This document shows positions 1 through 64,000 of a stretch of 64,000 nt of DNA, one piece after another. The stretch's first letter is position 1. Every line of letters begins with the position of its first letter. A program made the translations under genes and the position numbers. The notes beneath the pieces are model-generated. The model was not told the DNA's origin. It was given only the letters and a program-made list of their open reading frames with translations, and made no database searches. The stretch is from an uncultured Acidobacteriota bacterium (GTDB lineage: Bacteria; Acidobacteriota; Blastocatellia; Pyrinomonadales; Pyrinomonadaceae), in the NCBI GenBank assembly GCA_937859595.1, contig CALMAH010000013.1:1-64000 (forward strand), written 5' to 3'.

Positions 1-79
1 TTTCCAACATCAGAGTACATCCGCCACCGTTTAATTCATCATCCCATCTCCTTTTTTAATTAGCGCCGTCGAAGAAAAA

Positions 80-694
80 CTAAATGGTTGAGGCGTCGGC
101 GTGGGGGACGAAGCATTTGCGGCAGCGGGCCTCGTATTTATCGGCGGCACCGACCTCGACGAGGGCTTCGGATTCGACCGTACGCTGTGAATAATTTGCG
201 GTGCTGCCGCATTTCACGCAGATGGCGTGGGTCTTGGTTATGAACTCGGCGATGCAGAGAAGCTGCGGCATGGGTTCGAATGGCGTTCCGCGGTAGTCCT
301 GGTCCAGCCCGGCGATTATCACCCGCTTGCCGCTGCCGGCAAGTTCATTTGCTGCGGCGACCAGGCCGGGGTCGAAAAACTGCCCTTCGTCTATCCCGAC
401 GACCTGTGTGTCGGCTTTGATAAGGCCCATCAGCTCTTCGGATGAGGAGACCGGCTGCGAATCGTGTTTATGTCCGGAATGAGACGCGATGTGCTCGACC
501 GAATATCTGGCGTCGATCGCTGGCTTGAACACCTGTACCTTTTGCCGGGCGATACGTGCCCGGTTCAGGCGGCGGATCAATTCCTCCGATTTACCCGAAA
601 ACATCGAACCGACGATCACCTCGATCCAGCCGGTCCCGTTCTGCCGGTTCTTGCGGCGCTCTTCGTTCGTGTCGAACGCAAATTCTTCTACCAT
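80..694 (-). CDS. tdk: Thymidine kinase
   Basis: Cytosolic type II thymidine kinase, phosphorylating thymidine to dTMP with ATP in the pyrimidine salvage pathway. The 204-aa product has the P-loop GSMFSGKS at residues 29-36, the DEGQFF motif (residues 102-107) carrying the catalytic Glu103, and the lasso-domain zinc site with Cys159/Cys162 and Cys191/Cys194. The common DEAQFF has Gly for Ala here, a mild change. A roughly 20-residue charged N-terminal extension precedes the core fold. The ATG start lies downstream of a hairpin that ends the gpmI homologue, so tdk probably has its own promoter. Family assignment is firm. Confidence 0.95.
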
Positions 695-732
695 GGTCTT
701 TCTTTACTGTCCGAAAAACGACCATTATAAAT

Positions 733-775
733 AAAAAACTCCGGCATCCGAAATGGCTCGGCTACCGGAGGCATT
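733..775 (-). terminator. Rho-independent terminator after the gpmI homologue
   Basis: Inverted repeat CTCCGG (739-744) / CCGGAG (765-770), with an inner CCGA/TCGG pair, followed on the minus strand by a run of six T. It lies just past the gpmI stop and separates that gene from tdk. Confidence 0.75.
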
Positions 776-792
776 TTTTATCCAGATCTCTT

Positions 793-2340
793 TTAGGTTA
801 GACGCAGGTCGCTGCCGGTCATCTCCGCCGGTTTTTCGATACCCAGCATGGCGAGTATTGTCGGGGCCACGTCTCTCAGCGAACCGTCGGGCCTCAGCGG
901 AGCGACGCCCGTCCTGGGATCAACGATGTGGAACGGAACACGGTTGGCGGTCGCAAACCTGTTGGGTTCTCCGCGCTCGTCAAGCATAGACTCGCAGTTG
1001 CCGTGTGATGATGTGATAACGGCAATGCCGTCTGCCGCTTTCACCTTTTCGACCACTCCGCCAAGACAGGTATCCACATACCGGATCGCTTCTATTGTGC
1101 GTTCCAGGCTTCCGGTCTCGGCAAGCAAACCCGGTGCGGGAAAATTGACGACGAAAACTCCGCCATTGTCGCCCTCGATCCCCCGCAGCACTTTGTCAGC
1201 TATCTTGAAGCTCCGCATCTCGGGCTCGGCCTCGCGGATCGCCGAGTCTCCCGATGCGACCTCGATGTGCTTTTCCAGTTGGCCGCCTCCGTCAAATCCG
1301 CAGTTCAATATCTTTGTCACGTGGCTGAATCGGTCGGTCTCCGAGATACGGTAATTGCTGATCCCTCGCTCGGTGAACACAGCGGCGAGCCCGTTCGGCT
1401 CCGCCTGCTGCTCGAAAGCGACCGGCAGCCCGAAGGCCTTGTCATACTCCGTCAGACAAACGGCCTCGATATTCGGCTTGGCAGCAGCCATGACCAACCC
1501 ATGGTCGGGAACCGCCAGCGAACGGACCAATTGCCGCATCGTGTCTGCACGATGATTGAAAAAGACGACGAGGTCGCCGTGGCTGACCGTCGTCATCGGG
1601 ACTCCGGGCTCGGATTCAATAACGATAGGGGCAATGAACTCATCGGAAATACCCCGGAGGAAAGAGCTGCGAACCGCCGAGACAGGGTCTTGAGCGCGTT
1701 CACCCTCGGCCAACGCCATCATTGTGAAGGCCCTAGCCGTCCGCTCCCAGTTCTCGGAACTGTCCATCGCGTAAAACCGTCCGCAGAGCGTCGCTATACG
1801 CCCGACGCCGATGTCAGCCAGCTTGATCTCAAGTGCCTCAACATAAATATCTGCGGTCCGCGGCGGGACATCGCGGCCGTCAAGGATGCCGTGGACGAAA
1901 ACATTCTCTATCTCAAGCCGCTTGGCCTTTCGCAAAAGAGCGTAGAGGCTGTCCATCGAAGAATGGACCTCGGCATCGCTGATCATACCGACAAGATGGA
2001 TGTTGCTGCCGCGTGCCTTTGCATCCGAGAACGCCTTGCACAAAACGCCATTCTGAAAGAACTCTCCCGTACGAACGGATTCACGGATGGTCGAATAAAC
2101 AGATCGGACCACGCGGCCGGCACCGATATTCATATGCCCAAGTTCGGCGTTTCCTGCCGCTTCGGGCCCAAGGCCTAGCTCTTCTCCCGCCGAAGCGAGC
2201 GTGGTCCAGGCAAATGAACTGCGTATCTCATCGTAATTAGGCGTGTGCGCGGCGGCGATCGCGTTTCCTGCGGCGTCGGCAGATGTTCCCCAGCCATCGA
2301 TTATGACAAGAACAAGAGGACGTTTCGTATTTGAACTCAT
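793..2340 (-). CDS. gpmI: GpmI-like phosphoglycerate mutase homologue, active site degenerate
   Basis: Full-length homologue (515 aa) of cofactor-independent phosphoglycerate mutase, which interconverts 3- and 2-phosphoglycerate using two Mn ions and a phosphoserine. The fold landmarks are present: IIDGWG at 13-18, VHS near 125, DGRD at 154-157, GRFYAMD near 187, and the C-terminal EMTG. Key residues are not. The phosphoserine in GNSEVGH is Ala65 (GNAELGH). The metal ligands D and H of the NPDMVGH motif are Gly404 and Glu408. ADHGN reads SSHGN, and the late His ligand is Ala463. Active-site Arg and Lys positions read Ser194, Thr267 and Arg337. Asp15, His126 and His446 remain. The frame is open throughout, so this looks like a maintained pseudoenzyme or an altered function, not a broken gene. 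I chose the ATG at 2340; a GTG 60 bp upstream gives a non-homologous extension. Family certain, mutase activity doubtful. Confidence 0.9.
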   Translation of the reverse strand: MSSNTKRPLVLVIIDGWGTSADAAGNAIAAAHTPNYDEIRSSFAWTTLASAGEELGLGPEAAGNAELGHMNIGAGRVVRSVYSTIRESVRTGEFFQNGVLCKAFSDAKARGSNIHLVGMISDAEVHSSMDSLYALLRKAKRLEIENVFVHGILDGRDVPPRTADIYVEALEIKLADIGVGRIATLCGRFYAMDSSENWERTARAFTMMALAEGERAQDPVSAVRSSFLRGISDEFIAPIVIESEPGVPMTTVSHGDLVVFFNHRADTMRQLVRSLAVPDHGLVMAAAKPNIEAVCLTEYDKAFGLPVAFEQQAEPNGLAAVFTERGISNYRISETDRFSHVTKILNCGFDGGGQLEKHIEVASGDSAIREAEPEMRSFKIADKVLRGIEGDNGGVFVVNFPAPGLLAETGSLERTIEAIRYVDTCLGGVVEKVKAADGIAVITSSHGNCESMLDERGEPNRFATANRVPFHIVDPRTGVAPLRPDGSLRDVAPTILAMLGIEKPAEMTGSDLRLT

Positions 2341-2504
2341 AGCGGAATTCTGAGGTCGGAAGTTAGATAGAACGGCTTGGGAGGATATTGGAGAGATCAC
2401 CCCCGGTCTGCATAGAGCCTACCAAGGAGGTGTCTGACAACACTCGGCGAGCGATGCCAGTAACCATTATAACCTAGCTGGCACCCGGAATTGCAAGAAA
2501 TTAG

Positions 2505-2933
2505 TTAGTAGGCGTTTGGGGCCGGCCTTTCCATCCATCTTTCCGGATGGCAGAGAGGCGAGAAACCAAACTGTTCATAGAGCCCGTGGGCATCGCGGGT
2601 ACCCAATATCCAGCGGCGCAGGCCCTGAAGCTCGGGGTGCGAGATCATCGCTTCCATCAGCCGTTTACCAAGCCCGCGCCCGCGAAATTCTTCGATGATA
2701 AAAACATCTCCGACATAGGCGAATGTCGCTTTATCGGTAACGACACGTCCAAACCCTACCTGTCGCTCACCGGCATAAACTCCGAAGCAAATTGAGCTTT
2801 CTATGGCCGCTTTGGTCTGATCCAGGGTACGGTCCTTTGCCCAATAGGCCTCGTTTACAAGAAAACTGTGTATAAAACCTATGTCCAGACGTGTGCGGTC
2901 CAGGTCGATAACGATCTCCAAAACTTCGCTCAT
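2505..2933 (-). CDS. GNAT family N-acetyltransferase
   Basis: A 142-aa single-domain GNAT acetyltransferase that should transfer acetyl from acetyl-CoA to an amine. The acetyl-CoA pyrophosphate-binding motif RGRGLGKRLM sits in the middle of the protein after the beta-strand FAYVGDVFII, and the C-terminal part ends in the typical HGLYEQFGF segment with a Tyr positioned as general acid. The substrate cannot be told from sequence. It is followed 4 bp upstream (in gene order) by an unrelated HEAT-like gene ending at 2938, so the two may be cotranscribed. Confidence 0.85.
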   Translation of the reverse strand: MSEVLEIVIDLDRTRLDIGFIHSFLVNEAYWAKDRTLDQTKAAIESSICFGVYAGERQVGFGRVVTDKATFAYVGDVFIIEEFRGRGLGKRLMEAMISHPELQGLRRWILGTRDAHGLYEQFGFSPLCHPERWMERPAPNAY

Positions 2934-2937
2934 ACAT

Positions 2938-3453
2938 TCAGATGTCCGACTGATCTAAAATCCCGCGCAAACGGACCTTTATACCCGGAGAAGCGTCTTT
3001 GGCGAGTGGAGCGGCAACCATCCGAAGTTCTTCCAAAAGGGCCGGTTCGGTGTGGGCTATGCGTTCGGCAACGGTCAGCGAAAATGCCTTTACCGCTATC
3101 GGCTCCTTCGGGTCGGCGATCAGATCGAGGCAATGCGAATAGACCTTTCCGCGAAGCCGTTTTGGTATCTCGACAAATTGCAGCAATCGCACCACATTTC
3201 GCTTAACCGCCGGATGCACGTCTTTCTTCGGAAGTTGATCGATGAGCTTGTTCAAATATGGCCGCAGAAGTTCAGGCCGCTTTTCCGCGACAACGCTCAG
3301 CGGCCAGGCGGCACGCTGTGTCAGGCGGTAAGGGCCTGCGAAAAATATATCGACCAGCTCACGAAACCGCTTGGCATCGCTGCCAATGTGATCAACAATT
3401 TTTACAGTCTGTTCCTTTGAATGAGCTTCGAAAAGCAGATCGCGGATTGTCAT
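2938..3453 (-). CDS. Conserved HEAT-like alpha-helical protein of unknown function
   Basis: All-helical, basic, soluble protein of about 171 aa with no signal peptide or membrane segment. The helix pairs and phrases such as ADPKEPIAVKAFSLTVAERIA suggest HEAT/armadillo-type packing, usually used for protein or nucleic acid contacts. I start it at the ATG of MTIRDLL (3453) because the preceding 14 residues look unlike the rest. An upstream ATG at 3495 has an AAGGGG ribosome-site-like stretch and cannot be excluded. It sits between enolase and the GNAT gene on the same strand. Function unknown. Confidence 0.7.
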   Translation of the reverse strand: MTIRDLLFEAHSKEQTVKIVDHIGSDAKRFRELVDIFFAGPYRLTQRAAWPLSVVAEKRPELLRPYLNKLIDQLPKKDVHPAVKRNVVRLLQFVEIPKRLRGKVYSHCLDLIADPKEPIAVKAFSLTVAERIAHTEPALLEELRMVAAPLAKDASPGIKVRLRGILDQSDI

Positions 3454-3510
3454 AGTGATAGGACTTAAAGGACGTATATGACCTATACGTCTCATAAGCC
3501 CCTTAGCCTA

Positions 3511-4818
<1,308 letters not shown>

Positions 4819-4872
4819 TTAGGTAATATCGAATTCAAAAAGGTAGATTATCGTTCATTCGGGCAAAAAACG

Positions 4873-4900
4873 AAAATGCCTCATCGATCTGAGGCAATTT
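4873..4900 (-). terminator. Terminator after the CorC-like gene
   Basis: Perfect 7-bp stem TGCCTCA (4877-4883) / TGAGGCA (4890-4896) with a 6-nt loop, followed on the minus strand by TTTT. It lies between the CorC-like stop (4925) and the enolase start (4797). Confidence 0.75.
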
Positions 4901-4924
4901 TAACGAAATAGCCTTGTTTGGATA

Positions 4925-6337
4925 TCAGACGGCCGTTTCTGCCGGAGCTGTCTTTTCCATACGGATCTTTAGTATCCTGCGGTTTGCCGCTTCCTCGATC
5001 CTGAACACATGGCCATTAAAGGGCACTGTGTCGCCATTTGCGAGCAACTCGCCGGCTTCGGCCATCAGAAAACCAGCGATCGTCGTATAGCTCTCCGACA
5101 CAGGCAAATGCATATCCAAACGCTTGTTAAGGTCGCGAACGGCAAGTCCGCCTTCAAGCAGATAGGCCCCGTCCGGCAGCTCGTGTATCTGCTCGTTCAC
5201 TTCCTCGTCGTGTTCGTCTGAGATCTCGCCGACGATCTCTTCCAGCAGGTCTTCGAGAGTGATTATGCCTTCTATTCCGCCGTGTTCGTCGACTACGAAG
5301 CCAAAGTGGAATTTTTCCTGCTGCATCTGCCTTAGCACATCTTCCAGCCGGGCCGTATCTACAATATAGACTGGCTTCTTCAATATCTTTTCCAGCCGAA
5401 AAGCTTCGGGGCTGATCAGATAGGCAAGGACGTCCTTGCTGTGTATCACCCCTCGGATGTCGTCCAGCGAATCGCCATACACCGGCAGCCTCGAATAGCC
5501 GTTCTGACTGAACTGTTCGGCTATCTCCTCGAGCGTACTTCTCGCCTGCATGGCGACGATCTCCGTCCTTGGGACCATTGCCTCTTTGACGGTGGTCTCC
5601 GAAAACTCGAATACCTGATTTATCAGCCTGCGTTCGTCCTCGTTCAGGTGGCCCTTTTCTTTGGAGGCGTTTATCAGTTGGCGGATCTCGTCCTCTGTAT
5701 AGCTCGCTCCGTGTTCTCCCGAAGGCCGAAGCCCAAATGCCCTGGCCGTCTTGGTCCCTGCCCAGTCAAGCATCCTAATGGGGTAATAGAAAGCCTTGAA
5801 GAAAAGCTGTAGAGGAACGGCAATAAAATAAGCGACCTTTTCCGAGATCTCGAGCGCCGCCGTTTTCGGCGCCAACTCGCCAAAGACTATGTGCAAAAAC
5901 GTGATGAACGAAAAAGCGACGATGAACGAGATCGTATGAACCACCGCTCCCGACGCCAGAAAATCCAACCCCGTGGCCGATGCGACGAGCATGAACAGCG
6001 GGTCAAGCAATGATGCGACAAACGGTTCGCCGATCCAACCGAGTCCCAGGGACGAGAGCGTGATGCCAAGCTGTGTCGCAGATATATAGGCGTTCAGGTT
6101 GTCCAGCATCCCGAGCAATCGCTCGGCCGCTTTGCTTCCCTCCGCCGCCTGGGTCTCGATCCGAGAACGTCTTACAGCGACCAGCGAGAACTCGCTCGCG
6201 ACGAAAAAGCCGTTGGACAGAACAAGCAGCACAACGACGGCGATACCGAACACACTCCATAGCAGTTCGGGCGATTCAATGACAGCCGAAGCCTCGGCAA
6301 ATAAGGGTATCAGGGATAAACTGGCGGGGTCGTCCAT
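4925..6337 (-). CDS. CNNM/CorC-type (HlyC/CorC family) transporter
   Basis: Inner-membrane protein of 470 aa with the standard CorC/HlyC architecture. A DUF21/CNNM transmembrane domain (about residues 25-215, four membrane segments) contains GFFVASEFSLVAVRRSR and FGELAPK. A tandem CBS pair (about 235-365) contains MVPRTEI and FGFVVDEHGG, and the C-terminal CorC_HlyC domain (about 380-460) contains LPDGAYLLEGG. Family members are linked to Mg/Co ion homeostasis or export, with the CBS pair binding ATP-Mg. It is monocistronic, flanked by its own terminator. The ion specificity is not visible. Confidence 0.9.
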   Translation of the reverse strand: MDDPASLSLIPLFAEASAVIESPELLWSVFGIAVVVLLVLSNGFFVASEFSLVAVRRSRIETQAAEGSKAAERLLGMLDNLNAYISATQLGITLSSLGLGWIGEPFVASLLDPLFMLVASATGLDFLASGAVVHTISFIVAFSFITFLHIVFGELAPKTAALEISEKVAYFIAVPLQLFFKAFYYPIRMLDWAGTKTARAFGLRPSGEHGASYTEDEIRQLINASKEKGHLNEDERRLINQVFEFSETTVKEAMVPRTEIVAMQARSTLEEIAEQFSQNGYSRLPVYGDSLDDIRGVIHSKDVLAYLISPEAFRLEKILKKPVYIVDTARLEDVLRQMQQEKFHFGFVVDEHGGIEGIITLEDLLEEIVGEISDEHDEEVNEQIHELPDGAYLLEGGLAVRDLNKRLDMHLPVSESYTTIAGFLMAEAGELLANGDTVPFNGHVFRIEEAANRRILKIRMEKTAPAETAV

Positions 6338-6454
6338 TAAGTTAGAGAAAGAAAGTTAACTAACTCCTTGAGAACAATTGCTATAAACGAATTCATTGTT
6401 CTCGAACCAAAATTATAACATAGATTCGGCCCGCTAATACAAGGTTCGTCGCGT

Positions 6455-7057
6455 TCATCCCGGATACCCACCTGTATCTATCAGGCTCTGAAGCACCAAT
6501 TGGCATGACCCGCAGCCGGTCCCGGCCTTTGTCTTTTCACCAACCGTTGCGATGGTCGCATCTGCCGTGGCCCTTATCGCTTCCGCGATCACTTCTTCAG
6601 AAACGCCAAAACACGAGCAAACGAGCGGTGAGTCCCCTTGATATCGGCTTACCACGGTCTCCCGATGTAGGGCGAGAGCCCCACGGAGCGCTTCCAGAAC
6701 CACTATTCGGCAACCGGTTCGTTCGTTCTCACCGATATCCAGTTCCCGGCTCAAAAGCGTCATTATCTCATCATCTGGCAATGAATGAAGATCCGTAAGT
6801 TGACGTCCTTTGAGATACGAGATCAGCAGTTCCGCTGTGGCGACCATATAGCCGCATCCGCTGGTACGAAATCGGCCAGCCTCGATCACGCCCGGTTTCC
6901 CCGCGATCCTCAGCTCTATGACCATCGCCGCTCCGCATTCGAAGCTCGCCGCACGGCCGTACACAAAGTCCGAACCGAACGAACCGACGTTTTTCGGTGC
7001 CCGGGCCCGCCTCGCAACCTTTTCGGGATAAACGCCCACGTCCGAATTGTTGCACAT
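6455..7057 (-). CDS. IscU-type Fe-S scaffold fused to a BFD-like [2Fe-2S] domain
   Basis: 200-aa fusion. The N-terminal IscU/NifU_N domain has the three scaffold cysteines in their usual contexts: Cys41 in FECGAAM, Cys68 in SGCGYM and Cys116 in GCRIVV. The C-terminal third is a bacterioferritin-associated-ferredoxin-like domain with Cys147/Cys149 (CSC) and Cys182/Cys185 (CGSC), expected to hold a permanent [2Fe-2S] cluster. This is the first two-thirds of classical NifU; the C-terminal Nfu domain is absent. The DPC-type motif is changed to FEC, so the Asp adjacent to the first cysteine is Glu. It probably assembles or delivers Fe-S clusters, for which this window has clients (radical SAM protein, ActB). 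Divergent from the TlpA-like gene. Confidence 0.85.
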   Translation of the reverse strand: MCNNSDVGVYPEKVARRARAPKNVGSFGSDFVYGRAASFECGAAMVIELRIAGKPGVIEAGRFRTSGCGYMVATAELLISYLKGRQLTDLHSLPDDEIMTLLSRELDIGENERTGCRIVVLEALRGALALHRETVVSRYQGDSPLVCSCFGVSEEVIAEAIRATADATIATVGEKTKAGTGCGSCQLVLQSLIDTGGYPG

Positions 7058-7132
7058 GGCCGCGGAGATAGGAATTCGGCCTCACATCCAACCCCGTTCT
7101 ATGACCTTGCGTCGTAAACGTTGTAGAATCTT

Positions 7133-7708
7133 ATGAAGATGCTTAGCGTTAGAGTGTTCCTTTTACTCGTTCTGGTCTCCGTCGGCCTTGGCTGTCGTCC
7201 GGCGGCGTCGCCTGTGGTGGTCGGTGAACGCCCGGTGTCTGTCAATGGCATGCCGATGGAGGATGCACCCCGCCAGCCTTTTAAGCCGATACCGGAAATG
7301 AGCTGGACCCGAGACGACGGAACGGTGCAGAAACTAAAGGATTTTCATGGGCGTGTTGTAATACTGGATTTTTGGGCTACCTACTGCGCGCCGTGCATCG
7401 AGGCGATTCCACATCTGATGGAACTCGAACGCCTCCATGGAAAAGACGATCTCGCGGTGGTCGGCCTTCACGTCGGCGGCCCGGAAGACCGGCCGAAAGT
7501 CCCGGAATTTGTCGAGCGGCTTAATATCACTTATGACCTCGGGACACCCGAAGACGAACTTTCCCGTTTCGTTTTTGGCCGCGAAACGGCCATCCCGCAG
7601 ACGGCGATCTTTGGCCGGGACGGCAAGTTCATAAGAAAGATAGTCGGATTTAACGACAAGATCAAAGAAGAGCTCGACCGGGCCGTCGCGGACGCCGTTG
7701 GCCGGTGA
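7133..7708 (+). CDS. TlpA-like thioredoxin-fold lipoprotein
   Basis: 191-aa membrane-anchored thiol-disulfide oxidoreductase of the TlpA/ResA group. It has an N-terminal signal with lipobox VGLGC (Cys at about residue 21), a short linker, then a thioredoxin fold with the redox motif CAPC inside FWATYCAPC and the cis-Pro region AIPQTAIFG. Such proteins reduce extracytoplasmic disulfides, often for cytochrome c haem attachment or copper-site assembly of oxidases; the window encodes many c-type haem proteins, but no genetic link is visible. The downstream Nudix gene begins 33 bp later on the same strand. Confidence 0.88.
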   Translation: MKMLSVRVFLLLVLVSVGLGCRPAASPVVVGERPVSVNGMPMEDAPRQPFKPIPEMSWTRDDGTVQKLKDFHGRVVILDFWATYCAPCIEAIPHLMELERLHGKDDLAVVGLHVGGPEDRPKVPEFVERLNITYDLGTPEDELSRFVFGRETAIPQTAIFGRDGKFIRKIVGFNDKIKEELDRAVADAVGR

Positions 7709-7741
7709 ACAGACCTGGTCCAGGCGAAGATCGCACAGAAC

Positions 7742-8185
7742 ATGACCGAACGTGACCAGATCTCAGCGGGCGGGGTTGCCTTTCGTAAAGTCGATGGTGG
7801 GATCGAAGTGGCCCTGATACAAACCGTGTCTGAGATGCGATGGCAGCTTCCGAAAGGGATCATCGACCCGGGCGAGACCGCCGAGGAGACGGCGCTTCGC
7901 GAAGTCAGAGAAGAGGCCGGGATCGTCTGTGAACCGCTCGGCCCGCTCGGTGAAACATATTATCAATTCATCGACCATCGCGGCGGATCCGCGACGAAGA
8001 TCAACAAAACGGTTCATTTCTTTTTGATGCGTTACCTCTCAGGCGATGTTCGAGACCACGACGATGAAGTGGCCGACGCGAGGTGGGTACATTCATCGTT
8101 GGCGCTGGAACAGCTTTTTTTCGATTCTGAACGCGATATCCTTTCCGGCGCTCTTTCCCGAATCTCGGCCCTTGGCCTTTCATAA
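7742..8185 (+). CDS. Nudix hydrolase
   Basis: 147-aa Nudix hydrolase. The full Nudix box GX5EX7REUXEEXGU is present, from Gly39 to Ile61 (RE at 53-54, EE at 57-58), and should coordinate Mg for cleavage of a nucleoside diphosphate-X substrate. The N-terminal strand QISAGGVAFRK and LPKGIIDPGE are typical of the Ap4A/MutT-like group, but the substrate cannot be set from sequence. The stop codon lies 8 bp before the GH15 gene, suggesting cotranscription. Confidence 0.9.
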   Translation: MTERDQISAGGVAFRKVDGGIEVALIQTVSEMRWQLPKGIIDPGETAEETALREVREEAGIVCEPLGPLGETYYQFIDHRGGSATKINKTVHFFLMRYLSGDVRDHDDEVADARWVHSSLALEQLFFDSERDILSGALSRISALGLS

Positions 8186-8193
8186 CCTTCGAT

Positions 8194-10128
8194 ATGCGCG
8201 ACATCCCCGTTGGCAACGGCTCGCTCCACGTAAACTTCGACGATAAATATCAGATCCGTGATGTTTTCTTTCCCCATGTCGGACAGGAGAATCACACCGA
8301 AGGTGCCGAATGGAAATTTGGTATCTGGGTGGACGGGACGTTCTCCTGGGTCTCGTCGGATGGATGGGAACGCAGGTTGGCCTATCTGGAAGAATCGCTG
8401 GTGACCGATGTCACGCTTGAGAACAGCGAACTCGAGATCGCCATCGACTGCAACGATACCGTCGCCAGCCACAATAATATTTTTCTTCGCCGCATCCGTG
8501 TCCGAGATCTGGCATCAAGGCCGCGCGAGGTTCGGCTGTTTCTGCACCAAGACCTTCGGATCTACGAGAACAAGGTTGGGGACACTGCCTATTTTGATCC
8601 GATCACCAAGGGCATTGTCCATTATCAAAAGGACAGGTATTTCCTGATCAATACCGATCCCGCGTTCGATTCTTTTGCCACCGGCCGCAAGCAGTTTCAG
8701 GGGAAGGAGGGCACTTGGCGCGATGCCGAGGACGGCGAACTGCACGGCGGCGCAATCACCGAAGGGTCGGTCGATTCTACCGTCGGGATCCACTTGCATC
8801 TTGGGCCAATGGAAGAAACCGAGTTCTTCTATTGGATCGCCGCCGGCACCGACCTCGCCGAGGTCGCCCGTCTAGATTCTCACGTTCGCGGCCGCGGGCC
8901 AGAAAAATATCTGGACTATACAGAAAATTATTGGCGGGTTTGGGTTAATAAAAATGAGACCGATCTCACTCCGCTATCCGAGGAGATGATCCGGCTCGTC
9001 AAACGCTCTCTGCTCATTATCCGTACCCAGATAGATAATGACGGAGCCATTCTGGCCGCGAACGACTGGGACGTAACGCTGCGCGCTACCGATCATTACA
9101 GTTACCTATGGCCTCGGGATGGCGCGTTTGTCGCACATGCGCTGGATCTCAGCGGACATTCACATCTGACCCGAAAGTTCTTCGATCTGTGCGGCCGAAT
9201 CGTCCACCCGGATGGTTACTTTCTCCAAAAATATAACGCCGATGGCACGGTCGCGTCAGGATGGCACGCGGCCTGGGACCCCACCCGCGGTGAATCAATG
9301 GTCCCGATACAGGAAGACGAGACCGCGCTGGTGCTCTGGGCTCTTTGGGAGCACTACGACCGTTTTCGGGACATCGAATTTGCCCATCGTCTTTATAAAC
9401 AGATCACGGTTCCCTGCGCCGAGTTCATGTCCGGCTTTATTCATCCGGCACTCGGGTTGCCGCAGCCGACCTGGAACCTTTGGGAGGACCGTCGCGGCAT
9501 CCACACGTTCACTTGTGCGGCTGTCGTCGCAGGGCTGACGGCCGCTGCGAATTTCGCCGAGCTGTTCGCGGAAGGTTCGCGAGCAGAACGATATCGTGTA
9601 ACCGCCAAGACCATTAGTGAATCCATGGTGAAGCACCTTTACAGCGATGAACTTGGCAGGTTTTACCGTTCGCTTGAGGTCCGGGGTGACGGCCTCGAAC
9701 CGGATCCGACCGTGGATGCCTCGCTCTTCGCTCTCTTCTTCCTGGGTTGTTTTTTACCGGACGATAGGCGGGTTGCTGCCACAATGTCTGCCGTCGAAGA
9801 AAAACTCGGCGCGAACGGAGGCATTGCACGGTTTGAGAATGACGGTTACATGAGGGTGTCTGGCCAGTTTACCGGGAATCCGTGGTTCATCTGCACGCTG
9901 TGGGTGGCTGAATACCATACAGCCCGTGCAACGAATTTAATGGACCTTGAGCGTTCTCGCGAACTGCTTGAGTGGGCGGTTCGCCATGCATTGCCCTCGG
10001 GTACGATGGCGGAACAGGTTGACCCGGATTCGGGCGAGCCGGTCTCGGTCGCTCCTCTTACATGGTCGCACTCGACCTTTATCTCGGCTGCTCTGAACTA
10101 CCTTAGAAAGCTGAGGCAACTATCCTGA
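8194..10128 (+). CDS. Glycoside hydrolase family 15 (glucoamylase/trehalase-like)
   Basis: 644-aa cytoplasmic (no signal peptide) GH15 enzyme. Residues about 1-255 form the beta-sandwich domain seen in prokaryotic glucoamylases, and about 265-640 the (alpha/alpha)6 barrel. Landmarks are WPRDGAF at 306-312, the catalytic acid Glu431 in NLWEDR, and the base Glu607 in MAEQVDP, followed by PLTWSH. It should hydrolyse an alpha-glucan or alpha-glucoside (maltodextrin or possibly trehalose) with inversion. The absence of an export signal suggests turnover of internal glycogen or trehalose. It follows the Nudix gene by 8 bp and precedes pyruvate kinase. Confidence 0.93.
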   Translation: MRDIPVGNGSLHVNFDDKYQIRDVFFPHVGQENHTEGAEWKFGIWVDGTFSWVSSDGWERRLAYLEESLVTDVTLENSELEIAIDCNDTVASHNNIFLRRIRVRDLASRPREVRLFLHQDLRIYENKVGDTAYFDPITKGIVHYQKDRYFLINTDPAFDSFATGRKQFQGKEGTWRDAEDGELHGGAITEGSVDSTVGIHLHLGPMEETEFFYWIAAGTDLAEVARLDSHVRGRGPEKYLDYTENYWRVWVNKNETDLTPLSEEMIRLVKRSLLIIRTQIDNDGAILAANDWDVTLRATDHYSYLWPRDGAFVAHALDLSGHSHLTRKFFDLCGRIVHPDGYFLQKYNADGTVASGWHAAWDPTRGESMVPIQEDETALVLWALWEHYDRFRDIEFAHRLYKQITVPCAEFMSGFIHPALGLPQPTWNLWEDRRGIHTFTCAAVVAGLTAAANFAELFAEGSRAERYRVTAKTISESMVKHLYSDELGRFYRSLEVRGDGLEPDPTVDASLFALFFLGCFLPDDRRVAATMSAVEEKLGANGGIARFENDGYMRVSGQFTGNPWFICTLWVAEYHTARATNLMDLERSRELLEWAVRHALPSGTMAEQVDPDSGEPVSVAPLTWSHSTFISAALNYLRKLRQLS

Positions 10129-10163
10129 AAGCGAGATCGAGCGGCTCTTGCCGAAACGGATGA

Positions 10164-10192
10164 AGCCCGCTTTTTCCTTAATGCAGCGGGCT
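10164..10192. terminator. Inverted repeat between GH15 and pyk
   Basis: AGCCCGC (10164-10170) / GCGGGCT (10186-10192) with a T-rich 15-nt loop, 17 bp before the pyk ATG. There is no T-run after the stem, so it may be a weak terminator, an attenuator, or a chance pair. Confidence 0.35.
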
Positions 10193-10209
10193 GAGATAGA
10201 ATCAACAAA

Positions 10210-11658
10210 ATGAGAAAAGCAAAGATCCTCGCCACACTAGGCCCGGCCTCAAACGACGAGAAAACGATACTCTCGCTAATAAAAGCCGGTGTCAACGCGG
10301 TCAGGATAAACATGTCCCACGGTACTCGGGAAGAACACCAAAAGGCGATCGAGAATGCCCGTGCGGCAGCGCGTGGCATTGCCCAGCCCCTGGCGATCTT
10401 GGTCGATCTGTCGGGGCCGAAGATCCGAACTCGCGGGCTCAAGGGCGGAAAGCCGGTCGAACTGGTTGCCGGCTCGAATTTCACCATCACTGCCCGCGAT
10501 ATCGAGGGCGACTCCACCCAGGTGGCCACGAACTATAACGATCTTCCCGACATGCTGGGGCCCGGGGCAAAGGTACTCATAGACGATGGCGCCATCGAGC
10601 TGGTGGTAGTCTCCGTGAACGGCCCCGACATGCTCTGCAGAGTGGTGGTGGGCGGCTATCTTAACGAACGAAAAGGCATCAACCTTCCAAACACGCATCT
10701 GCCGATTCCTTCGATGACCGAAAAGGACCACCAAGATCTCGAATGGGCAATGGCGCAGAACGTTGACTACATTGCCCTGTCGTTCGTCCGAAGGGCTGAC
10801 GATTGCCGAAACGTCAAGGACCGCATAAAGGCACTCAATACGCGTCGGATGGGCCGCGCCCTTCTTGTGGCCAAGATCGAAAAAGCAGAAGCGATCGAGA
10901 ACCTAGATGAAATAATTGCCGAAACTGACGGTGTAATGGTCGCGCGTGGAGATCTGGGCGTCGAGACCTCGGTCGAACATGTCCCCGTATATCAAAAGCG
11001 GATAATAGAGCGGGCAGTTGCGAATGATAAATTTGTGATAACTGCGACACAGATGCTCCAGTCAATGATCGACAACCCGCAGCCGACACGTGCCGAAGCA
11101 TCAGATGTGGCGAACGCCGTCTGGGACGGCACGGACGCCGTAATGCTCTCGGCCGAAACTGCAACCGGCAGCTATCCCGTAGAGACGATCCTAACAATGG
11201 GTCGCATAATCGATGCCGCTGAAACGATCGGGCCGGAGCAGCTCAAGAAGCCGGTCAAATTCTCCCTACCCCCATCCGGACGGACCAGCCAGGCGCTCTG
11301 TAAGGCCGCAGCCTACGCAGCCAAGGAAGCCGGCACGGAAAAGGTCGCCGTTTTTACCGAATCGGGTTTGATGGCACGCCGTCTCTCATCTTTCAGGTCG
11401 GGACTTCGTACATTTGCACTTACGACATCGCAAAATGCCTGTAACCAACTTGCTTTGATCTGGGGCGTACAGCCGTTTGTTCACGAGATCCCCTGGGCTA
11501 CGCAGGAAATGCTCAAGATCGGTGAGAGGACATTGCTGGAGGCAGGAGTCGTGGAAAACGGCGAACAGTTGATCATGATGGCTGGACGGCTGTCTGGGCT
11601 TGGCCTCTCAAGTTCGGTCATTGCATGGACGATCGGGGAGGATATCCCCAAACGTTAG
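10210..11658 (+). CDS. pyk: Pyruvate kinase
   Basis: 482-aa pyruvate kinase making pyruvate and ATP from phosphoenolpyruvate and ADP. Visible motifs are RINMSHG near the N terminus, VDLSGPKIRTRG, the signature region AKIEKAEAIENLDEI with the catalytic Lys, the metal-binding VARGDLGVE, ITATQMLQSM and the effector-domain entry SAETATGSYPVE. The C-terminal domain (about 355-478) is the usual allosteric alpha/beta domain. Length is standard and all catalytic landmarks are intact, in contrast with the phosphoglycerate mutase homologue at 793-2340. Confidence 0.98.
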   Translation: MRKAKILATLGPASNDEKTILSLIKAGVNAVRINMSHGTREEHQKAIENARAAARGIAQPLAILVDLSGPKIRTRGLKGGKPVELVAGSNFTITARDIEGDSTQVATNYNDLPDMLGPGAKVLIDDGAIELVVVSVNGPDMLCRVVVGGYLNERKGINLPNTHLPIPSMTEKDHQDLEWAMAQNVDYIALSFVRRADDCRNVKDRIKALNTRRMGRALLVAKIEKAEAIENLDEIIAETDGVMVARGDLGVETSVEHVPVYQKRIIERAVANDKFVITATQMLQSMIDNPQPTRAEASDVANAVWDGTDAVMLSAETATGSYPVETILTMGRIIDAAETIGPEQLKKPVKFSLPPSGRTSQALCKAAAYAAKEAGTEKVAVFTESGLMARRLSSFRSGLRTFALTTSQNACNQLALIWGVQPFVHEIPWATQEMLKIGERTLLEAGVVENGEQLIMMAGRLSGLGLSSSVIAWTIGEDIPKR

Positions 11659-11885
11659 GCTTTCCGCATCGTTGCTCCTTCGAAGGCCTGAGTTCGGATC
11701 AAATTTCTTCGTATTAACGATACTTTGAGTGACCTGCAGTTAACCTTGTTATCCGTTCTGCAAGGCGGACAGAAACTTGCGGTCTTGGCGTCTTTACATG
11801 ATCGATCGGAGCCGCACATTAAGCGCTACAAGAAGACAAAGTTCACTTTCAGATGGCTCAATGAATGTTCCAATTTCTTGCTCAG
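11659..11885. other. Convergent spacer, no gene seen
   Basis: Space between the convergent pyk and FMN reductase genes. I see no ORF with a ribosome site and no convincing terminator hairpin, only a short CCTTCGAAGG palindrome near its left end. Confidence 0.5.
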
Positions 11886-12470
11886 CTAGTTTTCGTGGTA
11901 TTTAGAAGGAAGATTCGCCCGTCCCCACCTTAGTGTGCGGCCCATCCAGACCAACTCATCAAAAAATCCGCTCGCGCGTTTTTCGAAAGCCGGATCCGAG
12001 ATCTCGCCGTCTCCGTCGAAAAGCGATCTAACTCGCGGGAAATGAAGGTCAGTGAACGTAACAGTAAGCCCGAGCTCTCGCACCACCGGCAACAGCGATT
12101 CGATCACCCGCGTCCCGCCCCACGGCCCGGCGGAAACCCCGACGAGCCCCACAGCCTTGTGAACGTACTCTTTTAGCAAGGTGTCCAGCACGCTTTTGAG
12201 GATACCCGGGTAGCCGTGATTGTATTCAGGCGCAACTATTATCAGCGCATCGGCCGCGATGACCGCGTCTCGCCACTCCGGAAATAGCTCTCCAAGCGTG
12301 TTGCCCTGATCGTCCTGAGGCATCGCGAAATCTGCGACATCAAAGTACAAAGGAGTAATGTCTTCACGGGCTTCCGCCTGACGGAGAAGCCACCGCGCGA
12401 CCTTTTCGCTTTGTCGTCCTTTTCGGTTGGTACCCAAAAGGATCGGAATGGACAATGAACTCTGCGTCAT
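11886..12470 (-). CDS. NAD(P)H-dependent FMN reductase family protein
   Basis: 194-aa flavodoxin-like oxidoreductase of the NADPH-dependent FMN reductase family. It shows the FMN phosphate-binding loop LLGTNRKGRQSEKVA near the N terminus, the flavin-binding PEYNHGYPGILKSVLD at mid-protein, and GVSAGPWGGTR. Members reduce flavins, quinones, chromate or azo dyes; the substrate is not inferable. The ATG at 12470 shares one base with the TGA of the upstream 92-aa gene (TGATG), so translation is probably coupled. A TTG one codon earlier is less likely. Confidence 0.9.
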   Translation of the reverse strand: MTQSSLSIPILLGTNRKGRQSEKVARWLLRQAEAREDITPLYFDVADFAMPQDDQGNTLGELFPEWRDAVIAADALIIVAPEYNHGYPGILKSVLDTLLKEYVHKAVGLVGVSAGPWGGTRVIESLLPVVRELGLTVTFTDLHFPRVRSLFDGDGEISDPAFEKRASGFFDELVWMGRTLRWGRANLPSKYHEN

Positions 12471-12748
12471 CAACTAAATCCTTCGGCTCCGCTAATTCGT
12501 CCCATTATGCCGTCTTTGCAAAGGTTGCAGGCCAATCCGCGCTCGGTACCGCTTCGTTCGTCAAGATTTTCGTGCACCGTAACCATTGAGCCCAATCCCA
12601 GTCTCGAACGAAGATTCTCGACATCAAGAACTACGTCATAATAGACCCACTCGCGGCAATTGTCAGACCATGCCTGTCCGCGAAATGTCTCGTTTGCGCC
12701 GCTTTCGGTAAGCTCCCGGTCCAGGGCAGAAAGATGTTCACAGACCAT
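12470..12748 (-). CDS. Small conserved hypothetical protein with CxxC
   Basis: 92-aa soluble acidic protein. The central AWSDNCREWVYYDVVLD and the C-terminal CNLCKDG (a CxxC pair) look like conserved features and could bind a metal or act in redox, but I do not recognise a named family. It is coupled by TGATG overlap to the FMN reductase gene, and the SRPBCC-like gene ends 21 bp before it. The three-gene set is probably one operon. Confidence 0.7.
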   Translation of the reverse strand: MVCEHLSALDRELTESGANETFRGQAWSDNCREWVYYDVVLDVENLRSRLGLGSMVTVHENLDERSGTERGLACNLCKDGIMGRISGAEGFS

Positions 12749-12769
12749 ATGATCTTACGCGCAGCCGTA

Positions 12770-13261
12770 CTACGCCTGTTCTGCGCGAAGATAGGCGGCT
12801 ACGTCTTTGATGAACTGATGAACGGACGCCTCCGCGATCCGGTGGCCCACAACCGAATCCATTACTCCGCCAAGGACACCGAGCGGTGGCTCATATCGGC
12901 CGTCAAGATCCAATTGAGTCTCGGTCGCGGTCAGCGGATAAATAAAAAGCTCGGCTCGCATTAGCGGAAAGAGCCTCGGCATAGCAGCCGCTTCCCATTC
13001 CAACTCCAGCTTTGTCTTTGCCGGGGATCTGCCCGAGGCGGGAACCTCCTCTAACGACTTCACTTCTATGGCGATGTCGGTGCCTACCTCGATGCCGCCG
13101 ATGTTCACCCTCAGCTCTGAGGCAAGCGAATTGGCCCGTTCGGCCGCTACCTTGGTAGCATCCCGGAAAACGCCAAGAGCATCGCCAGTCAGCCGCTCGC
13201 GGACCTCTTCATAGGGGAGGTTCACATAATCGTAAACGTGGATTGTCTTTCCTTCGGCCAT
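12770..13261 (-). CDS. SRPBCC-like (START-fold) hypothetical protein
   Basis: 163-aa soluble protein. Its pattern of long beta-strands (IAIEVKSLEEV, TKLELEWEAA, RAELFIYPLTATETQLDLDG) closing with a C-terminal helix (AEASVHQFIKDVAAYLRA) resembles the helix-grip fold of SRPBCC/polyketide-cyclase-like ligand-binding proteins. This is a structural guess from the alternating pattern, not a motif hit. It leads the probable three-gene operon with the 92-aa protein and the FMN reductase. Confidence 0.6.
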   Translation of the reverse strand: MAEGKTIHVYDYVNLPYEEVRERLTGDALGVFRDATKVAAERANSLASELRVNIGGIEVGTDIAIEVKSLEEVPASGRSPAKTKLELEWEAAAMPRLFPLMRAELFIYPLTATETQLDLDGRYEPPLGVLGGVMDSVVGHRIAEASVHQFIKDVAAYLRAEQA

Positions 13262-13297
13262 AGAATTCTTGTGACGACCGGGTAAAGCGCCGATCTG

Positions 13298-14092
13298 TTA
13301 CTTGGAATCGCGTTTGCCCTGCCGACGTTTGTTCATCGACGAAACATGCGAGAGCTTTTTCTTGACACCGCTGCGGGCGATCCGCGATTGCTCGACCCTT
13401 CGAACCGGATCAGGCTTGCGCGCGGCTTCCTGCGGAGACTGGACCGTATCTATCTCCTCCGTTACAGCCGCTTTCGAGGCAAATGTCGCCTTCGCCGAAC
13501 GCGTCGAGGCATTTGTTTTCGGCTTTACCCCGGTCCTGCTAACAGCCGATGAGGCAAGAAGTTTCCCGGATCTCGCGGCCTTTTTTTCCGTGTCGCCATC
13601 AGCTTTTTTCGCCGCCGACTTTTTAGGCGATACTTTTCCTTTCTTGCCGGCCGGGGCCGGAGCCGGAGCGTTGGCCTGCTTCTTTACCTTCTTTAACTTT
13701 TGCTTTACTGAAGTGCGATCTGCCCGCGTCTTTATGTTCTTGTCGGTCTTTGTCGGCTTCTTAGCTGCCGGCCTCGCTTTTGCTTTTGCATCGTCGGCTT
13801 CGATCTTTTCAAGCCGGGCAACGAAGACATCATGAACCTCGGCAAAAAGCTCAGCCTTTTCACGGCTGCGGTCGGCAGGAGCGGCACCGCGGGTCTTCGT
13901 TTTTGCCTGCTTTGATCGCACCTGAGTTCGCTTTAGGTCTCGCAACTTGTCTCGCAGGGTTCGGCTGCGTTTTACAAGGCTTCGAAGCTCTTTTGCCGAC
14001 AGCTTGCCAAGCTTTGGCGGACGGGCCATATCATATATTTCCAGTTCCCTGGCGTTGGTCAGGTCCTTTGCCTGATTTCTGTTGAATTTCAT
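13298..14092 (-). CDS. Lysine/alanine-rich histone H1-like basic protein
   Basis: About 264 aa from the ATG at 14092; the upstream 42 residues of the longer frame look non-coding. Residues about 1-75 form a charged helical domain with conserved-looking ARPPKLGKLSAKELRSL. The remainder is low-complexity, rich in Lys, Ala, Pro and Arg (repeated AKK, KKVKK, PAPAPAGKKGK), resembling eukaryotic H1 tails and bacterial Hc1/AlgP-type DNA-binding tails. The likely role is nucleic acid binding, but this rests on composition only. It could also be a ribosome-associated factor. Monocistronic, with no ribosome-binding site that I can recognise. Confidence 0.65.
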   Translation of the reverse strand: MKFNRNQAKDLTNARELEIYDMARPPKLGKLSAKELRSLVKRSRTLRDKLRDLKRTQVRSKQAKTKTRGAAPADRSREKAELFAEVHDVFVARLEKIEADDAKAKARPAAKKPTKTDKNIKTRADRTSVKQKLKKVKKQANAPAPAPAGKKGKVSPKKSAAKKADGDTEKKAARSGKLLASSAVSRTGVKPKTNASTRSAKATFASKAAVTEEIDTVQSPQEAARKPDPVRRVEQSRIARSGVKKKLSHVSSMNKRRQGKRDSK

Positions 14093-14288
14093 ATACGAAT
14101 TATCATACCTAGACCATACGCGAATTCCAATCGCAGCCGCGTTCCAACAGAGATCCCTCGAATGCCCTGGAAGGGTCGCGCCAGAGAAGGAACGTGGAGA
14201 TCCGCGATGTGCCTCCATCTAATGTGGGACGGCCCAGCCCTGAACCCGAGAGGTTGGGATAAGAATTGGATCGCTTAATTCAGTCAGC

Positions 14289-15323
14289 TCATTCAACGTT
14301 CAACACCTGAGCCACGGTCTCTTTCTTCAATCCTCTATCTTTGCGGTTGTTGTAATCAGCGGGAGAGATCTGTGGGTCGCGCCAAGCGTCGAGATGCCCT
14401 ACCTGATGAACGCACTGAATAGTGCACGTGGGTGCACACCATTTTTCTGTGATGTACTCGCGCTCCATATCTTCGCGTGTGTATTCGAGAAGCGGTATGC
14501 CCGGAGTACCCCGCTGTTGTGAGCACCAGCTAACGATCCCACCCTCGTCGACATATAGATAGCGAGCACCGGCACGGCAACGCCAATCGTATTCGCCTCC
14601 CTCAACCAGTTTGTCCTGAAACCAGTTCCAGCGGGCATAGGAACGCGCACCCTTTGCCTTGATCTCTTTATAAACTTCCTTTTCGCGGTCGGTGAGGCCC
14701 TTGTTCAAGCCCATATCGTCGTGGATAACGCCGACGGTCGATGAAAAACCGAGCTCGCGGGCTCGGTTCGCGATAATGAGTGCTTCTTCGGGATTTGCAA
14801 CGCCGCCGCCGACAACAGAATTTATGTTGACCTTGAATCTTGCGTGGTCACGGAGGTTTACGAGTTTTGTGTCGAGCACCTTCAGGCTTTTCTTGGAAAC
14901 GTCGTCCGGTGTCACATTGTCGATCGAGATCTGAAGATAATCGAGCCCCGCCTGGTTGAGCTTCTTGATCTTTTCAACCTGAAAATAATAGCCATTTGAT
15001 ATCAATCCCGCGATCATCCCATGATGGCGAATGCGGGCGATTATCTCGTATATCTCCGGGTGCATCATCGGCTCGCCGCCCGAGATCGTGACTACCGATG
15101 TACCGAACTCGGCAAGCTTATCGATACGCTCGAGCATTGTGTCGATGGGCACCGGATCGCTTGTCTTGTCATATTCGTTGCAATAGGTGCAAGATAGATT
15201 ACACCGCCGCATAGGCACGATGTGCACCAACACCGGATGCCTTGTCGAGGCAAACGCCCTCACTGTGTGGCGGACACCTCGTGTAAATCTGCTAAAACTG
15301 CTCGCCTTTGGCATGTCGTTCAA
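14289..15323 (-). CDS. Radical SAM protein with SPASM/Twitch-like auxiliary cluster
   Basis: 344-aa radical SAM enzyme. The SAM-cluster motif CNLSCTYC (Cys41, Cys45, Cys48) follows a basic N terminus; [10 protein letters not shown] at 81-90 is the SAM-binding GGE motif. The C terminus has Cys249 followed by GX4C ending at Cys267, then Cys296/Cys300/Cys304 (CX3CX3C) and a His-rich tail, consistent with an auxiliary Fe-S cluster of the SPASM or Twitch kind. Such enzymes modify peptides, sugars or lipids. No candidate precursor peptide gene lies beside it and the substrate is unknown. An HpnH-type hopanoid role was considered but the motifs do not match. Confidence 0.85.
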
Positions 15324-15431
15324 TATCGAGCCGAGATCCTGGGGTCTGTTGCGAGAGATCCCGTCAACACTTATCCTGCGACGATCAAACCCCTTATTAT
15401 ATTGCCCTTAAAACTACTTATCAAACCCATT

Positions 15432-15461
15432 GAAAAGGCCCCGGGGGCTATGCCCGAGGCC
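15432..15461 (-). terminator. Terminator after the LolA-like gene
   Basis: Stem GGCCCCGGG (15437-15445) / CCCGAGGCC (15453-15461) with one imperfect pair and a 7-nt loop, followed on the minus strand by TTTT. It lies 21 bp past the LolA-like stop. Confidence 0.75.
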
Positions 15462-15482
15462 GATCGTAGTTGAAAATTCTCC

Positions 15483-16172
15483 TTATGCTTTGACTATCTT
15501 GGTCCCTCTCGGGAGGTTTATTTTGAACTCGGAACCGTTTATGGTCACATTTTTCCTTATTCCCGAAAGAAGGATGGTCGTCGTATCATCGTTGCTCTCG
15601 ACGATCTTTGTCTGCACCGGCATCCCGTCGCTGTCCACCCAAACCTCGGCATGCTTATAGCCCGAAGCCGACTTAGGAGTCATTTTCAAATGCCATGTCC
15701 TGACGCCTCCCTTGATCGTGGCCTCTCCGAGATAAATAACAGAAAAGTTCTGGCGAAGCTGGGCGCGAGACATATTCAGAAATTGGAGAGCAGAACCCGC
15801 ACGCGGATTCCCCCTCCGTGCTTTGTCAACATTCCCTGTAAATGCCTGTCGCAAACGCGGCCGGAAAATAATGTATTCTTTATTAACTATCGCCATCGAT
15901 TCGTCCGGGTTTCTCCAATCGATACGGACAAAGGGATCTCTGTTTCTCTGCGGAAGATATGCTACCGTACCGTTGAGGGTGTCGGTTTCATTGATCTGCG
16001 AATTAAATTTGACCATCTCCACGTTCGCTCTCAGCGAGGTGAGGCTCTTGTTGTGGTCGTCCATACGTTTCAGTATCGTATTAATAACATCCTGGCCCTG
16101 AACATCGCCCGAAACAAACAGAATGAACCCAAAGGCAACGAACAAAGGAAAAACTCGATAGATATTTCTCAT
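15483..16172 (-). CDS. LolA-like outer-membrane lipoprotein-sorting protein
   Basis: 229-aa periplasmic protein from the ATG at 16172, which has a good ribosome site (AGGAG, 8 bp spacing); the longer frame has none. A signal peptide ends near VQGQ (about residue 27). The mature part follows the LolA/LolB half-barrel pattern: SLRANVEMVKF, then strands with RNPDESMAIVNKEYIIF, and a C-terminal LPRGTKIVK. The group shuttles lipoproteins from the inner membrane to the outer membrane. It is last of four genes with a lipoprotein, a LolD-type ATPase and a small membrane protein. The cluster lacks a LolCE-type permease. Confidence 0.82.
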   Translation of the reverse strand: MRNIYRVFPLFVAFGFILFVSGDVQGQDVINTILKRMDDHNKSLTSLRANVEMVKFNSQINETDTLNGTVAYLPQRNRDPFVRIDWRNPDESMAIVNKEYIIFRPRLRQAFTGNVDKARRGNPRAGSALQFLNMSRAQLRQNFSVIYLGEATIKGGVRTWHLKMTPKSASGYKHAEVWVDSDGMPVQTKIVESNDDTTTILLSGIRKNVTINGSEFKINLPRGTKIVKA

Positions 16173-16225
16173 AAAAATCAATCTCCTGAGCAAAACCGGG
16201 CATTGCAGCTGCCCGGTGACGCCCT

Positions 16226-16528
16226 CTAACGTATCTCTATCTCGTAGATCGTCTCGCCCCGAGCATTCGTCTTCTCCCGTGTTTCGACGATCTCTGCATT
16301 CGGTTCTCCGCTTAGTTCCCGAACGCGTCTCAACAGCACGTCGCGGTCTGCAGAAAAGTCCTCGGCTTTGACGATAAGCCGTGAGGTCCGGGTTGCAAGT
16401 CTTTCTTTGCTATCAAAGCATGACCGAGGCGTCAGGAATATAAATGCGACTATGAGCAGGCAAAAAACGACGTATATTGATGTCTCACGCCCAAAGTCCC
16501 ACAAGATAAACCGTCGAAAGACTCCCAT
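16226..16528 (-). CDS. Small single-pass membrane protein, unknown
   Basis: 100-aa protein with an N-terminal basic stretch, one transmembrane helix (about residues 18-33) and a charged extracytoplasmic or cytoplasmic tail of about 65 residues (TSRLIVKAEDFSADRD, ETIYEIEIR). No family recognised. It lies between the LolD-type ATPase and LolA-like genes with gaps of 27 and 53 bp, so it is probably an operon member and may be an accessory of that system. Confidence 0.65.
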   Translation of the reverse strand: MGVFRRFILWDFGRETSIYVVFCLLIVAFIFLTPRSCFDSKERLATRTSRLIVKAEDFSADRDVLLRRVRELSGEPNAEIVETREKTNARGETIYEIEIR

Positions 16529-16555
16529 CAGAATATCCGATCACCGCTCGGCCGA

Positions 16556-17233
16556 TCAATTATCTACTATCTGCCCGTCCAGCATTCTTATGGTACGCGA
16601 ACAGACCGCCGCAGCCTCAGGATTGTGCGTGATCATTATGATCGTCTGGTTAAACTGTTCGTTCAGCTTTTTGAACATTTCCAAGACTATCTGCGAGTTC
16701 TCCGTGTCGAGATTTCCCGTCGGCTCGTCAGCTAGAATTATCGCCGGGTTGTTCACGATCGCCCTCGCAAGCGCAACGCGTTGCTGCTCGCCGCCGGACA
16801 TTTCCAGCGGTTTGTGATGCATTTTACCTTCTAGCCTCAAGAGCCGCAATACCTCGCGCCGCCGTTCGCCGTCACTGGCGCCGTTTCCAGTGTGGATCTT
16901 TTCCGCCAGTTTCAAGTTTCCCTCTGCCGTCAAGGTGGGGAAAAGATTGAATCTCTGAAACACAAATCCTATCTTCCGGCGGCGAATATCCGTACGCTGT
17001 GCGTCGGAGACTTTTGAGAGATCTTCGCCGTCAATATGAATGGTCCCGCTAGTTGGGCTCAGCAACCCTCCAAGCAGATGGAGGAGCGTCGACTTTCCGC
17101 AGCCCGATGGCCCCATGATGGCCACGAACTCGCCCTGCTCCACACCCAGACTGACCCCGCGCAACGCCGGAACCTGCATCTTCCCTATCCTGTAGGTCTT
17201 GGTTAGATCTTCTGTACTGACTATTTCTTTCAT
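16556..17233 (-). CDS. ABC transporter ATPase, LolD/MacB type
   Basis: About 225-aa ATPase of the LolD/MacB/FtsE branch. It has the Walker [10 protein letters not shown] at about 41-49, the Q-loop [13 protein letters not shown], the signature MSGGEQQR (Met replaces the usual Leu), the Walker [13 protein letters not shown] and the switch His in MITHNPE. It should power a mechanotransmission-type FtsX/LolE permease, but none is adjacent; the nearest FtsX-fold permease is at 47509-48609. ATG at 17233 is preferred over the TTG one codon upstream. It starts 9 bp after the upstream lipoprotein gene. Confidence 0.92.
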
Positions 17234-17242
17234 CAATGAATT

Positions 17243-18304
17243 CTACTGAGCGCGGGTCACTGTTGTAGTCGGTTTCTGAGACTGTGCATTAACCTCCTGC
17301 AGCTTACGGTCGAGATCTACTTCCTCCAATCCCCAGCTGTTCTCAAGCAGGAACGCAGTCGTGGGGTACGTTCTGCCGATCGTAACCGATTCCGGCGATT
17401 GGTATGTCAGCCGCATCGAATATTTTTCCTGCGGCCGCGTGACTATTATCTGGAGCGGAAGCCGCTCAAACCCACTTCCGTTCGTCAATTTGCCTTCGCG
17501 GCCATAGACAATGTCCGATTCGATCTCGCCGCTACCGTTGAATATCTGTTGGCGTGCCAAGCGAATACCGCCGACGCGGTCAAACCAGAACCGGCGTTCG
17601 ATCTTCAATTCCCCGCCCGCTCCGCGAACATATTCATCGAGCAGATAATAACCTCGATTCACTATCCGAAGCGGCGATTTACGCGGCTGGTTCAGATCTT
17701 CCTCTATCTGAAATATCGTGCTTTTCGTATAAACATTCCCGTCCGCGATCGGCCTTACGAGCATCGCGTCGGTAAAGTGCTGCGGCCTGAGGTTCGCAAA
17801 AGCATTTACGTTCTGACGGATCTCGCCGTTGCCTTCCGCCCCTTCCAGTTCACGCTGCAGCTTCGAATAATCTGCATGGTTCGAGCCCATAACGAAGCGC
17901 TTATATCGCCCGCTGCCTCCATCCTGCAAAATGGCAACACGAAACCTCTCTCCATCAGAGGTCATTTGCGCAACATCGGTCTTGATCACGGGGACCTTAA
18001 CTTTCAGCAGAATACTGGCCGGTCTTTGAACGACAACCTCACCGTCCGCCGACCGATAGACCTCTTTGCTGCCAAACTGGGCAAACGAATTGTCCTCGAA
18101 CTTGAGGTCCATAAAGGCCCGCATGGACTCAACACTCGCAAACCTGTCGACCTCCGACATCAGGAAAGCTTGCGTCGAGATCTCGGTCTTCAAAAGCGTC
18201 GGCGTCTTGCTTTCTTTCTTTACAATGTTGCACCCGGAAACGAAGAGCGTTGCGAAAATAAATATGTATGAAAGCGATCTGAGACCGCGCTTCGTGTTTA
18301 ACAT
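17243..18304 (-). CDS. Putative lipoprotein, LolA/DUF4292-like
   Basis: About 353-aa lipoprotein with a signal and lipobox FVSGC within the first 30 residues. The mature region is mostly beta: VESMRAFMDLKFEDNS, ASILLKVKVPVIKTDVAQMTSDGERFRV, then WFDRVGGIRLARQQIF and a C-terminal extension ending in Thr-rich residues. The strand pattern recalls LolA or DUF4292 half-barrels that bind acyl chains, which fits the neighbouring LolD-type ATPase and LolA-like gene; this is inference. The start is uncertain: ATG 18304 directly abuts GGGAG, ATG 18346 has no clear ribosome site. Confidence 0.7.
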   Translation of the reverse strand: MLNTKRGLRSLSYIFIFATLFVSGCNIVKKESKTPTLLKTEISTQAFLMSEVDRFASVESMRAFMDLKFEDNSFAQFGSKEVYRSADGEVVVQRPASILLKVKVPVIKTDVAQMTSDGERFRVAILQDGGSGRYKRFVMGSNHADYSKLQRELEGAEGNGEIRQNVNAFANLRPQHFTDAMLVRPIADGNVYTKSTIFQIEEDLNQPRKSPLRIVNRGYYLLDEYVRGAGGELKIERRFWFDRVGGIRLARQQIFNGSGEIESDIVYGREGKLTNGSGFERLPLQIIVTRPQEKYSMRLTYQSPESVTIGRTYPTTAFLLENSWGLEEVDLDRKLQEVNAQSQKPTTTVTRAQ

Positions 18305-18425
18305 CTCCCGTTTCTGATGACGGACGCAATTTCGATGTTGTCCCATAAAAGATCAGGAAAAACAGATACAGGGTTCAAACCCCTAATCATATCATTCAGA
18401 TTTCGCTATTCCTAACGAATTAGAA

Positions 18426-18461
18426 ACGCGGATCCCCGGGAGAGAGCCCCAGGGTCCGCGT
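18426..18461 (-). terminator. Likely terminator of the respiratory block
   Basis: Stem ACGCGGATCC (18426-18435) / GGGTCCGCGT (18452-18461), ten pairs with one G-T wobble, loop 16 nt, followed on the minus strand by TTTC. It lies 25 bp past the last cytochrome oxidase gene. Confidence 0.6.
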
Positions 18462-18485
18462 AAGAGAAAAAGTAATTTTGATCAA

Positions 18486-18809
18486 TTATCCCGCGAAATT
18501 GCCTACGTCGCGGGTCAGGTAGTCCTGCATTGTAAATGCGAACATTATCGCCAGCCAGAAGAAACTTGCGATGGCAGAAAGCCAGATCAAGCGGGGGCTC
18601 CAGCGGACGTGCATAAAATAAAGCATTACGAATGTCATCTTCGTAAAGGCGATAGCCAAGGCAAGAAGCGTATTAGCTCCGGGAAATACCGAGTCCAAGT
18701 CCCAAAATGAAACTACATAGGTCAGCCAAGTGCCGACGACAAGGATCAGAAAAACGGCCGTGTAGCCGGGCAGCCCAATGTGTGCGTGTTCACTATGATT
18801 ATCAGACAT
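18486..18809 (-). CDS. ctaF: Cytochrome c oxidase subunit IV (caa3 type)
   Basis: 107-aa membrane protein with three predicted transmembrane helices and the prokaryotic subunit IV pattern: His-rich N terminus, TKMTFVMLYFMHVRWS in the second helix, and a short C-terminal tail. It is an assembly or stability subunit of the A-type haem-copper oxidase. Its start lies 10 bp after subunit III, in the usual gene order. Confidence 0.88.
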   Translation of the reverse strand: MSDNHSEHAHIGLPGYTAVFLILVVGTWLTYVVSFWDLDSVFPGANTLLALAIAFTKMTFVMLYFMHVRWSPRLIWLSAIASFFWLAIMFAFTMQDYLTRDVGNFAG

Positions 18810-18819
18810 GATTCTCTAC

Positions 18820-19719
18820 CTAATGCAAAAAGTGTCGTCCCAGCAGATATAACAGCGGGAACAAAAATATCCAGACGATATCGACAAAGTGCCAATAGAG
18901 GCCCGACATCTCGACCGGTGCAAAATAGGCTGCGCTGAAGGTACCCAGCCATGCTTTCCAAAGCAGCCATGCCATCAACCCCAGCCCGACGATCATATGC
19001 AGGGCGTGCAGCCCGGTCATCACGAAATAGATGAAATAGAACATCCGGACCCTTTCCTGAAACTTAAATGGGTCAAACTGGCCATTGGAATAATAATGTA
19101 CCTTCTCGTCAGCCGTGAGAAAACCTTTCTCCTCGGCATATTTAACCAGTTCGTGGCCCCATCTCCATTGAAATTCGCCTGTTGGATTTATATACGGCTT
19201 TTCGTCCTTTCCACCGGCGGCTGCGGCGTCGGCCCTGATCTCCCATGGCAATACCAACGTATTATTGACGGCAATCTCAGCCGCGGTGGCCCTCTTGTTC
19301 CAGCCGGCAACAGGGATCAGTCCATTATCATATTTGTCCTTATATTCGATCACCTTTACGCCCAGGAACACCGAGCCGAAGAACATTGTGAACAGGATCA
19401 TATAGACCTGCATCATCCGCTTGCCCTTTTGAGCATAGTAAACGGCAAGGGCCATCGTAAGACTGCTTACGATCAGGACAAGCGTATTCAAGCCGCCCCA
19501 AAATGCGTTCAGATGGTTGCTGGCCTCGGCAAAAGCCATCGGGTAGCGGGAACGGAACACCAGATACGCCGTGAATAGGCCGCCGAAGAACATTATTTCC
19601 TGCACCAGGAACATCCACATCCCGATAGAGACGGATTCTTCCTGCTGCTTCATGTCCTCGAACTGGTGCTGCAGCCCGGGTTCGTGGTGATGGTCGTGTG
19701 TGTCTGCGTGTGTTGTCAT
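18820..19719 (-). CDS. ctaE: Cytochrome c oxidase subunit III with hydrophilic insertion
   Basis: 299-aa subunit III of the haem-copper oxidase, with typical [22 protein letters not shown] and the C-terminal [18 protein letters not shown]. Roughly 85-90 hydrophilic residues (about 120-210, including [11 protein letters not shown]-like and [15 protein letters not shown] segments) are inserted between membrane helices, where subunit III normally has a short loop. The His-rich N terminus is unusual. Subunit III stabilises subunit I and supports sustained turnover. Cotranscribed with subunits I, II and IV. Confidence 0.93.
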
Positions 19720-19784
19720 CGGCTCAAATGATCTACCTCAACAATGTCGCTCTCGTGCGGATCACCGCACTTTTTTTCAGGCCG

Positions 19785-21458
19785 CTACGCAACCGTAACC
19801 GCGTCGCGCCTGCGGGCCTCGTCCAGGTCAAGGCCGCTCTCTTCGCCAAATTCATATGCCTCCCAAGTAACGACAGGCATCTGGTCAAAATTCTCCGTAG
19901 GCGGCGGTGAACTTGTACGCCATTCGAGGCCGGGGTGCATCCACGGATTGTCGGCGGCCCTCGGCCCGGAGATCAACGACTGGGTCAGATAAACGACTGG
20001 CATCAATAACCCGACCCCGAGCACCGATGCCCCGGCAGTTGAAAAGACGTTCAAGACCTGAAATTCCTCGGGATAAGAAGCGTACCTTCTCGGCATCCCC
20101 TGATAACCCAGAATGAACTGGGGGAAAAACGTGAGATTGAACCCGACGAAAACGAGCATCGCCGAGATCTTTCCCCAGAATTCCGAATACATCCGGCCCG
20201 TCATTTTCGGCCACCAATAGTGAATACCGCCCAGATAGGCTATCACCTGGCCGCCGACCATTACGTAGTGGAAGTGGGCGACAACAAAATAAGTGTCCGT
20301 AAGGTGAACCGTCAGGCCAACAGAACCTAGGAACAGCCCCGTCAAGCCTCCGATCAGAAATAGTCCAAGAAAACCGATGGCGTAGAGCATCGGCGTATCA
20401 TACGAGATCGAGCCCTTATATAGGGTGGCGGTCCAGTTGAACACCTTGATCGCCGATGGGACGGCGACAACCATCGTCAGGAACGAGAAAACGAGCCCTG
20501 CGTAAATCGACTGGCCGCTGACGAACATGTGGTGCCCCCAGACGAGAAAGCCAAAAACGGCGATCGCAATGCTCGAGAACGCGATGAACTCGTATCCGAA
20601 GATCTTTTTCCGGGCAAAGTTCGATATCAGTTCGCTGATAACGCCCATGCCCGGCAGGATCATGATGTAAACAGCCGGATGAGAATAGAACCAGAACAGG
20701 TGCTGGAACAGTATCGGGTCGCCGCCGATCGCCGGGTCAAAGATACCGACTTGTGCAAAACGCTCGACCGCCAGCAACAGGATCGTTATCGCGACCACGG
20801 GCGTGCCGAGGATCATCACCAGGCTAGTTGCGTAATGGGCCCAGACGAAAAGCGGCAGCCGGAACCAGGTCATACCGGGAGCACGCATCGTATGGATGGT
20901 TACAATGAAGTTAAGCCCGGTAAGGATCGACGAAAAACCGTTTATAAAGATCCCTAGCCCGACCGCCATCACATAAGAGTTGGAAAACGTCGTGCTGTAA
21001 GGAGTATAGAATGTCCAGCCGGTATCGACGCCGCCTTGCATCAGAGCCCAGAGCGTCAAGGCGCCGCCAACCCAATAAATGTAAAGGCTTAAAAGGTTTA
21101 CCCGCGGCAGAGCAAGGTCCTTGGCGCCGATCATCAACGGAAGCAGGAAATTGCCCAATATCGCCGGGATCGAAGGGATCAGGAAGAAAAAGATCATCAA
21201 GATCCCGTGCTGGGTAAACGCTTTGTTGTAAGTTTCCGTCTGGAAGAGGTCACTGGCCGGTGTCAGCAGCTCCAGCCGGATCGCCGCCGCATAGACGCCG
21301 CCCATCAAAAAGAAAGCCGAGACCGAGATCAGATACATGATCGCGATCCGCTTGTGATCTTTCGTCAAAAGCCACGATTTGACCGTAAAGCCGTTGGTCA
21401 GGTAATTGGTCTTCGGCGGTTGCATAGAACCTGGATTAATTGCGTCTGCGTTCTGCAT
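19785..21458 (-). CDS. ctaD: Cytochrome c oxidase subunit I (A2-type)
   Basis: 557-aa catalytic subunit with 12 helices. Haem and copper ligands are visible: the low-spin haem His in [11 protein letters not shown], the CuB His with the crosslinked Tyr in [16 protein letters not shown], the CuB pair in GHHMFVSG, and the high-spin and low-spin haem ligands in HFHYVMVGG. The YSHP motif in place of the Glu-containing version marks the A2 subfamily, as in Thermus and Rhodothermus caa3 enzymes. It reduces O2 to water with proton pumping. It begins 2 bp from the subunit II stop. Confidence 0.97.
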
Positions 21459-21460
21459 AT

Positions 21461-22480
21461 CTAATTGCCACCTTGGTCGTTACTATTGGCCGCATTTGCC
21501 GGAGCAGGTGCCGGCGCCGTCATCGCCGGTGCGTTCGGGTCCACGCCGCTCAGCGACTTGATGTAAGCGACCAGTGCAAGTATCTGTTCTTCGGTCACCT
21601 GGCCCTTGAATGAAGGCATTATCGGTTGGTACCCCTCAACGACTTGAGACCCGGGATTCAATATCGAATTCCGGATGTATTCGTCATTGCGGATCGTCTT
21701 TTGCCCGCCCACCAGGCTGACCTCTTTTCCATATATTCCCTCAAGAACAGCACCACGCTGCCCCTGGCCGGCCGCGTGACAAGATGCACATCCAAGCTTG
21801 TTCTCAAAGAGGTCCCTTCCCTGTTCCACCGGCGTCTGCCCGGATACATTACCCTGCAGCCAAGCCTCAAAATCCGGCTGTTCCATTACGTAAACCGTGC
21901 CGATCATCCCGGAGTGATTAAGCCCGCAATATTCGGCACAGAACAGGTGATAGGCACCCGGTTTCGTTGCCTCGAACCAAAGATAAGTGAATCTGCCCGG
22001 CACCACATCCGCTTTCGTGCGAAACGCCGGTATCGAAAAATCGTGGAGTACGTCCTCCGTGGTCATTGTTAGTTTGACCCTCGTGTTAACAGGCACGTGG
22101 AGCTCGTTTATCTCGCGTTGGCCCGTTTCGTGCTGTATCTTCCACATCCACTGTTTCCCGACAACGTAAACGTTCATCGCGTCGTCCGGCATCCGGTACT
22201 GGGTGTAGTAAACGACCGCTCCGCCGAGAAATATGGTCATCGAAATAACGAAGGGTATGATGGACCAGACGGTTTCGAGTACGATCGAGCCGTGCATCTC
22301 TTCCGGAGTCGCGTACTTCTCTTTTTCACGGTATTTGACGACAAAGAAGAAGATCGCCGCGACGATGGGGATCATGAAGCCCACGCTGACAAGGATCAGG
22401 TAGAAATAAAGATAGTCCACCTGCCAGGCAAAGCTCGACGCCGCCTCCGGAAATAATGGAATCCATGAATTCGTTTGCAT
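21461..22480 (-). CDS. ctaC: Cytochrome c oxidase subunit II with fused cytochrome c
   Basis: 339-aa subunit II of a caa3 oxidase. Two N-terminal transmembrane helices precede the cupredoxin domain with the CuA ligands (HDFSIPAF and [12 protein letters not shown]). A C-terminal mono-haem cytochrome c domain follows, with CASCH at about residue 235 and a likely distal Met in QPIMPSFKG. The extreme C terminus is Pro/Ala-rich. The fused haem accepts electrons from the alternative complex III side, so no separate soluble carrier is strictly needed. First of the four cta genes after the SCO gene. Confidence 0.96.
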
Positions 22481-22520
22481 AATGTCTCGAAACTCTGGCG
22501 ACGGTCGCAGCCGTCAGCAG

Positions 22521-23417
22521 CTACTTCCTTATCCTTCCACGCCTCCAGAATATAAAGCCCATCGCACCCATCCCAATAAGCGTAACGACAGCCGCTATCC
22601 GAAGTGCGGAGAGCACGGCGAACCCATATTTCCCGGTCGAGGGGTCATAGTGAAAGCAATACAAGAGCAATTGGTCCGTAACGCTCCCGACACGGCTTTC
22701 GGCTGAATCGACCAACCCCAGCCGCACGTCTCTCGGAGCGTAATCAATGCCGTAAAAGTAACGTGACACCTTCCCTTCGGGTGTAAGTATGATTATCCCG
22801 CTTGCGTGGGCAAATTGATCGGACTTGTCGTCCCATTCATATGAAAAACCGACGGACTCGGTCAGGCGGTCTATGGAATTCTGATCGCCGGTAAGGAAAT
22901 GCCACCCGCTCTCGGCACCGGGCCGTCCATATCGTTCCAGGTAGCCGGCCTTTTTATTTGCCGCGAGACCCGGTTTTTCGTTTTCGCTGGCGTCAAAGCT
23001 GACCGCCAGCACGTCGAAATCTTTGCCGATGTCGAGATTTATCCCTTTTAGCGATCCCGTCAGGCCATTGAGCACCTGATTGCAGAGCATCGGACATTCG
23101 TAATAGACCAACGCCAGGATCACCGGGCGTCCATTGCCAAAAAGGTCTCTCAGAGGAATGTCACGGCCGTCCTCGGCCCTGAATACGGCATCCAGCGGTA
23201 CTTGTTCCCCCAACCGCTGTTCGATGCCCACCTTTTTCAATGGCTCTGGCAGCCCGCTCGCCGTCGTCACTGTAGGATCGTATTTCCTAGGCGAATAGAG
23301 CGGCGAATTATAGTGTTCGTTCTTTTGCGCATCGGCGACGGGAGCGCACACCAGGAAACAGCCAAGTACGATCGCCCCTGCTGCCAACCTGTAAAACAAC
23401 TTTGTGAGTTCCGTCAT
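22521..23417 (-). CDS. SCO1/SenC family copper chaperone
   Basis: 298-aa exported thioredoxin-fold protein that delivers copper to the CuA site of subunit II. The CPMLC (CxxxC) motif follows the strand ILALVYYE and the third copper ligand is the His in FAHASGIIILTP. A signal segment is at the N terminus and a single C-terminal transmembrane helix (about 262-283) anchors it, a less common addition. ATG 23417 is chosen because AAGGA sits about 9 bp upstream. It lies immediately before ctaC, fitting a role in assembling that oxidase. Confidence 0.92.
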   Translation of the reverse strand: MTELTKLFYRLAAGAIVLGCFLVCAPVADAQKNEHYNSPLYSPRKYDPTVTTASGLPEPLKKVGIEQRLGEQVPLDAVFRAEDGRDIPLRDLFGNGRPVILALVYYECPMLCNQVLNGLTGSLKGINLDIGKDFDVLAVSFDASENEKPGLAANKKAGYLERYGRPGAESGWHFLTGDQNSIDRLTESVGFSYEWDDKSDQFAHASGIIILTPEGKVSRYFYGIDYAPRDVRLGLVDSAESRVGSVTDQLLLYCFHYDPSTGKYGFAVLSALRIAAVVTLIGMGAMGFIFWRRGRIRK

Positions 23418-23465
23418 TTCGTAGATCCTTGAGGCCAAAACTTCGCGGCCTCCGTCAATAAGCTG

Positions 23466-24005
23466 CTACCTTCGTTTTCCGGAGGCGATCCTCCCCGAGC
23501 TCGCGTCGGTAAGATATCGGAGCGAACTCTTCGCCTCTTTTTCCGCCTCCGGCCCTGTCGGGGCGTTTATCGGCCGCTTAAGAAATTCCTCTTTGGCCTG
23601 GTCGATCGGCAATGCGATCAAAGCCCCAGTTTCCGGGTGGGCCATGCCCTCCTTTCGCAACTTTTCCCACTGGTCCCTGAGCTTCCAATATTCCGCCTGC
23701 GGGACCGTCAGCTCGAGATTTATCCTTCCCTCCGGCGAATCGACCCCGAAACCGGGCGCGCCCTGCAGCCGGGGCTCCGGCGGGAGCCGGTCGATCTCTC
23801 CTAGCCGCATCGGATTATTAGAGGCCTGTCTGACCTTGGCCTCGTCTTCCATGACGCCAAGCAGAAGCCACATCAGCAAAAACGTGATCACAACCAGAAT
23901 GAGAAGCCCGAACCCGAAATAGAGGATACCCTTGAGCTGTATCTCATTACGCTCATAGCCTAGCTCGATATCCGCCGGCGTCAATTCTCTCTTTTCCTGT
24001 GACAT
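23466..24005 (-). CDS. Unknown single-pass membrane protein between actF and SCO
   Basis: 179-aa protein with one transmembrane helix (about residues 27-51) after a charged N terminus, then a soluble domain with RLPPEPRLQGAPG and the C-terminal QAKEEFLKRPIN motif. The LPPEPRLQ phrase resembles short segments in cytochrome oxidase-associated or ACIII-associated small proteins, but I cannot name a family. Its place inside the respiratory operon (23 bp after actF, 28 bp before SCO) suggests an accessory subunit or assembly factor. Confidence 0.7.
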   Translation of the reverse strand: MSQEKRELTPADIELGYERNEIQLKGILYFGFGLLILVVITFLLMWLLLGVMEDEAKVRQASNNPMRLGEIDRLPPEPRLQGAPGFGVDSPEGRINLELTVPQAEYWKLRDQWEKLRKEGMAHPETGALIALPIDQAKEEFLKRPINAPTGPEAEKEAKSSLRYLTDASSGRIASGKRR

Positions 24006-24028
24006 AATCGTTTACAAAAACCGATCCC

Positions 24029-25237
24029 CTAATGCCCCTTACCATGCTTGATCGCATTCTCCAGGAACGGATCCATTACCGGCATTATCGGCCGCTTCGT
24101 ATATTGAACGAGAAACAGCCATAGCCAAAGTCCGCCGATAGCTATCGGGGCAACGATATCCATCCAGCTGAGAACGAAAGCTCCCTTCTCGATCGCCTTG
24201 TCGATCCTCGGATTTGGCGCCACGAGATAGAACATATCCACCAGCCGCATCAACAAAATAAAGACCGCCAGAGAAGCCAGCCATTTGGCCTTACGTTTGA
24301 AATCCTGCTGCAGGAGGATCAGGAACGGGAACGCAAAATGGAACAGCACCAGCAACGTCCCTACTATCATCCAGCCGCCCTTCATCCGAACCAAGTACCA
24401 CCCCGTCTCCTCGGGGATATTTCCTGACCAAATGATCAGGAACTGCGAAAAATTGAAGTACGCCCAGACCATCGTGAAAGCCAGCATAAGCTTGCCAAGG
24501 TCATGAAAATGGCGTTTACCCAATACGGCGTTCATCGGAGCCTTATCCGACAAATACATCAGGACGACCACACAGAAAGAGAAACAACTTAGCGCCCAAC
24601 CCGCTACGAAGAGGAGTCCCCATATGGTCGAGAACCAGTGGGCATCAAGCATCATCACCCAATCGACGGTCGCGAACGTAACAATGAGTACGTAGAAAAC
24701 CATCGTCGGCCCTGAGAATGCGGTCGCACGGCCGAGCCATTTGGCCGCCGCTTCGTGGTCTGTTGCCTTGTCCTGAGCCTCGCCCCACTTGTTGAGCAGG
24801 TGCATGATCACATAAAAGAGCAGGAAGTAGATAAACGACCGTAGTATCCAGCTTTCCTGTGTCATGAACCATCCGCGGTGTACTATCGCGTAATCGTCCG
24901 CCGGCCATGTAGTCCAATAGTGATAGTACTGGATAAAGATCAGCGGAATGAAGAGGATTATCATCATCGGAAGCGTCCGCGACGCCGCCTCGACGATCCT
25001 CCGGATCACCACGCCCCATGCCCCGCCGGTAAGATATTGCAGCATTATCACGCCAAGCGAACCGATCGTGATGCCGCCCCAAAATATATAACCCAACAGC
25101 CACGAGCGAAGCCCCTGTTCCGGGCTCATATAAACACCGATCGCCCAGACGATGAGCGCAATTCCGCCCGCGCCTAGAAATATGGTCTTAAAGCGTTCAA
25201 GTGCCGCCGGAGCCTGATATTCACCGAGTCCGTTCAC
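24029..25237 (-). CDS. actF: Alternative complex III subunit ActF
   Basis: 402-aa polytopic membrane protein (about ten helices) of the ActF group, one of the two later membrane subunits of the quinol:electron acceptor oxidoreductase. Segments such as RSFIYFLLFYVIMHLLNKW, HFHDLGKLMLAFTMVWAYFNFSQFLIIWSGNIPEET and the C-terminal WLFLVQYTKRPIMP match the family pattern. It is thought to be a diverged NrfD-like or ActC-like protein contributing to proton paths. Its ATG overlaps the actE stop by 4 bp. Confidence 0.93.
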   Translation of the reverse strand: MNGLGEYQAPAALERFKTIFLGAGGIALIVWAIGVYMSPEQGLRSWLLGYIFWGGITIGSLGVIMLQYLTGGAWGVVIRRIVEAASRTLPMMIILFIPLIFIQYYHYWTTWPADDYAIVHRGWFMTQESWILRSFIYFLLFYVIMHLLNKWGEAQDKATDHEAAAKWLGRATAFSGPTMVFYVLIVTFATVDWVMMLDAHWFSTIWGLLFVAGWALSCFSFCVVVLMYLSDKAPMNAVLGKRHFHDLGKLMLAFTMVWAYFNFSQFLIIWSGNIPEETGWYLVRMKGGWMIVGTLLVLFHFAFPFLILLQQDFKRKAKWLASLAVFILLMRLVDMFYLVAPNPRIDKAIEKGAFVLSWMDIVAPIAIGGLWLWLFLVQYTKRPIMPVMDPFLENAIKHGKGH

Positions 25238-25983
25238 TGTTTGGCACCTCCTTCGGGCGTGGCAGTGTTGTCCGGGCCATTTCCTGCCGGCGATCCGGGA
25301 GCAGCCGGCTTGTCTCCGCTGTTCATCTTCAGGACGACATCGGGATCTTGGCTGACCTGCAGGGCACGAATGTAGGCCACGATAGCCCAGCGGTCATAGG
25401 CAGGAATATCAGCCGCGTATCCGTTCATTCGCCCCCATCCATTAGTTATCACATCAAAGAAGTGTCCTACCGGAGCATTCCGCAGCCGGTCGTCGTGATA
25501 CGTCGGCGGCTGGACAAACCCTCGCCGGACGATCATCCCGTCTCCCGCGCCTACCGGGCCGTGACAGACCCCGCAGTAAATGTTGTAACGCTCCTCACCT
25601 CGATCAACCAACTCACGCGTAACCGGCAGCGGAAACTCCGTGATAGCATTCGGGAAAGAGGTGATGACCGTATTACCCATTGCGTCTGTCGTCGTTTGGG
25701 CCTGTACATTCGGGTCAGGATTGTCGATCTTTCCGGTGTAAAACGCCTTATTCTCCTTTAGCAAGCCCCGGGCAACCGTGCCTGGCGGCAAGTCCCGGGA
25801 CGCTCGTCCGTCGGCAAAGAAATCGCTTTGTTTGTAGGCCTTATATCTTGGCTGATCCTGCATATCGAACCTGACGCCACAACCACCGGCGATCACGGCC
25901 AACGCCGAACACAGCAGAACCGCCTTAAACAAGGTCGCTCTCCGTCGGTTGAACTGAAGCCCTGGGCTGCTACTCTTCAACAT
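25234..25983 (-). CDS. actE: Alternative complex III subunit ActE, mono-haem cytochrome c
   Basis: 249-aa lipoprotein cytochrome c. ATG 25983 is chosen for its AGGAGG ribosome site 7 bp upstream. The lipobox AGGC lies within the first 35 residues. The c-haem motif CGVCHGPVGAGDG is in the second half, followed by a possible Met ligand in GWGRMNGYA. The C terminus is Pro/Gly/Asn-rich. ActE exchanges electrons between the ActB/ActA arm and the terminal oxidase. It overlaps actD by 14 bp and actF by 4 bp. Confidence 0.94.
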   Translation of the reverse strand: MLKSSSPGLQFNRRRATLFKAVLLCSALAVIAGGCGVRFDMQDQPRYKAYKQSDFFADGRASRDLPPGTVARGLLKENKAFYTGKIDNPDPNVQAQTTTDAMGNTVITSFPNAITEFPLPVTRELVDRGEERYNIYCGVCHGPVGAGDGMIVRRGFVQPPTYHDDRLRNAPVGHFFDVITNGWGRMNGYAADIPAYDRWAIVAYIRALQVSQDPDVVLKMNSGDKPAAPGSPAGNGPDNTATPEGGAKQ

Positions 25984-26503
25984 CAAAAACCTCCTGCGGG
26001 CCAAGGGTCTCCATGAACTTCCTGGTCTCCTCATAGTCGTAGTTCGAATCGGAAGCCTCCACTAACAAAAAGAACTTCTCTCTGCTCGCGAGCGAAAACC
26101 TGGGCACGTTGAAAACCGGGTGATACGGACTTGGAAGCCCGTTAAGGAACAGCATCCCGAAAACCGCCGTAAAGCCGGCAAGCAATATTGTCAGCTCATA
26201 AGAAGGCGGCACGAACGATGGCCAGCTAAGGAACGGGCGCCCACCCACATTGAGCGGATAATCGATGTAATGGACAAACACCTGCAATCCGATGCCAAGC
26301 AATAGCCCTGTAATGCCGCCAAAAAAGACCAGCACCGGCAGTATGCTCCGCTTGATCCCCAATGCCTCGTCGATCTCGTGGAGCGGAAAAGGCGAAAACG
26401 CATCCGTCTTTGTATATCCGGCCTCACGCACCTTGTTTGCCGCATCGACCAATTCGGTCGGCGTGTCAAACTCGGCCATTAACCCGTAAAGTTTCTTGTC
26501 CAT
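25970..26503 (-). CDS. actD: Alternative complex III subunit ActD (DUF3341)
   Basis: About 177-aa inner-membrane protein of the DUF3341 family. It starts with the characteristic KKLYGLMAEFDTP, followed by YTKTDAFSPFPLHEIDEALG and two transmembrane helices (about 57-80 and 100-125) around PFLSWPSFVPPSYE. ATG 26503 matches the usual family start; the TTG six codons upstream does not. ActD is a structural membrane subunit of the complex. Confidence 0.93.
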   Translation of the reverse strand: MDKKLYGLMAEFDTPTELVDAANKVREAGYTKTDAFSPFPLHEIDEALGIKRSILPVLVFFGGITGLLLGIGLQVFVHYIDYPLNVGGRPFLSWPSFVPPSYELTILLAGFTAVFGMLFLNGLPSPYHPVFNVPRFSLASREKFFLLVEASDSNYDYEETRKFMETLGPQEVFDVEE

Positions 26504-26532
26504 ATCGCTATTTGTTTCCAAATCGCAAACAA

Positions 26533-27990
26533 CTATTTATTCGGCGGATCGGTCCGGTCATAGGTTTCCTCGACCAAGACCACATTCTCCTCAAAATCCT
26601 GATGGTGCCCATGAACATTTGCATCGGGCAGCAGCGTCCTCACCTCAAATATCGAAATTATCGGCAGGAACCTGACAAACAGGTATATCAGCGTAAAGAA
26701 GAAGCCGATCGTCCCGATGAACATTGACCAGTCATAGACCGTCGGCGAATACATTGCCCAGGACGCAGGCAGAAAATCGCGGTTAAGACTGGTAACGATG
26801 ATGACGAAGCGTTCAAGCCACATCCCTATGCTAACGACCACCGATATCATAAAGAGCCAGAACGGGCTCTCGCGGAACCGCTTGAACCAAAGCAGTTGGA
26901 TCGACATCCCGTTGCACAATATCAGCAACCAATATGACCACCAGTACGGCCCGCCAAAGATACGGTTCTTCATCATGAACCATTCGAAGATCGCCGCCGA
27001 ATACCACGCGAAAAAGGCCTCCATCAGATAGCCGTAAACCACTATCAACCCGGTTGCCAGCATCACCTTGCCCATGTAGACCAAATGGGTATCGGTGATG
27101 AAATCTTTCATGTTGTACCAGACCCTGAGCGGGATACACAGGATCAGCACCATCGCAAATCCCGCAAAGATGGCCCCGGCAACGAAATATGGCGGAAAGA
27201 TGGTAGCGTGCCAGCCCGGAAGTTGTGACACGGCAAAGTCGAACGATACTATCGAGTGGACCGAAAGAACCAGCGGGGTCGAAAGCCCTGCAAGCAGCAG
27301 ATACGCGATCTCATACCGGTGCCAATGGCGTGCACTTCCTCGCCACCCCCATGAAAGCATCCCGTATGCGAACTTGAAAAACTTGTTCTTTGCCCTGTCT
27401 CTTAGCGTCGCAAAGTCCGGGATCAGGCCGACATACCAAAATAGCAGCGAGATGGTCGCATATGTCGACACCGCAAAAACGTCCCAGATCAGCGGGCTCC
27501 GGAACTGCGGCCAGACGCCCATTGTGTTCGGGTAAGGGAGAAGCCAGTAAGCCGCAAGCCACGGACGGCCGGTGTGAAGCAGCGGGAACATCGCCGCACA
27601 CGCAACCGCGAAAAGCGTCATTGCCTCGGCAAAACGGTTGATCGACGTTCGCCATTTCTGGTTAAGCAGGAGCAGGATCGCCGAGATCAGCGTTCCGGCG
27701 TGGCCGATGCCGATCCACCAGACGAAGTTGATGATGTCAAAAGCCCATCCCACGGGCTGGTTGTTTCCCCAAATGCCGATGCCGCGGACCAGCAAGGTGG
27801 TGACAGACATCAGCAAAAGCTGAGCAACTATAAAGGAAATGCCAAATCCGATGAACCAATGGAACGGGGTCTTCTTTTTCAGCGCGATGTCGCCGATCTT
27901 GTCTGAGACCGTTCCAAACGAATGCTCACCCTCCACCATAGGCGGATAGATCTTTTCCTGGATAGCTTTTAGGTCCTTATCGTCCTGCAT
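26533..27990 (-). CDS. actC: Alternative complex III subunit ActC (NrfD-like)
   Basis: 485-aa integral membrane protein of the NrfD/PsrC family with about ten helices, the quinol-binding subunit of alternative complex III. Visible landmarks are WWIGIGHAGTLISAILLLL, the HTGRPWLAAYWLLPYPN loop, GWRGSARHWHR, the VSFDFAVSQLPGWHATIFPPYFVAGAIFAG-type region around position 250 and a His/Asp-rich C terminus. It lies between actB (87 bp gap) and actD (29 bp to the chosen actD start) in standard act order. Confidence 0.95.
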   Translation of the reverse strand: MQDDKDLKAIQEKIYPPMVEGEHSFGTVSDKIGDIALKKKTPFHWFIGFGISFIVAQLLLMSVTTLLVRGIGIWGNNQPVGWAFDIINFVWWIGIGHAGTLISAILLLLNQKWRTSINRFAEAMTLFAVACAAMFPLLHTGRPWLAAYWLLPYPNTMGVWPQFRSPLIWDVFAVSTYATISLLFWYVGLIPDFATLRDRAKNKFFKFAYGMLSWGWRGSARHWHRYEIAYLLLAGLSTPLVLSVHSIVSFDFAVSQLPGWHATIFPPYFVAGAIFAGFAMVLILCIPLRVWYNMKDFITDTHLVYMGKVMLATGLIVVYGYLMEAFFAWYSAAIFEWFMMKNRIFGGPYWWSYWLLILCNGMSIQLLWFKRFRESPFWLFMISVVVSIGMWLERFVIIVTSLNRDFLPASWAMYSPTVYDWSMFIGTIGFFFTLIYLFVRFLPIISIFEVRTLLPDANVHGHHQDFEENVVLVEETYDRTDPPNK

Positions 27991-28077
27991 ATTTATGCTA
28001 TCGGGCCGGCCCTTCGGTCAGGCCTTTCCTTCTCGAGTGTCTTGCCGGCCAACTCGCCGAGCCTTGATCATCCCTAT

Positions 28078-31000
28078 TTAGTGTCCGCCGCCCGGTTTTT
28101 CCTTGCCTTCCGGCTTCGGCTTGAATTCCGGGGCCACATAGCCCGGCATCTCCCGATTCTTGTTCTTCATCTCTGCCATATAGGTCGTTCTCGGCTGTGT
28201 GTTCAGATCGTTCAGGAGGTTATAGTTCCTCTTGTCGCTTTTCACCTTGGCAACCTTGCTTAGCGGGTCGTTCATATCACCGAAAACGATCGCGCCTGTC
28301 GGACAAACTGACTGGCAGGCGGTCAACACTTCGCCGTCGCGGATACGCCTTCCCTCTTTTTCAGCCTCGATGCGGGCAACCGATATGCGTTGAGTGCAGT
28401 AGGTACATTTCTCCATCACGCCGCGGCTTCTTATAGTGACCTCGGGATTGCGCATCAACTTGTACTGCGGCGTATCCCAATCCTGATAGAGGAAAAAGTT
28501 AAATCTCCTGACCTTGTACGGGCAGTTGTTTGAGCAATATCGCGTTCCAACACAACGGTTATAGACCATGTCGTTGAGCCCCTCCGGATTATGCACCGTA
28601 GCCGTTACCGGGCAGACGACTTCGCACGGGGCCATTTCACACTGCATACATAGCACAGGCTGGAAATGCGGGCCTTCCGGCTGGTTTACATCTTCGCCGC
28701 CGTAATAAGTGTCGATCCGCATCCAGTGCATCTCGCGGCTCTTCTCCACCTGGTCCTTGCCGACGACGGGTATATTGTTCTCCGATTGGCACGCCAGCAC
28801 ACACGCATTACATCCTACGCAGGTGTTCAGGTCGATGGACATCCCCCATTTGTGGTTCTCCGCATACCATTGTTGATAGAGCGTGTCGTCGTACATCGAG
28901 AGGTTCGAATAATCCGGCTGTTTTCCGGCTTCGAGGTGTTCGTCAAAGTGGTGGATGTCCCAGACCCGCAGTATGTCGCGGCTCCGCCCATCCACGTTCT
29001 CCATATTGAAGTGTATCTGTGTCGTCGCGATCTGGGTCGAACCCCCGGTACGCTCAATGTTGCCGAAACCAAAATGCATCGCGTCCGAACGCCGCACATT
29101 GTATGCGTTGTACCCGAGGCCGGTCCCGACCTTACCCGTCCGGGAGCGTCCATAACCAAGGAAGATAGTTATCACATCGTCCGGTTGGCCCGGCGATATC
29201 CACATCGGGACCCCCTCCAGCTCAAGTCCCTGATATGAGAGCTTGACGAGGTCGGCCCCCATGTTCGAGCCGTATGTATTAACGAACGATATGCCGCGTT
29301 CGCCGCCCGAGATCTCACGCGGGTCGTTTCCTCGATTTACCTGCAGCCGTTCGGCGGTCGCGGGGCTGATCAACGCAACGTTCTCCCATGTGATCTTAGT
29401 GAACGGATTCGGCAGCTCCTGCATCCAGCCGTTGTTGGCGAAACGCCCGTCATAAATACACGGATCAGGAAGGATCGCGATCTCAAGCGGGCCGGAGGCT
29501 GCCGTCGGGGCAGCAGGCTGTTCGAGAAATGCTGAGCTTGCCGTCACGCTTTTTGCCGGCAGAGCCGAGTTCGCCACGAAACCGTCATGGATGGCTTTGC
29601 GCCAGTGGTCCTCAAAGGTTCTCGGGCCGGAAGCCGCCGGAGGCGGAGATGCAGGCGTGGCTGCGGGAGATGCTTTCGGTTCACCCTCGGCCTCGGCTTC
29701 ACCCTCCTTTTGTTCAACCGGTTCTGCTGCGGGCGTTGCTGCGGCATTTCCGTTCGTCGTCAGATTTTGCGCTTGCCAGAAATCCTTGTGAATATCGTAA
29801 TCGCGCCTGTCAAAATTCTCCCTGAAAAATAGCTGCACGATCTCGGCCGCCGATTTGACGCCGCCGCCGTAAAGCGGCTCGATCAACGGTTGTATAAAAC
29901 TGACCGTCCCGTCGTATGCCCTCGCGTCTCCCCACATTTCGAGAAAATGTTTCTCCGGAACGTGCCAATGGCATATCTCGGCCGTCTCGTCGTAATGACT
30001 GCCTAGATGGATACGTAGCGGTACTTTTGAATCGACCCGGTTCAGGTCGATCTTCAGATCCGCCGGCGTGGAGTAAACCGGATTGCCGCCGAGCATCACG
30101 AGGACTTTCACCTGTCCGCCGTCGATCTCGGAAACGAGCTCCCGCAGCTGCTCAAGCTGTGTCTTGTCCGTGTTCGCGGCAAGCGGCTCCGTATAAACTA
30201 CCGTCTCGCCGATATTTCCTAGCGTAGAGTTCATCAGGCACGCAAGAGCATGCACCTCTGCAGGCTGATTATCCCCCGCGACCACCAATGTCCTGCCCCT
30301 GTTCTCGGAGAGGTCCTTTGCCATTGCAGCTATCCATTCGCCATTTTCGGTATAGCTGCTCTCCGCTCCCGCAACTCCTATCGCCTTTGCGACCGCCTTC
30401 GCTACCTCGAACATTTGGCTCGGCTTGACGGCGAGCCGGTGGTCGGCCTTTGCCCCCATCAGCGTCATCGTCGTTTCGATCGCATAAAGCCGGTTCATTT
30501 CGCGTTCCACGTCAGAAACGCGCCGCCCTTCGGCAAAATCGTGCATATACCGCACATTTGCACCCGAGAAAATATCCGCGTCCAGCGAAAGTATCCGCGC
30601 CGCCCTGTCAAACCGATATACGGCATGCGAAGGCGAACCGAATGCAAGCCTTGAACCCGCGAGAGCGTTGTCGTTATTAACCGCTTCGTACTGGACCCAT
30701 TTCGCATTAGGCATCTCCGTCAAAAGTTGACGAAATTGGGCCTGGAGCGTAGGCGAAGTGACCGTCGGCGTCAGAAATCGCACACCGGCCCCACCGTCCG
30801 CAGCGTTTGCCTCTACCGCGGCCCTAATGGCGGCCATAAAGTTTTGCCATGAACTCGGCGAGCCGCGAAACATCACTTGCCGCGAGCGGTCCGGGTCATA
30901 CATGTCCAAAAGCGCGGCCTGTGCAAAAATGTCCGTTGCCCCCAGACTGCCCGGATGTTCGGGATTGCCCTCCAGCTTAACGGGTCGCCCCTCATAAGAA

Positions 31001-31377
31001 CGTGCAAGCAGCCCCGACGCCACACCACCCATCGTCATTGCGGTCGCGAAAAAGAGCGGTTTGCCCGGCAACATGTCCTCGATCGGCCTAACATATGGAA
31101 CGATCTTTTCCGGCGGCTGGATCACACAACCCGACAGCCCGGCAAGGGCAAGCGAAGCCCCCATCACCTTGATAAAGTTCCGGCGGCTAAGGCTGTTGTC
31201 CCACGTCTCGGCCTGGTCCGGAAATTCACGTTTGACGTAGTCTTCGAATTCGGGTGCGTCCACGAACTCCTCGACACTTCGCCAATATTCCTTTCCGTTG
31301 GACTTGGTGAGTATTTTGTCCCGCAGCGATGCGAAACTTGAACTGGTTTCCTGACTCGGCATCTTTGATGAATCCAT
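28078..31377 (-). CDS. actB: Alternative complex III subunit ActB (molybdopterin-like plus Fe-S)
   Basis: 1099-aa fused iron-sulfur protein. The N terminus carries a Tat-type SRRNFIK motif near residue 45 followed by a lipobox-like LSGC. Residues about 60-760 form a molybdopterin-oxidoreductase-like domain that in this family holds no Mo cofactor, interrupted at about 550-600 by a low-complexity Ala/Pro/Glu linker. The C-terminal part (about 840-1040) is a ferredoxin domain with four cysteine clusters: CVGCNACVLAC, CMQCEMAPCEVVC, CVGTRYCSNNC and the last CTYCTQR plus CQSVC. It channels electrons from the quinol site towards the haem subunits. Confidence 0.95.
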   Translation of the reverse strand: MDSSKMPSQETSSSFASLRDKILTKSNGKEYWRSVEEFVDAPEFEDYVKREFPDQAETWDNSLSRRNFIKVMGASLALAGLSGCVIQPPEKIVPYVRPIEDMLPGKPLFFATAMTMGGVASGLLARSYEGRPVKLEGNPEHPGSLGATDIFAQAALLDMYDPDRSRQVMFRGSPSSWQNFMAAIRAAVEANAADGGAGVRFLTPTVTSPTLQAQFRQLLTEMPNAKWVQYEAVNNDNALAGSRLAFGSPSHAVYRFDRAARILSLDADIFSGANVRYMHDFAEGRRVSDVEREMNRLYAIETTMTLMGAKADHRLAVKPSQMFEVAKAVAKAIGVAGAESSYTENGEWIAAMAKDLSENRGRTLVVAGDNQPAEVHALACLMNSTLGNIGETVVYTEPLAANTDKTQLEQLRELVSEIDGGQVKVLVMLGGNPVYSTPADLKIDLNRVDSKVPLRIHLGSHYDETAEICHWHVPEKHFLEMWGDARAYDGTVSFIQPLIEPLYGGGVKSAAEIVQLFFRENFDRRDYDIHKDFWQAQNLTTNGNAAATPAAEPVEQKEGEAEAEGEPKASPAATPASPPPAASGPRTFEDHWRKAIHDGFVANSALPAKSVTASSAFLEQPAAPTAASGPLEIAILPDPCIYDGRFANNGWMQELPNPFTKITWENVALISPATAERLQVNRGNDPREISGGERGISFVNTYGSNMGADLVKLSYQGLELEGVPMWISPGQPDDVITIFLGYGRSRTGKVGTGLGYNAYNVRRSDAMHFGFGNIERTGGSTQIATTQIHFNMENVDGRSRDILRVWDIHHFDEHLEAGKQPDYSNLSMYDDTLYQQWYAENHKWGMSIDLNTCVGCNACVLACQSENNIPVVGKDQVEKSREMHWMRIDTYYGGEDVNQPEGPHFQPVLCMQCEMAPCEVVCPVTATVHNPEGLNDMVYNRCVGTRYCSNNCPYKVRRFNFFLYQDWDTPQYKLMRNPEVTIRSRGVMEKCTYCTQRISVARIEAEKEGRRIRDGEVLTACQSVCPTGAIVFGDMNDPLSKVAKVKSDKRNYNLLNDLNTQPRTTYMAEMKNKNREMPGYVAPEFKPKPEGKEKPGGGH

Positions 31378-31404
31378 GACCCCTGATCTGAAGGTTACGG
31401 CCCG

Positions 31405-32064
31405 TTATCTATGACAGATCGAACAACTCGTCAGCATATCGCGGCTTCTAAGCCGGTATTCTTCCTTCAATTTCAGCCTTTCCTCGGTTGAGATATCGCT
31501 GTCCTTCCACTGCATGTTATAGATCTGGTCCCTCGGCCGGATGAACTTCTCCGGCTCGCGGTGGCAGGCAAGACACCACTCCATCTGGAGCGTGTTCTCC
31601 TGGTAAACTGACGGCATATTGTCGATCTCGCCGTGACACGTCGAACAGCCTATACCTTTTGCGACGTGGATGCTGTGATTGAAATATGTGTACTCCGGCA
31701 GGTCATGTACCCGTTCCCATTCGATCGGCTTGTTGTCCCTAAAGCTCGCACGCACCGGCTCCAAATATGGGCTGTCTGCCCAGATCTGCGAGTGGCAGTT
31801 CATACATGTCTGCGTTGAGGGCATTCCCGCCGAGGCCGTCGTCTCGACCGTGGTGTGACAATAGCGGCAGTCGATCCCGTCGTCACCCACGTGGTGCTTG
31901 TGACTGAACTGGACGGGCTGCTGTTTTTCAACGTATCGCCCCGTCAGATATGAAGAACGGGCTACCTGCGTGTAAACATAAAACGCAGTTCCGGCGAGAA
32001 CAACGGCCGTTATCATCGAGATGCGGGCAATGTTGTTCGCGCTTTTAGGGAAAAATTGTGCCAT
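31405..32064 (-). CDS. actA: Alternative complex III subunit ActA, pentahaem cytochrome c
   Basis: 219-aa multihaem cytochrome, first gene of the act operon. One N-terminal transmembrane anchor (about 16-35) precedes five CXXCH motifs: CRYCH, CMNCH, CSTCH, CLACH and CSICH, the last six residues from the C terminus. Additional histidines supply the axial ligands. It transfers electrons from ActB to the downstream cytochrome. Upstream lies a 292-bp spacer that should contain the operon promoter. Confidence 0.96.
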   Translation of the reverse strand: MAQFFPKSANNIARISMITAVVLAGTAFYVYTQVARSSYLTGRYVEKQQPVQFSHKHHVGDDGIDCRYCHTTVETTASAGMPSTQTCMNCHSQIWADSPYLEPVRASFRDNKPIEWERVHDLPEYTYFNHSIHVAKGIGCSTCHGEIDNMPSVYQENTLQMEWCLACHREPEKFIRPRDQIYNMQWKDSDISTEERLKLKEEYRLRSRDMLTSCSICHR

Positions 32065-32356
32065 CGTTTATGACTCTCCGGCGTTTTAACACAGCGGTTA
32101 AAGTCCAACATCCCTTAGGCATGGAAGGCGGCCTAAGCAACGCTTGCGAAATTCGAATTATTTAAGAGATTGCGTTTCGTAAAACTAGTTTAATGTAACC
32201 AAATCTCCCGTTTTCCGCAAGTATCAATACCCCTATATTCCGGTTTAGCGCCCGGATTGTGCAATCTTTCACAAAATAAGTAAATCTGATAGGTAAAATT
32301 ACCGCCCGCCAACTGCCCGGCCCGCCGCTGCCTCCGGGCTGGTCGGCTCGCCGCGG
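32065..32356 (-). promoter_or_regulatory. Probable act operon promoter/leader region
   Basis: Non-coding spacer upstream of actA. It contains an inverted repeat CTTAGGC (32114-32120) / GCCTAAG (32131-32137) about 50-75 bp before the actA start. A GC-rich pair GCCCGG (32315-32320) / CCGGGC (32334-32339) near the ROK stop may end that gene. I cannot define -35/-10 boxes with confidence. Confidence 0.4.
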
Positions 32357-33271
32357 TTATTGAGAAATTAGAGCCGCTCCGACGGCCGCCGCATTCTCAC
32401 CGAGTTCGCCTGAAACGATGGCCACATCCGCGAACGACGGTCCGAACGAGGCTTCTCGCGCTCTGGCCCTTATCGGCTCCATTAATATCTCGCCGGCCTC
32501 GGCCGCGAACCCCCCTAGGACGATGCGGTCCACATTCAGGAGATTGATCACGCTTGCCAATGCCGAGCCGAGATATGCCCCGGTGCGTTCCAACATCAGT
32601 ATCGCAAAATCATCACCGTCCCTGGCGGCCTCAATAATGTCCTCGACAGTCATAGCGGATTCCTCCACCCGTGACAGTGCCGAAGTGCTGTCCTGGTGAA
32701 TACGGCTAAGCGTCCTCCTGACAACGCTGTCCGACGAAACCGCTTCCTCCAGATGCGTGCCGTCCTGATCGATCGCTACATAACCGAACTCGCCTGCGAA
32801 ACCTGAAGTGCCGTGAAGTATCTTTCCGTCAAAAATAAAGGATCCCCCAACCCCCTGGCCCAAAGTTACGTAGAACAGATGTCGAGCTCCGCGGCCCCCA
32901 CCGATGCGAAATTCACCAAACGCGGCCGAGTTCGCGTCGTTCTCAATGATCAGCTCGAGACCGGCCGACCCTCTTATCTCTTGTGCGATGTCCAGTTCCG
33001 GAAACTCTGAAAAGCCGGCGGAATAAGCCACCCGACGGGATCTTGCCTCTACCAGCCCCGGTATCGCCATCCCCGCTCGCTCAAATTCCCCGAAATTTTG
33101 CTTGAGTGCACCAACAAAGCCTGTCAGTTGGTCAACCAGGCCCTGGTGCGGGTCGTATGATACAACTATAGGCCCATCGACCTTACCGGATCCGACCGAA
33201 ACGCCGGTCAGCTTTTTGTTCGAAAGGCTGATCCCGATCGTCCGTTTCGGTTCTATGTCTGATGAAGCCAT
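32357..33271 (-). CDS. Divergent ROK-family protein (sugar kinase-like)
   Basis: 304-aa protein with clear ROK architecture: ENDANSAAFGE with the catalytic-type Asp112, TLGQGVGGSFIFDGK at 137-150, GFAGEFGYV near 158-165 and IVLGGFAAEAGE. Several functional elements deviate. The N-terminal phosphate-binding DxGxT motif is SLSNK (15-19). The zinc-coordinating His of GEIGH is Tyr164. The CxCGxxGCxE zinc motif is absent; the sequence goes directly from VAIDQDGTHLEE to AVSSD. It may be a sugar-binding regulator without a DNA-binding domain, an inactive kinase, or a kinase with altered chemistry. Divergent from the VWA gene. Confidence 0.85.
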   Translation of the reverse strand: MASSDIEPKRTIGISLSNKKLTGVSVGSGKVDGPIVVSYDPHQGLVDQLTGFVGALKQNFGEFERAGMAIPGLVEARSRRVAYSAGFSEFPELDIAQEIRGSAGLELIIENDANSAAFGEFRIGGGRGARHLFYVTLGQGVGGSFIFDGKILHGTSGFAGEFGYVAIDQDGTHLEEAVSSDSVVRRTLSRIHQDSTSALSRVEESAMTVEDIIEAARDGDDFAILMLERTGAYLGSALASVINLLNVDRIVLGGFAAEAGEILMEPIRARAREASFGPSFADVAIVSGELGENAAAVGAALISQ

Positions 33272-33450
33272 GGTCGCAAATATCTTCAGCTAAGGTAGCC
33301 GCGATTGTAGTAAGTGTCCGTGTCCATAGTCAAACGCTCCCCGACCGAACGGCGATCTGCCGATGTATTCAACCGAAAACTATTTGATTTAAGCCAACCA
33401 AAAGGCGAGAATATTTCTCTAACGTTATTATCGGCTTCTCGGGTGTACCT

Positions 33451-34698
33451 ATGAAAAACTACTTTGCGCGAACTGTCTTATTCCTCATCATTTTGATCTT
33501 GGCTGGAGCGGCAGGCCCCGAACTTATCTTTGGACAGGCAAGGCCGCAGCGTCCGACGCCCACCGGTAACGAGAAGCGAAACCAGCGCCCAACGCCCAAG
33601 ACCGAGGAAGAGCTGCGCAAAGAAGCTGAAGAACGCGAACGCCTGGAGCTGGAGAAGAAAGCCTTGGTCGAAGATGATGTCGTTGCGGTCGAAACGAACA
33701 TCGTAAATATCGACGCCGTCGTTTACAATCGCCGCACCGGACAAGTAATTACGGGGCTAACCAAGGAAAATTTTGCGGTTTTTGAAAATGGTGTTCGCAA
33801 GCAGATCTCCAGTTTCTCGACTCCCGAGACCCCGATAACTGTCACGCTGGTCCTTGAGTACAGCAAGTGGTCGGAGGTCTTTGGCCGTGCTTCGGGCCAG
33901 ATCTTCGAACCGGGGATCTATGAGACGGTCCGGCCGGTCGCATATTTCCTTAGTCGATTCATCAAGCCCCCAAACGATTACGCATCGGTCATCGCGTTCG
34001 ATATGCGCCCGACCCCGATAACCGATTTCACCAACGACCCGAATCGCATTCGTCAGACCATTGACCTGCTTCTCCGAAGCAGTCCCGCCTTCAGGGAGAA
34101 TAATCTCTTTGATGCCATCAAGTTGGCGCTCATAGGTGGCCGTGCCGATTCGATAGTCCTCGAAAATACCGAAGAGCGTTATATGGAATATCAGGGGATG
34201 GTCGATGTCCGCTCGCGAAGACGGGCGATCATACTTGTCGCCTCCGGCATAGACACTTTCAGCCGTACAAACTACGGTGAGATCCGGCGTGTCGTCCAGG
34301 AATCCGGCATTCCGATCTATATCATCAGCACCGGCAATCTGTTCTATAAGAAGTATGAACCTTGGCTAGGAGCAACGGATTCGATCAGCGGCGTACCGGG
34401 CCGCCTAACCTTCCTGCAGGCAAAGAACCAGATGAATACCTTTGCCCGCGAATCCGGCGGGGCTCATTTTGAGATGACGTTCCCAAGCGAGATCCCCGGC
34501 TATCTTCAGTCCATTGACGGCCTGCTTAGGAGCCAGTATGCTCTGGCCTACGACCTTGATGAGCGCCACGCACCCGGCAAACGGTATAAACTGGAAGTAA
34601 AAGTGGACGTCAACGGCGACGGCAATTTCGACGATCGTCAGTTCATCGTCCAGCATCGCCCGTTCCTGTCCATCCCGAAGGAAGACAGGAAAAAATGA
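33451..34698 (+). CDS. VWFA-related acidobacterial domain protein
   Basis: 415-aa exported protein with a signal peptide ending near IFGQA (about residue 29), a charged linker (RPQRPTPTGNEKRN, a Glu/Arg-rich helix), then a VWA-like domain of the type expanded in Acidobacteriota: NRRTGQVITGLTKENFAVFENG is the family's N-terminal signature. The metal-ion (MIDAS) motif that should read DxSxS is degenerate (EYSKWS), so metal binding is doubtful. The C terminus includes KLEVKVDVNGDGNFDDRQF-like strands. Function unknown; probably an envelope protein. It has its own terminator. Confidence 0.85.
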   Translation: MKNYFARTVLFLIILILAGAAGPELIFGQARPQRPTPTGNEKRNQRPTPKTEEELRKEAEERERLELEKKALVEDDVVAVETNIVNIDAVVYNRRTGQVITGLTKENFAVFENGVRKQISSFSTPETPITVTLVLEYSKWSEVFGRASGQIFEPGIYETVRPVAYFLSRFIKPPNDYASVIAFDMRPTPITDFTNDPNRIRQTIDLLLRSSPAFRENNLFDAIKLALIGGRADSIVLENTEERYMEYQGMVDVRSRRRAIILVASGIDTFSRTNYGEIRRVVQESGIPIYIISTGNLFYKKYEPWLGATDSISGVPGRLTFLQAKNQMNTFARESGGAHFEMTFPSEIPGYLQSIDGLLRSQYALAYDLDERHAPGKRYKLEVKVDVNGDGNFDDRQFIVQHRPFLSIPKEDRKK

Positions 34699-34714
34699 TC
34701 CGATCCAATTAATG

Positions 34715-34748
34715 AAAAAGCTCCGGAGCATCGTCCCCGGAGCTTTTC
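34715..34748. terminator. Bidirectional terminator between VWA protein and citrate synthase
   Basis: AAAAGCTCCGG (34716-34726) / CCGGAGCTTTT (34737-34747), an 11-bp perfect stem with a T run on either strand, centrally placed between convergent stop codons. Confidence 0.85.
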
Positions 34749-34777
34749 TGTCTTTACAAGATCATCCTGTCAGCCAT

Positions 34778-35914
34778 TTAGCGCTCGGCGATCGGGATAT
34801 ACTTCAAACCTCGCTCGCCGATATATTCCGCTCTCGGGCGGATCAGCTTGTTGTCCGCATATTGTTCAAGGATGTGGCCGGTCCAGCCTGAGATCCGGCT
34901 AACGGCAAATATCGGCGTGTAGAGATCCAGCGGAATTCCCATCAGGTAATATGTCGATGCCGAATAAAAATCCACGTTCGGGAACATACCCTTCTTTTCG
35001 TGCATCAGTTTCTCTATCCGCTGTGACATCTCGAACCACTTCGATTCGCCCCTTCGTTCAGACATTGTTTTCGAGAATTTTCTGAGCCAGGTAGCCCTCG
35101 GGTCCTCGGTCCTGTAAACGGCGTGCCCAATGCCCATTATCTTCTTCTTTGCCTCTAATGCGTTATCAACAAATTCATCTACCTTGTCGATATCGCCTAT
35201 CTCGAGCAGCATTCGCATCACCGCCGTGTTCGCACCGCCGTGCAGCGGCCCGGCCAGTGCAGCGATGCCGGCCGTTACGGCACCGTACATTCCCGCGAGC
35301 GTTCCCGCGACGACACGGGTAGTGAACGTAGAAGCATTCAGCTCGTGGTCGGCATGCAGTATCAGAGCGATATCAAACATCCTCGCCTCTTCGGCATCCG
35401 GCCTTTCACCTCTGAGCATATAGAGGAAATTTTCCGCGATCCCAAGGTTCTCGTCCGGAGCGACGACATCTTTGTCGTTACGGATCCGGTCCCACGCGGC
35501 GGCGATCGTCCCGATCTGTCCCGTAAGGCGAACGGCAGTTCTAACGGCGTTGTCCCTGTCCGTGCTGTGTCCGTTCCTGTCAAAAAAATCTAGCGATGAG
35601 ACCGCAGTTCTGAGCACATCCATCGGGTCAGCGTCGGTGGGAAACCGCTTCATCAGTTCGATGACCTCCGGAGCGACCGAATAGTTTGCCCTGAACTGAG
35701 CCGTAAGTTGAGAAAGTTCTTCAGACTTTGGCAGACGCCCGTTCCAAAGCAGGAAAACTACTTCTTCAAAGGTGGAATTCTCCGCAAGATCGTGAATATC
35801 GTATCCCTGATAGATCAATATCCCCTTTTCGCCATCTACATCCCCGATAGAACTCTGCGCCGCGACCACTCCCCGAAGCCCGGCTGATGCTGTTGATTCT
35901 GTTGCTGTGCTCAT
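34778..35914 (-). CDS. gltA: Citrate synthase
   Basis: 378-aa citrate synthase of the short bacterial type, condensing oxaloacetate and acetyl-CoA at the entry of the TCA cycle. It shows the N-terminal GLRGVVAAQSSIGDVDGEKGILIYQGYDI, split around IHDLAENSTFEEV, and the catalytic His in GPLHGGAN, His in GIGHAVYRTEDPRA, and Asp in NVDFYSA. 2-methylcitrate synthase is the closest alternative and cannot be separated by motif; no prp genes are nearby. Monocistronic. Confidence 0.95.
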   Translation of the reverse strand: MSTATESTASAGLRGVVAAQSSIGDVDGEKGILIYQGYDIHDLAENSTFEEVVFLLWNGRLPKSEELSQLTAQFRANYSVAPEVIELMKRFPTDADPMDVLRTAVSSLDFFDRNGHSTDRDNAVRTAVRLTGQIGTIAAAWDRIRNDKDVVAPDENLGIAENFLYMLRGERPDAEEARMFDIALILHADHELNASTFTTRVVAGTLAGMYGAVTAGIAALAGPLHGGANTAVMRMLLEIGDIDKVDEFVDNALEAKKKIMGIGHAVYRTEDPRATWLRKFSKTMSERRGESKWFEMSQRIEKLMHEKKGMFPNVDFYSASTYYLMGIPLDLYTPIFAVSRISGWTGHILEQYADNKLIRPRAEYIGERGLKYIPIAER

Positions 35915-36123
35915 TGTTTTCTTCTATGGTTGCTTTATTCTCGGCTCTTTATCTCTTTCTGACTATTATATTTTCTGAAGGGATACCAACTTCTTGGCAA
36001 TGCTAAAGTAACGCCCCTGCCGAAACTCTATATTTTATCTGACAATCGGCTCGCAAACAAGTAGGAAGGCCGCCCACTCCACGGCCATAACATCATTCAT
36101 TGATCTGATTCGATCCCAACCAC

Positions 36124-36141
36124 GATCTTAGATCTTAGATT
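36124..36141. repeat. Heptamer repeat GATCTTA
   Basis: Two full copies of GATCTTA followed by GATT, immediately in tandem. Short, but it lies 46 bp from another 7-bp repeat. Confidence 0.7.
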
Positions 36142-36187
36142 CCCCTCTGATCTGGGGTCGCCGATCCGGACCCCTGCTTGCTCCTCG

Positions 36188-36215
36188 CTTCTCACTTCTC
36201 ATTTCTCACTTATCA
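36188..36215. repeat. Heptamer repeat, CTTCTCA-type, four units
   Basis: Units CTTCTCA, CTTCTCA, TTTCTCA, CTTATCA in tandem. This is similar in unit length to the heptameric short tandem repeats known from cyanobacteria. Confidence 0.75.
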
Positions 36216-36429
36216 TTTCGTGCAGATCGCGCATATCTCACAAATTGCCATTGAAGCCGATACAGGCGCATGGGAAAATTGCCCGGTGCTGCAGATCATC
36301 CCGCGATCGAAATGACGATACCGTACAAAAAGTCCCATGTTCCCTCGGCGGCCACACCGCCCTCCGCGTTAAGATCACTATTGGACGCTGAACCCGCCGA
36401 GTCCGCCGAGCAGAAAAAGGCTGAGAGCT

Positions 36430-36492
36430 GTTTCAGGCGTTTCAAGTGTTTCATCTGTTTCAAGTGTTTCAGGTGTTTCAGGCGTTTCACCG
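36430..36492. repeat. 9-bp tandem repeat GTTTCANNN, seven units
   Basis: Seven consecutive 9-bp units with invariant GTTTCA and third triplets GGC, AGT, TCT, AGT, GGT, GGC, CCG. The unit length preserves reading frame. In the + frame of the decayed ORF it encodes Val-Ser-(Ser/Gly). Confidence 0.9.
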
Positions 36493-36643
36493 CAACACCT
36501 CCCCCTCAGAGAAACGAAACAGCGCACGTCCCCGCTGATGATCGAGACGGAAAGTCAGACAAGGTCACAAAACTGGGACGGAAATTGGGACGCCGCGGGA
36601 CCTGGTCGTGAATTGTTGCACTTTAATGGAAAAACCCGGAAAC

Positions 36644-36676
36644 GGCTCACCGGCAAAGGAGGAAATCCGGTGAACC
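36644..36676 (-). terminator. Hairpin downstream of the 378-aa envelope gene
   Basis: GGCTCACCGG (36644-36653) / CCGGTGAACC (36667-36676), ten pairs including one G-T, with a 13-nt loop. On the minus strand it is followed, after about 11 nt, by a run of five T. The position fits a terminator for the gene ending at 36713. Confidence 0.45.
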
Positions 36677-36712
36677 GTATGCGGGTGCTCAAAGAAAAAA
36701 GCTGAGTTGCCT

Positions 36713-37849
36713 TTAGCGGATACGCGTCTCGAACGACGAGCGTATCTTTAACTGTTGATTTCTGTTAAGTCGAATGTGCTTGCCTCGTTCAACAACCACT
36801 GCTCCGACACCAAATGCGGCCCCGACACCGGCGCCGACCGCCGCTCCAACCGGCCCGGCAGTTAGCGCTCCTATACCCATACCGGCCCCGGCGGCTGCAC
36901 CTATCTTTATGCCGTCTTCCTTGAGCGTCCGTCTGCCGACCGCCGCGCCTTCGTCATCGACCAACCGCACATTGTCACCGCGGACAGGCATAACTTCGGT
37001 CAATATCGCGGCAAAATTGCTCCACCTGTGCTCCGAGATCACGATTCGGTCAAATGCCAATAGCATTTCAGAACGGCGTTTTATCCTGCCCGGCTTGGTG
37101 ATCCGTTCGATCCGGCCCTCGATCACCGCGCCCTCTATCTCATACGGTGAGACGACCCTTGCTGTGAATCTGTCTCCGACACGATTCTGCTCCGTATTGA
37201 GTTCTTCCTGTATCTCGAGTATCAGTTCAGTGTCTCTCGGGATAATGATTATCGGATCATCATTGGGAACATACGAGGCCTGCCGAATTATCGGCGAAGT
37301 CGGCACAGGTCGAACATCGTTGGCGGGTGTCACGGCCTCCGCCTCTTCGATCTCCTCAACTACGGCCGCAACCACGGTTTCCGGCTCGACCGGCTCCGGC
37401 TCTGTCTCCACCGCTGCAGGAACCTCGACCGCCGGCTCAGGAACGGTTTCGGCTACGGTTTCCGCCGGTTTCTCGATCGTTGCAAGTCCGCGAGGTGCGA
37501 GTCCCGCCGGGACGGCAGATTCAAACGGCCGTTTGCCAAACCCAGTTTCATATCCGATCTCGAAGCCCTGGCGATAGCCGTCGCGATAGTCCTCAAGCGA
37601 ACCGTGATCCTTTTGATATGCCCTGTTCGCATCAGCATATTCCGAATGTCTGGCGACATTTCTTGCCACGTTATCGATCGCGTCGCGATAACCCGCCATG
37701 TAACCATCCGAATAACCGGTTCGATACCCACGATGAAGGGCGGCCCGAGCCTCCTGGCCGTAAACCGTTTGAATAGACAGGGTTACCGAGGAGAGGAAAG
37801 AGAGGGAAAACATTATGGCCAATGCCACAATACTTCTGGTTGACTTCAT
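36713..37849 (-). CDS. Exported protein with GYxxGY repeats, VirB10-like strand region and glycine zipper
   Basis: 378-aa protein from ATG 37849, which has AAGGAGG 5 bp upstream. A signal peptide ends around VYGQ (about residue 31). Residues about 38-105 carry spaced GYRTGYSDGYMAGYRD and YRDGYRQGFEIGYETGF repeats. A Pro/Glu/Val-rich spacer (about 125-185) follows, then a beta region (about 210-310) with IIIPRDTELILEIQEELNT resembling the OB/beta-barrel domain of VirB10/TrbI-type proteins. The C terminus has a glycine zipper (GAAAGAGMGIGALTAGP) before a short charged tail. Location is probably periplasm or outer membrane. Function unknown. Confidence 0.75.
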   Translation of the reverse strand: MKSTRSIVALAIMFSLSFLSSVTLSIQTVYGQEARAALHRGYRTGYSDGYMAGYRDAIDNVARNVARHSEYADANRAYQKDHGSLEDYRDGYRQGFEIGYETGFGKRPFESAVPAGLAPRGLATIEKPAETVAETVPEPAVEVPAAVETEPEPVEPETVVAAVVEEIEEAEAVTPANDVRPVPTSPIIRQASYVPNDDPIIIIPRDTELILEIQEELNTEQNRVGDRFTARVVSPYEIEGAVIEGRIERITKPGRIKRRSEMLLAFDRIVISEHRWSNFAAILTEVMPVRGDNVRLVDDEGAAVGRRTLKEDGIKIGAAAGAGMGIGALTAGPVGAAVGAGVGAAFGVGAVVVERGKHIRLNRNQQLKIRSSFETRIR

Positions 37850-37987
37850 ATAGCCTCCTTTTGATGTCACGGGAAAAGCGGGAAACGTTTTGTCCTCAAA
37901 TGTTTATACAGGAATACTTAATAAATTACAAGAGCTTTTGTGGAAAAAATTAGTTGATAAAATAATTTTTACGGCATCTCCCCGAGC

Positions 37988-38024
37988 AAAAAAAAATGGC
38001 AATGAGCTAGACGGGCCCATTGCC
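37988..38024 (-). terminator. Terminator after the DUF5916 gene
   Basis: Perfect 7-bp stem GGCAATG (37998-38004) / CATTGCC (38018-38024), followed on the minus strand by a run of about nine T. Confidence 0.75.
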
Positions 38025-38051
38025 GAACAGCGTGATCAGGAGGAACTACGC

Positions 38052-40571
38052 TTAATGACTTTTCCTAAAAAGATACGACGCCCTGGTAAAAAATGTTCGC
38101 GAATTCCTTTCAAAGCCGGGTTCGTAATGACCGGTAAACGGACTTCTCCCGTTATAATTAAAAGTATCGTTGTACCCGACGTAAAAGGCCGTACCCGGGT
38201 TTGGCGTCCAGCCAAAGAGAGCCTGTCCCGCATAGCTGTTTCGCGAGGAATCATAGTCCAGCCGCAGCCGGGTGAAAACAAACCGGGAAAATTGATAGGT
38301 GGAGCGGGCGCTTACAATGTCCGTATCGAAGACGCGACGCCGGTTGTCGTTGCGAACCATCCGGCTCTTTCGATAACTCATCGAAACAGCTAACGCATTG
38401 ACGGGCTTTACGTCGCTCCATACCTCAAAATCGAGCTGTTTCCCGGTTCCGGGGTCCTGAGGAGAACCGCCGAAATCAAAATCAAATGCATTGTTTATAA
38501 AGCCCATGAACGCACCGTAAGAGAACTTCTTACTAACGTTTTGATTGATGTTTCCGGATACGAATTGTCGCGAAGCTGCCCTCGTCGGTGCGCCAAGAAA
38601 TGCGCCTTGCGGCCGCGTCGGTGTGCGGGCAAGCCCGAATTCATCTTCGTACAGGCGTTCATACGTGTGTCCGGTCTCGACAAAAATGAAGGTGCTCCGC
38701 TGAAGTGAGAATTGGAAATTTGTCCCGACAAACAATCGCTGCAGCCTGCCATTCCAGTCATAATCTGTGCCGCCATATTGTGCCCACCGAGCATTTATGA
38801 TCGATGCGGCAGGCCTCGATTTTGTGCTGAATCTGTTGAATAAGAACGCAAAATTCGTATTCGTTTGGCGGGTGAAGCCGGCATCTGCACGATAATCGCT
38901 GCTTCGGCCTCCGGCTTCAACGAACCACCCGTGTCTCTCGGTCGAGTAGTCGAGATTCGCGTAGTAGCCGATCCCGTTTCCCGTCCTGTATCTCGTGTAA
39001 GGATTGCCCTGGACTGTCACTTTGCCAAACGTCCCGCCGCCGCAGATCTCACGATTTCGCTGCGCCTGCTGCGGGTCAACATTAGGGTCGAAATATGGGT
39101 CAAAGAAACATCGCCTGGAATTTGTCCCTACAACCTGGAACCGCGAGGTCATCCGGTCACTAAATCGGTAGGTTCCATCAATGCCGCCTACAACATTCCG
39201 CTGTTCAGGAAAGGCTCGGTACGTGGAGAAAAAACCGATATTGTTTGCCCGGCCAAAATCTCTCTTGACTCGAAGCACTCCGAACAATGCGTTCTTATCG
39301 AGAAATTCATCGATCCGCGGCCGTATCGACGGGTCGTTCCTATCGTCTTCGTCATAGTTCCCCGGGGCCTTGTCGCTCGCCGCTAAGAACCCGAACGAGG
39401 TTTTGCCGGTTTTGCCGGTAAGCTTCACGGCGACGTCCGGGTCAACGATCGTCCTTGAATGGAACAATCTCATCGGGGAACTGAATATATCCTGACCCTC
39501 TAGAAAGAAAGGCCTTTTTTCCTGAAAGAAGATCGGAAATCGTTGATTTGTGGTAATTACCGGAGCGTCCGCCTCGATCTCAGCGAAATCCGGATTGAAT
39601 GCGGCGTCCAGCGTAATATTCGGCGTGATGGTATATTTCAGGGTAACACCGATATCGTGTTTGATAGGCTCGTTGACGAAGCGGCCGGGATCGATCATGC
39701 CGGGCTGCAACTGAAATCGTGGAATCGTTCTGACCCTTCGGCCGGTCTGGGACAACGTAATGCTTGGCACTATCTCCAGCGTTCTCTCATACTTGATCTC
39801 GTCAAGCCCGGTTATTTTCCCGTGTTTGATCAGGAATCCGGAGACGTCCCGGTCGTCCGGGAGCCACTGGTTGAATTCGTCGTTGAAGCGGTCTATGTTG
39901 CGTGCTGCGTTAAATCCCCAGACCACCCCCTTCCCGGCGTTATATCGCAACGATTTGAACGGGATCTTGACCTCGACCGACCAGCCCCAGTCTTCTATGA
40001 CACCCTTCGACTCCATTACGATATCGACCGAAAAGTCTGCACCCTGGCCTTCCGTGTAGATGCCGTCTTGCTGAATACCATATGGATTGAACCCTAGAAT
40101 ATATGCCCGGCGCTGGTCATTGAACGTATCAAGCCAAACCCTAACATTGTCTTCTCCAAAGACGTTATCGCGGCGAGCAACGGTCGCGCGGATCTTATCG
40201 GGATCGTCCCAACACTTGAACCCTATGTACAGGTGCTTTTCGTCATAGAACATATAGACCTCGGTTGGGCGGGATGGCTCCGTATTGTATCCGGGCGAGG
40301 TCTGGTAAAAGTCCTTGAAAACTGCCGCGCTTGACCACGCAGGCTCATCCAGTATTCCGTCGATCTTGATCGGCCCCTCAAGTATCGGAATACTGATCGC
40401 TTTTGCCTTTTCAGCCGGGACCGGCACCTTTCCTCCTCCCGTTCGCGGTGCGTCTTCCCTTTCGGCAACCGCGGACTTTGATCCATTTGCCGAAGGCTCT
40501 TGAGATCTTGGTTGGGCGAACAGTGCGGAGCTGAACAGGATCAATAAAAAAGCAAGAAAATATGACTTCAT
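38052..40571 (-). CDS. DUF5916 / CBM9-like outer-membrane protein
   Basis: 839-aa exported protein, signal peptide ending at LFAQ (about residue 20). Residues about 60-240 form a family-9 carbohydrate-binding-like domain with GILDEPAWSSAAVFKDFYQTSP, HLYIGFKCWD and RDNVFGEDNVRVWLDTF. The remainder matches DUF5916: FEIEADAPV-like and NQRFPIFFQEKRPFFLEGQDIF, then many amphipathic strands consistent with a large outer-membrane beta-barrel. Family members are common in Bacteroidota and Acidobacteriota; the ligand is unknown. AGGAGC lies 5 bp before the ATG. Confidence 0.88.
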   Translation of the reverse strand: MKSYFLAFLLILFSSALFAQPRSQEPSANGSKSAVAEREDAPRTGGGKVPVPAEKAKAISIPILEGPIKIDGILDEPAWSSAAVFKDFYQTSPGYNTEPSRPTEVYMFYDEKHLYIGFKCWDDPDKIRATVARRDNVFGEDNVRVWLDTFNDQRRAYILGFNPYGIQQDGIYTEGQGADFSVDIVMESKGVIEDWGWSVEVKIPFKSLRYNAGKGVVWGFNAARNIDRFNDEFNQWLPDDRDVSGFLIKHGKITGLDEIKYERTLEIVPSITLSQTGRRVRTIPRFQLQPGMIDPGRFVNEPIKHDIGVTLKYTITPNITLDAAFNPDFAEIEADAPVITTNQRFPIFFQEKRPFFLEGQDIFSSPMRLFHSRTIVDPDVAVKLTGKTGKTSFGFLAASDKAPGNYDEDDRNDPSIRPRIDEFLDKNALFGVLRVKRDFGRANNIGFFSTYRAFPEQRNVVGGIDGTYRFSDRMTSRFQVVGTNSRRCFFDPYFDPNVDPQQAQRNREICGGGTFGKVTVQGNPYTRYRTGNGIGYYANLDYSTERHGWFVEAGGRSSDYRADAGFTRQTNTNFAFLFNRFSTKSRPAASIINARWAQYGGTDYDWNGRLQRLFVGTNFQFSLQRSTFIFVETGHTYERLYEDEFGLARTPTRPQGAFLGAPTRAASRQFVSGNINQNVSKKFSYGAFMGFINNAFDFDFGGSPQDPGTGKQLDFEVWSDVKPVNALAVSMSYRKSRMVRNDNRRRVFDTDIVSARSTYQFSRFVFTRLRLDYDSSRNSYAGQALFGWTPNPGTAFYVGYNDTFNYNGRSPFTGHYEPGFERNSRTFFTRASYLFRKSH

Positions 40572-40723
40572 TGATGCTCCTATTGCTGGTCAAACGATCG
40601 GCTCGCACATATCGCAGTTGTGAGCGCGGTGCAAACCGTCAACCCTCTTACGCTTCTGGCGGGCGCAAGTTCATATATTTAAACGTAAAACCGTGTACGA
40701 TCCGGACAAAAGATGTGAGTCCC

Positions 40724-42547
40724 TTATGGCGCATTGATCGCGGAAAGCCGGCGCAATTGGAGATCGCCGCCAGCAAACCGGAAATCATAGGTGGGGCCGC
40801 CGTTCCCGAGAATTATCTCGCTTTCGTTGTTCCGACGAACGGCGATATCATCTGCCCTTACGCCGGTATTGGAGAGAATTTTGGCATTAAGACCGTCCGG
40901 AATTGTAAAAGTAACGGTTCCGCCATCGGAAACCGAGCGTATCGCGGAAAAATCGCCCTCGATCATGGAATCAGAGTTGCCGATGTCCATTTCGAGATCG
41001 CCCTTGAATCCCAGTATGCGGAGACGGCCGTCTGGAAGGCTTACTGTCAGTCGTCCGGCCGCGTCTCGCACATCTATCTGCTCTGATTGGCCCTTTAGTG
41101 TCAGATCACCGGAGACCCCTGTAACGCGTATTGAACGGTCGGTCGAGATCTCGACATTTGTATTTCGCGGCACGTACAGCTCAAGACGAACGGGCGCCTT
41201 GCCGCCTCTCTCGCCCGCAAACGAACCCCTCCGGTCATCTACCTTAAATTCGAACCTTTCCTCATCGCGACTTTCCGAGAAGCCGATCGAGCCATCGTCA
41301 AAGCCGGAAATGGTCTCTGAAACCGAATATCTGACCTCGCCGCGATCCCATGAACGGACGCTTACGTCGCAACCCCGACCGTCCACAACTACCGTCGGGG
41401 TCCCTTTTACCGAATGGACGCCAGATCGATGTTTTACGATTGGCCCACGTGAAGACCAGTTGTGATCCTTCATCCACTCGACCGACCCAACACCCGCGGC
41501 CACGCTTTCGGCGATCAACTTGCTGAGTTCCTCGACAGAAACGCCAACTTTCAGCTTCTCCAACTCCTTTAACTTTTCCAACTGCTCGACCCTAATCCGA
41601 CCGGCCTGTGCCGCGGTCCTGCGAGCTTCGGAGATGGCTCGAGCTATTTCTTCATCCAGCTTTGTCGCGTCGATCCGCGTCGCGGCCGCTGCCCCGCCGA
41701 GATCAATTGCCTGGTTTGGCGATCCTCCGTCTTTCTTTCGGAGTATCGTGAGGGCGCCGTTCACGCTGTTAAGCCTTATCTGTGCGTCACCAGAGCCAAT
41801 TCGGCCATGCAGGTCTTGTCCTACATATCTCCCCTTTCTAACGTCGAGGCCGAGATCTGTTTTGATCTGGCCGTGCAGTGTGTCCGCCCTGAGCGTTGCG
41901 TTCACGTCTGACGGCAGCGAAAGTTCAACTCGTCCGTTCACAGTAGTAAGCGAGATCCGAGAAGTGCTCTGAACGCGACTAAAATCGGCCTTGACCAGGC
42001 CATTTACGGTTTCGATCTGGGCATTGCCTTCGAGATCAGATGCTATCACGTCGCCGTTCACGACCGAGATCCGGGTTGAATTGGTGAAGTTTGAAACCGA
42101 AACGGTCCCGTTTACTGTTTCGATCTTGTTTAGATCGGCGTTACGGGGAACATGCAGCTTATAACGGACCTCAAGTCGGCTATTTCGATTCCGCTCGGTT
42201 CCGCCTCTCCGCCAGTTTTCGAATTCCGTACTTACTCTGATCGTGTCCGGCCGGGAGTCAACTCGGATCTCGGCACTTCGAAGAGTCTCCGCCGAGTCGG
42301 CGATCTTTACCGCATCAACTCTTACTTCATTACGATCCCAGGCAGTTATTTCGATAGATCCGTTTAAGTTCGAGACGCTCACTCGGCCATTGGAAGAAAG
42401 AGGATAGCTCTGGTCAAAGGTCTCGGTAACATCTTGACTGATCTCAATAACGGTATTCGGGTTTTGGTCGGGTTGAAACCGATCAGCCGGGCTTTCCACC
42501 GCTGCCATTGCTATACCTGCTATCAACATTGAATAAAGCCAACTCAT
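40724..42547 (-). CDS. DUF4097 beta-strand repeat protein
   Basis: About 607-aa exported protein. ATG 42547 is preferred because GGAG lies about 8 bp upstream; the ATG 15 bp earlier has no ribosome site. A short signal segment is followed by two blocks of repetitive beta-helix-like strands of the DUF4097 adhesin-like family: block 1 (about 45-275) contains GRVSVSNLNGSIEITAWDRNEV, NKIETVNGTVSVSNF and SLTTVNGRVELSLPS; block 2 (about 375-600) contains VDGRGCDVSVRSWDRGEVRY. They are separated by a charged helical hinge (about 295-365, EQLEKLKELEKLKV). Function unknown; possibly envelope. Confidence 0.82.
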   Translation of the reverse strand: MSWLYSMLIAGIAMAAVESPADRFQPDQNPNTVIEISQDVTETFDQSYPLSSNGRVSVSNLNGSIEITAWDRNEVRVDAVKIADSAETLRSAEIRVDSRPDTIRVSTEFENWRRGGTERNRNSRLEVRYKLHVPRNADLNKIETVNGTVSVSNFTNSTRISVVNGDVIASDLEGNAQIETVNGLVKADFSRVQSTSRISLTTVNGRVELSLPSDVNATLRADTLHGQIKTDLGLDVRKGRYVGQDLHGRIGSGDAQIRLNSVNGALTILRKKDGGSPNQAIDLGGAAAATRIDATKLDEEIARAISEARRTAAQAGRIRVEQLEKLKELEKLKVGVSVEELSKLIAESVAAGVGSVEWMKDHNWSSRGPIVKHRSGVHSVKGTPTVVVDGRGCDVSVRSWDRGEVRYSVSETISGFDDGSIGFSESRDEERFEFKVDDRRGSFAGERGGKAPVRLELYVPRNTNVEISTDRSIRVTGVSGDLTLKGQSEQIDVRDAAGRLTVSLPDGRLRILGFKGDLEMDIGNSDSMIEGDFSAIRSVSDGGTVTFTIPDGLNAKILSNTGVRADDIAVRRNNESEIILGNGGPTYDFRFAGGDLQLRRLSAINAP

Positions 42548-42671
42548 AAATATGATCTCCATATGAAATTAACGGATTGTCCCGCTTCTAAAGCAGATAC
42601 ACCGGCACGCGTCTCAATGTGACAATTTTTTTTGATTATATGCGTCGTAAGAGGGTTGTAAGATAACCGGG

Positions 42672-42699
42672 TCGCTGATAGTTCTCGCTGATCGCTGTT
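42672..42699 (+). promoter_or_regulatory. Direct repeats upstream of the PHP gene
   Basis: TCGCTGAT at 42672-42679 and 42685-42692, plus a third TCGCTG at 42692-42697, about 70-95 bp before the PHP gene start and in the divergent spacer with the DUF4097 gene. Could be an operator; no regulator is assigned. Confidence 0.3.
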
Positions 42700-42766
42700 G
42701 CATTTACAATGTGCATCCGATTTGTTAAGTTATAGCGTTTGGTCGGAGTGTTTCTCTGGGGGAAGT

Positions 42767-43993
42767 ATGAACCTTACAAAAACACGACTTCATATCATGA
42801 AAAACGCATCTGAACTGCCTGGCAAAGGCAAAACGGGCGTTTCGCTTCACTGTCATACGGAGCATTCGAAAGAGATGCTTGATTTTCTTCCCCATTACGC
42901 TGAGAAACTCCCGATCATTGCCCAATTTTGGAGAAGAGAGCGTAAGAATTATATCAAGCGGGAAGGGCGTGGGATCGACTTTTCTACCGCACATTGGTCG
43001 CCGCCATTGTCCGCGAAAGACGTGTACGACATCGAAAAACGGCAGATCAACGATGCCGGGTTAGACGCGATCATTTCTTTAACTGACCACGACAGCATTG
43101 AGGCCAATCTCATCGTAAATGAGGCCGCTCCCGAAGAATCGGCCCCCATTTCGATGGAATGGACGGTTCCTTATGAATATGGTTTCTTTCATGTCGGTGT
43201 TCACAACCTGCCGAAAGATCGGGCGATAGATATTACTAAGACACTTCTGGATTTTACGTTCGTCGAAGAAAATCAGACCAATGAACGCTTAACGGAGCTA
43301 CTGGATATGCTCTGGGAAATGCCCGGGGTCTTGGTTGTTTTGAACCATCCATTATGGGACATTGAACTGGTTGGGCAGGAACGTCATGAAGAACTTCTAA
43401 GGAACTTTATTAGGACTCACGGACGGTGGATCCACGCGTTTGAGATCAATGGATTCCGTTCTTGGTCGGAGAATAAAGCTGTTATCGAAATGGCAGAATC
43501 GCTTGGGATCCCGATCGCTACCGGCGGCGATCGCCACGGGTGCAAGCCGAACACAGTGATAAATCTCACTAACGCGGACACTTTCGAGGGGTTCGTGGAC
43601 GAGATCCGCAATGAGAAGCGCAGCGAGGTTGTCTTGATGCCGGAATATAAGCACCCGCTTCACTGGCGCCAGATGCAGTCCTTTTCCGAGATCCTTAAGT
43701 TTTATCCTGAGTTTCGAGAAGGCCGGAAGAAATGGTTCGATCGGGTTCACTTTGATATTGGTGACGGGCACGGTGTTCGTCCACTTTCGGTTCACTGGGA
43801 ACGCGGTGGTCCGGCTTGGCTTAGGGTAGCCATATGGACGCTCGGCGTGCTCGGCGGGCCGCGAATGCGGCCGATCTTCCGGGTGGTTAGGAAGAAGGCG
43901 GACAGGGTTCCGAGAGATGTTTCTAAGGCCGAGTTTGATATTAGGCCGATGGACGAGATCATTCCGGAGCTCTCAACCGGGTCACCTGCCTAG
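42767..43993 (+). CDS. PHP-domain metal-dependent phosphoesterase
   Basis: 408-aa protein from ATG 42767 (GGGGGAAG immediately upstream). It has the four PHP motifs: SLHCHTEHS (His28, His30, His33), LTDHDSIE, LNHPLWD and GGDRHG, all with metal-binding His/Asp. The family hydrolyses phosphate esters using a trinuclear metal site. There is an inserted region between motifs I and II (IIAQFWRRERKNYIKREGRG) and a basic C terminus. It begins a plus-strand run with two glycosyltransferases and betaine-lipid enzymes, so a lipid or sugar phosphate is a reasonable guess for substrate. Confidence 0.85.
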   Translation: MNLTKTRLHIMKNASELPGKGKTGVSLHCHTEHSKEMLDFLPHYAEKLPIIAQFWRRERKNYIKREGRGIDFSTAHWSPPLSAKDVYDIEKRQINDAGLDAIISLTDHDSIEANLIVNEAAPEESAPISMEWTVPYEYGFFHVGVHNLPKDRAIDITKTLLDFTFVEENQTNERLTELLDMLWEMPGVLVVLNHPLWDIELVGQERHEELLRNFIRTHGRWIHAFEINGFRSWSENKAVIEMAESLGIPIATGGDRHGCKPNTVINLTNADTFEGFVDEIRNEKRSEVVLMPEYKHPLHWRQMQSFSEILKFYPEFREGRKKWFDRVHFDIGDGHGVRPLSVHWERGGPAWLRVAIWTLGVLGGPRMRPIFRVVRKKADRVPRDVSKAEFDIRPMDEIIPELSTGSPA

Positions 43994-44071
43994 CGGCCTG
44001 TTCGCCAAGGCCAATTTAATTCTTTTTCGACGGCGGTCTCCGGCCGCCTTTATAGTTTTGAAGCAGAAATT

Positions 44072-45280
44072 GTGAACAATCCGCCTAGAGTAGCATTTTT
44101 CCCTGATTCGTATCTGGAGGTGAACGGCGCGGCAATGACCTGCCAGCGTCTTACAGATTTCGCTCGGAGAAACGACTTTCCTTATTTGGTGGTTCATGCC
44201 GGCAAGAAGAACGATCGTTGGGACGAAGGATCGGTTCGGTATTTGTCGCTAAAGAGATCACCGCTCTCCTTTGCTCTCGACGAGGAGCTCGCTTACGACC
44301 CGCTTTTCCATCGACATACCGGAAAGGTCCTTCGTGAACTCGTTGAGTTCAAACCCGATGTCCTGCACATAACCGGGCTCAATGACGTAAGCATCATCGG
44401 GGCTTACCTTGCATGGAAGTTACAAATGCCCCTGATCGGCTCCTGGCACACTAACGTTCATGAGTTCGGAGCTCAGCGGCTTCGTCGAATTTTCAAATTT
44501 CTCCCTCAAAAGCAGCTTGACGGTCTGGTTGGGTTCGCAGAGAGAAAGATCCTTGACGGTGCCGTACTTTACTACAAGATGCCGAAGGTGGTTCTGTCGC
44601 CTAATCAGGAACTTGTAGACCTGCTCGGCAAAGGTACGAATAGGAGTTCTTTTCTAATGGGTCGAGGCGTTGACACTGACGTTTTTACTCCCGAGCGACG
44701 GACCGTAAACGATGACATTGTCAGGATCGGATTCGTTGGACGTCTGAGAGCGGAGAAAAACGTCCGCCGATTGGTCGACGTCGAATCAGAACTTATCAAA
44801 CGAGGACGAAATGGTTTCAAATTCCTGATCGTCGGCGAAGGGAACGAACGCGAATTTCTCCAGCGCAAGCTTCAAAGTGCGGAGTTCACAGGGTTTCTCG
44901 AAGGCGAGCAACTTTCGGAAGCTTACGCGAATATGGATATCTTCCTTTTCCCTTCCGAGACGGATGCGTTTGGGAACGTAGCACAGGAAGCGACCGCTTC
45001 AGGTGTGGTCCCGATAGTTTCTGACAAGGGAGGGCCAAAGTTCATTGTGAAGCACGGTGAGACAGGATTCGTCGCGAGCAGCTTGGAAGACTATGCTGAT
45101 TATACAGCCAAACTATTGGACGACCGGGATCTCTTAAATAGTATGCGAGTTGCGGCGCGTGAAAGCTCTCTTGAAAAGTCGTGGGATTCGATCTTCGAGG
45201 GAGTGTATAGAGCCTACGATGAAACGATCCGCCTTGCAAAAAGTCGTAAGTCTAAACAGGGAGACGACAGCGAAACGTGA
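44072..45280 (+). CDS. GT4-family glycosyltransferase
   Basis: 402-aa GT-B fold glycosyltransferase, starting at GTG. The N-terminal acceptor domain shows PDSYLEVNGAAMTCQRL, close to diacylglycerol- or mannosyl-type GT4 enzymes, and DVLHITGLNDVSIIGAYLAW with SWHTNVHEFG. The C-terminal donor domain has GFVGRLRAEKNVRRLVD and the E-X7-E region FPSETDAFGNVAQEATASG. It should transfer a sugar from a nucleotide donor to a lipid or glycan acceptor. The stop overlaps the next GTG start by 4 bp. Confidence 0.9.
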   Translation: MNNPPRVAFFPDSYLEVNGAAMTCQRLTDFARRNDFPYLVVHAGKKNDRWDEGSVRYLSLKRSPLSFALDEELAYDPLFHRHTGKVLRELVEFKPDVLHITGLNDVSIIGAYLAWKLQMPLIGSWHTNVHEFGAQRLRRIFKFLPQKQLDGLVGFAERKILDGAVLYYKMPKVVLSPNQELVDLLGKGTNRSSFLMGRGVDTDVFTPERRTVNDDIVRIGFVGRLRAEKNVRRLVDVESELIKRGRNGFKFLIVGEGNEREFLQRKLQSAEFTGFLEGEQLSEAYANMDIFLFPSETDAFGNVAQEATASGVVPIVSDKGGPKFIVKHGETGFVASSLEDYADYTAKLLDDRDLLNSMRVAARESSLEKSWDSIFEGVYRAYDETIRLAKSRKSKQGDDSET

Positions 45281-46149
45281 ATATTCGCAGCGAGGCATAT
45301 TCGGCAGCTGATGCGGTATCCGAGCAGAACACCATGATGATCGAGAAGATGGCCAGCGGCGAACCTGGGCTTGCCGTTCCGGCAACGACGATCTCCTCCG
45401 CGACAAGCGTTTTGTGGAACGAACCGTCGCGTTTTATTCGTTACTGGAACTACAAAGGTGCCATTCTCAGCGGTGTCCTTCGAGCGCCGATCTTCTTTGC
45501 AACGTATCTGATAGGTAAGGAGACCCTCCGCCTTGCCCTCGCCGCAGCTATGGTTCAATTCTTGTTTCGCTTCGCATTTGCAGGCGTCGGGGGTGCATTG
45601 ATCCAGGCTTACCGTCACGTGGAGCCTCCGTGGAAGGCCCTTGCGGCAATACTCATATTGGTACCGACGGTGAGTCACGCGATCGAGATCGTTATTCAGA
45701 TCGCGTTTGGGTATCTGACAGGCACTCAGAACTTGACCGATCAGGCGATACTCCGTTCGGTCTGTGTCTCGATCATTTCGGCTCTTTTCACACTTTTTGC
45801 TATGCGAAGAGGGATAATGATCGTCGGTGAATCTGAGAGCAAATCTCTGATCAGCGACATCTCGCAGTTGCCAAGAGTAATATTTTACTTCATCGCATTC
45901 ATACCTAATGAGATCACCGGAATGTTGAGGAGGGGTGCGTTCCTCGCGGCCTTGCTCGTGTTTGCCGGATTTGGGATCTTTTCCCAGCTTCTCGTTTGGG
46001 CCATAACCAACAAGGCGTCCTGGACCTATGGAGGTGGTAAGGATCTTGGGCTTTTGAAGTATTGGGGTGTTTGCGGAATGCTGCTGCTATTGTTCAGTAT
46101 TTTTCTTTCAGGCATTGTTCACATGAAGAGGAGGAAGCAAGAAGAGTGA
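45277..46149 (+). CDS. Polytopic membrane protein of unknown function
   Basis: 290-aa membrane protein with about five to six helices (around 65-90, 105-125, 150-170, 195-215 and 250-280) and a soluble N terminus. GTG start overlapping the previous stop (GTGA). No family recognised. It is sandwiched between and translationally coupled to two GT4 glycosyltransferases, so it probably acts with them, for example as a flippase or a platform. That role is inferred from location only. Confidence 0.75.
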   Translation: MNIRSEAYSAADAVSEQNTMMIEKMASGEPGLAVPATTISSATSVLWNEPSRFIRYWNYKGAILSGVLRAPIFFATYLIGKETLRLALAAAMVQFLFRFAFAGVGGALIQAYRHVEPPWKALAAILILVPTVSHAIEIVIQIAFGYLTGTQNLTDQAILRSVCVSIISALFTLFAMRRGIMIVGESESKSLISDISQLPRVIFYFIAFIPNEITGMLRRGAFLAALLVFAGFGIFSQLLVWAITNKASWTYGGGKDLGLLKYWGVCGMLLLLFSIFLSGIVHMKRRKQEE

Positions 46150-47516
46150 ACGCGCCGGGAACACCCAGTATCAAGACCTTACATCTTACGAACTACTATC
46201 ACAGACACTCCGGCGGCATAAGCACCTCATTCAACAATTTAATGGATGCCGCGGAACGGCGGGAGCGCCATGTAAGGCTGATAGTACCAGGCGAACGTGA
46301 CGCAGTGGATGATGTAAACCCATTCGCGAAGATCTATTTCATAAAGGCACGGCCTTCGCCCTTCTTCGACAAGCGTTATCGAATATTGCTTCCCTGGCAA
46401 TATATGCCGTCCGGCTCTTTGATTAGGGAGATAATGCTTGCGGAAATGCCGGATATCGTAGAGGTCACCGATAAATATACCTTAAGTATGATCGGGGCGA
46501 TGGTCCGCCTAAATAAATTCAGCCAGCTAGGACGTCCTATCCTTGTTCACTTTTCCTGCGAGAGAATGGACGATAATGTCGGGTCGTTCATTTCGCGGGG
46601 AAAAGCGGGAAAGTGGCTCAGTTCAAGAGTTGTTGGCAATTATCTGCTTCCGTCGTTCGACTATCATATAGCTAACTCATCGTACACAGCCGACGAGTTT
46701 TACGAATCGGTTCGTTCTACTGCAAGAAAGGGGCCGCGTTCTTTATTTTCGCGTTCATGGCGGATATTCGGTGCACCGCGGGTGCCCCTTTCGGAGCGGG
46801 TCTTCGTATGTCCTCGGGGGGTCAACACTCAACACTACCGACCCGATCGCAGGTCCGAACCCGTTCGCCGCCGAATTCTGGAAGCGGCAGGATTTCCGGA
46901 CACATCTGTAGTATTGCTTTACGCCGGACGCCTATCGCCGGAAAAGAACGTTGGCTTACTGATAGGCATAATTCGCGAACTCGCAAACGGTTCAGACCAC
47001 GATTTCCGATTGATAATTGCTGGCGACGGGCCGGAGCGTGAGCGGCTCGAGAATGAAGGAAAGAAGCTAGGCGACAATAGGTTCTTTTTCGCCGGGCATC
47101 TCGACTCCGAAGCTCTCGCCGAACACTATGCAAACGTTGATGTGTTCATACACCCGAATCCGAAGGAGCCCTTTGGTATTGCGCCGCTTGAGGCGATGGC
47201 TTCGGGCGTGCCGACTGTCGCTCCCCGTTCGGGCGGAATTCTATCCTACGCCTCAGACGACAATGCTTGGCTGGTAGATGGGACAGTAGACGGCTTCGTA
47301 GAGTCGATCCGGGCAATATTGCATGACGAGAGCGAAACACAACGAAGAACGGAGAATGCACTGAAGACCGCCATTGACAATAGCCGCGAGGCGGCGACGG
47401 ACCGATTGTTCGATACCTACGACCGGATCTACAAAGACTTTTACGCCAGAAAGGAAATGTTCGCGGGTGTCGAGAAGGCTAAGAGATTCGACTATACTGA
47501 AGTAATTAATGTTTGA
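46146..47516 (+). CDS. GT4-family glycosyltransferase
   Basis: 456-aa GT-B glycosyltransferase. The true start is GTG 46146 (GTGA overlap with the membrane protein); a longer upstream frame overlaps that gene. N-terminal HLTNYYHRHSGGISTSFNNLM is the glycine-rich acceptor loop; the donor domain has YAGRLSPEKNVGLLIGI, AGDGPERERLE and the family signature HPNPKEPFGIAPLEAMASGVPTV-type region. Substrates unknown, but the pair of GT4 enzymes suggests a two-sugar head group. Its 3' end overlaps the next ATG by 8 bp. Confidence 0.9.
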   Translation: MNAPGTPSIKTLHLTNYYHRHSGGISTSFNNLMDAAERRERHVRLIVPGERDAVDDVNPFAKIYFIKARPSPFFDKRYRILLPWQYMPSGSLIREIMLAEMPDIVEVTDKYTLSMIGAMVRLNKFSQLGRPILVHFSCERMDDNVGSFISRGKAGKWLSSRVVGNYLLPSFDYHIANSSYTADEFYESVRSTARKGPRSLFSRSWRIFGAPRVPLSERVFVCPRGVNTQHYRPDRRSEPVRRRILEAAGFPDTSVVLLYAGRLSPEKNVGLLIGIIRELANGSDHDFRLIIAGDGPERERLENEGKKLGDNRFFFAGHLDSEALAEHYANVDVFIHPNPKEPFGIAPLEAMASGVPTVAPRSGGILSYASDDNAWLVDGTVDGFVESIRAILHDESETQRRTENALKTAIDNSREAATDRLFDTYDRIYKDFYARKEMFAGVEKAKRFDYTEVINV

Positions 47517-48609
47517 ACTCATAGTTGCCAATCTTAAGGTCCGGCCGTTTCGCACCGCCATCAGCATTGTTGGCGTCGCCCTCGGCGTGATTCTGGTTGT
47601 TCTCTTCACCGGACTTGCTCAGGGCATGTCAAACGAGATGGCGAAACGAGCGGCCAACTGGAAAGCCGAGATAGTTTTCACTCGACCGGGTGCAATGACC
47701 TATGACAGTTCCAACGCTCCCGTTTCTACTGCCTACGCCAAACGCCTTCTCGAAATAGACGGCGTAACCGCTACCGTTCCTGTGATTCGCTACGTGACGC
47801 CAAGTCCAAAGGGGCGTTGGGGTATCCAGCAGCTGGATGGAGTTGATTGGCAGCCCTTTGCTGAGATGAACAGCATGACGATCGTTGAGGGTCGGGGTCC
47901 TGCGGCCAATGACGAGGTCATTCTCGACGAGCGTCAAATGAAAGAAGATAACGTCAGGGTCGGTGAGACGATCGAACTGTTCGGCGGCAAACGCTATCGG
48001 GTCGTCGGTGTCTTTTCGCCTCCCTCGGGTTCCCGGATCAAGATGTCATTGGGTGCAATGCAGGAAATACTCGAGGCGAAAGACCGCTGTACCTATATTC
48101 TTGTCAAGCTTCGTGATGGGGCTAACATCGACGCTGTCGCTGCAAGGATCAATGAGGAGTTGCCGGGAAACAAGGTCAACCTGACCGCCGATCTGATTAT
48201 CGACGCCAAGGACCGGATCCCGGGGCTGAACACGTTTTTGCGAGTGATGGTCGGGCTTGGCGCATTTGTCAGCACCATCTTCGTTCTTCTTTCGATGTAC
48301 ACCACGATCACTGAACGCCGCAAAGAGATCGGCATCCTGAAATCTCTCGGTGCCTCACGAAACTTTATAATCGCTGCAACGGAAGGCGAGGCTCTGGTCG
48401 TCGGTGTCCTTGGAGTCGGTCTCGGCCTAATATCCGCACTTCTCGTTTCAGGCGTGCTCGGATATACGTTTGACCTAACGTTCGAATTCACGTCCGGATG
48501 GCTTCTGGCCGCAGCTTTGATCGCACTTGTCGGGAGCCTGGTTGGTGCGCTGTATCCGGCTTGGCGGGCTTCGACTATAGACCCTGTCGAGGTCATGGCA
48601 AACGAATAA
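47509..48609 (+). CDS. FtsX/MacB-type ABC permease without adjacent ATPase
   Basis: 366-aa permease of the MacB/LolE type: one N-terminal helix (about 16-37), a large periplasmic MacB_PCD-like domain (about 40-240) with SKGRWGIQQLDGVDW-like strands, then three helices of the FtsX domain containing ERRKEIGILKSLGASRNFI, and the closing PAWRASTIDPVEVMANE. These permeases need a LolD-type ATPase; none is in this gene run, whereas one lies at 16556-17233. Overlaps the GT4 stop by 8 bp, so it is translated with the lipid locus. Confidence 0.92.
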   Translation: MFELIVANLKVRPFRTAISIVGVALGVILVVLFTGLAQGMSNEMAKRAANWKAEIVFTRPGAMTYDSSNAPVSTAYAKRLLEIDGVTATVPVIRYVTPSPKGRWGIQQLDGVDWQPFAEMNSMTIVEGRGPAANDEVILDERQMKEDNVRVGETIELFGGKRYRVVGVFSPPSGSRIKMSLGAMQEILEAKDRCTYILVKLRDGANIDAVAARINEELPGNKVNLTADLIIDAKDRIPGLNTFLRVMVGLGAFVSTIFVLLSMYTTITERRKEIGILKSLGASRNFIIAATEGEALVVGVLGVGLGLISALLVSGVLGYTFDLTFEFTSGWLLAAALIALVGSLVGALYPAWRASTIDPVEVMANE

Positions 48610-48692
48610 TCCGTCAGTCGGTCTGTAACCTTTCCGTTAACTCAAGGCTCCGCTTACTTGATGTTCCGGGGTTCATTCGTTTAACTCATGCT

Positions 48693-49925
48693 ATGGCAGA
48701 TCAGCGTCTTCTCGATGCCGTCGTGATCGACGAGCCCGCCACCAGGCAGGGTATTCTTCAGAAGCTTTTTGCTGTATGGTTCGACTCGTTTGTATACAAC
48801 CAGGTTTGGGAAGATCCGCGTGTTGATATCGCCGCTCTTGAGATCACCGCGCATTCGAACATACTCACAATTTCTTCGGGCGGATGCAACGCCCTGAACT
48901 ACCTCCTCGAGGACCCAAACTCGGTCACGGCGGTCGACCTGAACCGCTACCACATTTATCTGCTTGAATTAAAGATCGCAGCCGCAACACACCTCCCGCG
49001 GTACGAGGATTTCTACGAATTTTTTGGTGAGGGATATGGTCCAGGCACCCGAGGAAACTATGAAGAGTACTTATCAACGCACCTAAGCACTGAGACAAGA
49101 GAATTTTGGGGATCGAACTCCTTCTTCGCACGGTTAGTTCACGGCGACCGAATAGATTATTTTACGAATGGCGGGCTCTACGAACACTCACGAAACGCTT
49201 ATTTCCTGAGGTTCTTTCATTGGCTTGCCCGTCGGCTTGGCTGCGACCCGGCATCGATAACTAAGGCAGACAACCTTAAGGAACAACGTCAGATATATGA
49301 CCGCTCGATCAAACCGTTTTTCGATTCTCGTGTCATCAGATCGATCGGAAAAATGCCGCTCACTTTGTTCGGGTTGGGGATCCCGCCTCAGCAATTCGAG
49401 GAACTAAAACAAGGCCTTTCTGACGGCCGCACTTTGATAGACATTTTCGAGGAGCGTGCGCGCCGACTTGCATGTGAGTATCCCATCAGAGATAACTATT
49501 TCGCATGGCAGGCATTTTCACGGAGATACGACGGCAAGGAACGCATTGCGGTTCCGGAATATTTGAAACAAAAGAATTTTGACAAACTGAGAGCGGCTCT
49601 CCCGAGGTTAGCAACTGTGATCGGTTCGGTGACCGATGTGATCCGCGATTCGGACTATGGCACATTTGATCGGTTCGTCCTTCTCGATGCACAGGATTGG
49701 ATGGATGGAAAAGCTCTTCAAGGGCTCTGGGAGGCCATTGCCCAAAGGGCAGAGCCCGGAGCACGTATAGTTTTCCGGACCGCGCAAGCCAGATCCCCCC
49801 TGGAACAGAACCTGCCCGCAAAATTGATCGATCGATTCAGCTACGAAAAAGAAACATCGGAGACGCTGTTCAGGCAGGACCGGGCGTCTATCTATGGTGG
49901 GTTCCACCTCTACGTCAAGAAGTAG
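48693..49925 (+). CDS. btaA: BtaA-like 3-amino-3-carboxypropyl transferase (DUF3419)
   Basis: 410-aa protein from ATG 48693 (the longer frame overlaps the permease). It matches the DUF3419/BtaA family, which moves the 3-amino-3-carboxypropyl group of S-adenosylmethionine onto diacylglycerol, forming diacylglyceryl-homoserine, the first step to the betaine lipid DGTS. Visible: FVYNQVWEDPRVDIAAL, the SAM-binding ILTISSGGCNALNYLLEDP followed by VTAVDLNRYH, and the late FDRFVLLDAQDWMDG. It is immediately followed by the BtaB-like methyltransferase, which makes the assignment much firmer. Membrane-associated in other species. Confidence 0.88.
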   Translation: MADQRLLDAVVIDEPATRQGILQKLFAVWFDSFVYNQVWEDPRVDIAALEITAHSNILTISSGGCNALNYLLEDPNSVTAVDLNRYHIYLLELKIAAATHLPRYEDFYEFFGEGYGPGTRGNYEEYLSTHLSTETREFWGSNSFFARLVHGDRIDYFTNGGLYEHSRNAYFLRFFHWLARRLGCDPASITKADNLKEQRQIYDRSIKPFFDSRVIRSIGKMPLTLFGLGIPPQQFEELKQGLSDGRTLIDIFEERARRLACEYPIRDNYFAWQAFSRRYDGKERIAVPEYLKQKNFDKLRAALPRLATVIGSVTDVIRDSDYGTFDRFVLLDAQDWMDGKALQGLWEAIAQRAEPGARIVFRTAQARSPLEQNLPAKLIDRFSYEKETSETLFRQDRASIYGGFHLYVKK

Positions 49926-50651
49926 ATGATCAGACGTTCATCATTGTCACGATCACATGCAGATGGCCGCGGCCAAGCGGACTCGCCGTTCGTTTCCATG
50001 GACCGCATGTACCGGTATCAGCGTCATATCTACGACTTCTCCCGAAAATTCTACTTACTTGGCCGTGATCGGCTTCTTGGGCAAATGACGGTCGCTGATG
50101 GTGACAATGTGCTTGAGGTGGGATGCGGCACCGGCCGAAATCTGCACATCCTAGCCAAGAACTATCCGAATGCCAATTTTTGGGGCCTTGATGCTTCTGA
50201 AGCAATGCTTGAGATCGCTATTGCAAAAGCCGACTCAAAACGTTTAACAAATGTTTCGTTCGCTCTGGCTCTCGCGGACGAATATGGTCGTGAGAAAGAT
50301 CTAGGGTGCGACAAGCCGTTTGACGCCATTCTATTTTCGTACTCCATTTCCATGATCTCGACCTGGAAAGCAACTATCCAAAAGGCGATCGATGAACTTA
50401 GGCCGGGGGGGCGGCTGTATCTCGTTGATTTCCATGACCAACTAGGTTTGCCGCGTGTATTCAGATCCCTGTTACGAAAATGGCTCGATCTATTCGGGGT
50501 AAGGTATCCCGCCGGGCTTCTCGAACTTTTTGACGGGCTTGAAGGAGCCGGAATTGGAAAAGTGTATGTCACCGAACTGTACCGACGTTATGCTTTGGTC
50601 GTCGAATTCACGAAAGCCCCCCATCCACCCGTACCCAATAGTCTAAACTGA
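49926..50651 (+). CDS. btaB: BtaB-like SAM-dependent N-methyltransferase
   Basis: Class I methyltransferase (241 aa from the ATG abutting the btaA stop; 217 aa from ATG 49998, where MDRMYRYQRHIYD, typical of BtaB, begins). It has motif I VLEVGCGTGRNLHIL, motif II FWGLDASEAM, and the post-motif LRPGGRLYLVDFHD. BtaB adds three methyl groups to diacylglyceryl-homoserine to give DGTS, a phosphorus-free betaine lipid. Gene order btaA-btaB matches bacterial betaine-lipid operons. The start remains uncertain between the two ATGs. Confidence 0.87.
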   Translation: MIRRSSLSRSHADGRGQADSPFVSMDRMYRYQRHIYDFSRKFYLLGRDRLLGQMTVADGDNVLEVGCGTGRNLHILAKNYPNANFWGLDASEAMLEIAIAKADSKRLTNVSFALALADEYGREKDLGCDKPFDAILFSYSISMISTWKATIQKAIDELRPGGRLYLVDFHDQLGLPRVFRSLLRKWLDLFGVRYPAGLLELFDGLEGAGIGKVYVTELYRRYALVVEFTKAPHPPVPNSLN

Positions 50652-50706
50652 TCAGGCACCGCAATAAAAAAAGCTTGGCAAAGCTTTCGAATTTGCCTAG
50701 ACTATT

Positions 50707-50735
50707 GAAAGGGCTATCATTTGCCCTTTCTTTTA
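50707..50735 (+). terminator. Terminator of the betaine-lipid gene run
   Basis: Perfect 8-bp stem GAAAGGGC (50707-50714) / GCCCTTTC (50723-50730), loop 8 nt, followed by TTTT. It separates btaB from the GGDEF-EAL gene. Confidence 0.85.
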
Positions 50736-50785
50736 GATCTGCCTTATCGAGCCGCCGCTCCATTTCCATCTAGTTTTCCGAAGCA

Positions 50786-52996
50786 ATGTTCACCAAGGAA
50801 AAGCTATCCGACATTTACACGCTTTGCCTGCTGCCTATTTCTGTGTTCGCACTGATCTGGGCCATTGCCGGATTTCCTTTGCATAGAGTCGATGGAACTT
50901 TTCTGCTTTTCGCAGCGGTCACGATAGGTTTTGCCTCGGGATTCAGAATACGGCTTCCGCAATACAACACCCATGTGACCGCCTCTGAGGCCCTTGTCAT
51001 ATTTGGACTCTTCTATTACGGAGTTGAAACGGCGATATTGCTTTCGGTCTGTGAAACGGCCATAAGCTCTCTTCATCTCAGACGAAGCGGCGTTTGGATA
51101 AGGCCGCGTACGATCTTATTCAATATTCAGGCCGCCGCCATTGTTATGTTCGCGACGGGTCTTGGCTTTGAACTATTGGTCGGCCAAACCGTTGCGGAGC
51201 AGGGCACGTTTGGCTTCCTGACCGCGATCGCCGGACTTTCACTTTCGCTTTTTCTTCTAAATCTGCTGCTTGTCTCCCCGTTTCTGTCCCTGGTGCACGA
51301 CCGGCCTCTTGCCCAAGTAGTTCAAACGCATACCATTGACACTTTCGTGGTCTATTTGACGGGCACCGCGGCAGGCGGGTTTCTGTTCAAGACCGTCGAA
51401 CACCTTTCGATCACATTTGTCCTCGCCACGATCCCGCTGTTGGCCTTGGTATTCTGGTCACACCGGCGTGCATTGGACGAGGCTAGACGAGCCTCGTCTG
51501 AGGTTCGCGAGACCGAGCGCCGGCGGGCGGAACAGGCAGAGGTCCATCTTCATGAACTCGAGGAATATGTCGCTGACCTGGAACGCAGGTCTGATGAACT
51601 AAGGCTAAGCCGTGAGAAATTTCGGCACGCCGCCTATCATGATGCGCTAACCGGACTTCCGAACCGACTGAGCTTCATAGAGAAGATCGACGAGCTTTTG
51701 ACCAAACAGGCTATCGACAGTTCGTTTCAATTCGGCCTGTTGTACCTCGATCTTGATCGATTTAAGACCCTGAATGAGAGCCTGGGCCATTCGATGGGTG
51801 ACATGCTTATCACGCATGTGGCAGCCCGCTTAAAGAACGTGATCGGGAAGCGTGGCGTGGTAGGCAGGTTTGGGGGAGACGAATTCGCGATCATTCTGGA
51901 GGATCTCGACTGTGAAGATGATGCTCATGAGATCGGCCGAGAGATCGCTCGTCAGCTCGCCGAACCGTTCTCCCTTGATGGACGACAGGTATTTTCCGGT
52001 GTCAGCATAGGTATCGCATTCGGAAATACTAGCTATGGCGTAGCCGAAGAGCTGCTTCGCGATGCAGACATCGCAATGTACCAAGCTAAGGGAAGCGACC
52101 GGGCGATCGAGATCTTCGACCCGAAAATGCACCTTAGGGCAGTATCGCTCCTCGAACTCGAGACTGACCTTAGAACCGCGATCAAGAAGAAACAATTTGA
52201 GCTGTTTTACCAACCTGTTGTAGATCTCGACAACTTATCTATCTCCGGATTCGAGGCTCTTGTTCGTTGGCCTCATCCGACTCGCGGCCTGATCTCCCCG
52301 GCTGATTTCATCCCGCTCGCCGAGACCACGGGTATGATCGTTCCCATGACGCTTCAAATACTCCGTGATGCGTGTACGACCATCAGAACCTGGAATGACC
52401 TGACTTCTGAAACCTTTACCGTTAGCGTAAACCTGTCCGGGAAACACTTAAGCCATCCGGGGCTTGTGGATCAGGTCATTTCGATACTTGACGAGACTGG
52501 CATCCGGCCCGCATCACTAAAACTAGAGATCACGGAAAGCGCCGTGATGGAGAACGCCGAAAATGCCATTGCCACGCTCCGAAGAATAAGGGAAACCGGG
52601 GTTCGGATCTGCATCGACGACTTTGGAACCGGTTATTCCAGCCTCAGCTATCTCCACAGGTTCCCCATCGACACGCTGAAGGTCGACCGTTCCTTCGTTA
52701 TGACTATGGAGAACGGCAGCGAGAATGGAGAGATTGTCCGAGTTGTGATCGCGCTTGCGATGGCCCTAAAGCTTGATGTAGTTGCCGAGGGTATCGAGTC
52801 GGTACATCAGCTGCACCAGTTGCGTATATTGGGTTGTCAATATGGTCAGGGATATCTGTTCTCGAGGCCAATGCCGGCGGATGCGATCACTGAAATGATC
52901 ACAGGCTACATTCCTTGGAAAGACGCCCTTTCTGCCTCTGATCTCGGCGTTATCGCAAGAAACGCGATCTACACTCAATTGAAGTGGACCCAATAG
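50786..52996 (+). CDS. Membrane GGDEF-EAL protein (c-di-GMP turnover)
   Basis: 736-aa protein. Residues 1-225 form a membrane sensor with about seven to eight helices (MASE-like), followed by a coiled coil (230-278), a GGDEF domain with intact GGDEF at 363-367, and an EAL domain with EAL at 490-492. The phosphodiesterase residues look intact: VNLSGKHL, EITESAVM, DDFGTGYSS, LKVDRSFV, AEGIES. The allosteric I-site before GGDEF reads RGVV where RxxD is expected, so product inhibition may be absent. Both synthase and hydrolase activity are possible. The sensed signal is unknown. Confidence 0.93.
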   Translation: MFTKEKLSDIYTLCLLPISVFALIWAIAGFPLHRVDGTFLLFAAVTIGFASGFRIRLPQYNTHVTASEALVIFGLFYYGVETAILLSVCETAISSLHLRRSGVWIRPRTILFNIQAAAIVMFATGLGFELLVGQTVAEQGTFGFLTAIAGLSLSLFLLNLLLVSPFLSLVHDRPLAQVVQTHTIDTFVVYLTGTAAGGFLFKTVEHLSITFVLATIPLLALVFWSHRRALDEARRASSEVRETERRRAEQAEVHLHELEEYVADLERRSDELRLSREKFRHAAYHDALTGLPNRLSFIEKIDELLTKQAIDSSFQFGLLYLDLDRFKTLNESLGHSMGDMLITHVAARLKNVIGKRGVVGRFGGDEFAIILEDLDCEDDAHEIGREIARQLAEPFSLDGRQVFSGVSIGIAFGNTSYGVAEELLRDADIAMYQAKGSDRAIEIFDPKMHLRAVSLLELETDLRTAIKKKQFELFYQPVVDLDNLSISGFEALVRWPHPTRGLISPADFIPLAETTGMIVPMTLQILRDACTTIRTWNDLTSETFTVSVNLSGKHLSHPGLVDQVISILDETGIRPASLKLEITESAVMENAENAIATLRRIRETGVRICIDDFGTGYSSLSYLHRFPIDTLKVDRSFVMTMENGSENGEIVRVVIALAMALKLDVVAEGIESVHQLHQLRILGCQYGQGYLFSRPMPADAITEMITGYIPWKDALSASDLGVIARNAIYTQLKWTQ

Positions 52997-53000
52997 AATC

Positions 53001-54395
53001 TCAATCTGCAAAGATCTTCGGCATTTCCTTTAACGGAAATTCTGATTCGAATTTGTAGGCCATATTCAATAGCAGGGCCTCTGACCAGAAATTGCCGAGC
53101 AACTGGAGGCCGATCGGAAGATTTTCAGACGAGAGTCCGCACGGCACACTGATCGCAGGAATACCAGCCAGATTGGCCGAGACCGTATAAATATCGCTTA
53201 GATACATCGCAAGCGGGTCATCCGATCGCTCGCCTATACGAAACGCCGTCGTCGGCGACGTAGGGGTAAGAATGGCGTCGCAACTGGCGAACGCCCGCTC
53301 GTAATCCCGTTTAACAAGAGCCCTCACCTTTTGAGCCTTAGCATAGTAGGCATCGTAATAGCCGCTTGAAAGAACGTAGGTCCCGAGCATGATCCGTCGC
53401 TTAACCTCAGGGCCAAAGCCCTCTTCACGGGTCTGGTGATACATCTCGCGTAAACTGTTTGCCTGTTCGGCTCGAAAACCGTATCGAACACCGTCGTAAC
53501 GGGCAAGGTTTGACGAAGCCTCTGCTGTAGCGATTATGTAATAAACGGCAATGCCATACATGGCATGAGGCAGTTCGATATCGACTATTTCGGCCCCGAT
53601 CGATCTAAAACCTTCGATCGAACGCTCAACCGCACTTCGGACCTCCCCGTCCAACCCTTCGCCCATCAGCGCCCACGGAACCCCGATCCGGCGCCCCGAA
53701 ACCGTTGCATCGAGAGTTGCTTCATAATCCGGCACCGGAACTTCCGCCGAGGTGGAATCAAGCGGGTCGCGTCCCGCGATTACCCCGAGCACCTTTGCTG
53801 CGTCCCGAACCGATCGGCCGAAAATGCCGATGTTGTCCAGTGAGGATGCAAATGCAACCAGTCCATAACGAGAGATACGTCCATAGGTCGGCTTGAGCCC
53901 CACGACGCCGCAAAGCGACGCGGGTTGTCGAACCGAACCTCCCGTCTCCGACCCCAGTGAAGCCCGCACAACGCCCGAGGCAACGGCGGCGGCAGACCCA
54001 CCGGAGCTGCCACCGGGAACTCGTTCCGTGTCCCAGGGATTTCTGCATATCCCAAATGCCGAGTTCTCGTTCGACGAACCCATCGCGAATTCGTCCATGT
54101 TCGTTTTGCCGATCACCACTGCACCGGCCTGGTTTAATTTTTCTATCGCCGTCGCATTGTAGTGCGCTCGGTAATTTTCCAAGATCCTGGAACCACATGA
54201 TGTCCTTAAACCCTGGGTACAGATGTTATCTTTGACGGCGATCGGATAGCCGAAGAGGGGAAGCTCCTGTCGCTCCTTGCCAAGCTCCGCAATGCGCTCT
54301 TCGGCATGGGCTTGCTCTAGGGAGAGAAACGCATTCAATATCGGATTCAATCGCTCCGCGTCATCAAGTGCCTTTTTAATGATCGATTCGAACAT
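53001..54395 (-). CDS. gatA: Glu-tRNA(Gln) amidotransferase subunit A
   Basis: 464-aa amidase subunit of GatCAB, releasing ammonia from glutamine to convert Glu-tRNA(Gln) into Gln-tRNA(Gln). The Ser-cisSer-Lys triad is present: Lys55 in PIAVKDN, cis-Ser130 in GGSSGGS and Ser154 in ETGGSVRQP. Length and motifs match GatA. It is the third of a dciA-gatC-lipoprotein-gatA set on the minus strand; gatB is not in this window. The ATG at 54395 is preferred over the GTG one codon upstream. Confidence 0.95.
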
Positions 54396-54409
54396 CACGT
54401 GTTTGCTGC

Positions 54410-54847
54410 CTAATTTTCGATCTCGTCAACCAACCATTTATCATCGACATTCTTTAGCAAAGTCGTGATACGGTGTTGTTCGGTTCTTTCGTCATCTTTC
54501 CAAAACAGCAGGACGTGGAAGGCCGCTCGTCCATCTGTCCTGATCTCACATCTTCCCGGTCGAAACGCTCTCGGCAGTTCGCCTTTTCCAACTGTAAATG
54601 GGTCTCCGACAGGTTCCGCCGCCCGCAGCTGCTCGTAATGCTCCAACGTTAGAAACCGTTCTCTCTCTTTGAGCCCCTCGGGTGTCAACGCCATCTCATG
54701 TGCAAAGTGGTAAGAGTAGAACTCTCTGACAAACGGACGGGCTTCGATGCAAGCGTCCGCTTCCAGATTTGGGATCGAGCATGCCCCCAAGAAACCGAAC
54801 ACGATCGATCCGAACCAAACCAAAGGGGAACAAGTTTTGATGCTCAT
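54410..54847 (-). CDS. Small putative lipoprotein inserted between gatC and gatA
   Basis: About 145-aa lipoprotein with a signal and lipobox GAC at about residue 22, then a compact domain with [28 protein letters not shown] and [17 protein letters not shown]. The shape resembles DUF3828-like NTF2-type folds, but no firm family can be named. It lies between gatC (26 bp) and gatA (14 bp) on the same strand. Start at ATG 54847; the GTG nine bases upstream is an alternative. Confidence 0.7.
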
Positions 54848-54873
54848 AGCTCCCACGCAGAAATAGACGGGTG

Positions 54874-55155
54874 TTACAGCACCTTCGGAACCTGAAAATG
54901 GCCCTCAACTGCGGCTGGGGCCTCACAAGTGGCCCATTCCTGCCCTGAAGACACAATAACTTCGTCGTCCCGCATTGTATCCGTTGCCTGTCCTTCGTCC
55001 GTCAGCCCGCCAAGCATCGGATCGACACCCGTTATATCGACCTTTCCTAGCTGCTCCACGTATTCGACGATCTTCGCCAGCTGTGGAGTGTAAATGGCAA
55101 CTTCCTCTTCAGAAATATCCAGATGGGCCAGCTTAGCTACTTTCTTAACGTCCAT
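54874..55155 (-). CDS. gatC: Glu-tRNA(Gln) amidotransferase subunit C
   Basis: 93-aa GatC, the small stabilising subunit of GatCAB. It starts MDVKKVAKLAHLDISEEEV and continues QLAKIVEYVEQLGKVDITGVDPM, typical of the family, with the C-terminal GHFQVPKVL. Its start overlaps the stop of the DciA-like gene by 11 bp, indicating coupled translation. Confidence 0.94.
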   Translation of the reverse strand: MDVKKVAKLAHLDISEEEVAIYTPQLAKIVEYVEQLGKVDITGVDPMLGGLTDEGQATDTMRDDEVIVSSGQEWATCEAPAAVEGHFQVPKVL

Positions 55156-55603
55156 ATTTTGCCTTGTACCGCAGGCTCTCCGCTGCGGCGTTCAGAAAAA
55201 CGTCCCTAAGTTCACCGTCTTTGATCAACTCGGCCGCCTTTTGCAAGTGCTCCGGGGGATTCTCCGGTTCTGACGCCTCGCGATCATTACGATCAAACGC
55301 ATAACGTACGAATCTAACAGAACTATCTACATAATGCTCTATTCGCTCAATCGCACGTGTACCCAACACAGAATTGATCTTTCTTATGAGTTGGGGCGAT
55401 AAGCTCCCGAGTTCCTTCTTCCAGTTCTCATCTCTAACAGCGATCTTGAGGATCTTATCATCGAGAGCGGTCACTACAGCATTTGCCGTCACCTGAGGCC
55501 CGGCGGACGCTTTCCAGGCTGATTTGACGACCGCCTTGTACAGTTCCGGTTCTTTGGGAGCGATCTCAAGCAACATAGGGAGTATATCTAGTAGTTTCCG
55601 CAT
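55145..55603 (-). CDS. dciA: DciA-like protein (DUF721), replicative helicase loader
   Basis: 152-aa DUF721 protein. The conserved N-terminal domain (about 10-105) has VVKSAWKASAGPQVTANAV, LDDKILKIAVRDENWKKEL and LIRKINSVLG, the pattern of DciA, which loads or stimulates the DnaB helicase in bacteria lacking DnaC/DnaI. The C-terminal tail (about 108-150) is charged and probably disordered plus one helix. First gene of the gat set; divergent from maf with a 49-bp spacer. Confidence 0.82.
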   Translation of the reverse strand: MRKLLDILPMLLEIAPKEPELYKAVVKSAWKASAGPQVTANAVVTALDDKILKIAVRDENWKKELGSLSPQLIRKINSVLGTRAIERIEHYVDSSVRFVRYAFDRNDREASEPENPPEHLQKAAELIKDGELRDVFLNAAAESLRYKAKYGR

Positions 55604-55652
55604 TTGCGTTCGACAGGGATTCTTTTATCATCTTAATCGAGAACCTCGCGAA

Positions 55653-56246
55653 ATGCTAAGCCATCCCGATTCCCTGTTTCAGCTGCCTCAACTCGTCCTG
55701 GCGTCCGCCAGCCCACGTCGAGCCGAGATACTTGCCGCCGTTGGGTGGCCATTCGTTAAGGACGTCCCGGAGATCGATGAGAGCGAACTCCCGGATGAAT
55801 CCCCAGACGAATATGTTGTCAGGTTAGCAAAGGCGAAGGCGTCGGTTATCGGTTCAAAGAGGCCTGCCGAACTTATACTTGGTGCAGATACGACCGTTGT
55901 CGTCGAAGGCCGTATCATTGGCAAACCGGCCGATGCCCCGGAGGCTGCGGAGATGCTCCGGCTGCTTTCCGGGCGCTGGCATTCGGTCCTGACAGGCATT
56001 GCCGTGGCCCGAGGCGATAGTCTTGAAGTCGGCGTTCAGAGTACACGCGTTAAGTTCTCCGAGTTGAGCGAAGCAGAGATCGATTTTTTGATCAGATACG
56101 GCGAACCGCTTGATAAGGCCGGGGCATATGCGGTCCAGGCGCAGGCTGCGCTTTTCATAGAGAGCATCGAAGGCGATTACTGGAACGTAGTTGGACTCCC
56201 GGTGAACCTTCTCTATGAAACGATTCGTCGAATTTTCAACGCCTGA
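55653..56246 (+). CDS. maf: Maf-family nucleoside triphosphate pyrophosphatase
   Basis: 197-aa Maf protein from ATG 55653; the longer frame overlaps the divergent dciA start. Motifs: LVLASASPRRAEIL with the phosphate-binding SxxR, GADTTVV, GKPADAPEAAEMLRLLSGRWHSVLTG-type region, and the catalytic YGEPLDKAGAYAVQ and GDYWNVVGLPV. It hydrolyses dTTP/UTP or modified nucleotides and is associated with septum formation. The subgroup (YhdE versus YceF) is not resolved here. Confidence 0.93.
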   Translation: MLSHPDSLFQLPQLVLASASPRRAEILAAVGWPFVKDVPEIDESELPDESPDEYVVRLAKAKASVIGSKRPAELILGADTTVVVEGRIIGKPADAPEAAEMLRLLSGRWHSVLTGIAVARGDSLEVGVQSTRVKFSELSEAEIDFLIRYGEPLDKAGAYAVQAQAALFIESIEGDYWNVVGLPVNLLYETIRRIFNA

Positions 56247-56392
56247 TCAAGTCACTGCAGATCCGCACGCACCGAAGGTCTGCCTGACCTGCATCCTGAT
56301 CGCTGTTCGCGGAGCCTTTATTCTTATCGATTTGAACTGAACAGCATGTTTTTTCGTATACACGTTTTGACTCGATCAAAAAAGTCCCTTTT

Positions 56393-57307
56393 ATGACCAC
56401 ATCGGATATAACCCTGCAAGTTAAAAACGTAACCAAACGATTTGGAGATTTTACGGCTGTGGACGACCTAAGCTTCGATGTCCGATCCGGACGGGTATTC
56501 GGCTTTCTAGGTCCGAATGGAGCAGGAAAGACCACCACGATTCGGATGATAGTCGGCATTACCATTCCCGACAGCGGCGGGATCGATTTCAACGGCCGAA
56601 ACATCTCCCCGTCGCTCCAGAACGGCATTGGTTACTTACCTGAAGAGCGTGGACTGTACAAAAAGATGAAGGTCGTTGAACAGCTTCGATATTTCGCTGC
56701 GCTCAAAGGGATGAGTAAAGCGGAGGCGGATAAGCGGATCGATCATTGGCTTGACCGAATGAAACTCGGCGAATGGAAAACCGCGAAGACCTCTGACCTC
56801 TCTAAGGGAATGCAGCAGAAGATCCAGTTCATTTCGACCGTGCTGCATGACCCTGAGCTCTTGATCCTTGACGAGCCGTTTTCCGGTCTGGACCCGGTAA
56901 ATGTCGAATTCATGATCGACGTTCTCTCCGAATTCAAGACCCGGGAAAAAACGATCATCTTCTCGACACATCTAATGGAAACAGCGGAACGTCTCTGTAA
57001 TGACATCCTCCTGATCAATAAAGCGAAAAAGGTGGTCGCCGGTAGTCTAAGGGAGGTAAAGGCAAGCTACGGCGAAAATCTGATAGCCTTTCGCGGAACT
57101 GGGGGCAATGCTGTGCTTGAGGATCGTTCGCTAATCTCACGTGTGGTGACACATTCAGATGAACAGGAACTCCACCTTACGGACGGCATCAATGCCCAGG
57201 AGGTCTTGAAAAAGCTGATTGATGCCGGGGCTGTGATCTCAAAATTTGAACAGGTCGAGCCTAGCCTAAACGACATATTCATCGAGCAAGTGGGAGGCCA
57301 ACAATGA
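56393..57307 (+). CDS. ABC transporter ATPase, NatA-like
   Basis: 304-aa ATPase with the Walker A GPNGAGKTTTIRM, the Q-loop YLPEERGLYKKM, the signature LSKGMQQKIQ, the Walker B LLILDEPFSGLDPVN and the switch His in FSTHLME. A C-terminal DUF4162-type region (about 220-300) is present. This is the NatA-type partner of ABC-2 exporters of Na+, drugs or lipids. The stop and the next ATG overlap (ATGA), so the pair is an operon. Confidence 0.93.
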   Translation: MTTSDITLQVKNVTKRFGDFTAVDDLSFDVRSGRVFGFLGPNGAGKTTTIRMIVGITIPDSGGIDFNGRNISPSLQNGIGYLPEERGLYKKMKVVEQLRYFAALKGMSKAEADKRIDHWLDRMKLGEWKTAKTSDLSKGMQQKIQFISTVLHDPELLILDEPFSGLDPVNVEFMIDVLSEFKTREKTIIFSTHLMETAERLCNDILLINKAKKVVAGSLREVKASYGENLIAFRGTGGNAVLEDRSLISRVVTHSDEQELHLTDGINAQEVLKKLIDAGAVISKFEQVEPSLNDIFIEQVGGQQ

Positions 57308-58656
57308 CTAAATTTCTTGCAGTTGTTAAGCACGAATATAAAAAAGTGGTCCTTAAATGGTCTTTCCTTATCGGGACGCTTTTGCTTCCGCTGCTGGCGG
57401 TCGGTTTTGCGATCGTTCCCGCGATCATTTTTTCTTTAAAAGGCGACCCAACGCGAATTGTTGTGATCGACCGCGACGGTTCTATCGAGCCGAGGCTCAA
57501 AGCAAATCTCTCTTCAGAGAGAATGGCCGCGAGGGCACGGGAGGCCGCCGAAAGATCGCTAAAGGAGATCGCTCCCTCCCAGGAAGAACAACTAAAGCGA
57601 ACCTCCCAGCAATTTACCGAGTCGTTCATATTTCTACCCTACGATTTCTCTGGAATGCCGCCGGACGAGATCCGTGCGGATCTTACTGCAAAGATTCTAG
57701 CCGGCGAGATCGATGCTTTTTTGATCATCCCGGCAAATATAGAGGATCCCTCGTCCGTATTCGAATTCAGATCGCGTCGTGCCGGCGATATTATTACAAA
57801 TGATGCCTTTCGCGACGCTCTCAACTCCGCAGTTCGTTCACAGCGCCTTGCACAGGCAAATATAAGCGAGGAAAGGGTCGCAGAGCTTAGTCGGCCGATC
57901 AGATTTGACGCAAAAGGCATTGATGAACGCGGTGAGGACAAGGATAGCACCGGCATTATGATCGCGTCGCTGATCATCGGATTGATGATCTATATAACGC
58001 TCGCCATTTACGGCCAGGCGATTCTCGGCGCCGTTGTTGAGGAAAAGGAGACCCGCATTGCAGAGATACTTTTCTCTTCCGCCCGCCCATTCGAGCTGAT
58101 GATGGGGAAGTTGGTTGGCGTAGGACTCGCAGGGCTGACCCAGCTTTCGATCTGGGTGCTTTCCGCGGCTGTATTGATAGCGTTTCTAGCACTTCAATCT
58201 GACCTTGCGCCGCTTGTTGCCTCGGTCCCGCAGATATCACCGGTAATGATCCTCTATTTCCTGATCTTCTTCCTTCTGGGTTTCTTCACCTACGCCGCAA
58301 TATTCGCCCTCATCGGCTCGATGGTCACCACGGTCCAGGAAGGCGGCCAGTTCGCATTCCCTCCGATCCTATTGCTGCTCGTTGGCTTCTACTTCAGCTT
58401 TGCAGTAATGCGTGATCCCGGAAGCTCTTTGGCATTTTGGACCTCGGTCGCCCCATTTTTCGCCCCCATAGTAATGCCCGTTCGCATCCTGGCACAAACG
58501 CCTCCGATTTGGGAGATCGGTTTCGCCATACTGATCAACGCAGCAGCCATAGCAGGCCTTGTGTGGCTTACTTCGAGAGTCTACCGGGTGGGGATGTTAA
58601 TGTACGGTAAACGCGCCACGTTGCCGGAGGTCTGGAAATGGATTCGCCACGCCTAA
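57304..58656 (+). CDS. ABC-2 type permease, NatB-like
   Basis: 450-aa permease with one N-terminal helix (about 22-44), a large extracytoplasmic domain (about 45-215) and five to six C-terminal helices (from about 220) with the conserved VVEEKETRIAEILFSSARPFELM and GKLVGVGLAGLTQL. Together with the upstream ATPase it forms an exporter of the NatAB kind; the substrate is unknown, possibly Na+ or a hydrophobic compound. Coupled by an ATGA overlap. Confidence 0.92.
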   Translation: MTKFLAVVKHEYKKVVLKWSFLIGTLLLPLLAVGFAIVPAIIFSLKGDPTRIVVIDRDGSIEPRLKANLSSERMAARAREAAERSLKEIAPSQEEQLKRTSQQFTESFIFLPYDFSGMPPDEIRADLTAKILAGEIDAFLIIPANIEDPSSVFEFRSRRAGDIITNDAFRDALNSAVRSQRLAQANISEERVAELSRPIRFDAKGIDERGEDKDSTGIMIASLIIGLMIYITLAIYGQAILGAVVEEKETRIAEILFSSARPFELMMGKLVGVGLAGLTQLSIWVLSAAVLIAFLALQSDLAPLVASVPQISPVMILYFLIFFLLGFFTYAAIFALIGSMVTTVQEGGQFAFPPILLLLVGFYFSFAVMRDPGSSLAFWTSVAPFFAPIVMPVRILAQTPPIWEIGFAILINAAAIAGLVWLTSRVYRVGMLMYGKRATLPEVWKWIRHA

Positions 58657-58710
58657 TTATTGCTCGCAACCGCTTAAGGTTTGCCGGGAGTGTCGATCTC
58701 TGCACCGCAA

Positions 58711-59250
58711 ATGCCGCTAGAGATAGAAAAAAAATATCGGATTGACGCCGAGGTTCGTGAGAGCATCGTTCGGCGACTTAGGAAGACGGATGCCAGATTC
58801 CAGGGTGAGGATCTTGAAGAGAACATCATCTATGGCGGCGGGCCCCTCTCCGCCGAAGCATCCATCCTTCGACTTCGGAGCGTAGACGGGTTGACATTAC
58901 TGACCTACAAGCGCCGAATGCCCGGTTCGGACGACATTAAAACGCAGATCGAGTTTGAGACCCGCGTCTCCGATGCGGCCGCGACCAAGGACATTCTCAC
59001 TGCCCTCGGATTTGCCCCCGTCTTGATCTACGAAAAGCGGCGCAGCAAATGGCACCTCGGCGAAGTCGAATTGGTAATGGATGAACTGCCGTTCGGTCTG
59101 TTCATGGAGATCGAAGGCTCTGCCGAAATGATCAGACGAACCGAGGCCGAGTTAGGCATCGAGGATCTTGAATGCATTCACGAGACCTATCCGGAACTCA
59201 CCGCACGATTCGGAAAAAAAGTAGGGAACCGGTTCGAGGCACGATTTTGA
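58711..59250 (+). CDS. CYTH-domain protein (class IV adenylate cyclase / thiamine-triphosphatase-like)
   Basis: 179-aa CYTH protein. The defining ExExK motif is EIEKKY near the N terminus, and the tunnel residues appear in RLRSVDGLTLLTYKRR, IEFETRV, YEKRRSKW, VELVMDELPFGLFMEIEG. Family members hydrolyse inorganic triphosphate or make cAMP; which is not visible. I start at ATG 58711, since CYTH proteins usually begin just before ExExK; a TTG 30 bp upstream is the alternative. Confidence 0.86.
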   Translation: MPLEIEKKYRIDAEVRESIVRRLRKTDARFQGEDLEENIIYGGGPLSAEASILRLRSVDGLTLLTYKRRMPGSDDIKTQIEFETRVSDAAATKDILTALGFAPVLIYEKRRSKWHLGEVELVMDELPFGLFMEIEGSAEMIRRTEAELGIEDLECIHETYPELTARFGKKVGNRFEARF

Positions 59251-59292
59251 TGCCCAAAATATGGGCATACAAAAGGTCCGCCGGATCTATGT

Positions 59293-61296
59293 TCAGCGAT
59301 GGTTTTCCTCACGCAGTAGTTCTCGAATCTCGGCGACCAGGTTATCCGGTTCGAATGGTTTTGTGAGATATCGGTCAAAGCCGGATCGGAAGGCCTTCTC
59401 CTTGCTCTCTGCCGTAGCAAAGGCACTCAGGGCGATCGCCGGCAGTCTGCCGCCCTTCTCGTCGGGCATTCCTCTGATCTTGGCGATCATCGAATACCCG
59501 TCTTCTTCCGGCATTGCAAGATCAGAAATTATCAGATCCGGAAGCCCGTCACCCATTTTTTCAAGTTCCCCCAAGGCGTTTCGGACATTGACCGCCGCCG
59601 TAACGATCGCTCCGCTTTGTTCCAGGAAGAGTTGCAAGACCTCGCGCGAATCAGGATCGTCCTCAACTATCAAGATCGAAAGATCTTTGAGAGAGCGAAC
59701 GGGCTCGGAAACGGCGGTACCGGCACGTTCTACTGCTTCTTTTGCGGAAGACGTCAGAGGCAGCGTTACAGTAAATCGAGAGCCTTTGCCTTGGCCCTCG
59801 CTCTCGGCACGAACACTGCCGCCGTGTCGCTCTGCTAGTATTTTGGCTATCGAGAGCCCCAAACCCAGTCCTGCGCTGTTTCTCCCGGTGTTCCCTTCAA
59901 CCTGTGAGAATTGTCTGAAGATATGCGGGAGTGCTTCGGCACTAATACCTTGCCCGGTGTCCGCGATAACAATGTCTGCAGATGCCTCGTCGGTCAACAC
60001 CGAAACGTTGACCGCACCTCCTTCAGGCGTAAACTTTATCGCGTTTGAGATAAGATTGCCGAACACTTGCTGGAGCCTGTTGACATCACCGAAAATAACA
60101 ACGTCATCTCTGTCCGCGGCAAAGTCCAGTTGTATTCCGCGCGTTTCCGCCGCGGGTCGCTGTGCCTGAACAGAACCGCGAACCAGTTCGAACAGGTTCG
60201 TCGGGCGGTATTCTAAACGCAGCTTGCCCGAGGCTACGCGGGCCGAATCAACAAGGTCGTTTATCAGTTTGGTTTGAACGCGGGCGCTCCGTTCTATCGT
60301 CTCGAGTGCGTTCCTTCGGGTCTCCTCATCTACTTCCTTGGTCAGCAGGATCTTTGACCAGCCGAGGATCGCATTGAGTGGGGCCCGGAGTTCGTGTGAA
60401 ACGAATGCAAGGAAAAAATCCTTCGCCCGATTGGCCTCTATGGCCTCGTCGCGGGCCTTTTTCTCCCGTTCGTGCACCTTTGATATTTCCTCGGCGGCAA
60501 GCTTCTGATCGGTTATTTTTCGAACGATACCGACGGTCGTCACGGGTTGTCCGTCCTTCTGAGGAAAGGTCTTTCCTTCGGCGCAGATCCACTCCACATC
60601 GCCATCGGGATAGATCACCCGAAACTCCTCTTCGTATTTTGAAAAATCCTCTTGCGACCTGGTCAAAAATTCCTGTACAAACTCTCGGTCATCGGGATGA
60701 ACTGCACTCAAAAAAGACTCTCGCGAAACTGATTCGTATGGTGGAAGTCCGAGAAGTTCGTTACATCGCGGCGTAGAAAAGATCTTGTTTCCTTCCTTTT
60801 CCCAATACCACAATCCGATCTCTGCGTTCTCCGCAGCCAGAAGAAGCTGCGCCGTCTCAGGAACCTTTTCACCGGCATCGCCCGCGATCTCCCTGGCTCT
60901 GTTTGCGTAAACAAAAAGACCCGGCTCGCGCTCGTCAAGCCTGGTAGAAAGGATCGTCATCTCCAGCGGGATCTTTTCGTCGGCGCTTATGCGGAAATCG
61001 ATCGTTAAGCTTTGATCCTCGCCCTTGAGTGCCGCTCTGAACGCCTTGGCTAACAGCACTGAAGTGTTTTCCGACGATTGCCAGAAAACCGTTTCTGCAA
61101 ACGTCTGGCCCGTCAACAATGCGGGATCGATATTGGTCCTAGAAAAAATTCGCCCGCCGAGCTCAACAACTCGGCTGTCCGTGTCTAATGTGCAGACCAG
61201 ATCGACCGTCTTATTCAACATCCGGCGAAATTCTACCGGACCCAGTCTAAAAGGCATTTCACCGTTCTTTGTATCGTTGGATGTGTTATTTATCAC
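59293..61296 (-). CDS. PAS-containing hybrid histidine kinase
   Basis: 667-aa soluble hybrid kinase with no transmembrane segment. There are two PAS regions (about 20-135 and 145-265, the second with HPDDREFVQEF and YPDGDVEWICAEG), a HisKA domain with SHELRAPLNAI (His301), a HATPase domain with N-box NAIKF (418-422), DTGQGIS and GLGLGLS, and a C-terminal receiver with the phospho-Asp592 in ISDLAMPEEDGY. GTG start. It is convergent with the CYTH gene and lies beside a sigma-54 activator gene, with which it might pair; the intervening small gene and two hairpins separate transcription. Confidence 0.92.
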   Translation of the reverse strand: MINNTSNDTKNGEMPFRLGPVEFRRMLNKTVDLVCTLDTDSRVVELGGRIFSRTNIDPALLTGQTFAETVFWQSSENTSVLLAKAFRAALKGEDQSLTIDFRISADEKIPLEMTILSTRLDEREPGLFVYANRAREIAGDAGEKVPETAQLLLAAENAEIGLWYWEKEGNKIFSTPRCNELLGLPPYESVSRESFLSAVHPDDREFVQEFLTRSQEDFSKYEEEFRVIYPDGDVEWICAEGKTFPQKDGQPVTTVGIVRKITDQKLAAEEISKVHEREKKARDEAIEANRAKDFFLAFVSHELRAPLNAILGWSKILLTKEVDEETRRNALETIERSARVQTKLINDLVDSARVASGKLRLEYRPTNLFELVRGSVQAQRPAAETRGIQLDFAADRDDVVIFGDVNRLQQVFGNLISNAIKFTPEGGAVNVSVLTDEASADIVIADTGQGISAEALPHIFRQFSQVEGNTGRNSAGLGLGLSIAKILAERHGGSVRAESEGQGKGSRFTVTLPLTSSAKEAVERAGTAVSEPVRSLKDLSILIVEDDPDSREVLQLFLEQSGAIVTAAVNVRNALGELEKMGDGLPDLIISDLAMPEEDGYSMIAKIRGMPDEKGGRLPAIALSAFATAESKEKAFRSGFDRYLTKPFEPDNLVAEIRELLREENHR

Positions 61297-61350
61297 TGCT
61301 CAAAATGAGGTCCGCGCAAAGATTCGGTCCCTTATGAGATCGTAAGACTA

Positions 61351-61384
61351 CAAAAACCTCGTCACCGTCGAGTGCAACGAGGTT
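61351..61384 (-). terminator. Terminator after the 49-aa membrane protein gene (distal)
   Basis: AACCTCGT (61355-61362) / ACGAGGTT (61377-61384), an 8-bp perfect stem with TTTTT following on the minus strand. Confidence 0.7.
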
Positions 61385-61400
61385 AATGATATCAAATAGT

Positions 61401-61426
61401 GTGGCCGCCAAAATAACAGCGGCCAC
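61401..61426 (-). terminator. Second hairpin after the 49-aa gene (proximal)
   Basis: Perfect 8-bp stem GTGGCCGC (61401-61408) / GCGGCCAC (61419-61426), loop 10 nt, 19 bp past the stop. There is no strong T run after it, so it could equally stabilise the mRNA 3' end. Confidence 0.5.
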
Positions 61427-61444
61427 AGTTTGTCGGTGCGGGTT

Positions 61445-61594
61445 TTAAACAGGACGTCGGCCGGTAAGCAGCCGGATTATAAAGACGACCAATGCGACGA
61501 CGAGCAGAGTGTGCAATATTCCGCCGAATGTTTGGCCGGCGATCAGGCCAAGGAGCCAGAGAATAAGAGCGATAACGATGATTGTTTCTAACAT
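61445..61594 (-). CDS. 49-aa lmo0937/DUF5670-like membrane protein
   Basis: Small gene below 60 codons. ATG at 61594 has GGGAGG 7 bp upstream. The product starts MLETIIVIALILWLLG and continues with IAGQTFGGILHTLLVV and a second helix ending LLTGRRPV, the pattern of the lmo0937 (DUF5670) family: two transmembrane helices with a GG(I/L)(I/L)H(L/T)LLV-type turn. Such proteins are common, short and often stress induced; function unknown. A weak sigma-54-like promoter lies at 61648-61663. Confidence 0.85.
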   Translation of the reverse strand: MLETIIVIALILWLLGLIAGQTFGGILHTLLVVALVVFIIRLLTGRRPV

Positions 61595-61647
61595 AATAAT
61601 CCTCCCAAAATGATTTGCTGTAGAACCTTATCTTAACCCTAGCAATA

Positions 61648-61663
61648 AACAACTCTTGTGCCA
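61648..61663 (-). promoter_or_regulatory. Weak sigma-54-like promoter for the 49-aa gene
   Basis: Reads TGGCAC-N5-TTGTT on the minus strand: perfect -24 half, with GT in place of the usual GC in the -12 half at the correct 10-nt spacing. The distance to the start codon (67 bp from the GG) matches that of the 55-aa gene (68 bp). Confidence 0.4.
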
Positions 61664-61891
61664 CTTCGTGTAACCTGCTTATTTGCAACACTTACCCTTT
61701 TTCGATAGACGAGATCAAAAGACTAGCTGTATGAAACTGGAACAGTATTGCTGGTCGGAATCGAAAAGAGGCTTAAACTGACGAGCCATTCAGAAGATTT
61801 TGTATTATAATAGTACAACATGTTGGATCCCGTTGACGACTGATGTCAGCGAACTGTCGGCTCTTTGGCGAATTGTCGCCCCAATGTTACG

Positions 61892-61908
61892 TTGGCACAT
61901 CGATTGCT
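61892..61908 (+). promoter_or_regulatory. Sigma-54 promoter upstream of the NtrC-type activator gene
   Basis: Sequence TTGGCAC-N5-TTGCT matches the -24/-12 consensus (TGGCACG-N4-TTGCW) at nearly every position. GG at 61894-61895 and GC at 61906-61907 have the required 10-nt spacing. Predicted transcription start near 61918, about 77 nt before the ATG. Confidence 0.7.
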
Positions 61909-61994
61909 CCATCTTAAGGCTAGAACACGCCGCTCTCTGATGTGGGAAAAGTTGACCTGGCTCGGTCGCCACTCTTCGGAAGAACCAAAAAGTT

Positions 61995-63485
61995 ATGGAG
62001 AACAATGCCCTTGTAATTGACGACGACAAATTGACACTGGACCTGCTGAGCTTTCAGCTTAGAGACGAAGGTTTCGACGTTGTTGTCGCGGAAACCGGAG
62101 CCAAAGGGCTTCAACATGCGAAAGAGAACGATTTCGACGTGATCTTGACTGATCTCAATCTTCCGGATATCAACGGTATCGAGATGGTCAAACAGTCGAA
62201 AATGATCTCACCCGAAACGGAGATCATAATCGTAACCGGCTACGACAAAGCTGAAAAGGCAATAGAGGCAACGCGCGTCGGGGCCTTCGGATACATCGTT
62301 AAACCGGTCAACTTCGAAGAGTTGATGGTAGACGTTCGCAACGCTGTAGAGTCGAAACGTCAGGCATTGCTCAACGCCCGCCAGGCGGCCGAGATCCTCG
62401 AGCTAAGGGGAAAACTCTCTAGCCGCAGATCCTACGAAGGGATCATAGGCGGCTCGCGAGCGATGCAGAACATCTACGAGATAATTGAGAATGTTGCAGA
62501 ATCGGATGCTAACGTTCTGATCCTCGGTGAATCCGGAACAGGCAAAGAGGTGATCGCAAATGCGATCCACTACAAAAGTCGACGATCCAACGAGGCTTTC
62601 GTTAAAGTAAATTGCTCCGCCCTGCCAAAGGAACTTATCGAATCACAGTTGTTTGGGCATGTAAAGGGAGCTTTCACGGGAGCAAACTCGGACAAGATCG
62701 GATTTATTGGGCAGTCAAACGGCGGGAGTCTCCTGCTCGATGAGATCGGCGAGATGCCGATCGATCTGCAGCCAAAACTCCTCCGTGTGCTTCAGGAAAA
62801 GGTCTTTTATCGCGTTGGCAGCGACAAGCCGCAACAGGTCGATTTTCGGCTGATATGTGCTACGAACAGAGATCCCGCCGAAGCAATAGAGTCGAATTCG
62901 CTTCGCGAGGATCTATTCTATCGAATAAACACCATCGAGATACGGATACCTCCGCTACGCGAACGTACTGAGGATATCCCCATGTTGGCAGAGCATTTTC
63001 TCAAGATCTACTCCGAAAAGTACAAGAAAGACGGAGTACAATTTGACGGCTCGGCATATGACCAGATGTTGAACCACTATTGGCGAGGAAATGTCCGCGA
63101 GCTTCAAAATGTTATTGAGCGAGCCGTCCTTCTTAGCAGGTCGGATAAGATCTCAAAATTGGATATTTCAGGGGGAGACAACGAGCAGGTCTCTGAAATG
63201 GGTTCTAACGGCAGCGGGCATCCGCGAACTGAATTGTCCTTGCCTGAACTGGGGAATGAACAGGTCCTATTCGAGAAGATCGGCGACCTGATAGTTCAGC
63301 GATTGCCCGAACCCGAAGATGAAAAGAACGACATGGACGTGTTTGATGCACTTGAAGGCGGAGTGGTGCTTGCGGCTCTGAAGCGGACACGTGGGAACAA
63401 ACAGGCGGCGGCAAATCTCCTCGGCCTCTATCGGCCACGCCTATACGGTATGATAAAACGCCACAACCTGGAAGACCGGATCTGA
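61995..63485 (+). CDS. NtrC-type sigma-54-dependent response regulator
   Basis: 496-aa three-domain regulator. The receiver domain (1-120) has phospho-Asp53 and the switch Lys in YIVKPVNF. The AAA+ domain (about 148-375) has the Walker A GESGTGKE (178-185), the sigma-54-contacting GAFTGA loop (225-230), Walker B LLLDEIGE and the Arg-finger region. The C-terminal Fis-type helix-turn-helix (about 455-490) includes TRGNKQAAANLLGLYRPRLY. A linker of about 55 residues precedes the HTH. ATG 61995. A near-consensus sigma-54 promoter precedes it, so it probably autoregulates. The hybrid kinase at 59293-61296 is a candidate partner. Confidence 0.95.
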   Translation: MENNALVIDDDKLTLDLLSFQLRDEGFDVVVAETGAKGLQHAKENDFDVILTDLNLPDINGIEMVKQSKMISPETEIIIVTGYDKAEKAIEATRVGAFGYIVKPVNFEELMVDVRNAVESKRQALLNARQAAEILELRGKLSSRRSYEGIIGGSRAMQNIYEIIENVAESDANVLILGESGTGKEVIANAIHYKSRRSNEAFVKVNCSALPKELIESQLFGHVKGAFTGANSDKIGFIGQSNGGSLLLDEIGEMPIDLQPKLLRVLQEKVFYRVGSDKPQQVDFRLICATNRDPAEAIESNSLREDLFYRINTIEIRIPPLRERTEDIPMLAEHFLKIYSEKYKKDGVQFDGSAYDQMLNHYWRGNVRELQNVIERAVLLSRSDKISKLDISGGDNEQVSEMGSNGSGHPRTELSLPELGNEQVLFEKIGDLIVQRLPEPEDEKNDMDVFDALEGGVVLAALKRTRGNKQAAANLLGLYRPRLYGMIKRHNLEDRI

Positions 63486-63508
63486 TCAACTTTCTCGAGA
63501 AAAATAAC

Positions 63509-63540
63509 ATAGGCCCCGAGCATTCTAATGCCGCGGGGCC
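63509..63540 (-). terminator. Terminator between the activator and the 55-aa gene
   Basis: Stem GGCCCCG (63512-63518) / CGGGGCC (63534-63540) extended by an inner GCATT/AATGC pair. The T run lies on the minus-strand side, so it mainly terminates the 55-aa gene; it may act on both. Confidence 0.7.
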
Positions 63541-63568
63541 ATATTCAAACGTGAACAGCAGGCAAGCG

Positions 63569-63736
63569 TTAGTTACTGTTCGTCACACCCGGAACCTTGA
63601 TTTCGACATCGACTTCCTGTGTCTTACGCCCGCTTAGAAACCCGCCGTAATAAAGCGCCCCTGCAATTATTCCAACGATCACGATCAGCGTTATCGCCCA
63701 GATGAGATTGTTGACAATACTTTTTCCTTCAGACAT
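63569..63736 (-). CDS. 55-aa single-pass membrane protein with sigma-54 promoter
   Basis: Small gene below 60 codons. ATG at 63736 preceded by GGGGGAT at good spacing. The product starts MSEGKSIVNNLIWAITL, spans one hydrophobic helix (about residues 11-31, ending LYYGGFLSG) and finishes with a polar tail QEVDVEIKVPGVTNSN. No family recognised. A near-consensus sigma-54 promoter lies at 63792-63806 and a terminator follows the stop, so it is a stand-alone transcription unit next to the sigma-54 activator gene. Confidence 0.8.
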   Translation of the reverse strand: MSEGKSIVNNLIWAITLIVIVGIIAGALYYGGFLSGRKTQEVDVEIKVPGVTNSN

Positions 63737-63791
63737 ATAGATCCCCCTGATTCATATCAAAATTAACTTCGTATTACAGATGTTCCTAGAC

Positions 63792-63806
63792 GCAAAGCTC
63801 GTGCCT
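63792..63806 (-). promoter_or_regulatory. Sigma-54 promoter of the 55-aa membrane protein gene
   Basis: Minus-strand AGGCACG-N4-TTGCG; GG at 63804-63805 and GC at 63792-63793 are separated by 10 nt. Only the first T of TGGCACG and the last W deviate. Predicted start of transcription about 45 nt before the ATG. Confidence 0.7.
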
Positions 63807-63916
63807 TTCAGTTTGGGGGCCGGAAACCCTTTATTTTACGGTCTTAGCGAATCTCTGAAAGCGGGTCTGAGCTTCCAGATCAAACATTACTGTACCGATT
63901 GAATACAGACCAAACG

Positions 63917-63928
63917 AGACATTTGTCT
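63917..63928. promoter_or_regulatory. 12-bp palindrome upstream of the 55-aa gene
   Basis: Perfect AGACA-TT-TGTCT palindrome about 112 bp upstream of the sigma-54 -24 element, a suitable distance for an activator (enhancer) site. The TGTC core recurs upstream of the activator gene. Confidence 0.35.
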
Positions 63929-64000
63929 GACAATTAGTTGGATATCTGACGATCCGGCGCAGTTGTTACGCGTTTAATTGACGGAGAAGAGGTCGTGCTG

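Follow-up and report, generated by a model that had tools for sequence, protein, structure and literature searches.

A GpmI-derived protein lacking most of its catalytic residues is retained alongside GpmA in a genus of Pyrinomonadaceae

The window, which is the whole stretch of 64,000 nucleotides that was analysed from an uncultured acidobacterium of the Pyrinomonadaceae, encodes a protein that descends from iPGM and that its sequence marks as a pseudoenzyme; the loss of mutase activity itself is inferred. The loss of catalytic motifs, the presence of GpmA, the order of events, purifying selection, the reversal between the two domains and the clustered fixation of once-variable positions are shown at the level of sequence. 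For the GpmI homologues of the window's genus (g1), it is very likely that the mutase activity was lost and the protein retained, an inference drawn from the sequence alone. The explanation that we prefer, with moderate confidence and in the absence of biochemical, expression or partner data, is a GpmI-derived pseudoenzyme that was freed by the takeover of its reaction by GpmA and is retained because its transferase (T) domain serves in binding or assembly.

When positions 793-2340 were read on the + strand there were six stops, and the frame on the - strand was open over 515 aa (Table 1). The product scored 461.8 bits against TIGR01307, above the cut-off of 330.65, and both PF06415 and PF01676 were above cut-off, so that homology extended over both domains. 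The strict functional equivalog NF003897 was not met (372.9 bits against a cut-off of 862). The protein was 37% identical to Geobacillus stearothermophilus iPGM, and the alignment with the structure of that enzyme (1EJJ) was gap-poor across residues 5-512 with an E value of about 1e-114. An AF2 model, built with only 8 sequences as input and with a pLDDT of 77, matched 1o98/1ejj at a TM score of 0.88 in Foldseek, thus the fold is retained. TIGR01307 would call an active mutase here and is in this case an annotation trap. A scan for a promoter belonging to this gene gave no more sites than shuffled sequences did.

Table 1. Coordinates of the pseudo-GpmI gene, its altered codons and domains, and neighbouring genes in the window
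Feature	Position	Strand	Remark
Pseudo-GpmI coding sequence	793..2340	-	515 aa, ATG at 2340, stop included (ends 793)
T domain, residues about 80-313	1402..2103	-	Remodelled on the stem branch of the clade with gpmA; under constraint afterwards
Codon 65, Ala for catalytic Ser62	2146..2148	-	
Helix residues 161-178, RTADIYVEALEIKLADIG	1807..1860	-	Once-variable face, inferred to be exposed; now the slowest-evolving element
Codon 194, Ser for substrate Arg191	1759..1761	-	
Residues 198-231, two further helices	1648..1749	-	Newly fixed, less charged positions A202, T206, L228, I231, inferred to be at the surface
Codon 267, Thr for substrate Arg264	1540..1542	-	
Codon 337, Arg for Lys336	1330..1332	-	
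Codon 404, Gly for metal ligand Asp403	1129..1131	-	
Codon 408, Glu for metal ligand His407	1117..1119	-	
Codon 445, Ser for metal ligand Asp444	1006..1008	-	SSHGN
Codon 463, Ala for metal ligand His462	952..954	-	
Thymidine kinase-like gene (tdk)	80..694	-	Downstream; right flank of clean gpmI deletions; named by inspection
GNAT-like acetyltransferase	2505..2933	-	Between enolase and gpmI; named by inspection, no family scan
Enolase, intact	3511..4797	-	Syntenic neighbour in canonical and pseudo-GpmI genomes
Pyruvate kinase, intact	10210-11658	+	Same window

In the alignment to 1EJJ the catalytic serine was replaced (S62A, Ala65 in the window protein). D403G, H407E, D444S and H462A left only D12 and H445 of the two-metal site, and of the substrate residues R191S, R264T and K336R were changed while H123, R153, D154, R185 and R261 were kept. 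The roles of these residues as metal ligands or substrate contacts, which we take to be those in the G. stearothermophilus structure, were not computed. Because the protein failed on the catalytic serine, the metal ligands and the substrate residues alike, it was not classed as an active GpmI, and it very likely cannot run the phosphoserine mechanism, although this again rests on sequence and not on an assay. The S62A change has also been made in iPGM in the laboratory, and the crystal structure of that mutant is on record (1O99). A relocation of the catalytic residues to other parts of the protein was ruled out, since the alignment leaves few gaps in which they could have moved. The initial annotation had claimed the loss of the catalytic Ser, of most metal ligands and of three further residues (Arg, Arg, Lys) in an open frame of 515 aa with the fold retained. 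All of this held, with every change confirmed against 1EJJ; it had given no strand. It had named ligands at other positions as a refuting case, and the alignment with GpmI did not bear this out. It was also right about an intact enolase adjoining the gene, an intact pyruvate kinase in the window and a functional mutase encoded elsewhere.

That mutase is a canonical GpmA of 246 aa (P0002), located on another contig of the window's genome (G000:C3:86904-87641). It scored 420 bits with the dPGM equivalog NF010713, for which the cut-off is 305, and carries the RHGE and HGN motifs (LIRHGESEWN, AHGNS). The proposed search for a second gpmI, a gpmA or an apgM thus returned gpmA, and no second GpmI and no ApgM was found in this genome of 3.8 Mb, which is 98% complete. 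PF01676 matched the phosphopentomutase DeoB, the pseudo-GpmI and, weakly, one phosphodiesterase-like protein, and DeoB was the sole protein above cut-off apart from the pseudo-GpmI. Since a canonical GpmA is present without a second GpmI or ApgM, the 3PG/2PG step is inferred, by family membership, to be covered by GpmA in this organism.

To place the window protein among its relatives, 15 active-site residues were scored in 104 sequences together with the gpmA status of each genome; all named relatives are metagenome-assembled genomes. A GpmI match was present in 101 of the 119 genomes of the order, and gpmA was concentrated in genera g1, g21-24, g31-33, g38 and g46. All 39 canonical sequences, from other Pyrinomonadaceae genera, had an intact active site (15/15). 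In contrast, the 32 alignable g1 sequences (31 genomes and the window) scored only 5-8/15, yet were full length or nearly so, and 30 of them had Ala or Pro at the position of the catalytic Ser. The loss is therefore far beyond chance, and the 31 other g1 genomes exclude a sequencing or assembly error as the cause of the changes in the window. Between these extremes, the gpmA-bearing genera reached 15/15 in g31, 14/15 in g33 and at best 12/15 in g21 and g23. In a FastTree phylogeny calculated without the active-site columns, the GpmI sequences of the gpmA-bearing genera formed one clade with a support of 0.976, sister to the canonical family members. Fitch parsimony required at least seven changes at S62, six each at R264 and D403, five each at R153 and K336, and four each at H407, D444, H462 and R191, so the active-site losses were parallel across several genera. 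Residues kept clade-wide were R185 (53/53), H123, D154 and H445 (51/53 each), and D12 and R261 (50/53 each). Duplication followed by decay was rejected, as a canonical copy never occurred together with a degenerate one in any genome searched, and the synteny with enolase is common to canonical genomes. A search across the class for a spread outside Pyrinomonadaceae gave no match above 44% identity.

Several sequences stood apart in this census. Two genomes (G064 and G065, 85% and 91% complete) had an altered GpmI with no gpmA detected. Two sequences, L012 (G015) and L028 (G016), had lost the metal ligands and yet had a Ser where the catalytic one is expected; the closest sister of G015, G012, has Ala there, suggesting that the position is now drifting. 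One genome of the canonical group (G119, L104) had an intact GpmI together with a GpmA that is less closely related (64% identity), possibly a second acquisition or contamination, which is listed at 6%. In a relative from the class (G057, L052), D12 was replaced by Ser and H445 by Asn with the other 13 active-site residues intact, and this could be decay at an early stage that began separately beyond the family.

The order of events can be read from the intermediate genera. A signature of 24 residues, 17 of them within the T domain, differed consistently between the clade and canonical GpmI; all clade members carried 16-24 of the 24, the other sequences fetched 0-3 and 1EJJ 4. In g31 (four genomes) and g33, where the active site is intact or lacks a single residue, the signature was already at 20-21/24. 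On the stem of the clade the branch length was 0.465 substitutions per site for the T domain compared to 0.156 for the phosphatase (P, metal) domain. Thus, on the evidence of the sequences, the T domain was remodelled before the metal site was lost. Several genomes of g21 and g23 still had most metal ligands although their substrate arginines had changed, which agrees with the same T-first order. After the stem the relation between the domains was reversed: the P-to-T ratio of tree lengths was 0.64 among canonical Pyrinomonadaceae, compared to 1.70 within the window's genus.

Close pairs within g1 gave dN/dS values of 0.06-0.10, estimated by simple counting in which no correction for codon bias was applied to synonymous sites. 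The T domain had the lower dN/dS in 4 of 5 close g1 pairs, and the P domain in most canonical pairs. With enolase distances of these loci as the reference, rates exceeded those of canonical GpmI by a factor of 4 in the P domain and of 1.6 in the T domain; therefore overall constraint is relaxed, and this accounts for part of the rate pattern. Nearly all carriers, at 48-70% identity, had full-length open frames. Together with the low dN/dS, they rule out a simple pseudogene, for which a disrupted frame or a neutral ratio would be expected, and a protein that has lost its catalytic motifs and kept its fold under selection meets the definition of a pseudoenzyme. A dN/dS near 1, which had been named beforehand as refuting, was not observed. 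In one genome (L037, G002:C40:33702-35221) the GpmI frame seems to be interrupted near residue 475 and the final 37 residues lie in a different frame, possibly by recent decay or an assembly error.

The retained constraint was concentrated in one part of the T domain. After normalization to enolase, the rate of residues 161-179 fell from 3.53 in canonical GpmI to 1.71, half the canonical rate, and residues 198-245 evolved at 0.8 of the canonical rate, whereas segments of the P domain were 3-6 fold faster. Of 126 canonically variable positions 22 are now fixed, and 11 of the 22 lie inside residues 161-231 (permutation p 0.0004, with the segment chosen after inspection); for the T versus the P domain overall, the Fisher p value was 0.03. 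In the helix 161-178, the fixed R161, D164, E168, I172 and A175 are on the side opposite the hydrophobic face. I172 replaced a variable residue, and in the helices 198-212 and 219-231 charged residues became neutral or hydrophobic (E to A202, D to T206, E to L228). That these helix faces are exposed is an inference from the periodicity of the helices and from the variability of canonical GpmI, and not a measurement on coordinates. The pattern resembles a newly acquired protein contact surface, which remains an inference without coordinates or partner data. The suggestion that the protein is 'regulatory or carries another activity' can thus be sharpened to a decaying metal/phosphatase domain and a T domain, especially residues 161-231, that holds the retained constraint.

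In the model that we favour, GpmA, a cofactor-dependent mutase, would have taken the 3PG/2PG step in an ancestor shared by a group of genera, and the T domain of the single GpmI would have been extensively remodelled at about the same stage. The P domain, freed from catalysis, would then have lost the serine, the metal ligands and the residues that bind the substrate, separately in several genera, while the fold stayed. The pseudo-GpmI would be kept for a job of the T domain that needs neither the phosphoserine nor the di-metal site, most likely the binding of a protein partner or of itself via the putative interface on helices 161-178, 198-212 and 219-231. With H123, D154, R185 and R261 of the T-side pocket kept, the protein may still be able to bind a metabolite with a carboxylate or phosphate group, which could modulate this role. 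A bolder reading, which we hold to be possible but less likely than not, is that a core enzyme of glycolysis, once an unrelated enzyme ran its reaction, turned into a protein dedicated to assembly or regulation without catalysis, whose T interface evolved first, while the enzyme was still workable, followed by repeated loss of catalysis; such a protein may control GpmA or enolase.

Two other functions were considered and found unlikely. A new catalytic activity could reside in the T-side pocket or use a mononuclear metal site formed anew by D15, E408 and H446. This is supported by the clade-wide retention of D12, H445 and the four pocket residues, by a frequency of 0.88 for E408 in the window's genus, and by the new R161, T162 and H263, which adjoin old substrate residues in the sequence. 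However, positions 407 (E/Q/R/K/Y/T/S/N/A/G/H) and 403 (D/G/T/A/S/E) were highly varied across the clade, unlike a conserved new metal site, and the metal domain is the fastest evolving. Alternatively, the protein could be a metabolite sensor that regulates GpmA or enolase by binding 3PG, 2PG, 2,3-BPG or PEP in the T-side pocket. The kept pocket, the coincidence of the clade with gpmA and the location near enolase in most mapped genomes speak for this. Against it, the substrate-binding R191, R264, K336 and often R153 are lost, the adjacency to enolase is equally old in canonical genomes and so not specific, and GpmA occurs without pseudo-GpmI in some genomes.

The window protein shares with GpmI (TIGR01307; 1EJJ, 1O98 and the S62A mutant 1O99) its descent, length, both domains, fold and place near enolase, and differs in lacking Ser62, four metal ligands and at least three substrate residues and in its rewired T domain. 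The dPGM and iPGM are non-homologous isofunctional enzymes with gene displacement between the two forms (Foster et al. 2010, PMC2964296). As in those systems, one form has here replaced the other, with two-form genomes as intermediates; in those systems both forms are taken as active or one is lost, whereas here the displaced GpmI persists, constrained and apparently inactive. That study left open whether bacteria with two mutases represent early displacement or the ancestral state, and the graded intermediates from Pyrinomonadaceae bear on this question. A single family presents side by side GpmI alone, GpmA with an intact remodelled GpmI, and GpmI that is partly dead, dead but conserved, or deleted. 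This suggests that a secondary role can both come before and outlast the catalytic function of a metabolic enzyme known from textbooks. Other pseudoenzymes, such as the T. brucei AdoMetDC prozyme (PMC5201418; reviewed in PMC10211241), likewise conserve a fold under selection without the catalytic motif, but the origin of the pseudo-GpmI involved no duplication of its own gene and followed takeover by an unrelated enzyme, and the genome holds no active paralogue for it to regulate. PhpG (NF038358, phosphonoformyl transferase) is likewise a PGM-family protein with a changed role; unlike pseudo-GpmI it is annotated as a catalytic transferase, and NF038358 appeared here only as a weak family match of DeoB. 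In the literature searched, which mostly excluded subscription papers, we found no inactive conserved GpmI family, no GpmI pseudoenzyme and no relevant GpmI moonlighting.

Enolase was close to gpmI in most mapped genomes, canonical and degenerate alike, and the gene therefore changed in place. In G035, G036 and G019, gpmI was cleanly deleted between GNAT and tdk, with enolase, GNAT and tdk present. In G029 (L185:1700-2280, - strand) a remnant downstream of GNAT, with the tail TPAEMTGSDLRMG followed by a stop, matched the C-terminus of GpmI and is evidence that the remainder was deleted. From these deletions and the remnant we infer that the function of the pseudo-GpmI is useful and not essential, and that the gene is dispensable. 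They could also suggest a displacement still under way, in which GpmI became useless after GpmA arrived and is slowly dying, with deletion not yet everywhere. The mosaic parallel loss of active-site residues and the faster overall evolution would agree with this view. It is nevertheless unlikely and already disfavoured by the full-length frames in nearly all carriers, the low dN/dS, the halved rate of residues 161-179 and the clade-wide new residues of the T domain. Neither slow decay nor new catalysis nor a metabolite sensor is excluded by experiment. In genus g23, gpmI was absent from most genomes, and about 3 kb of other sequence lay between GNAT and tdk (L187-L189).
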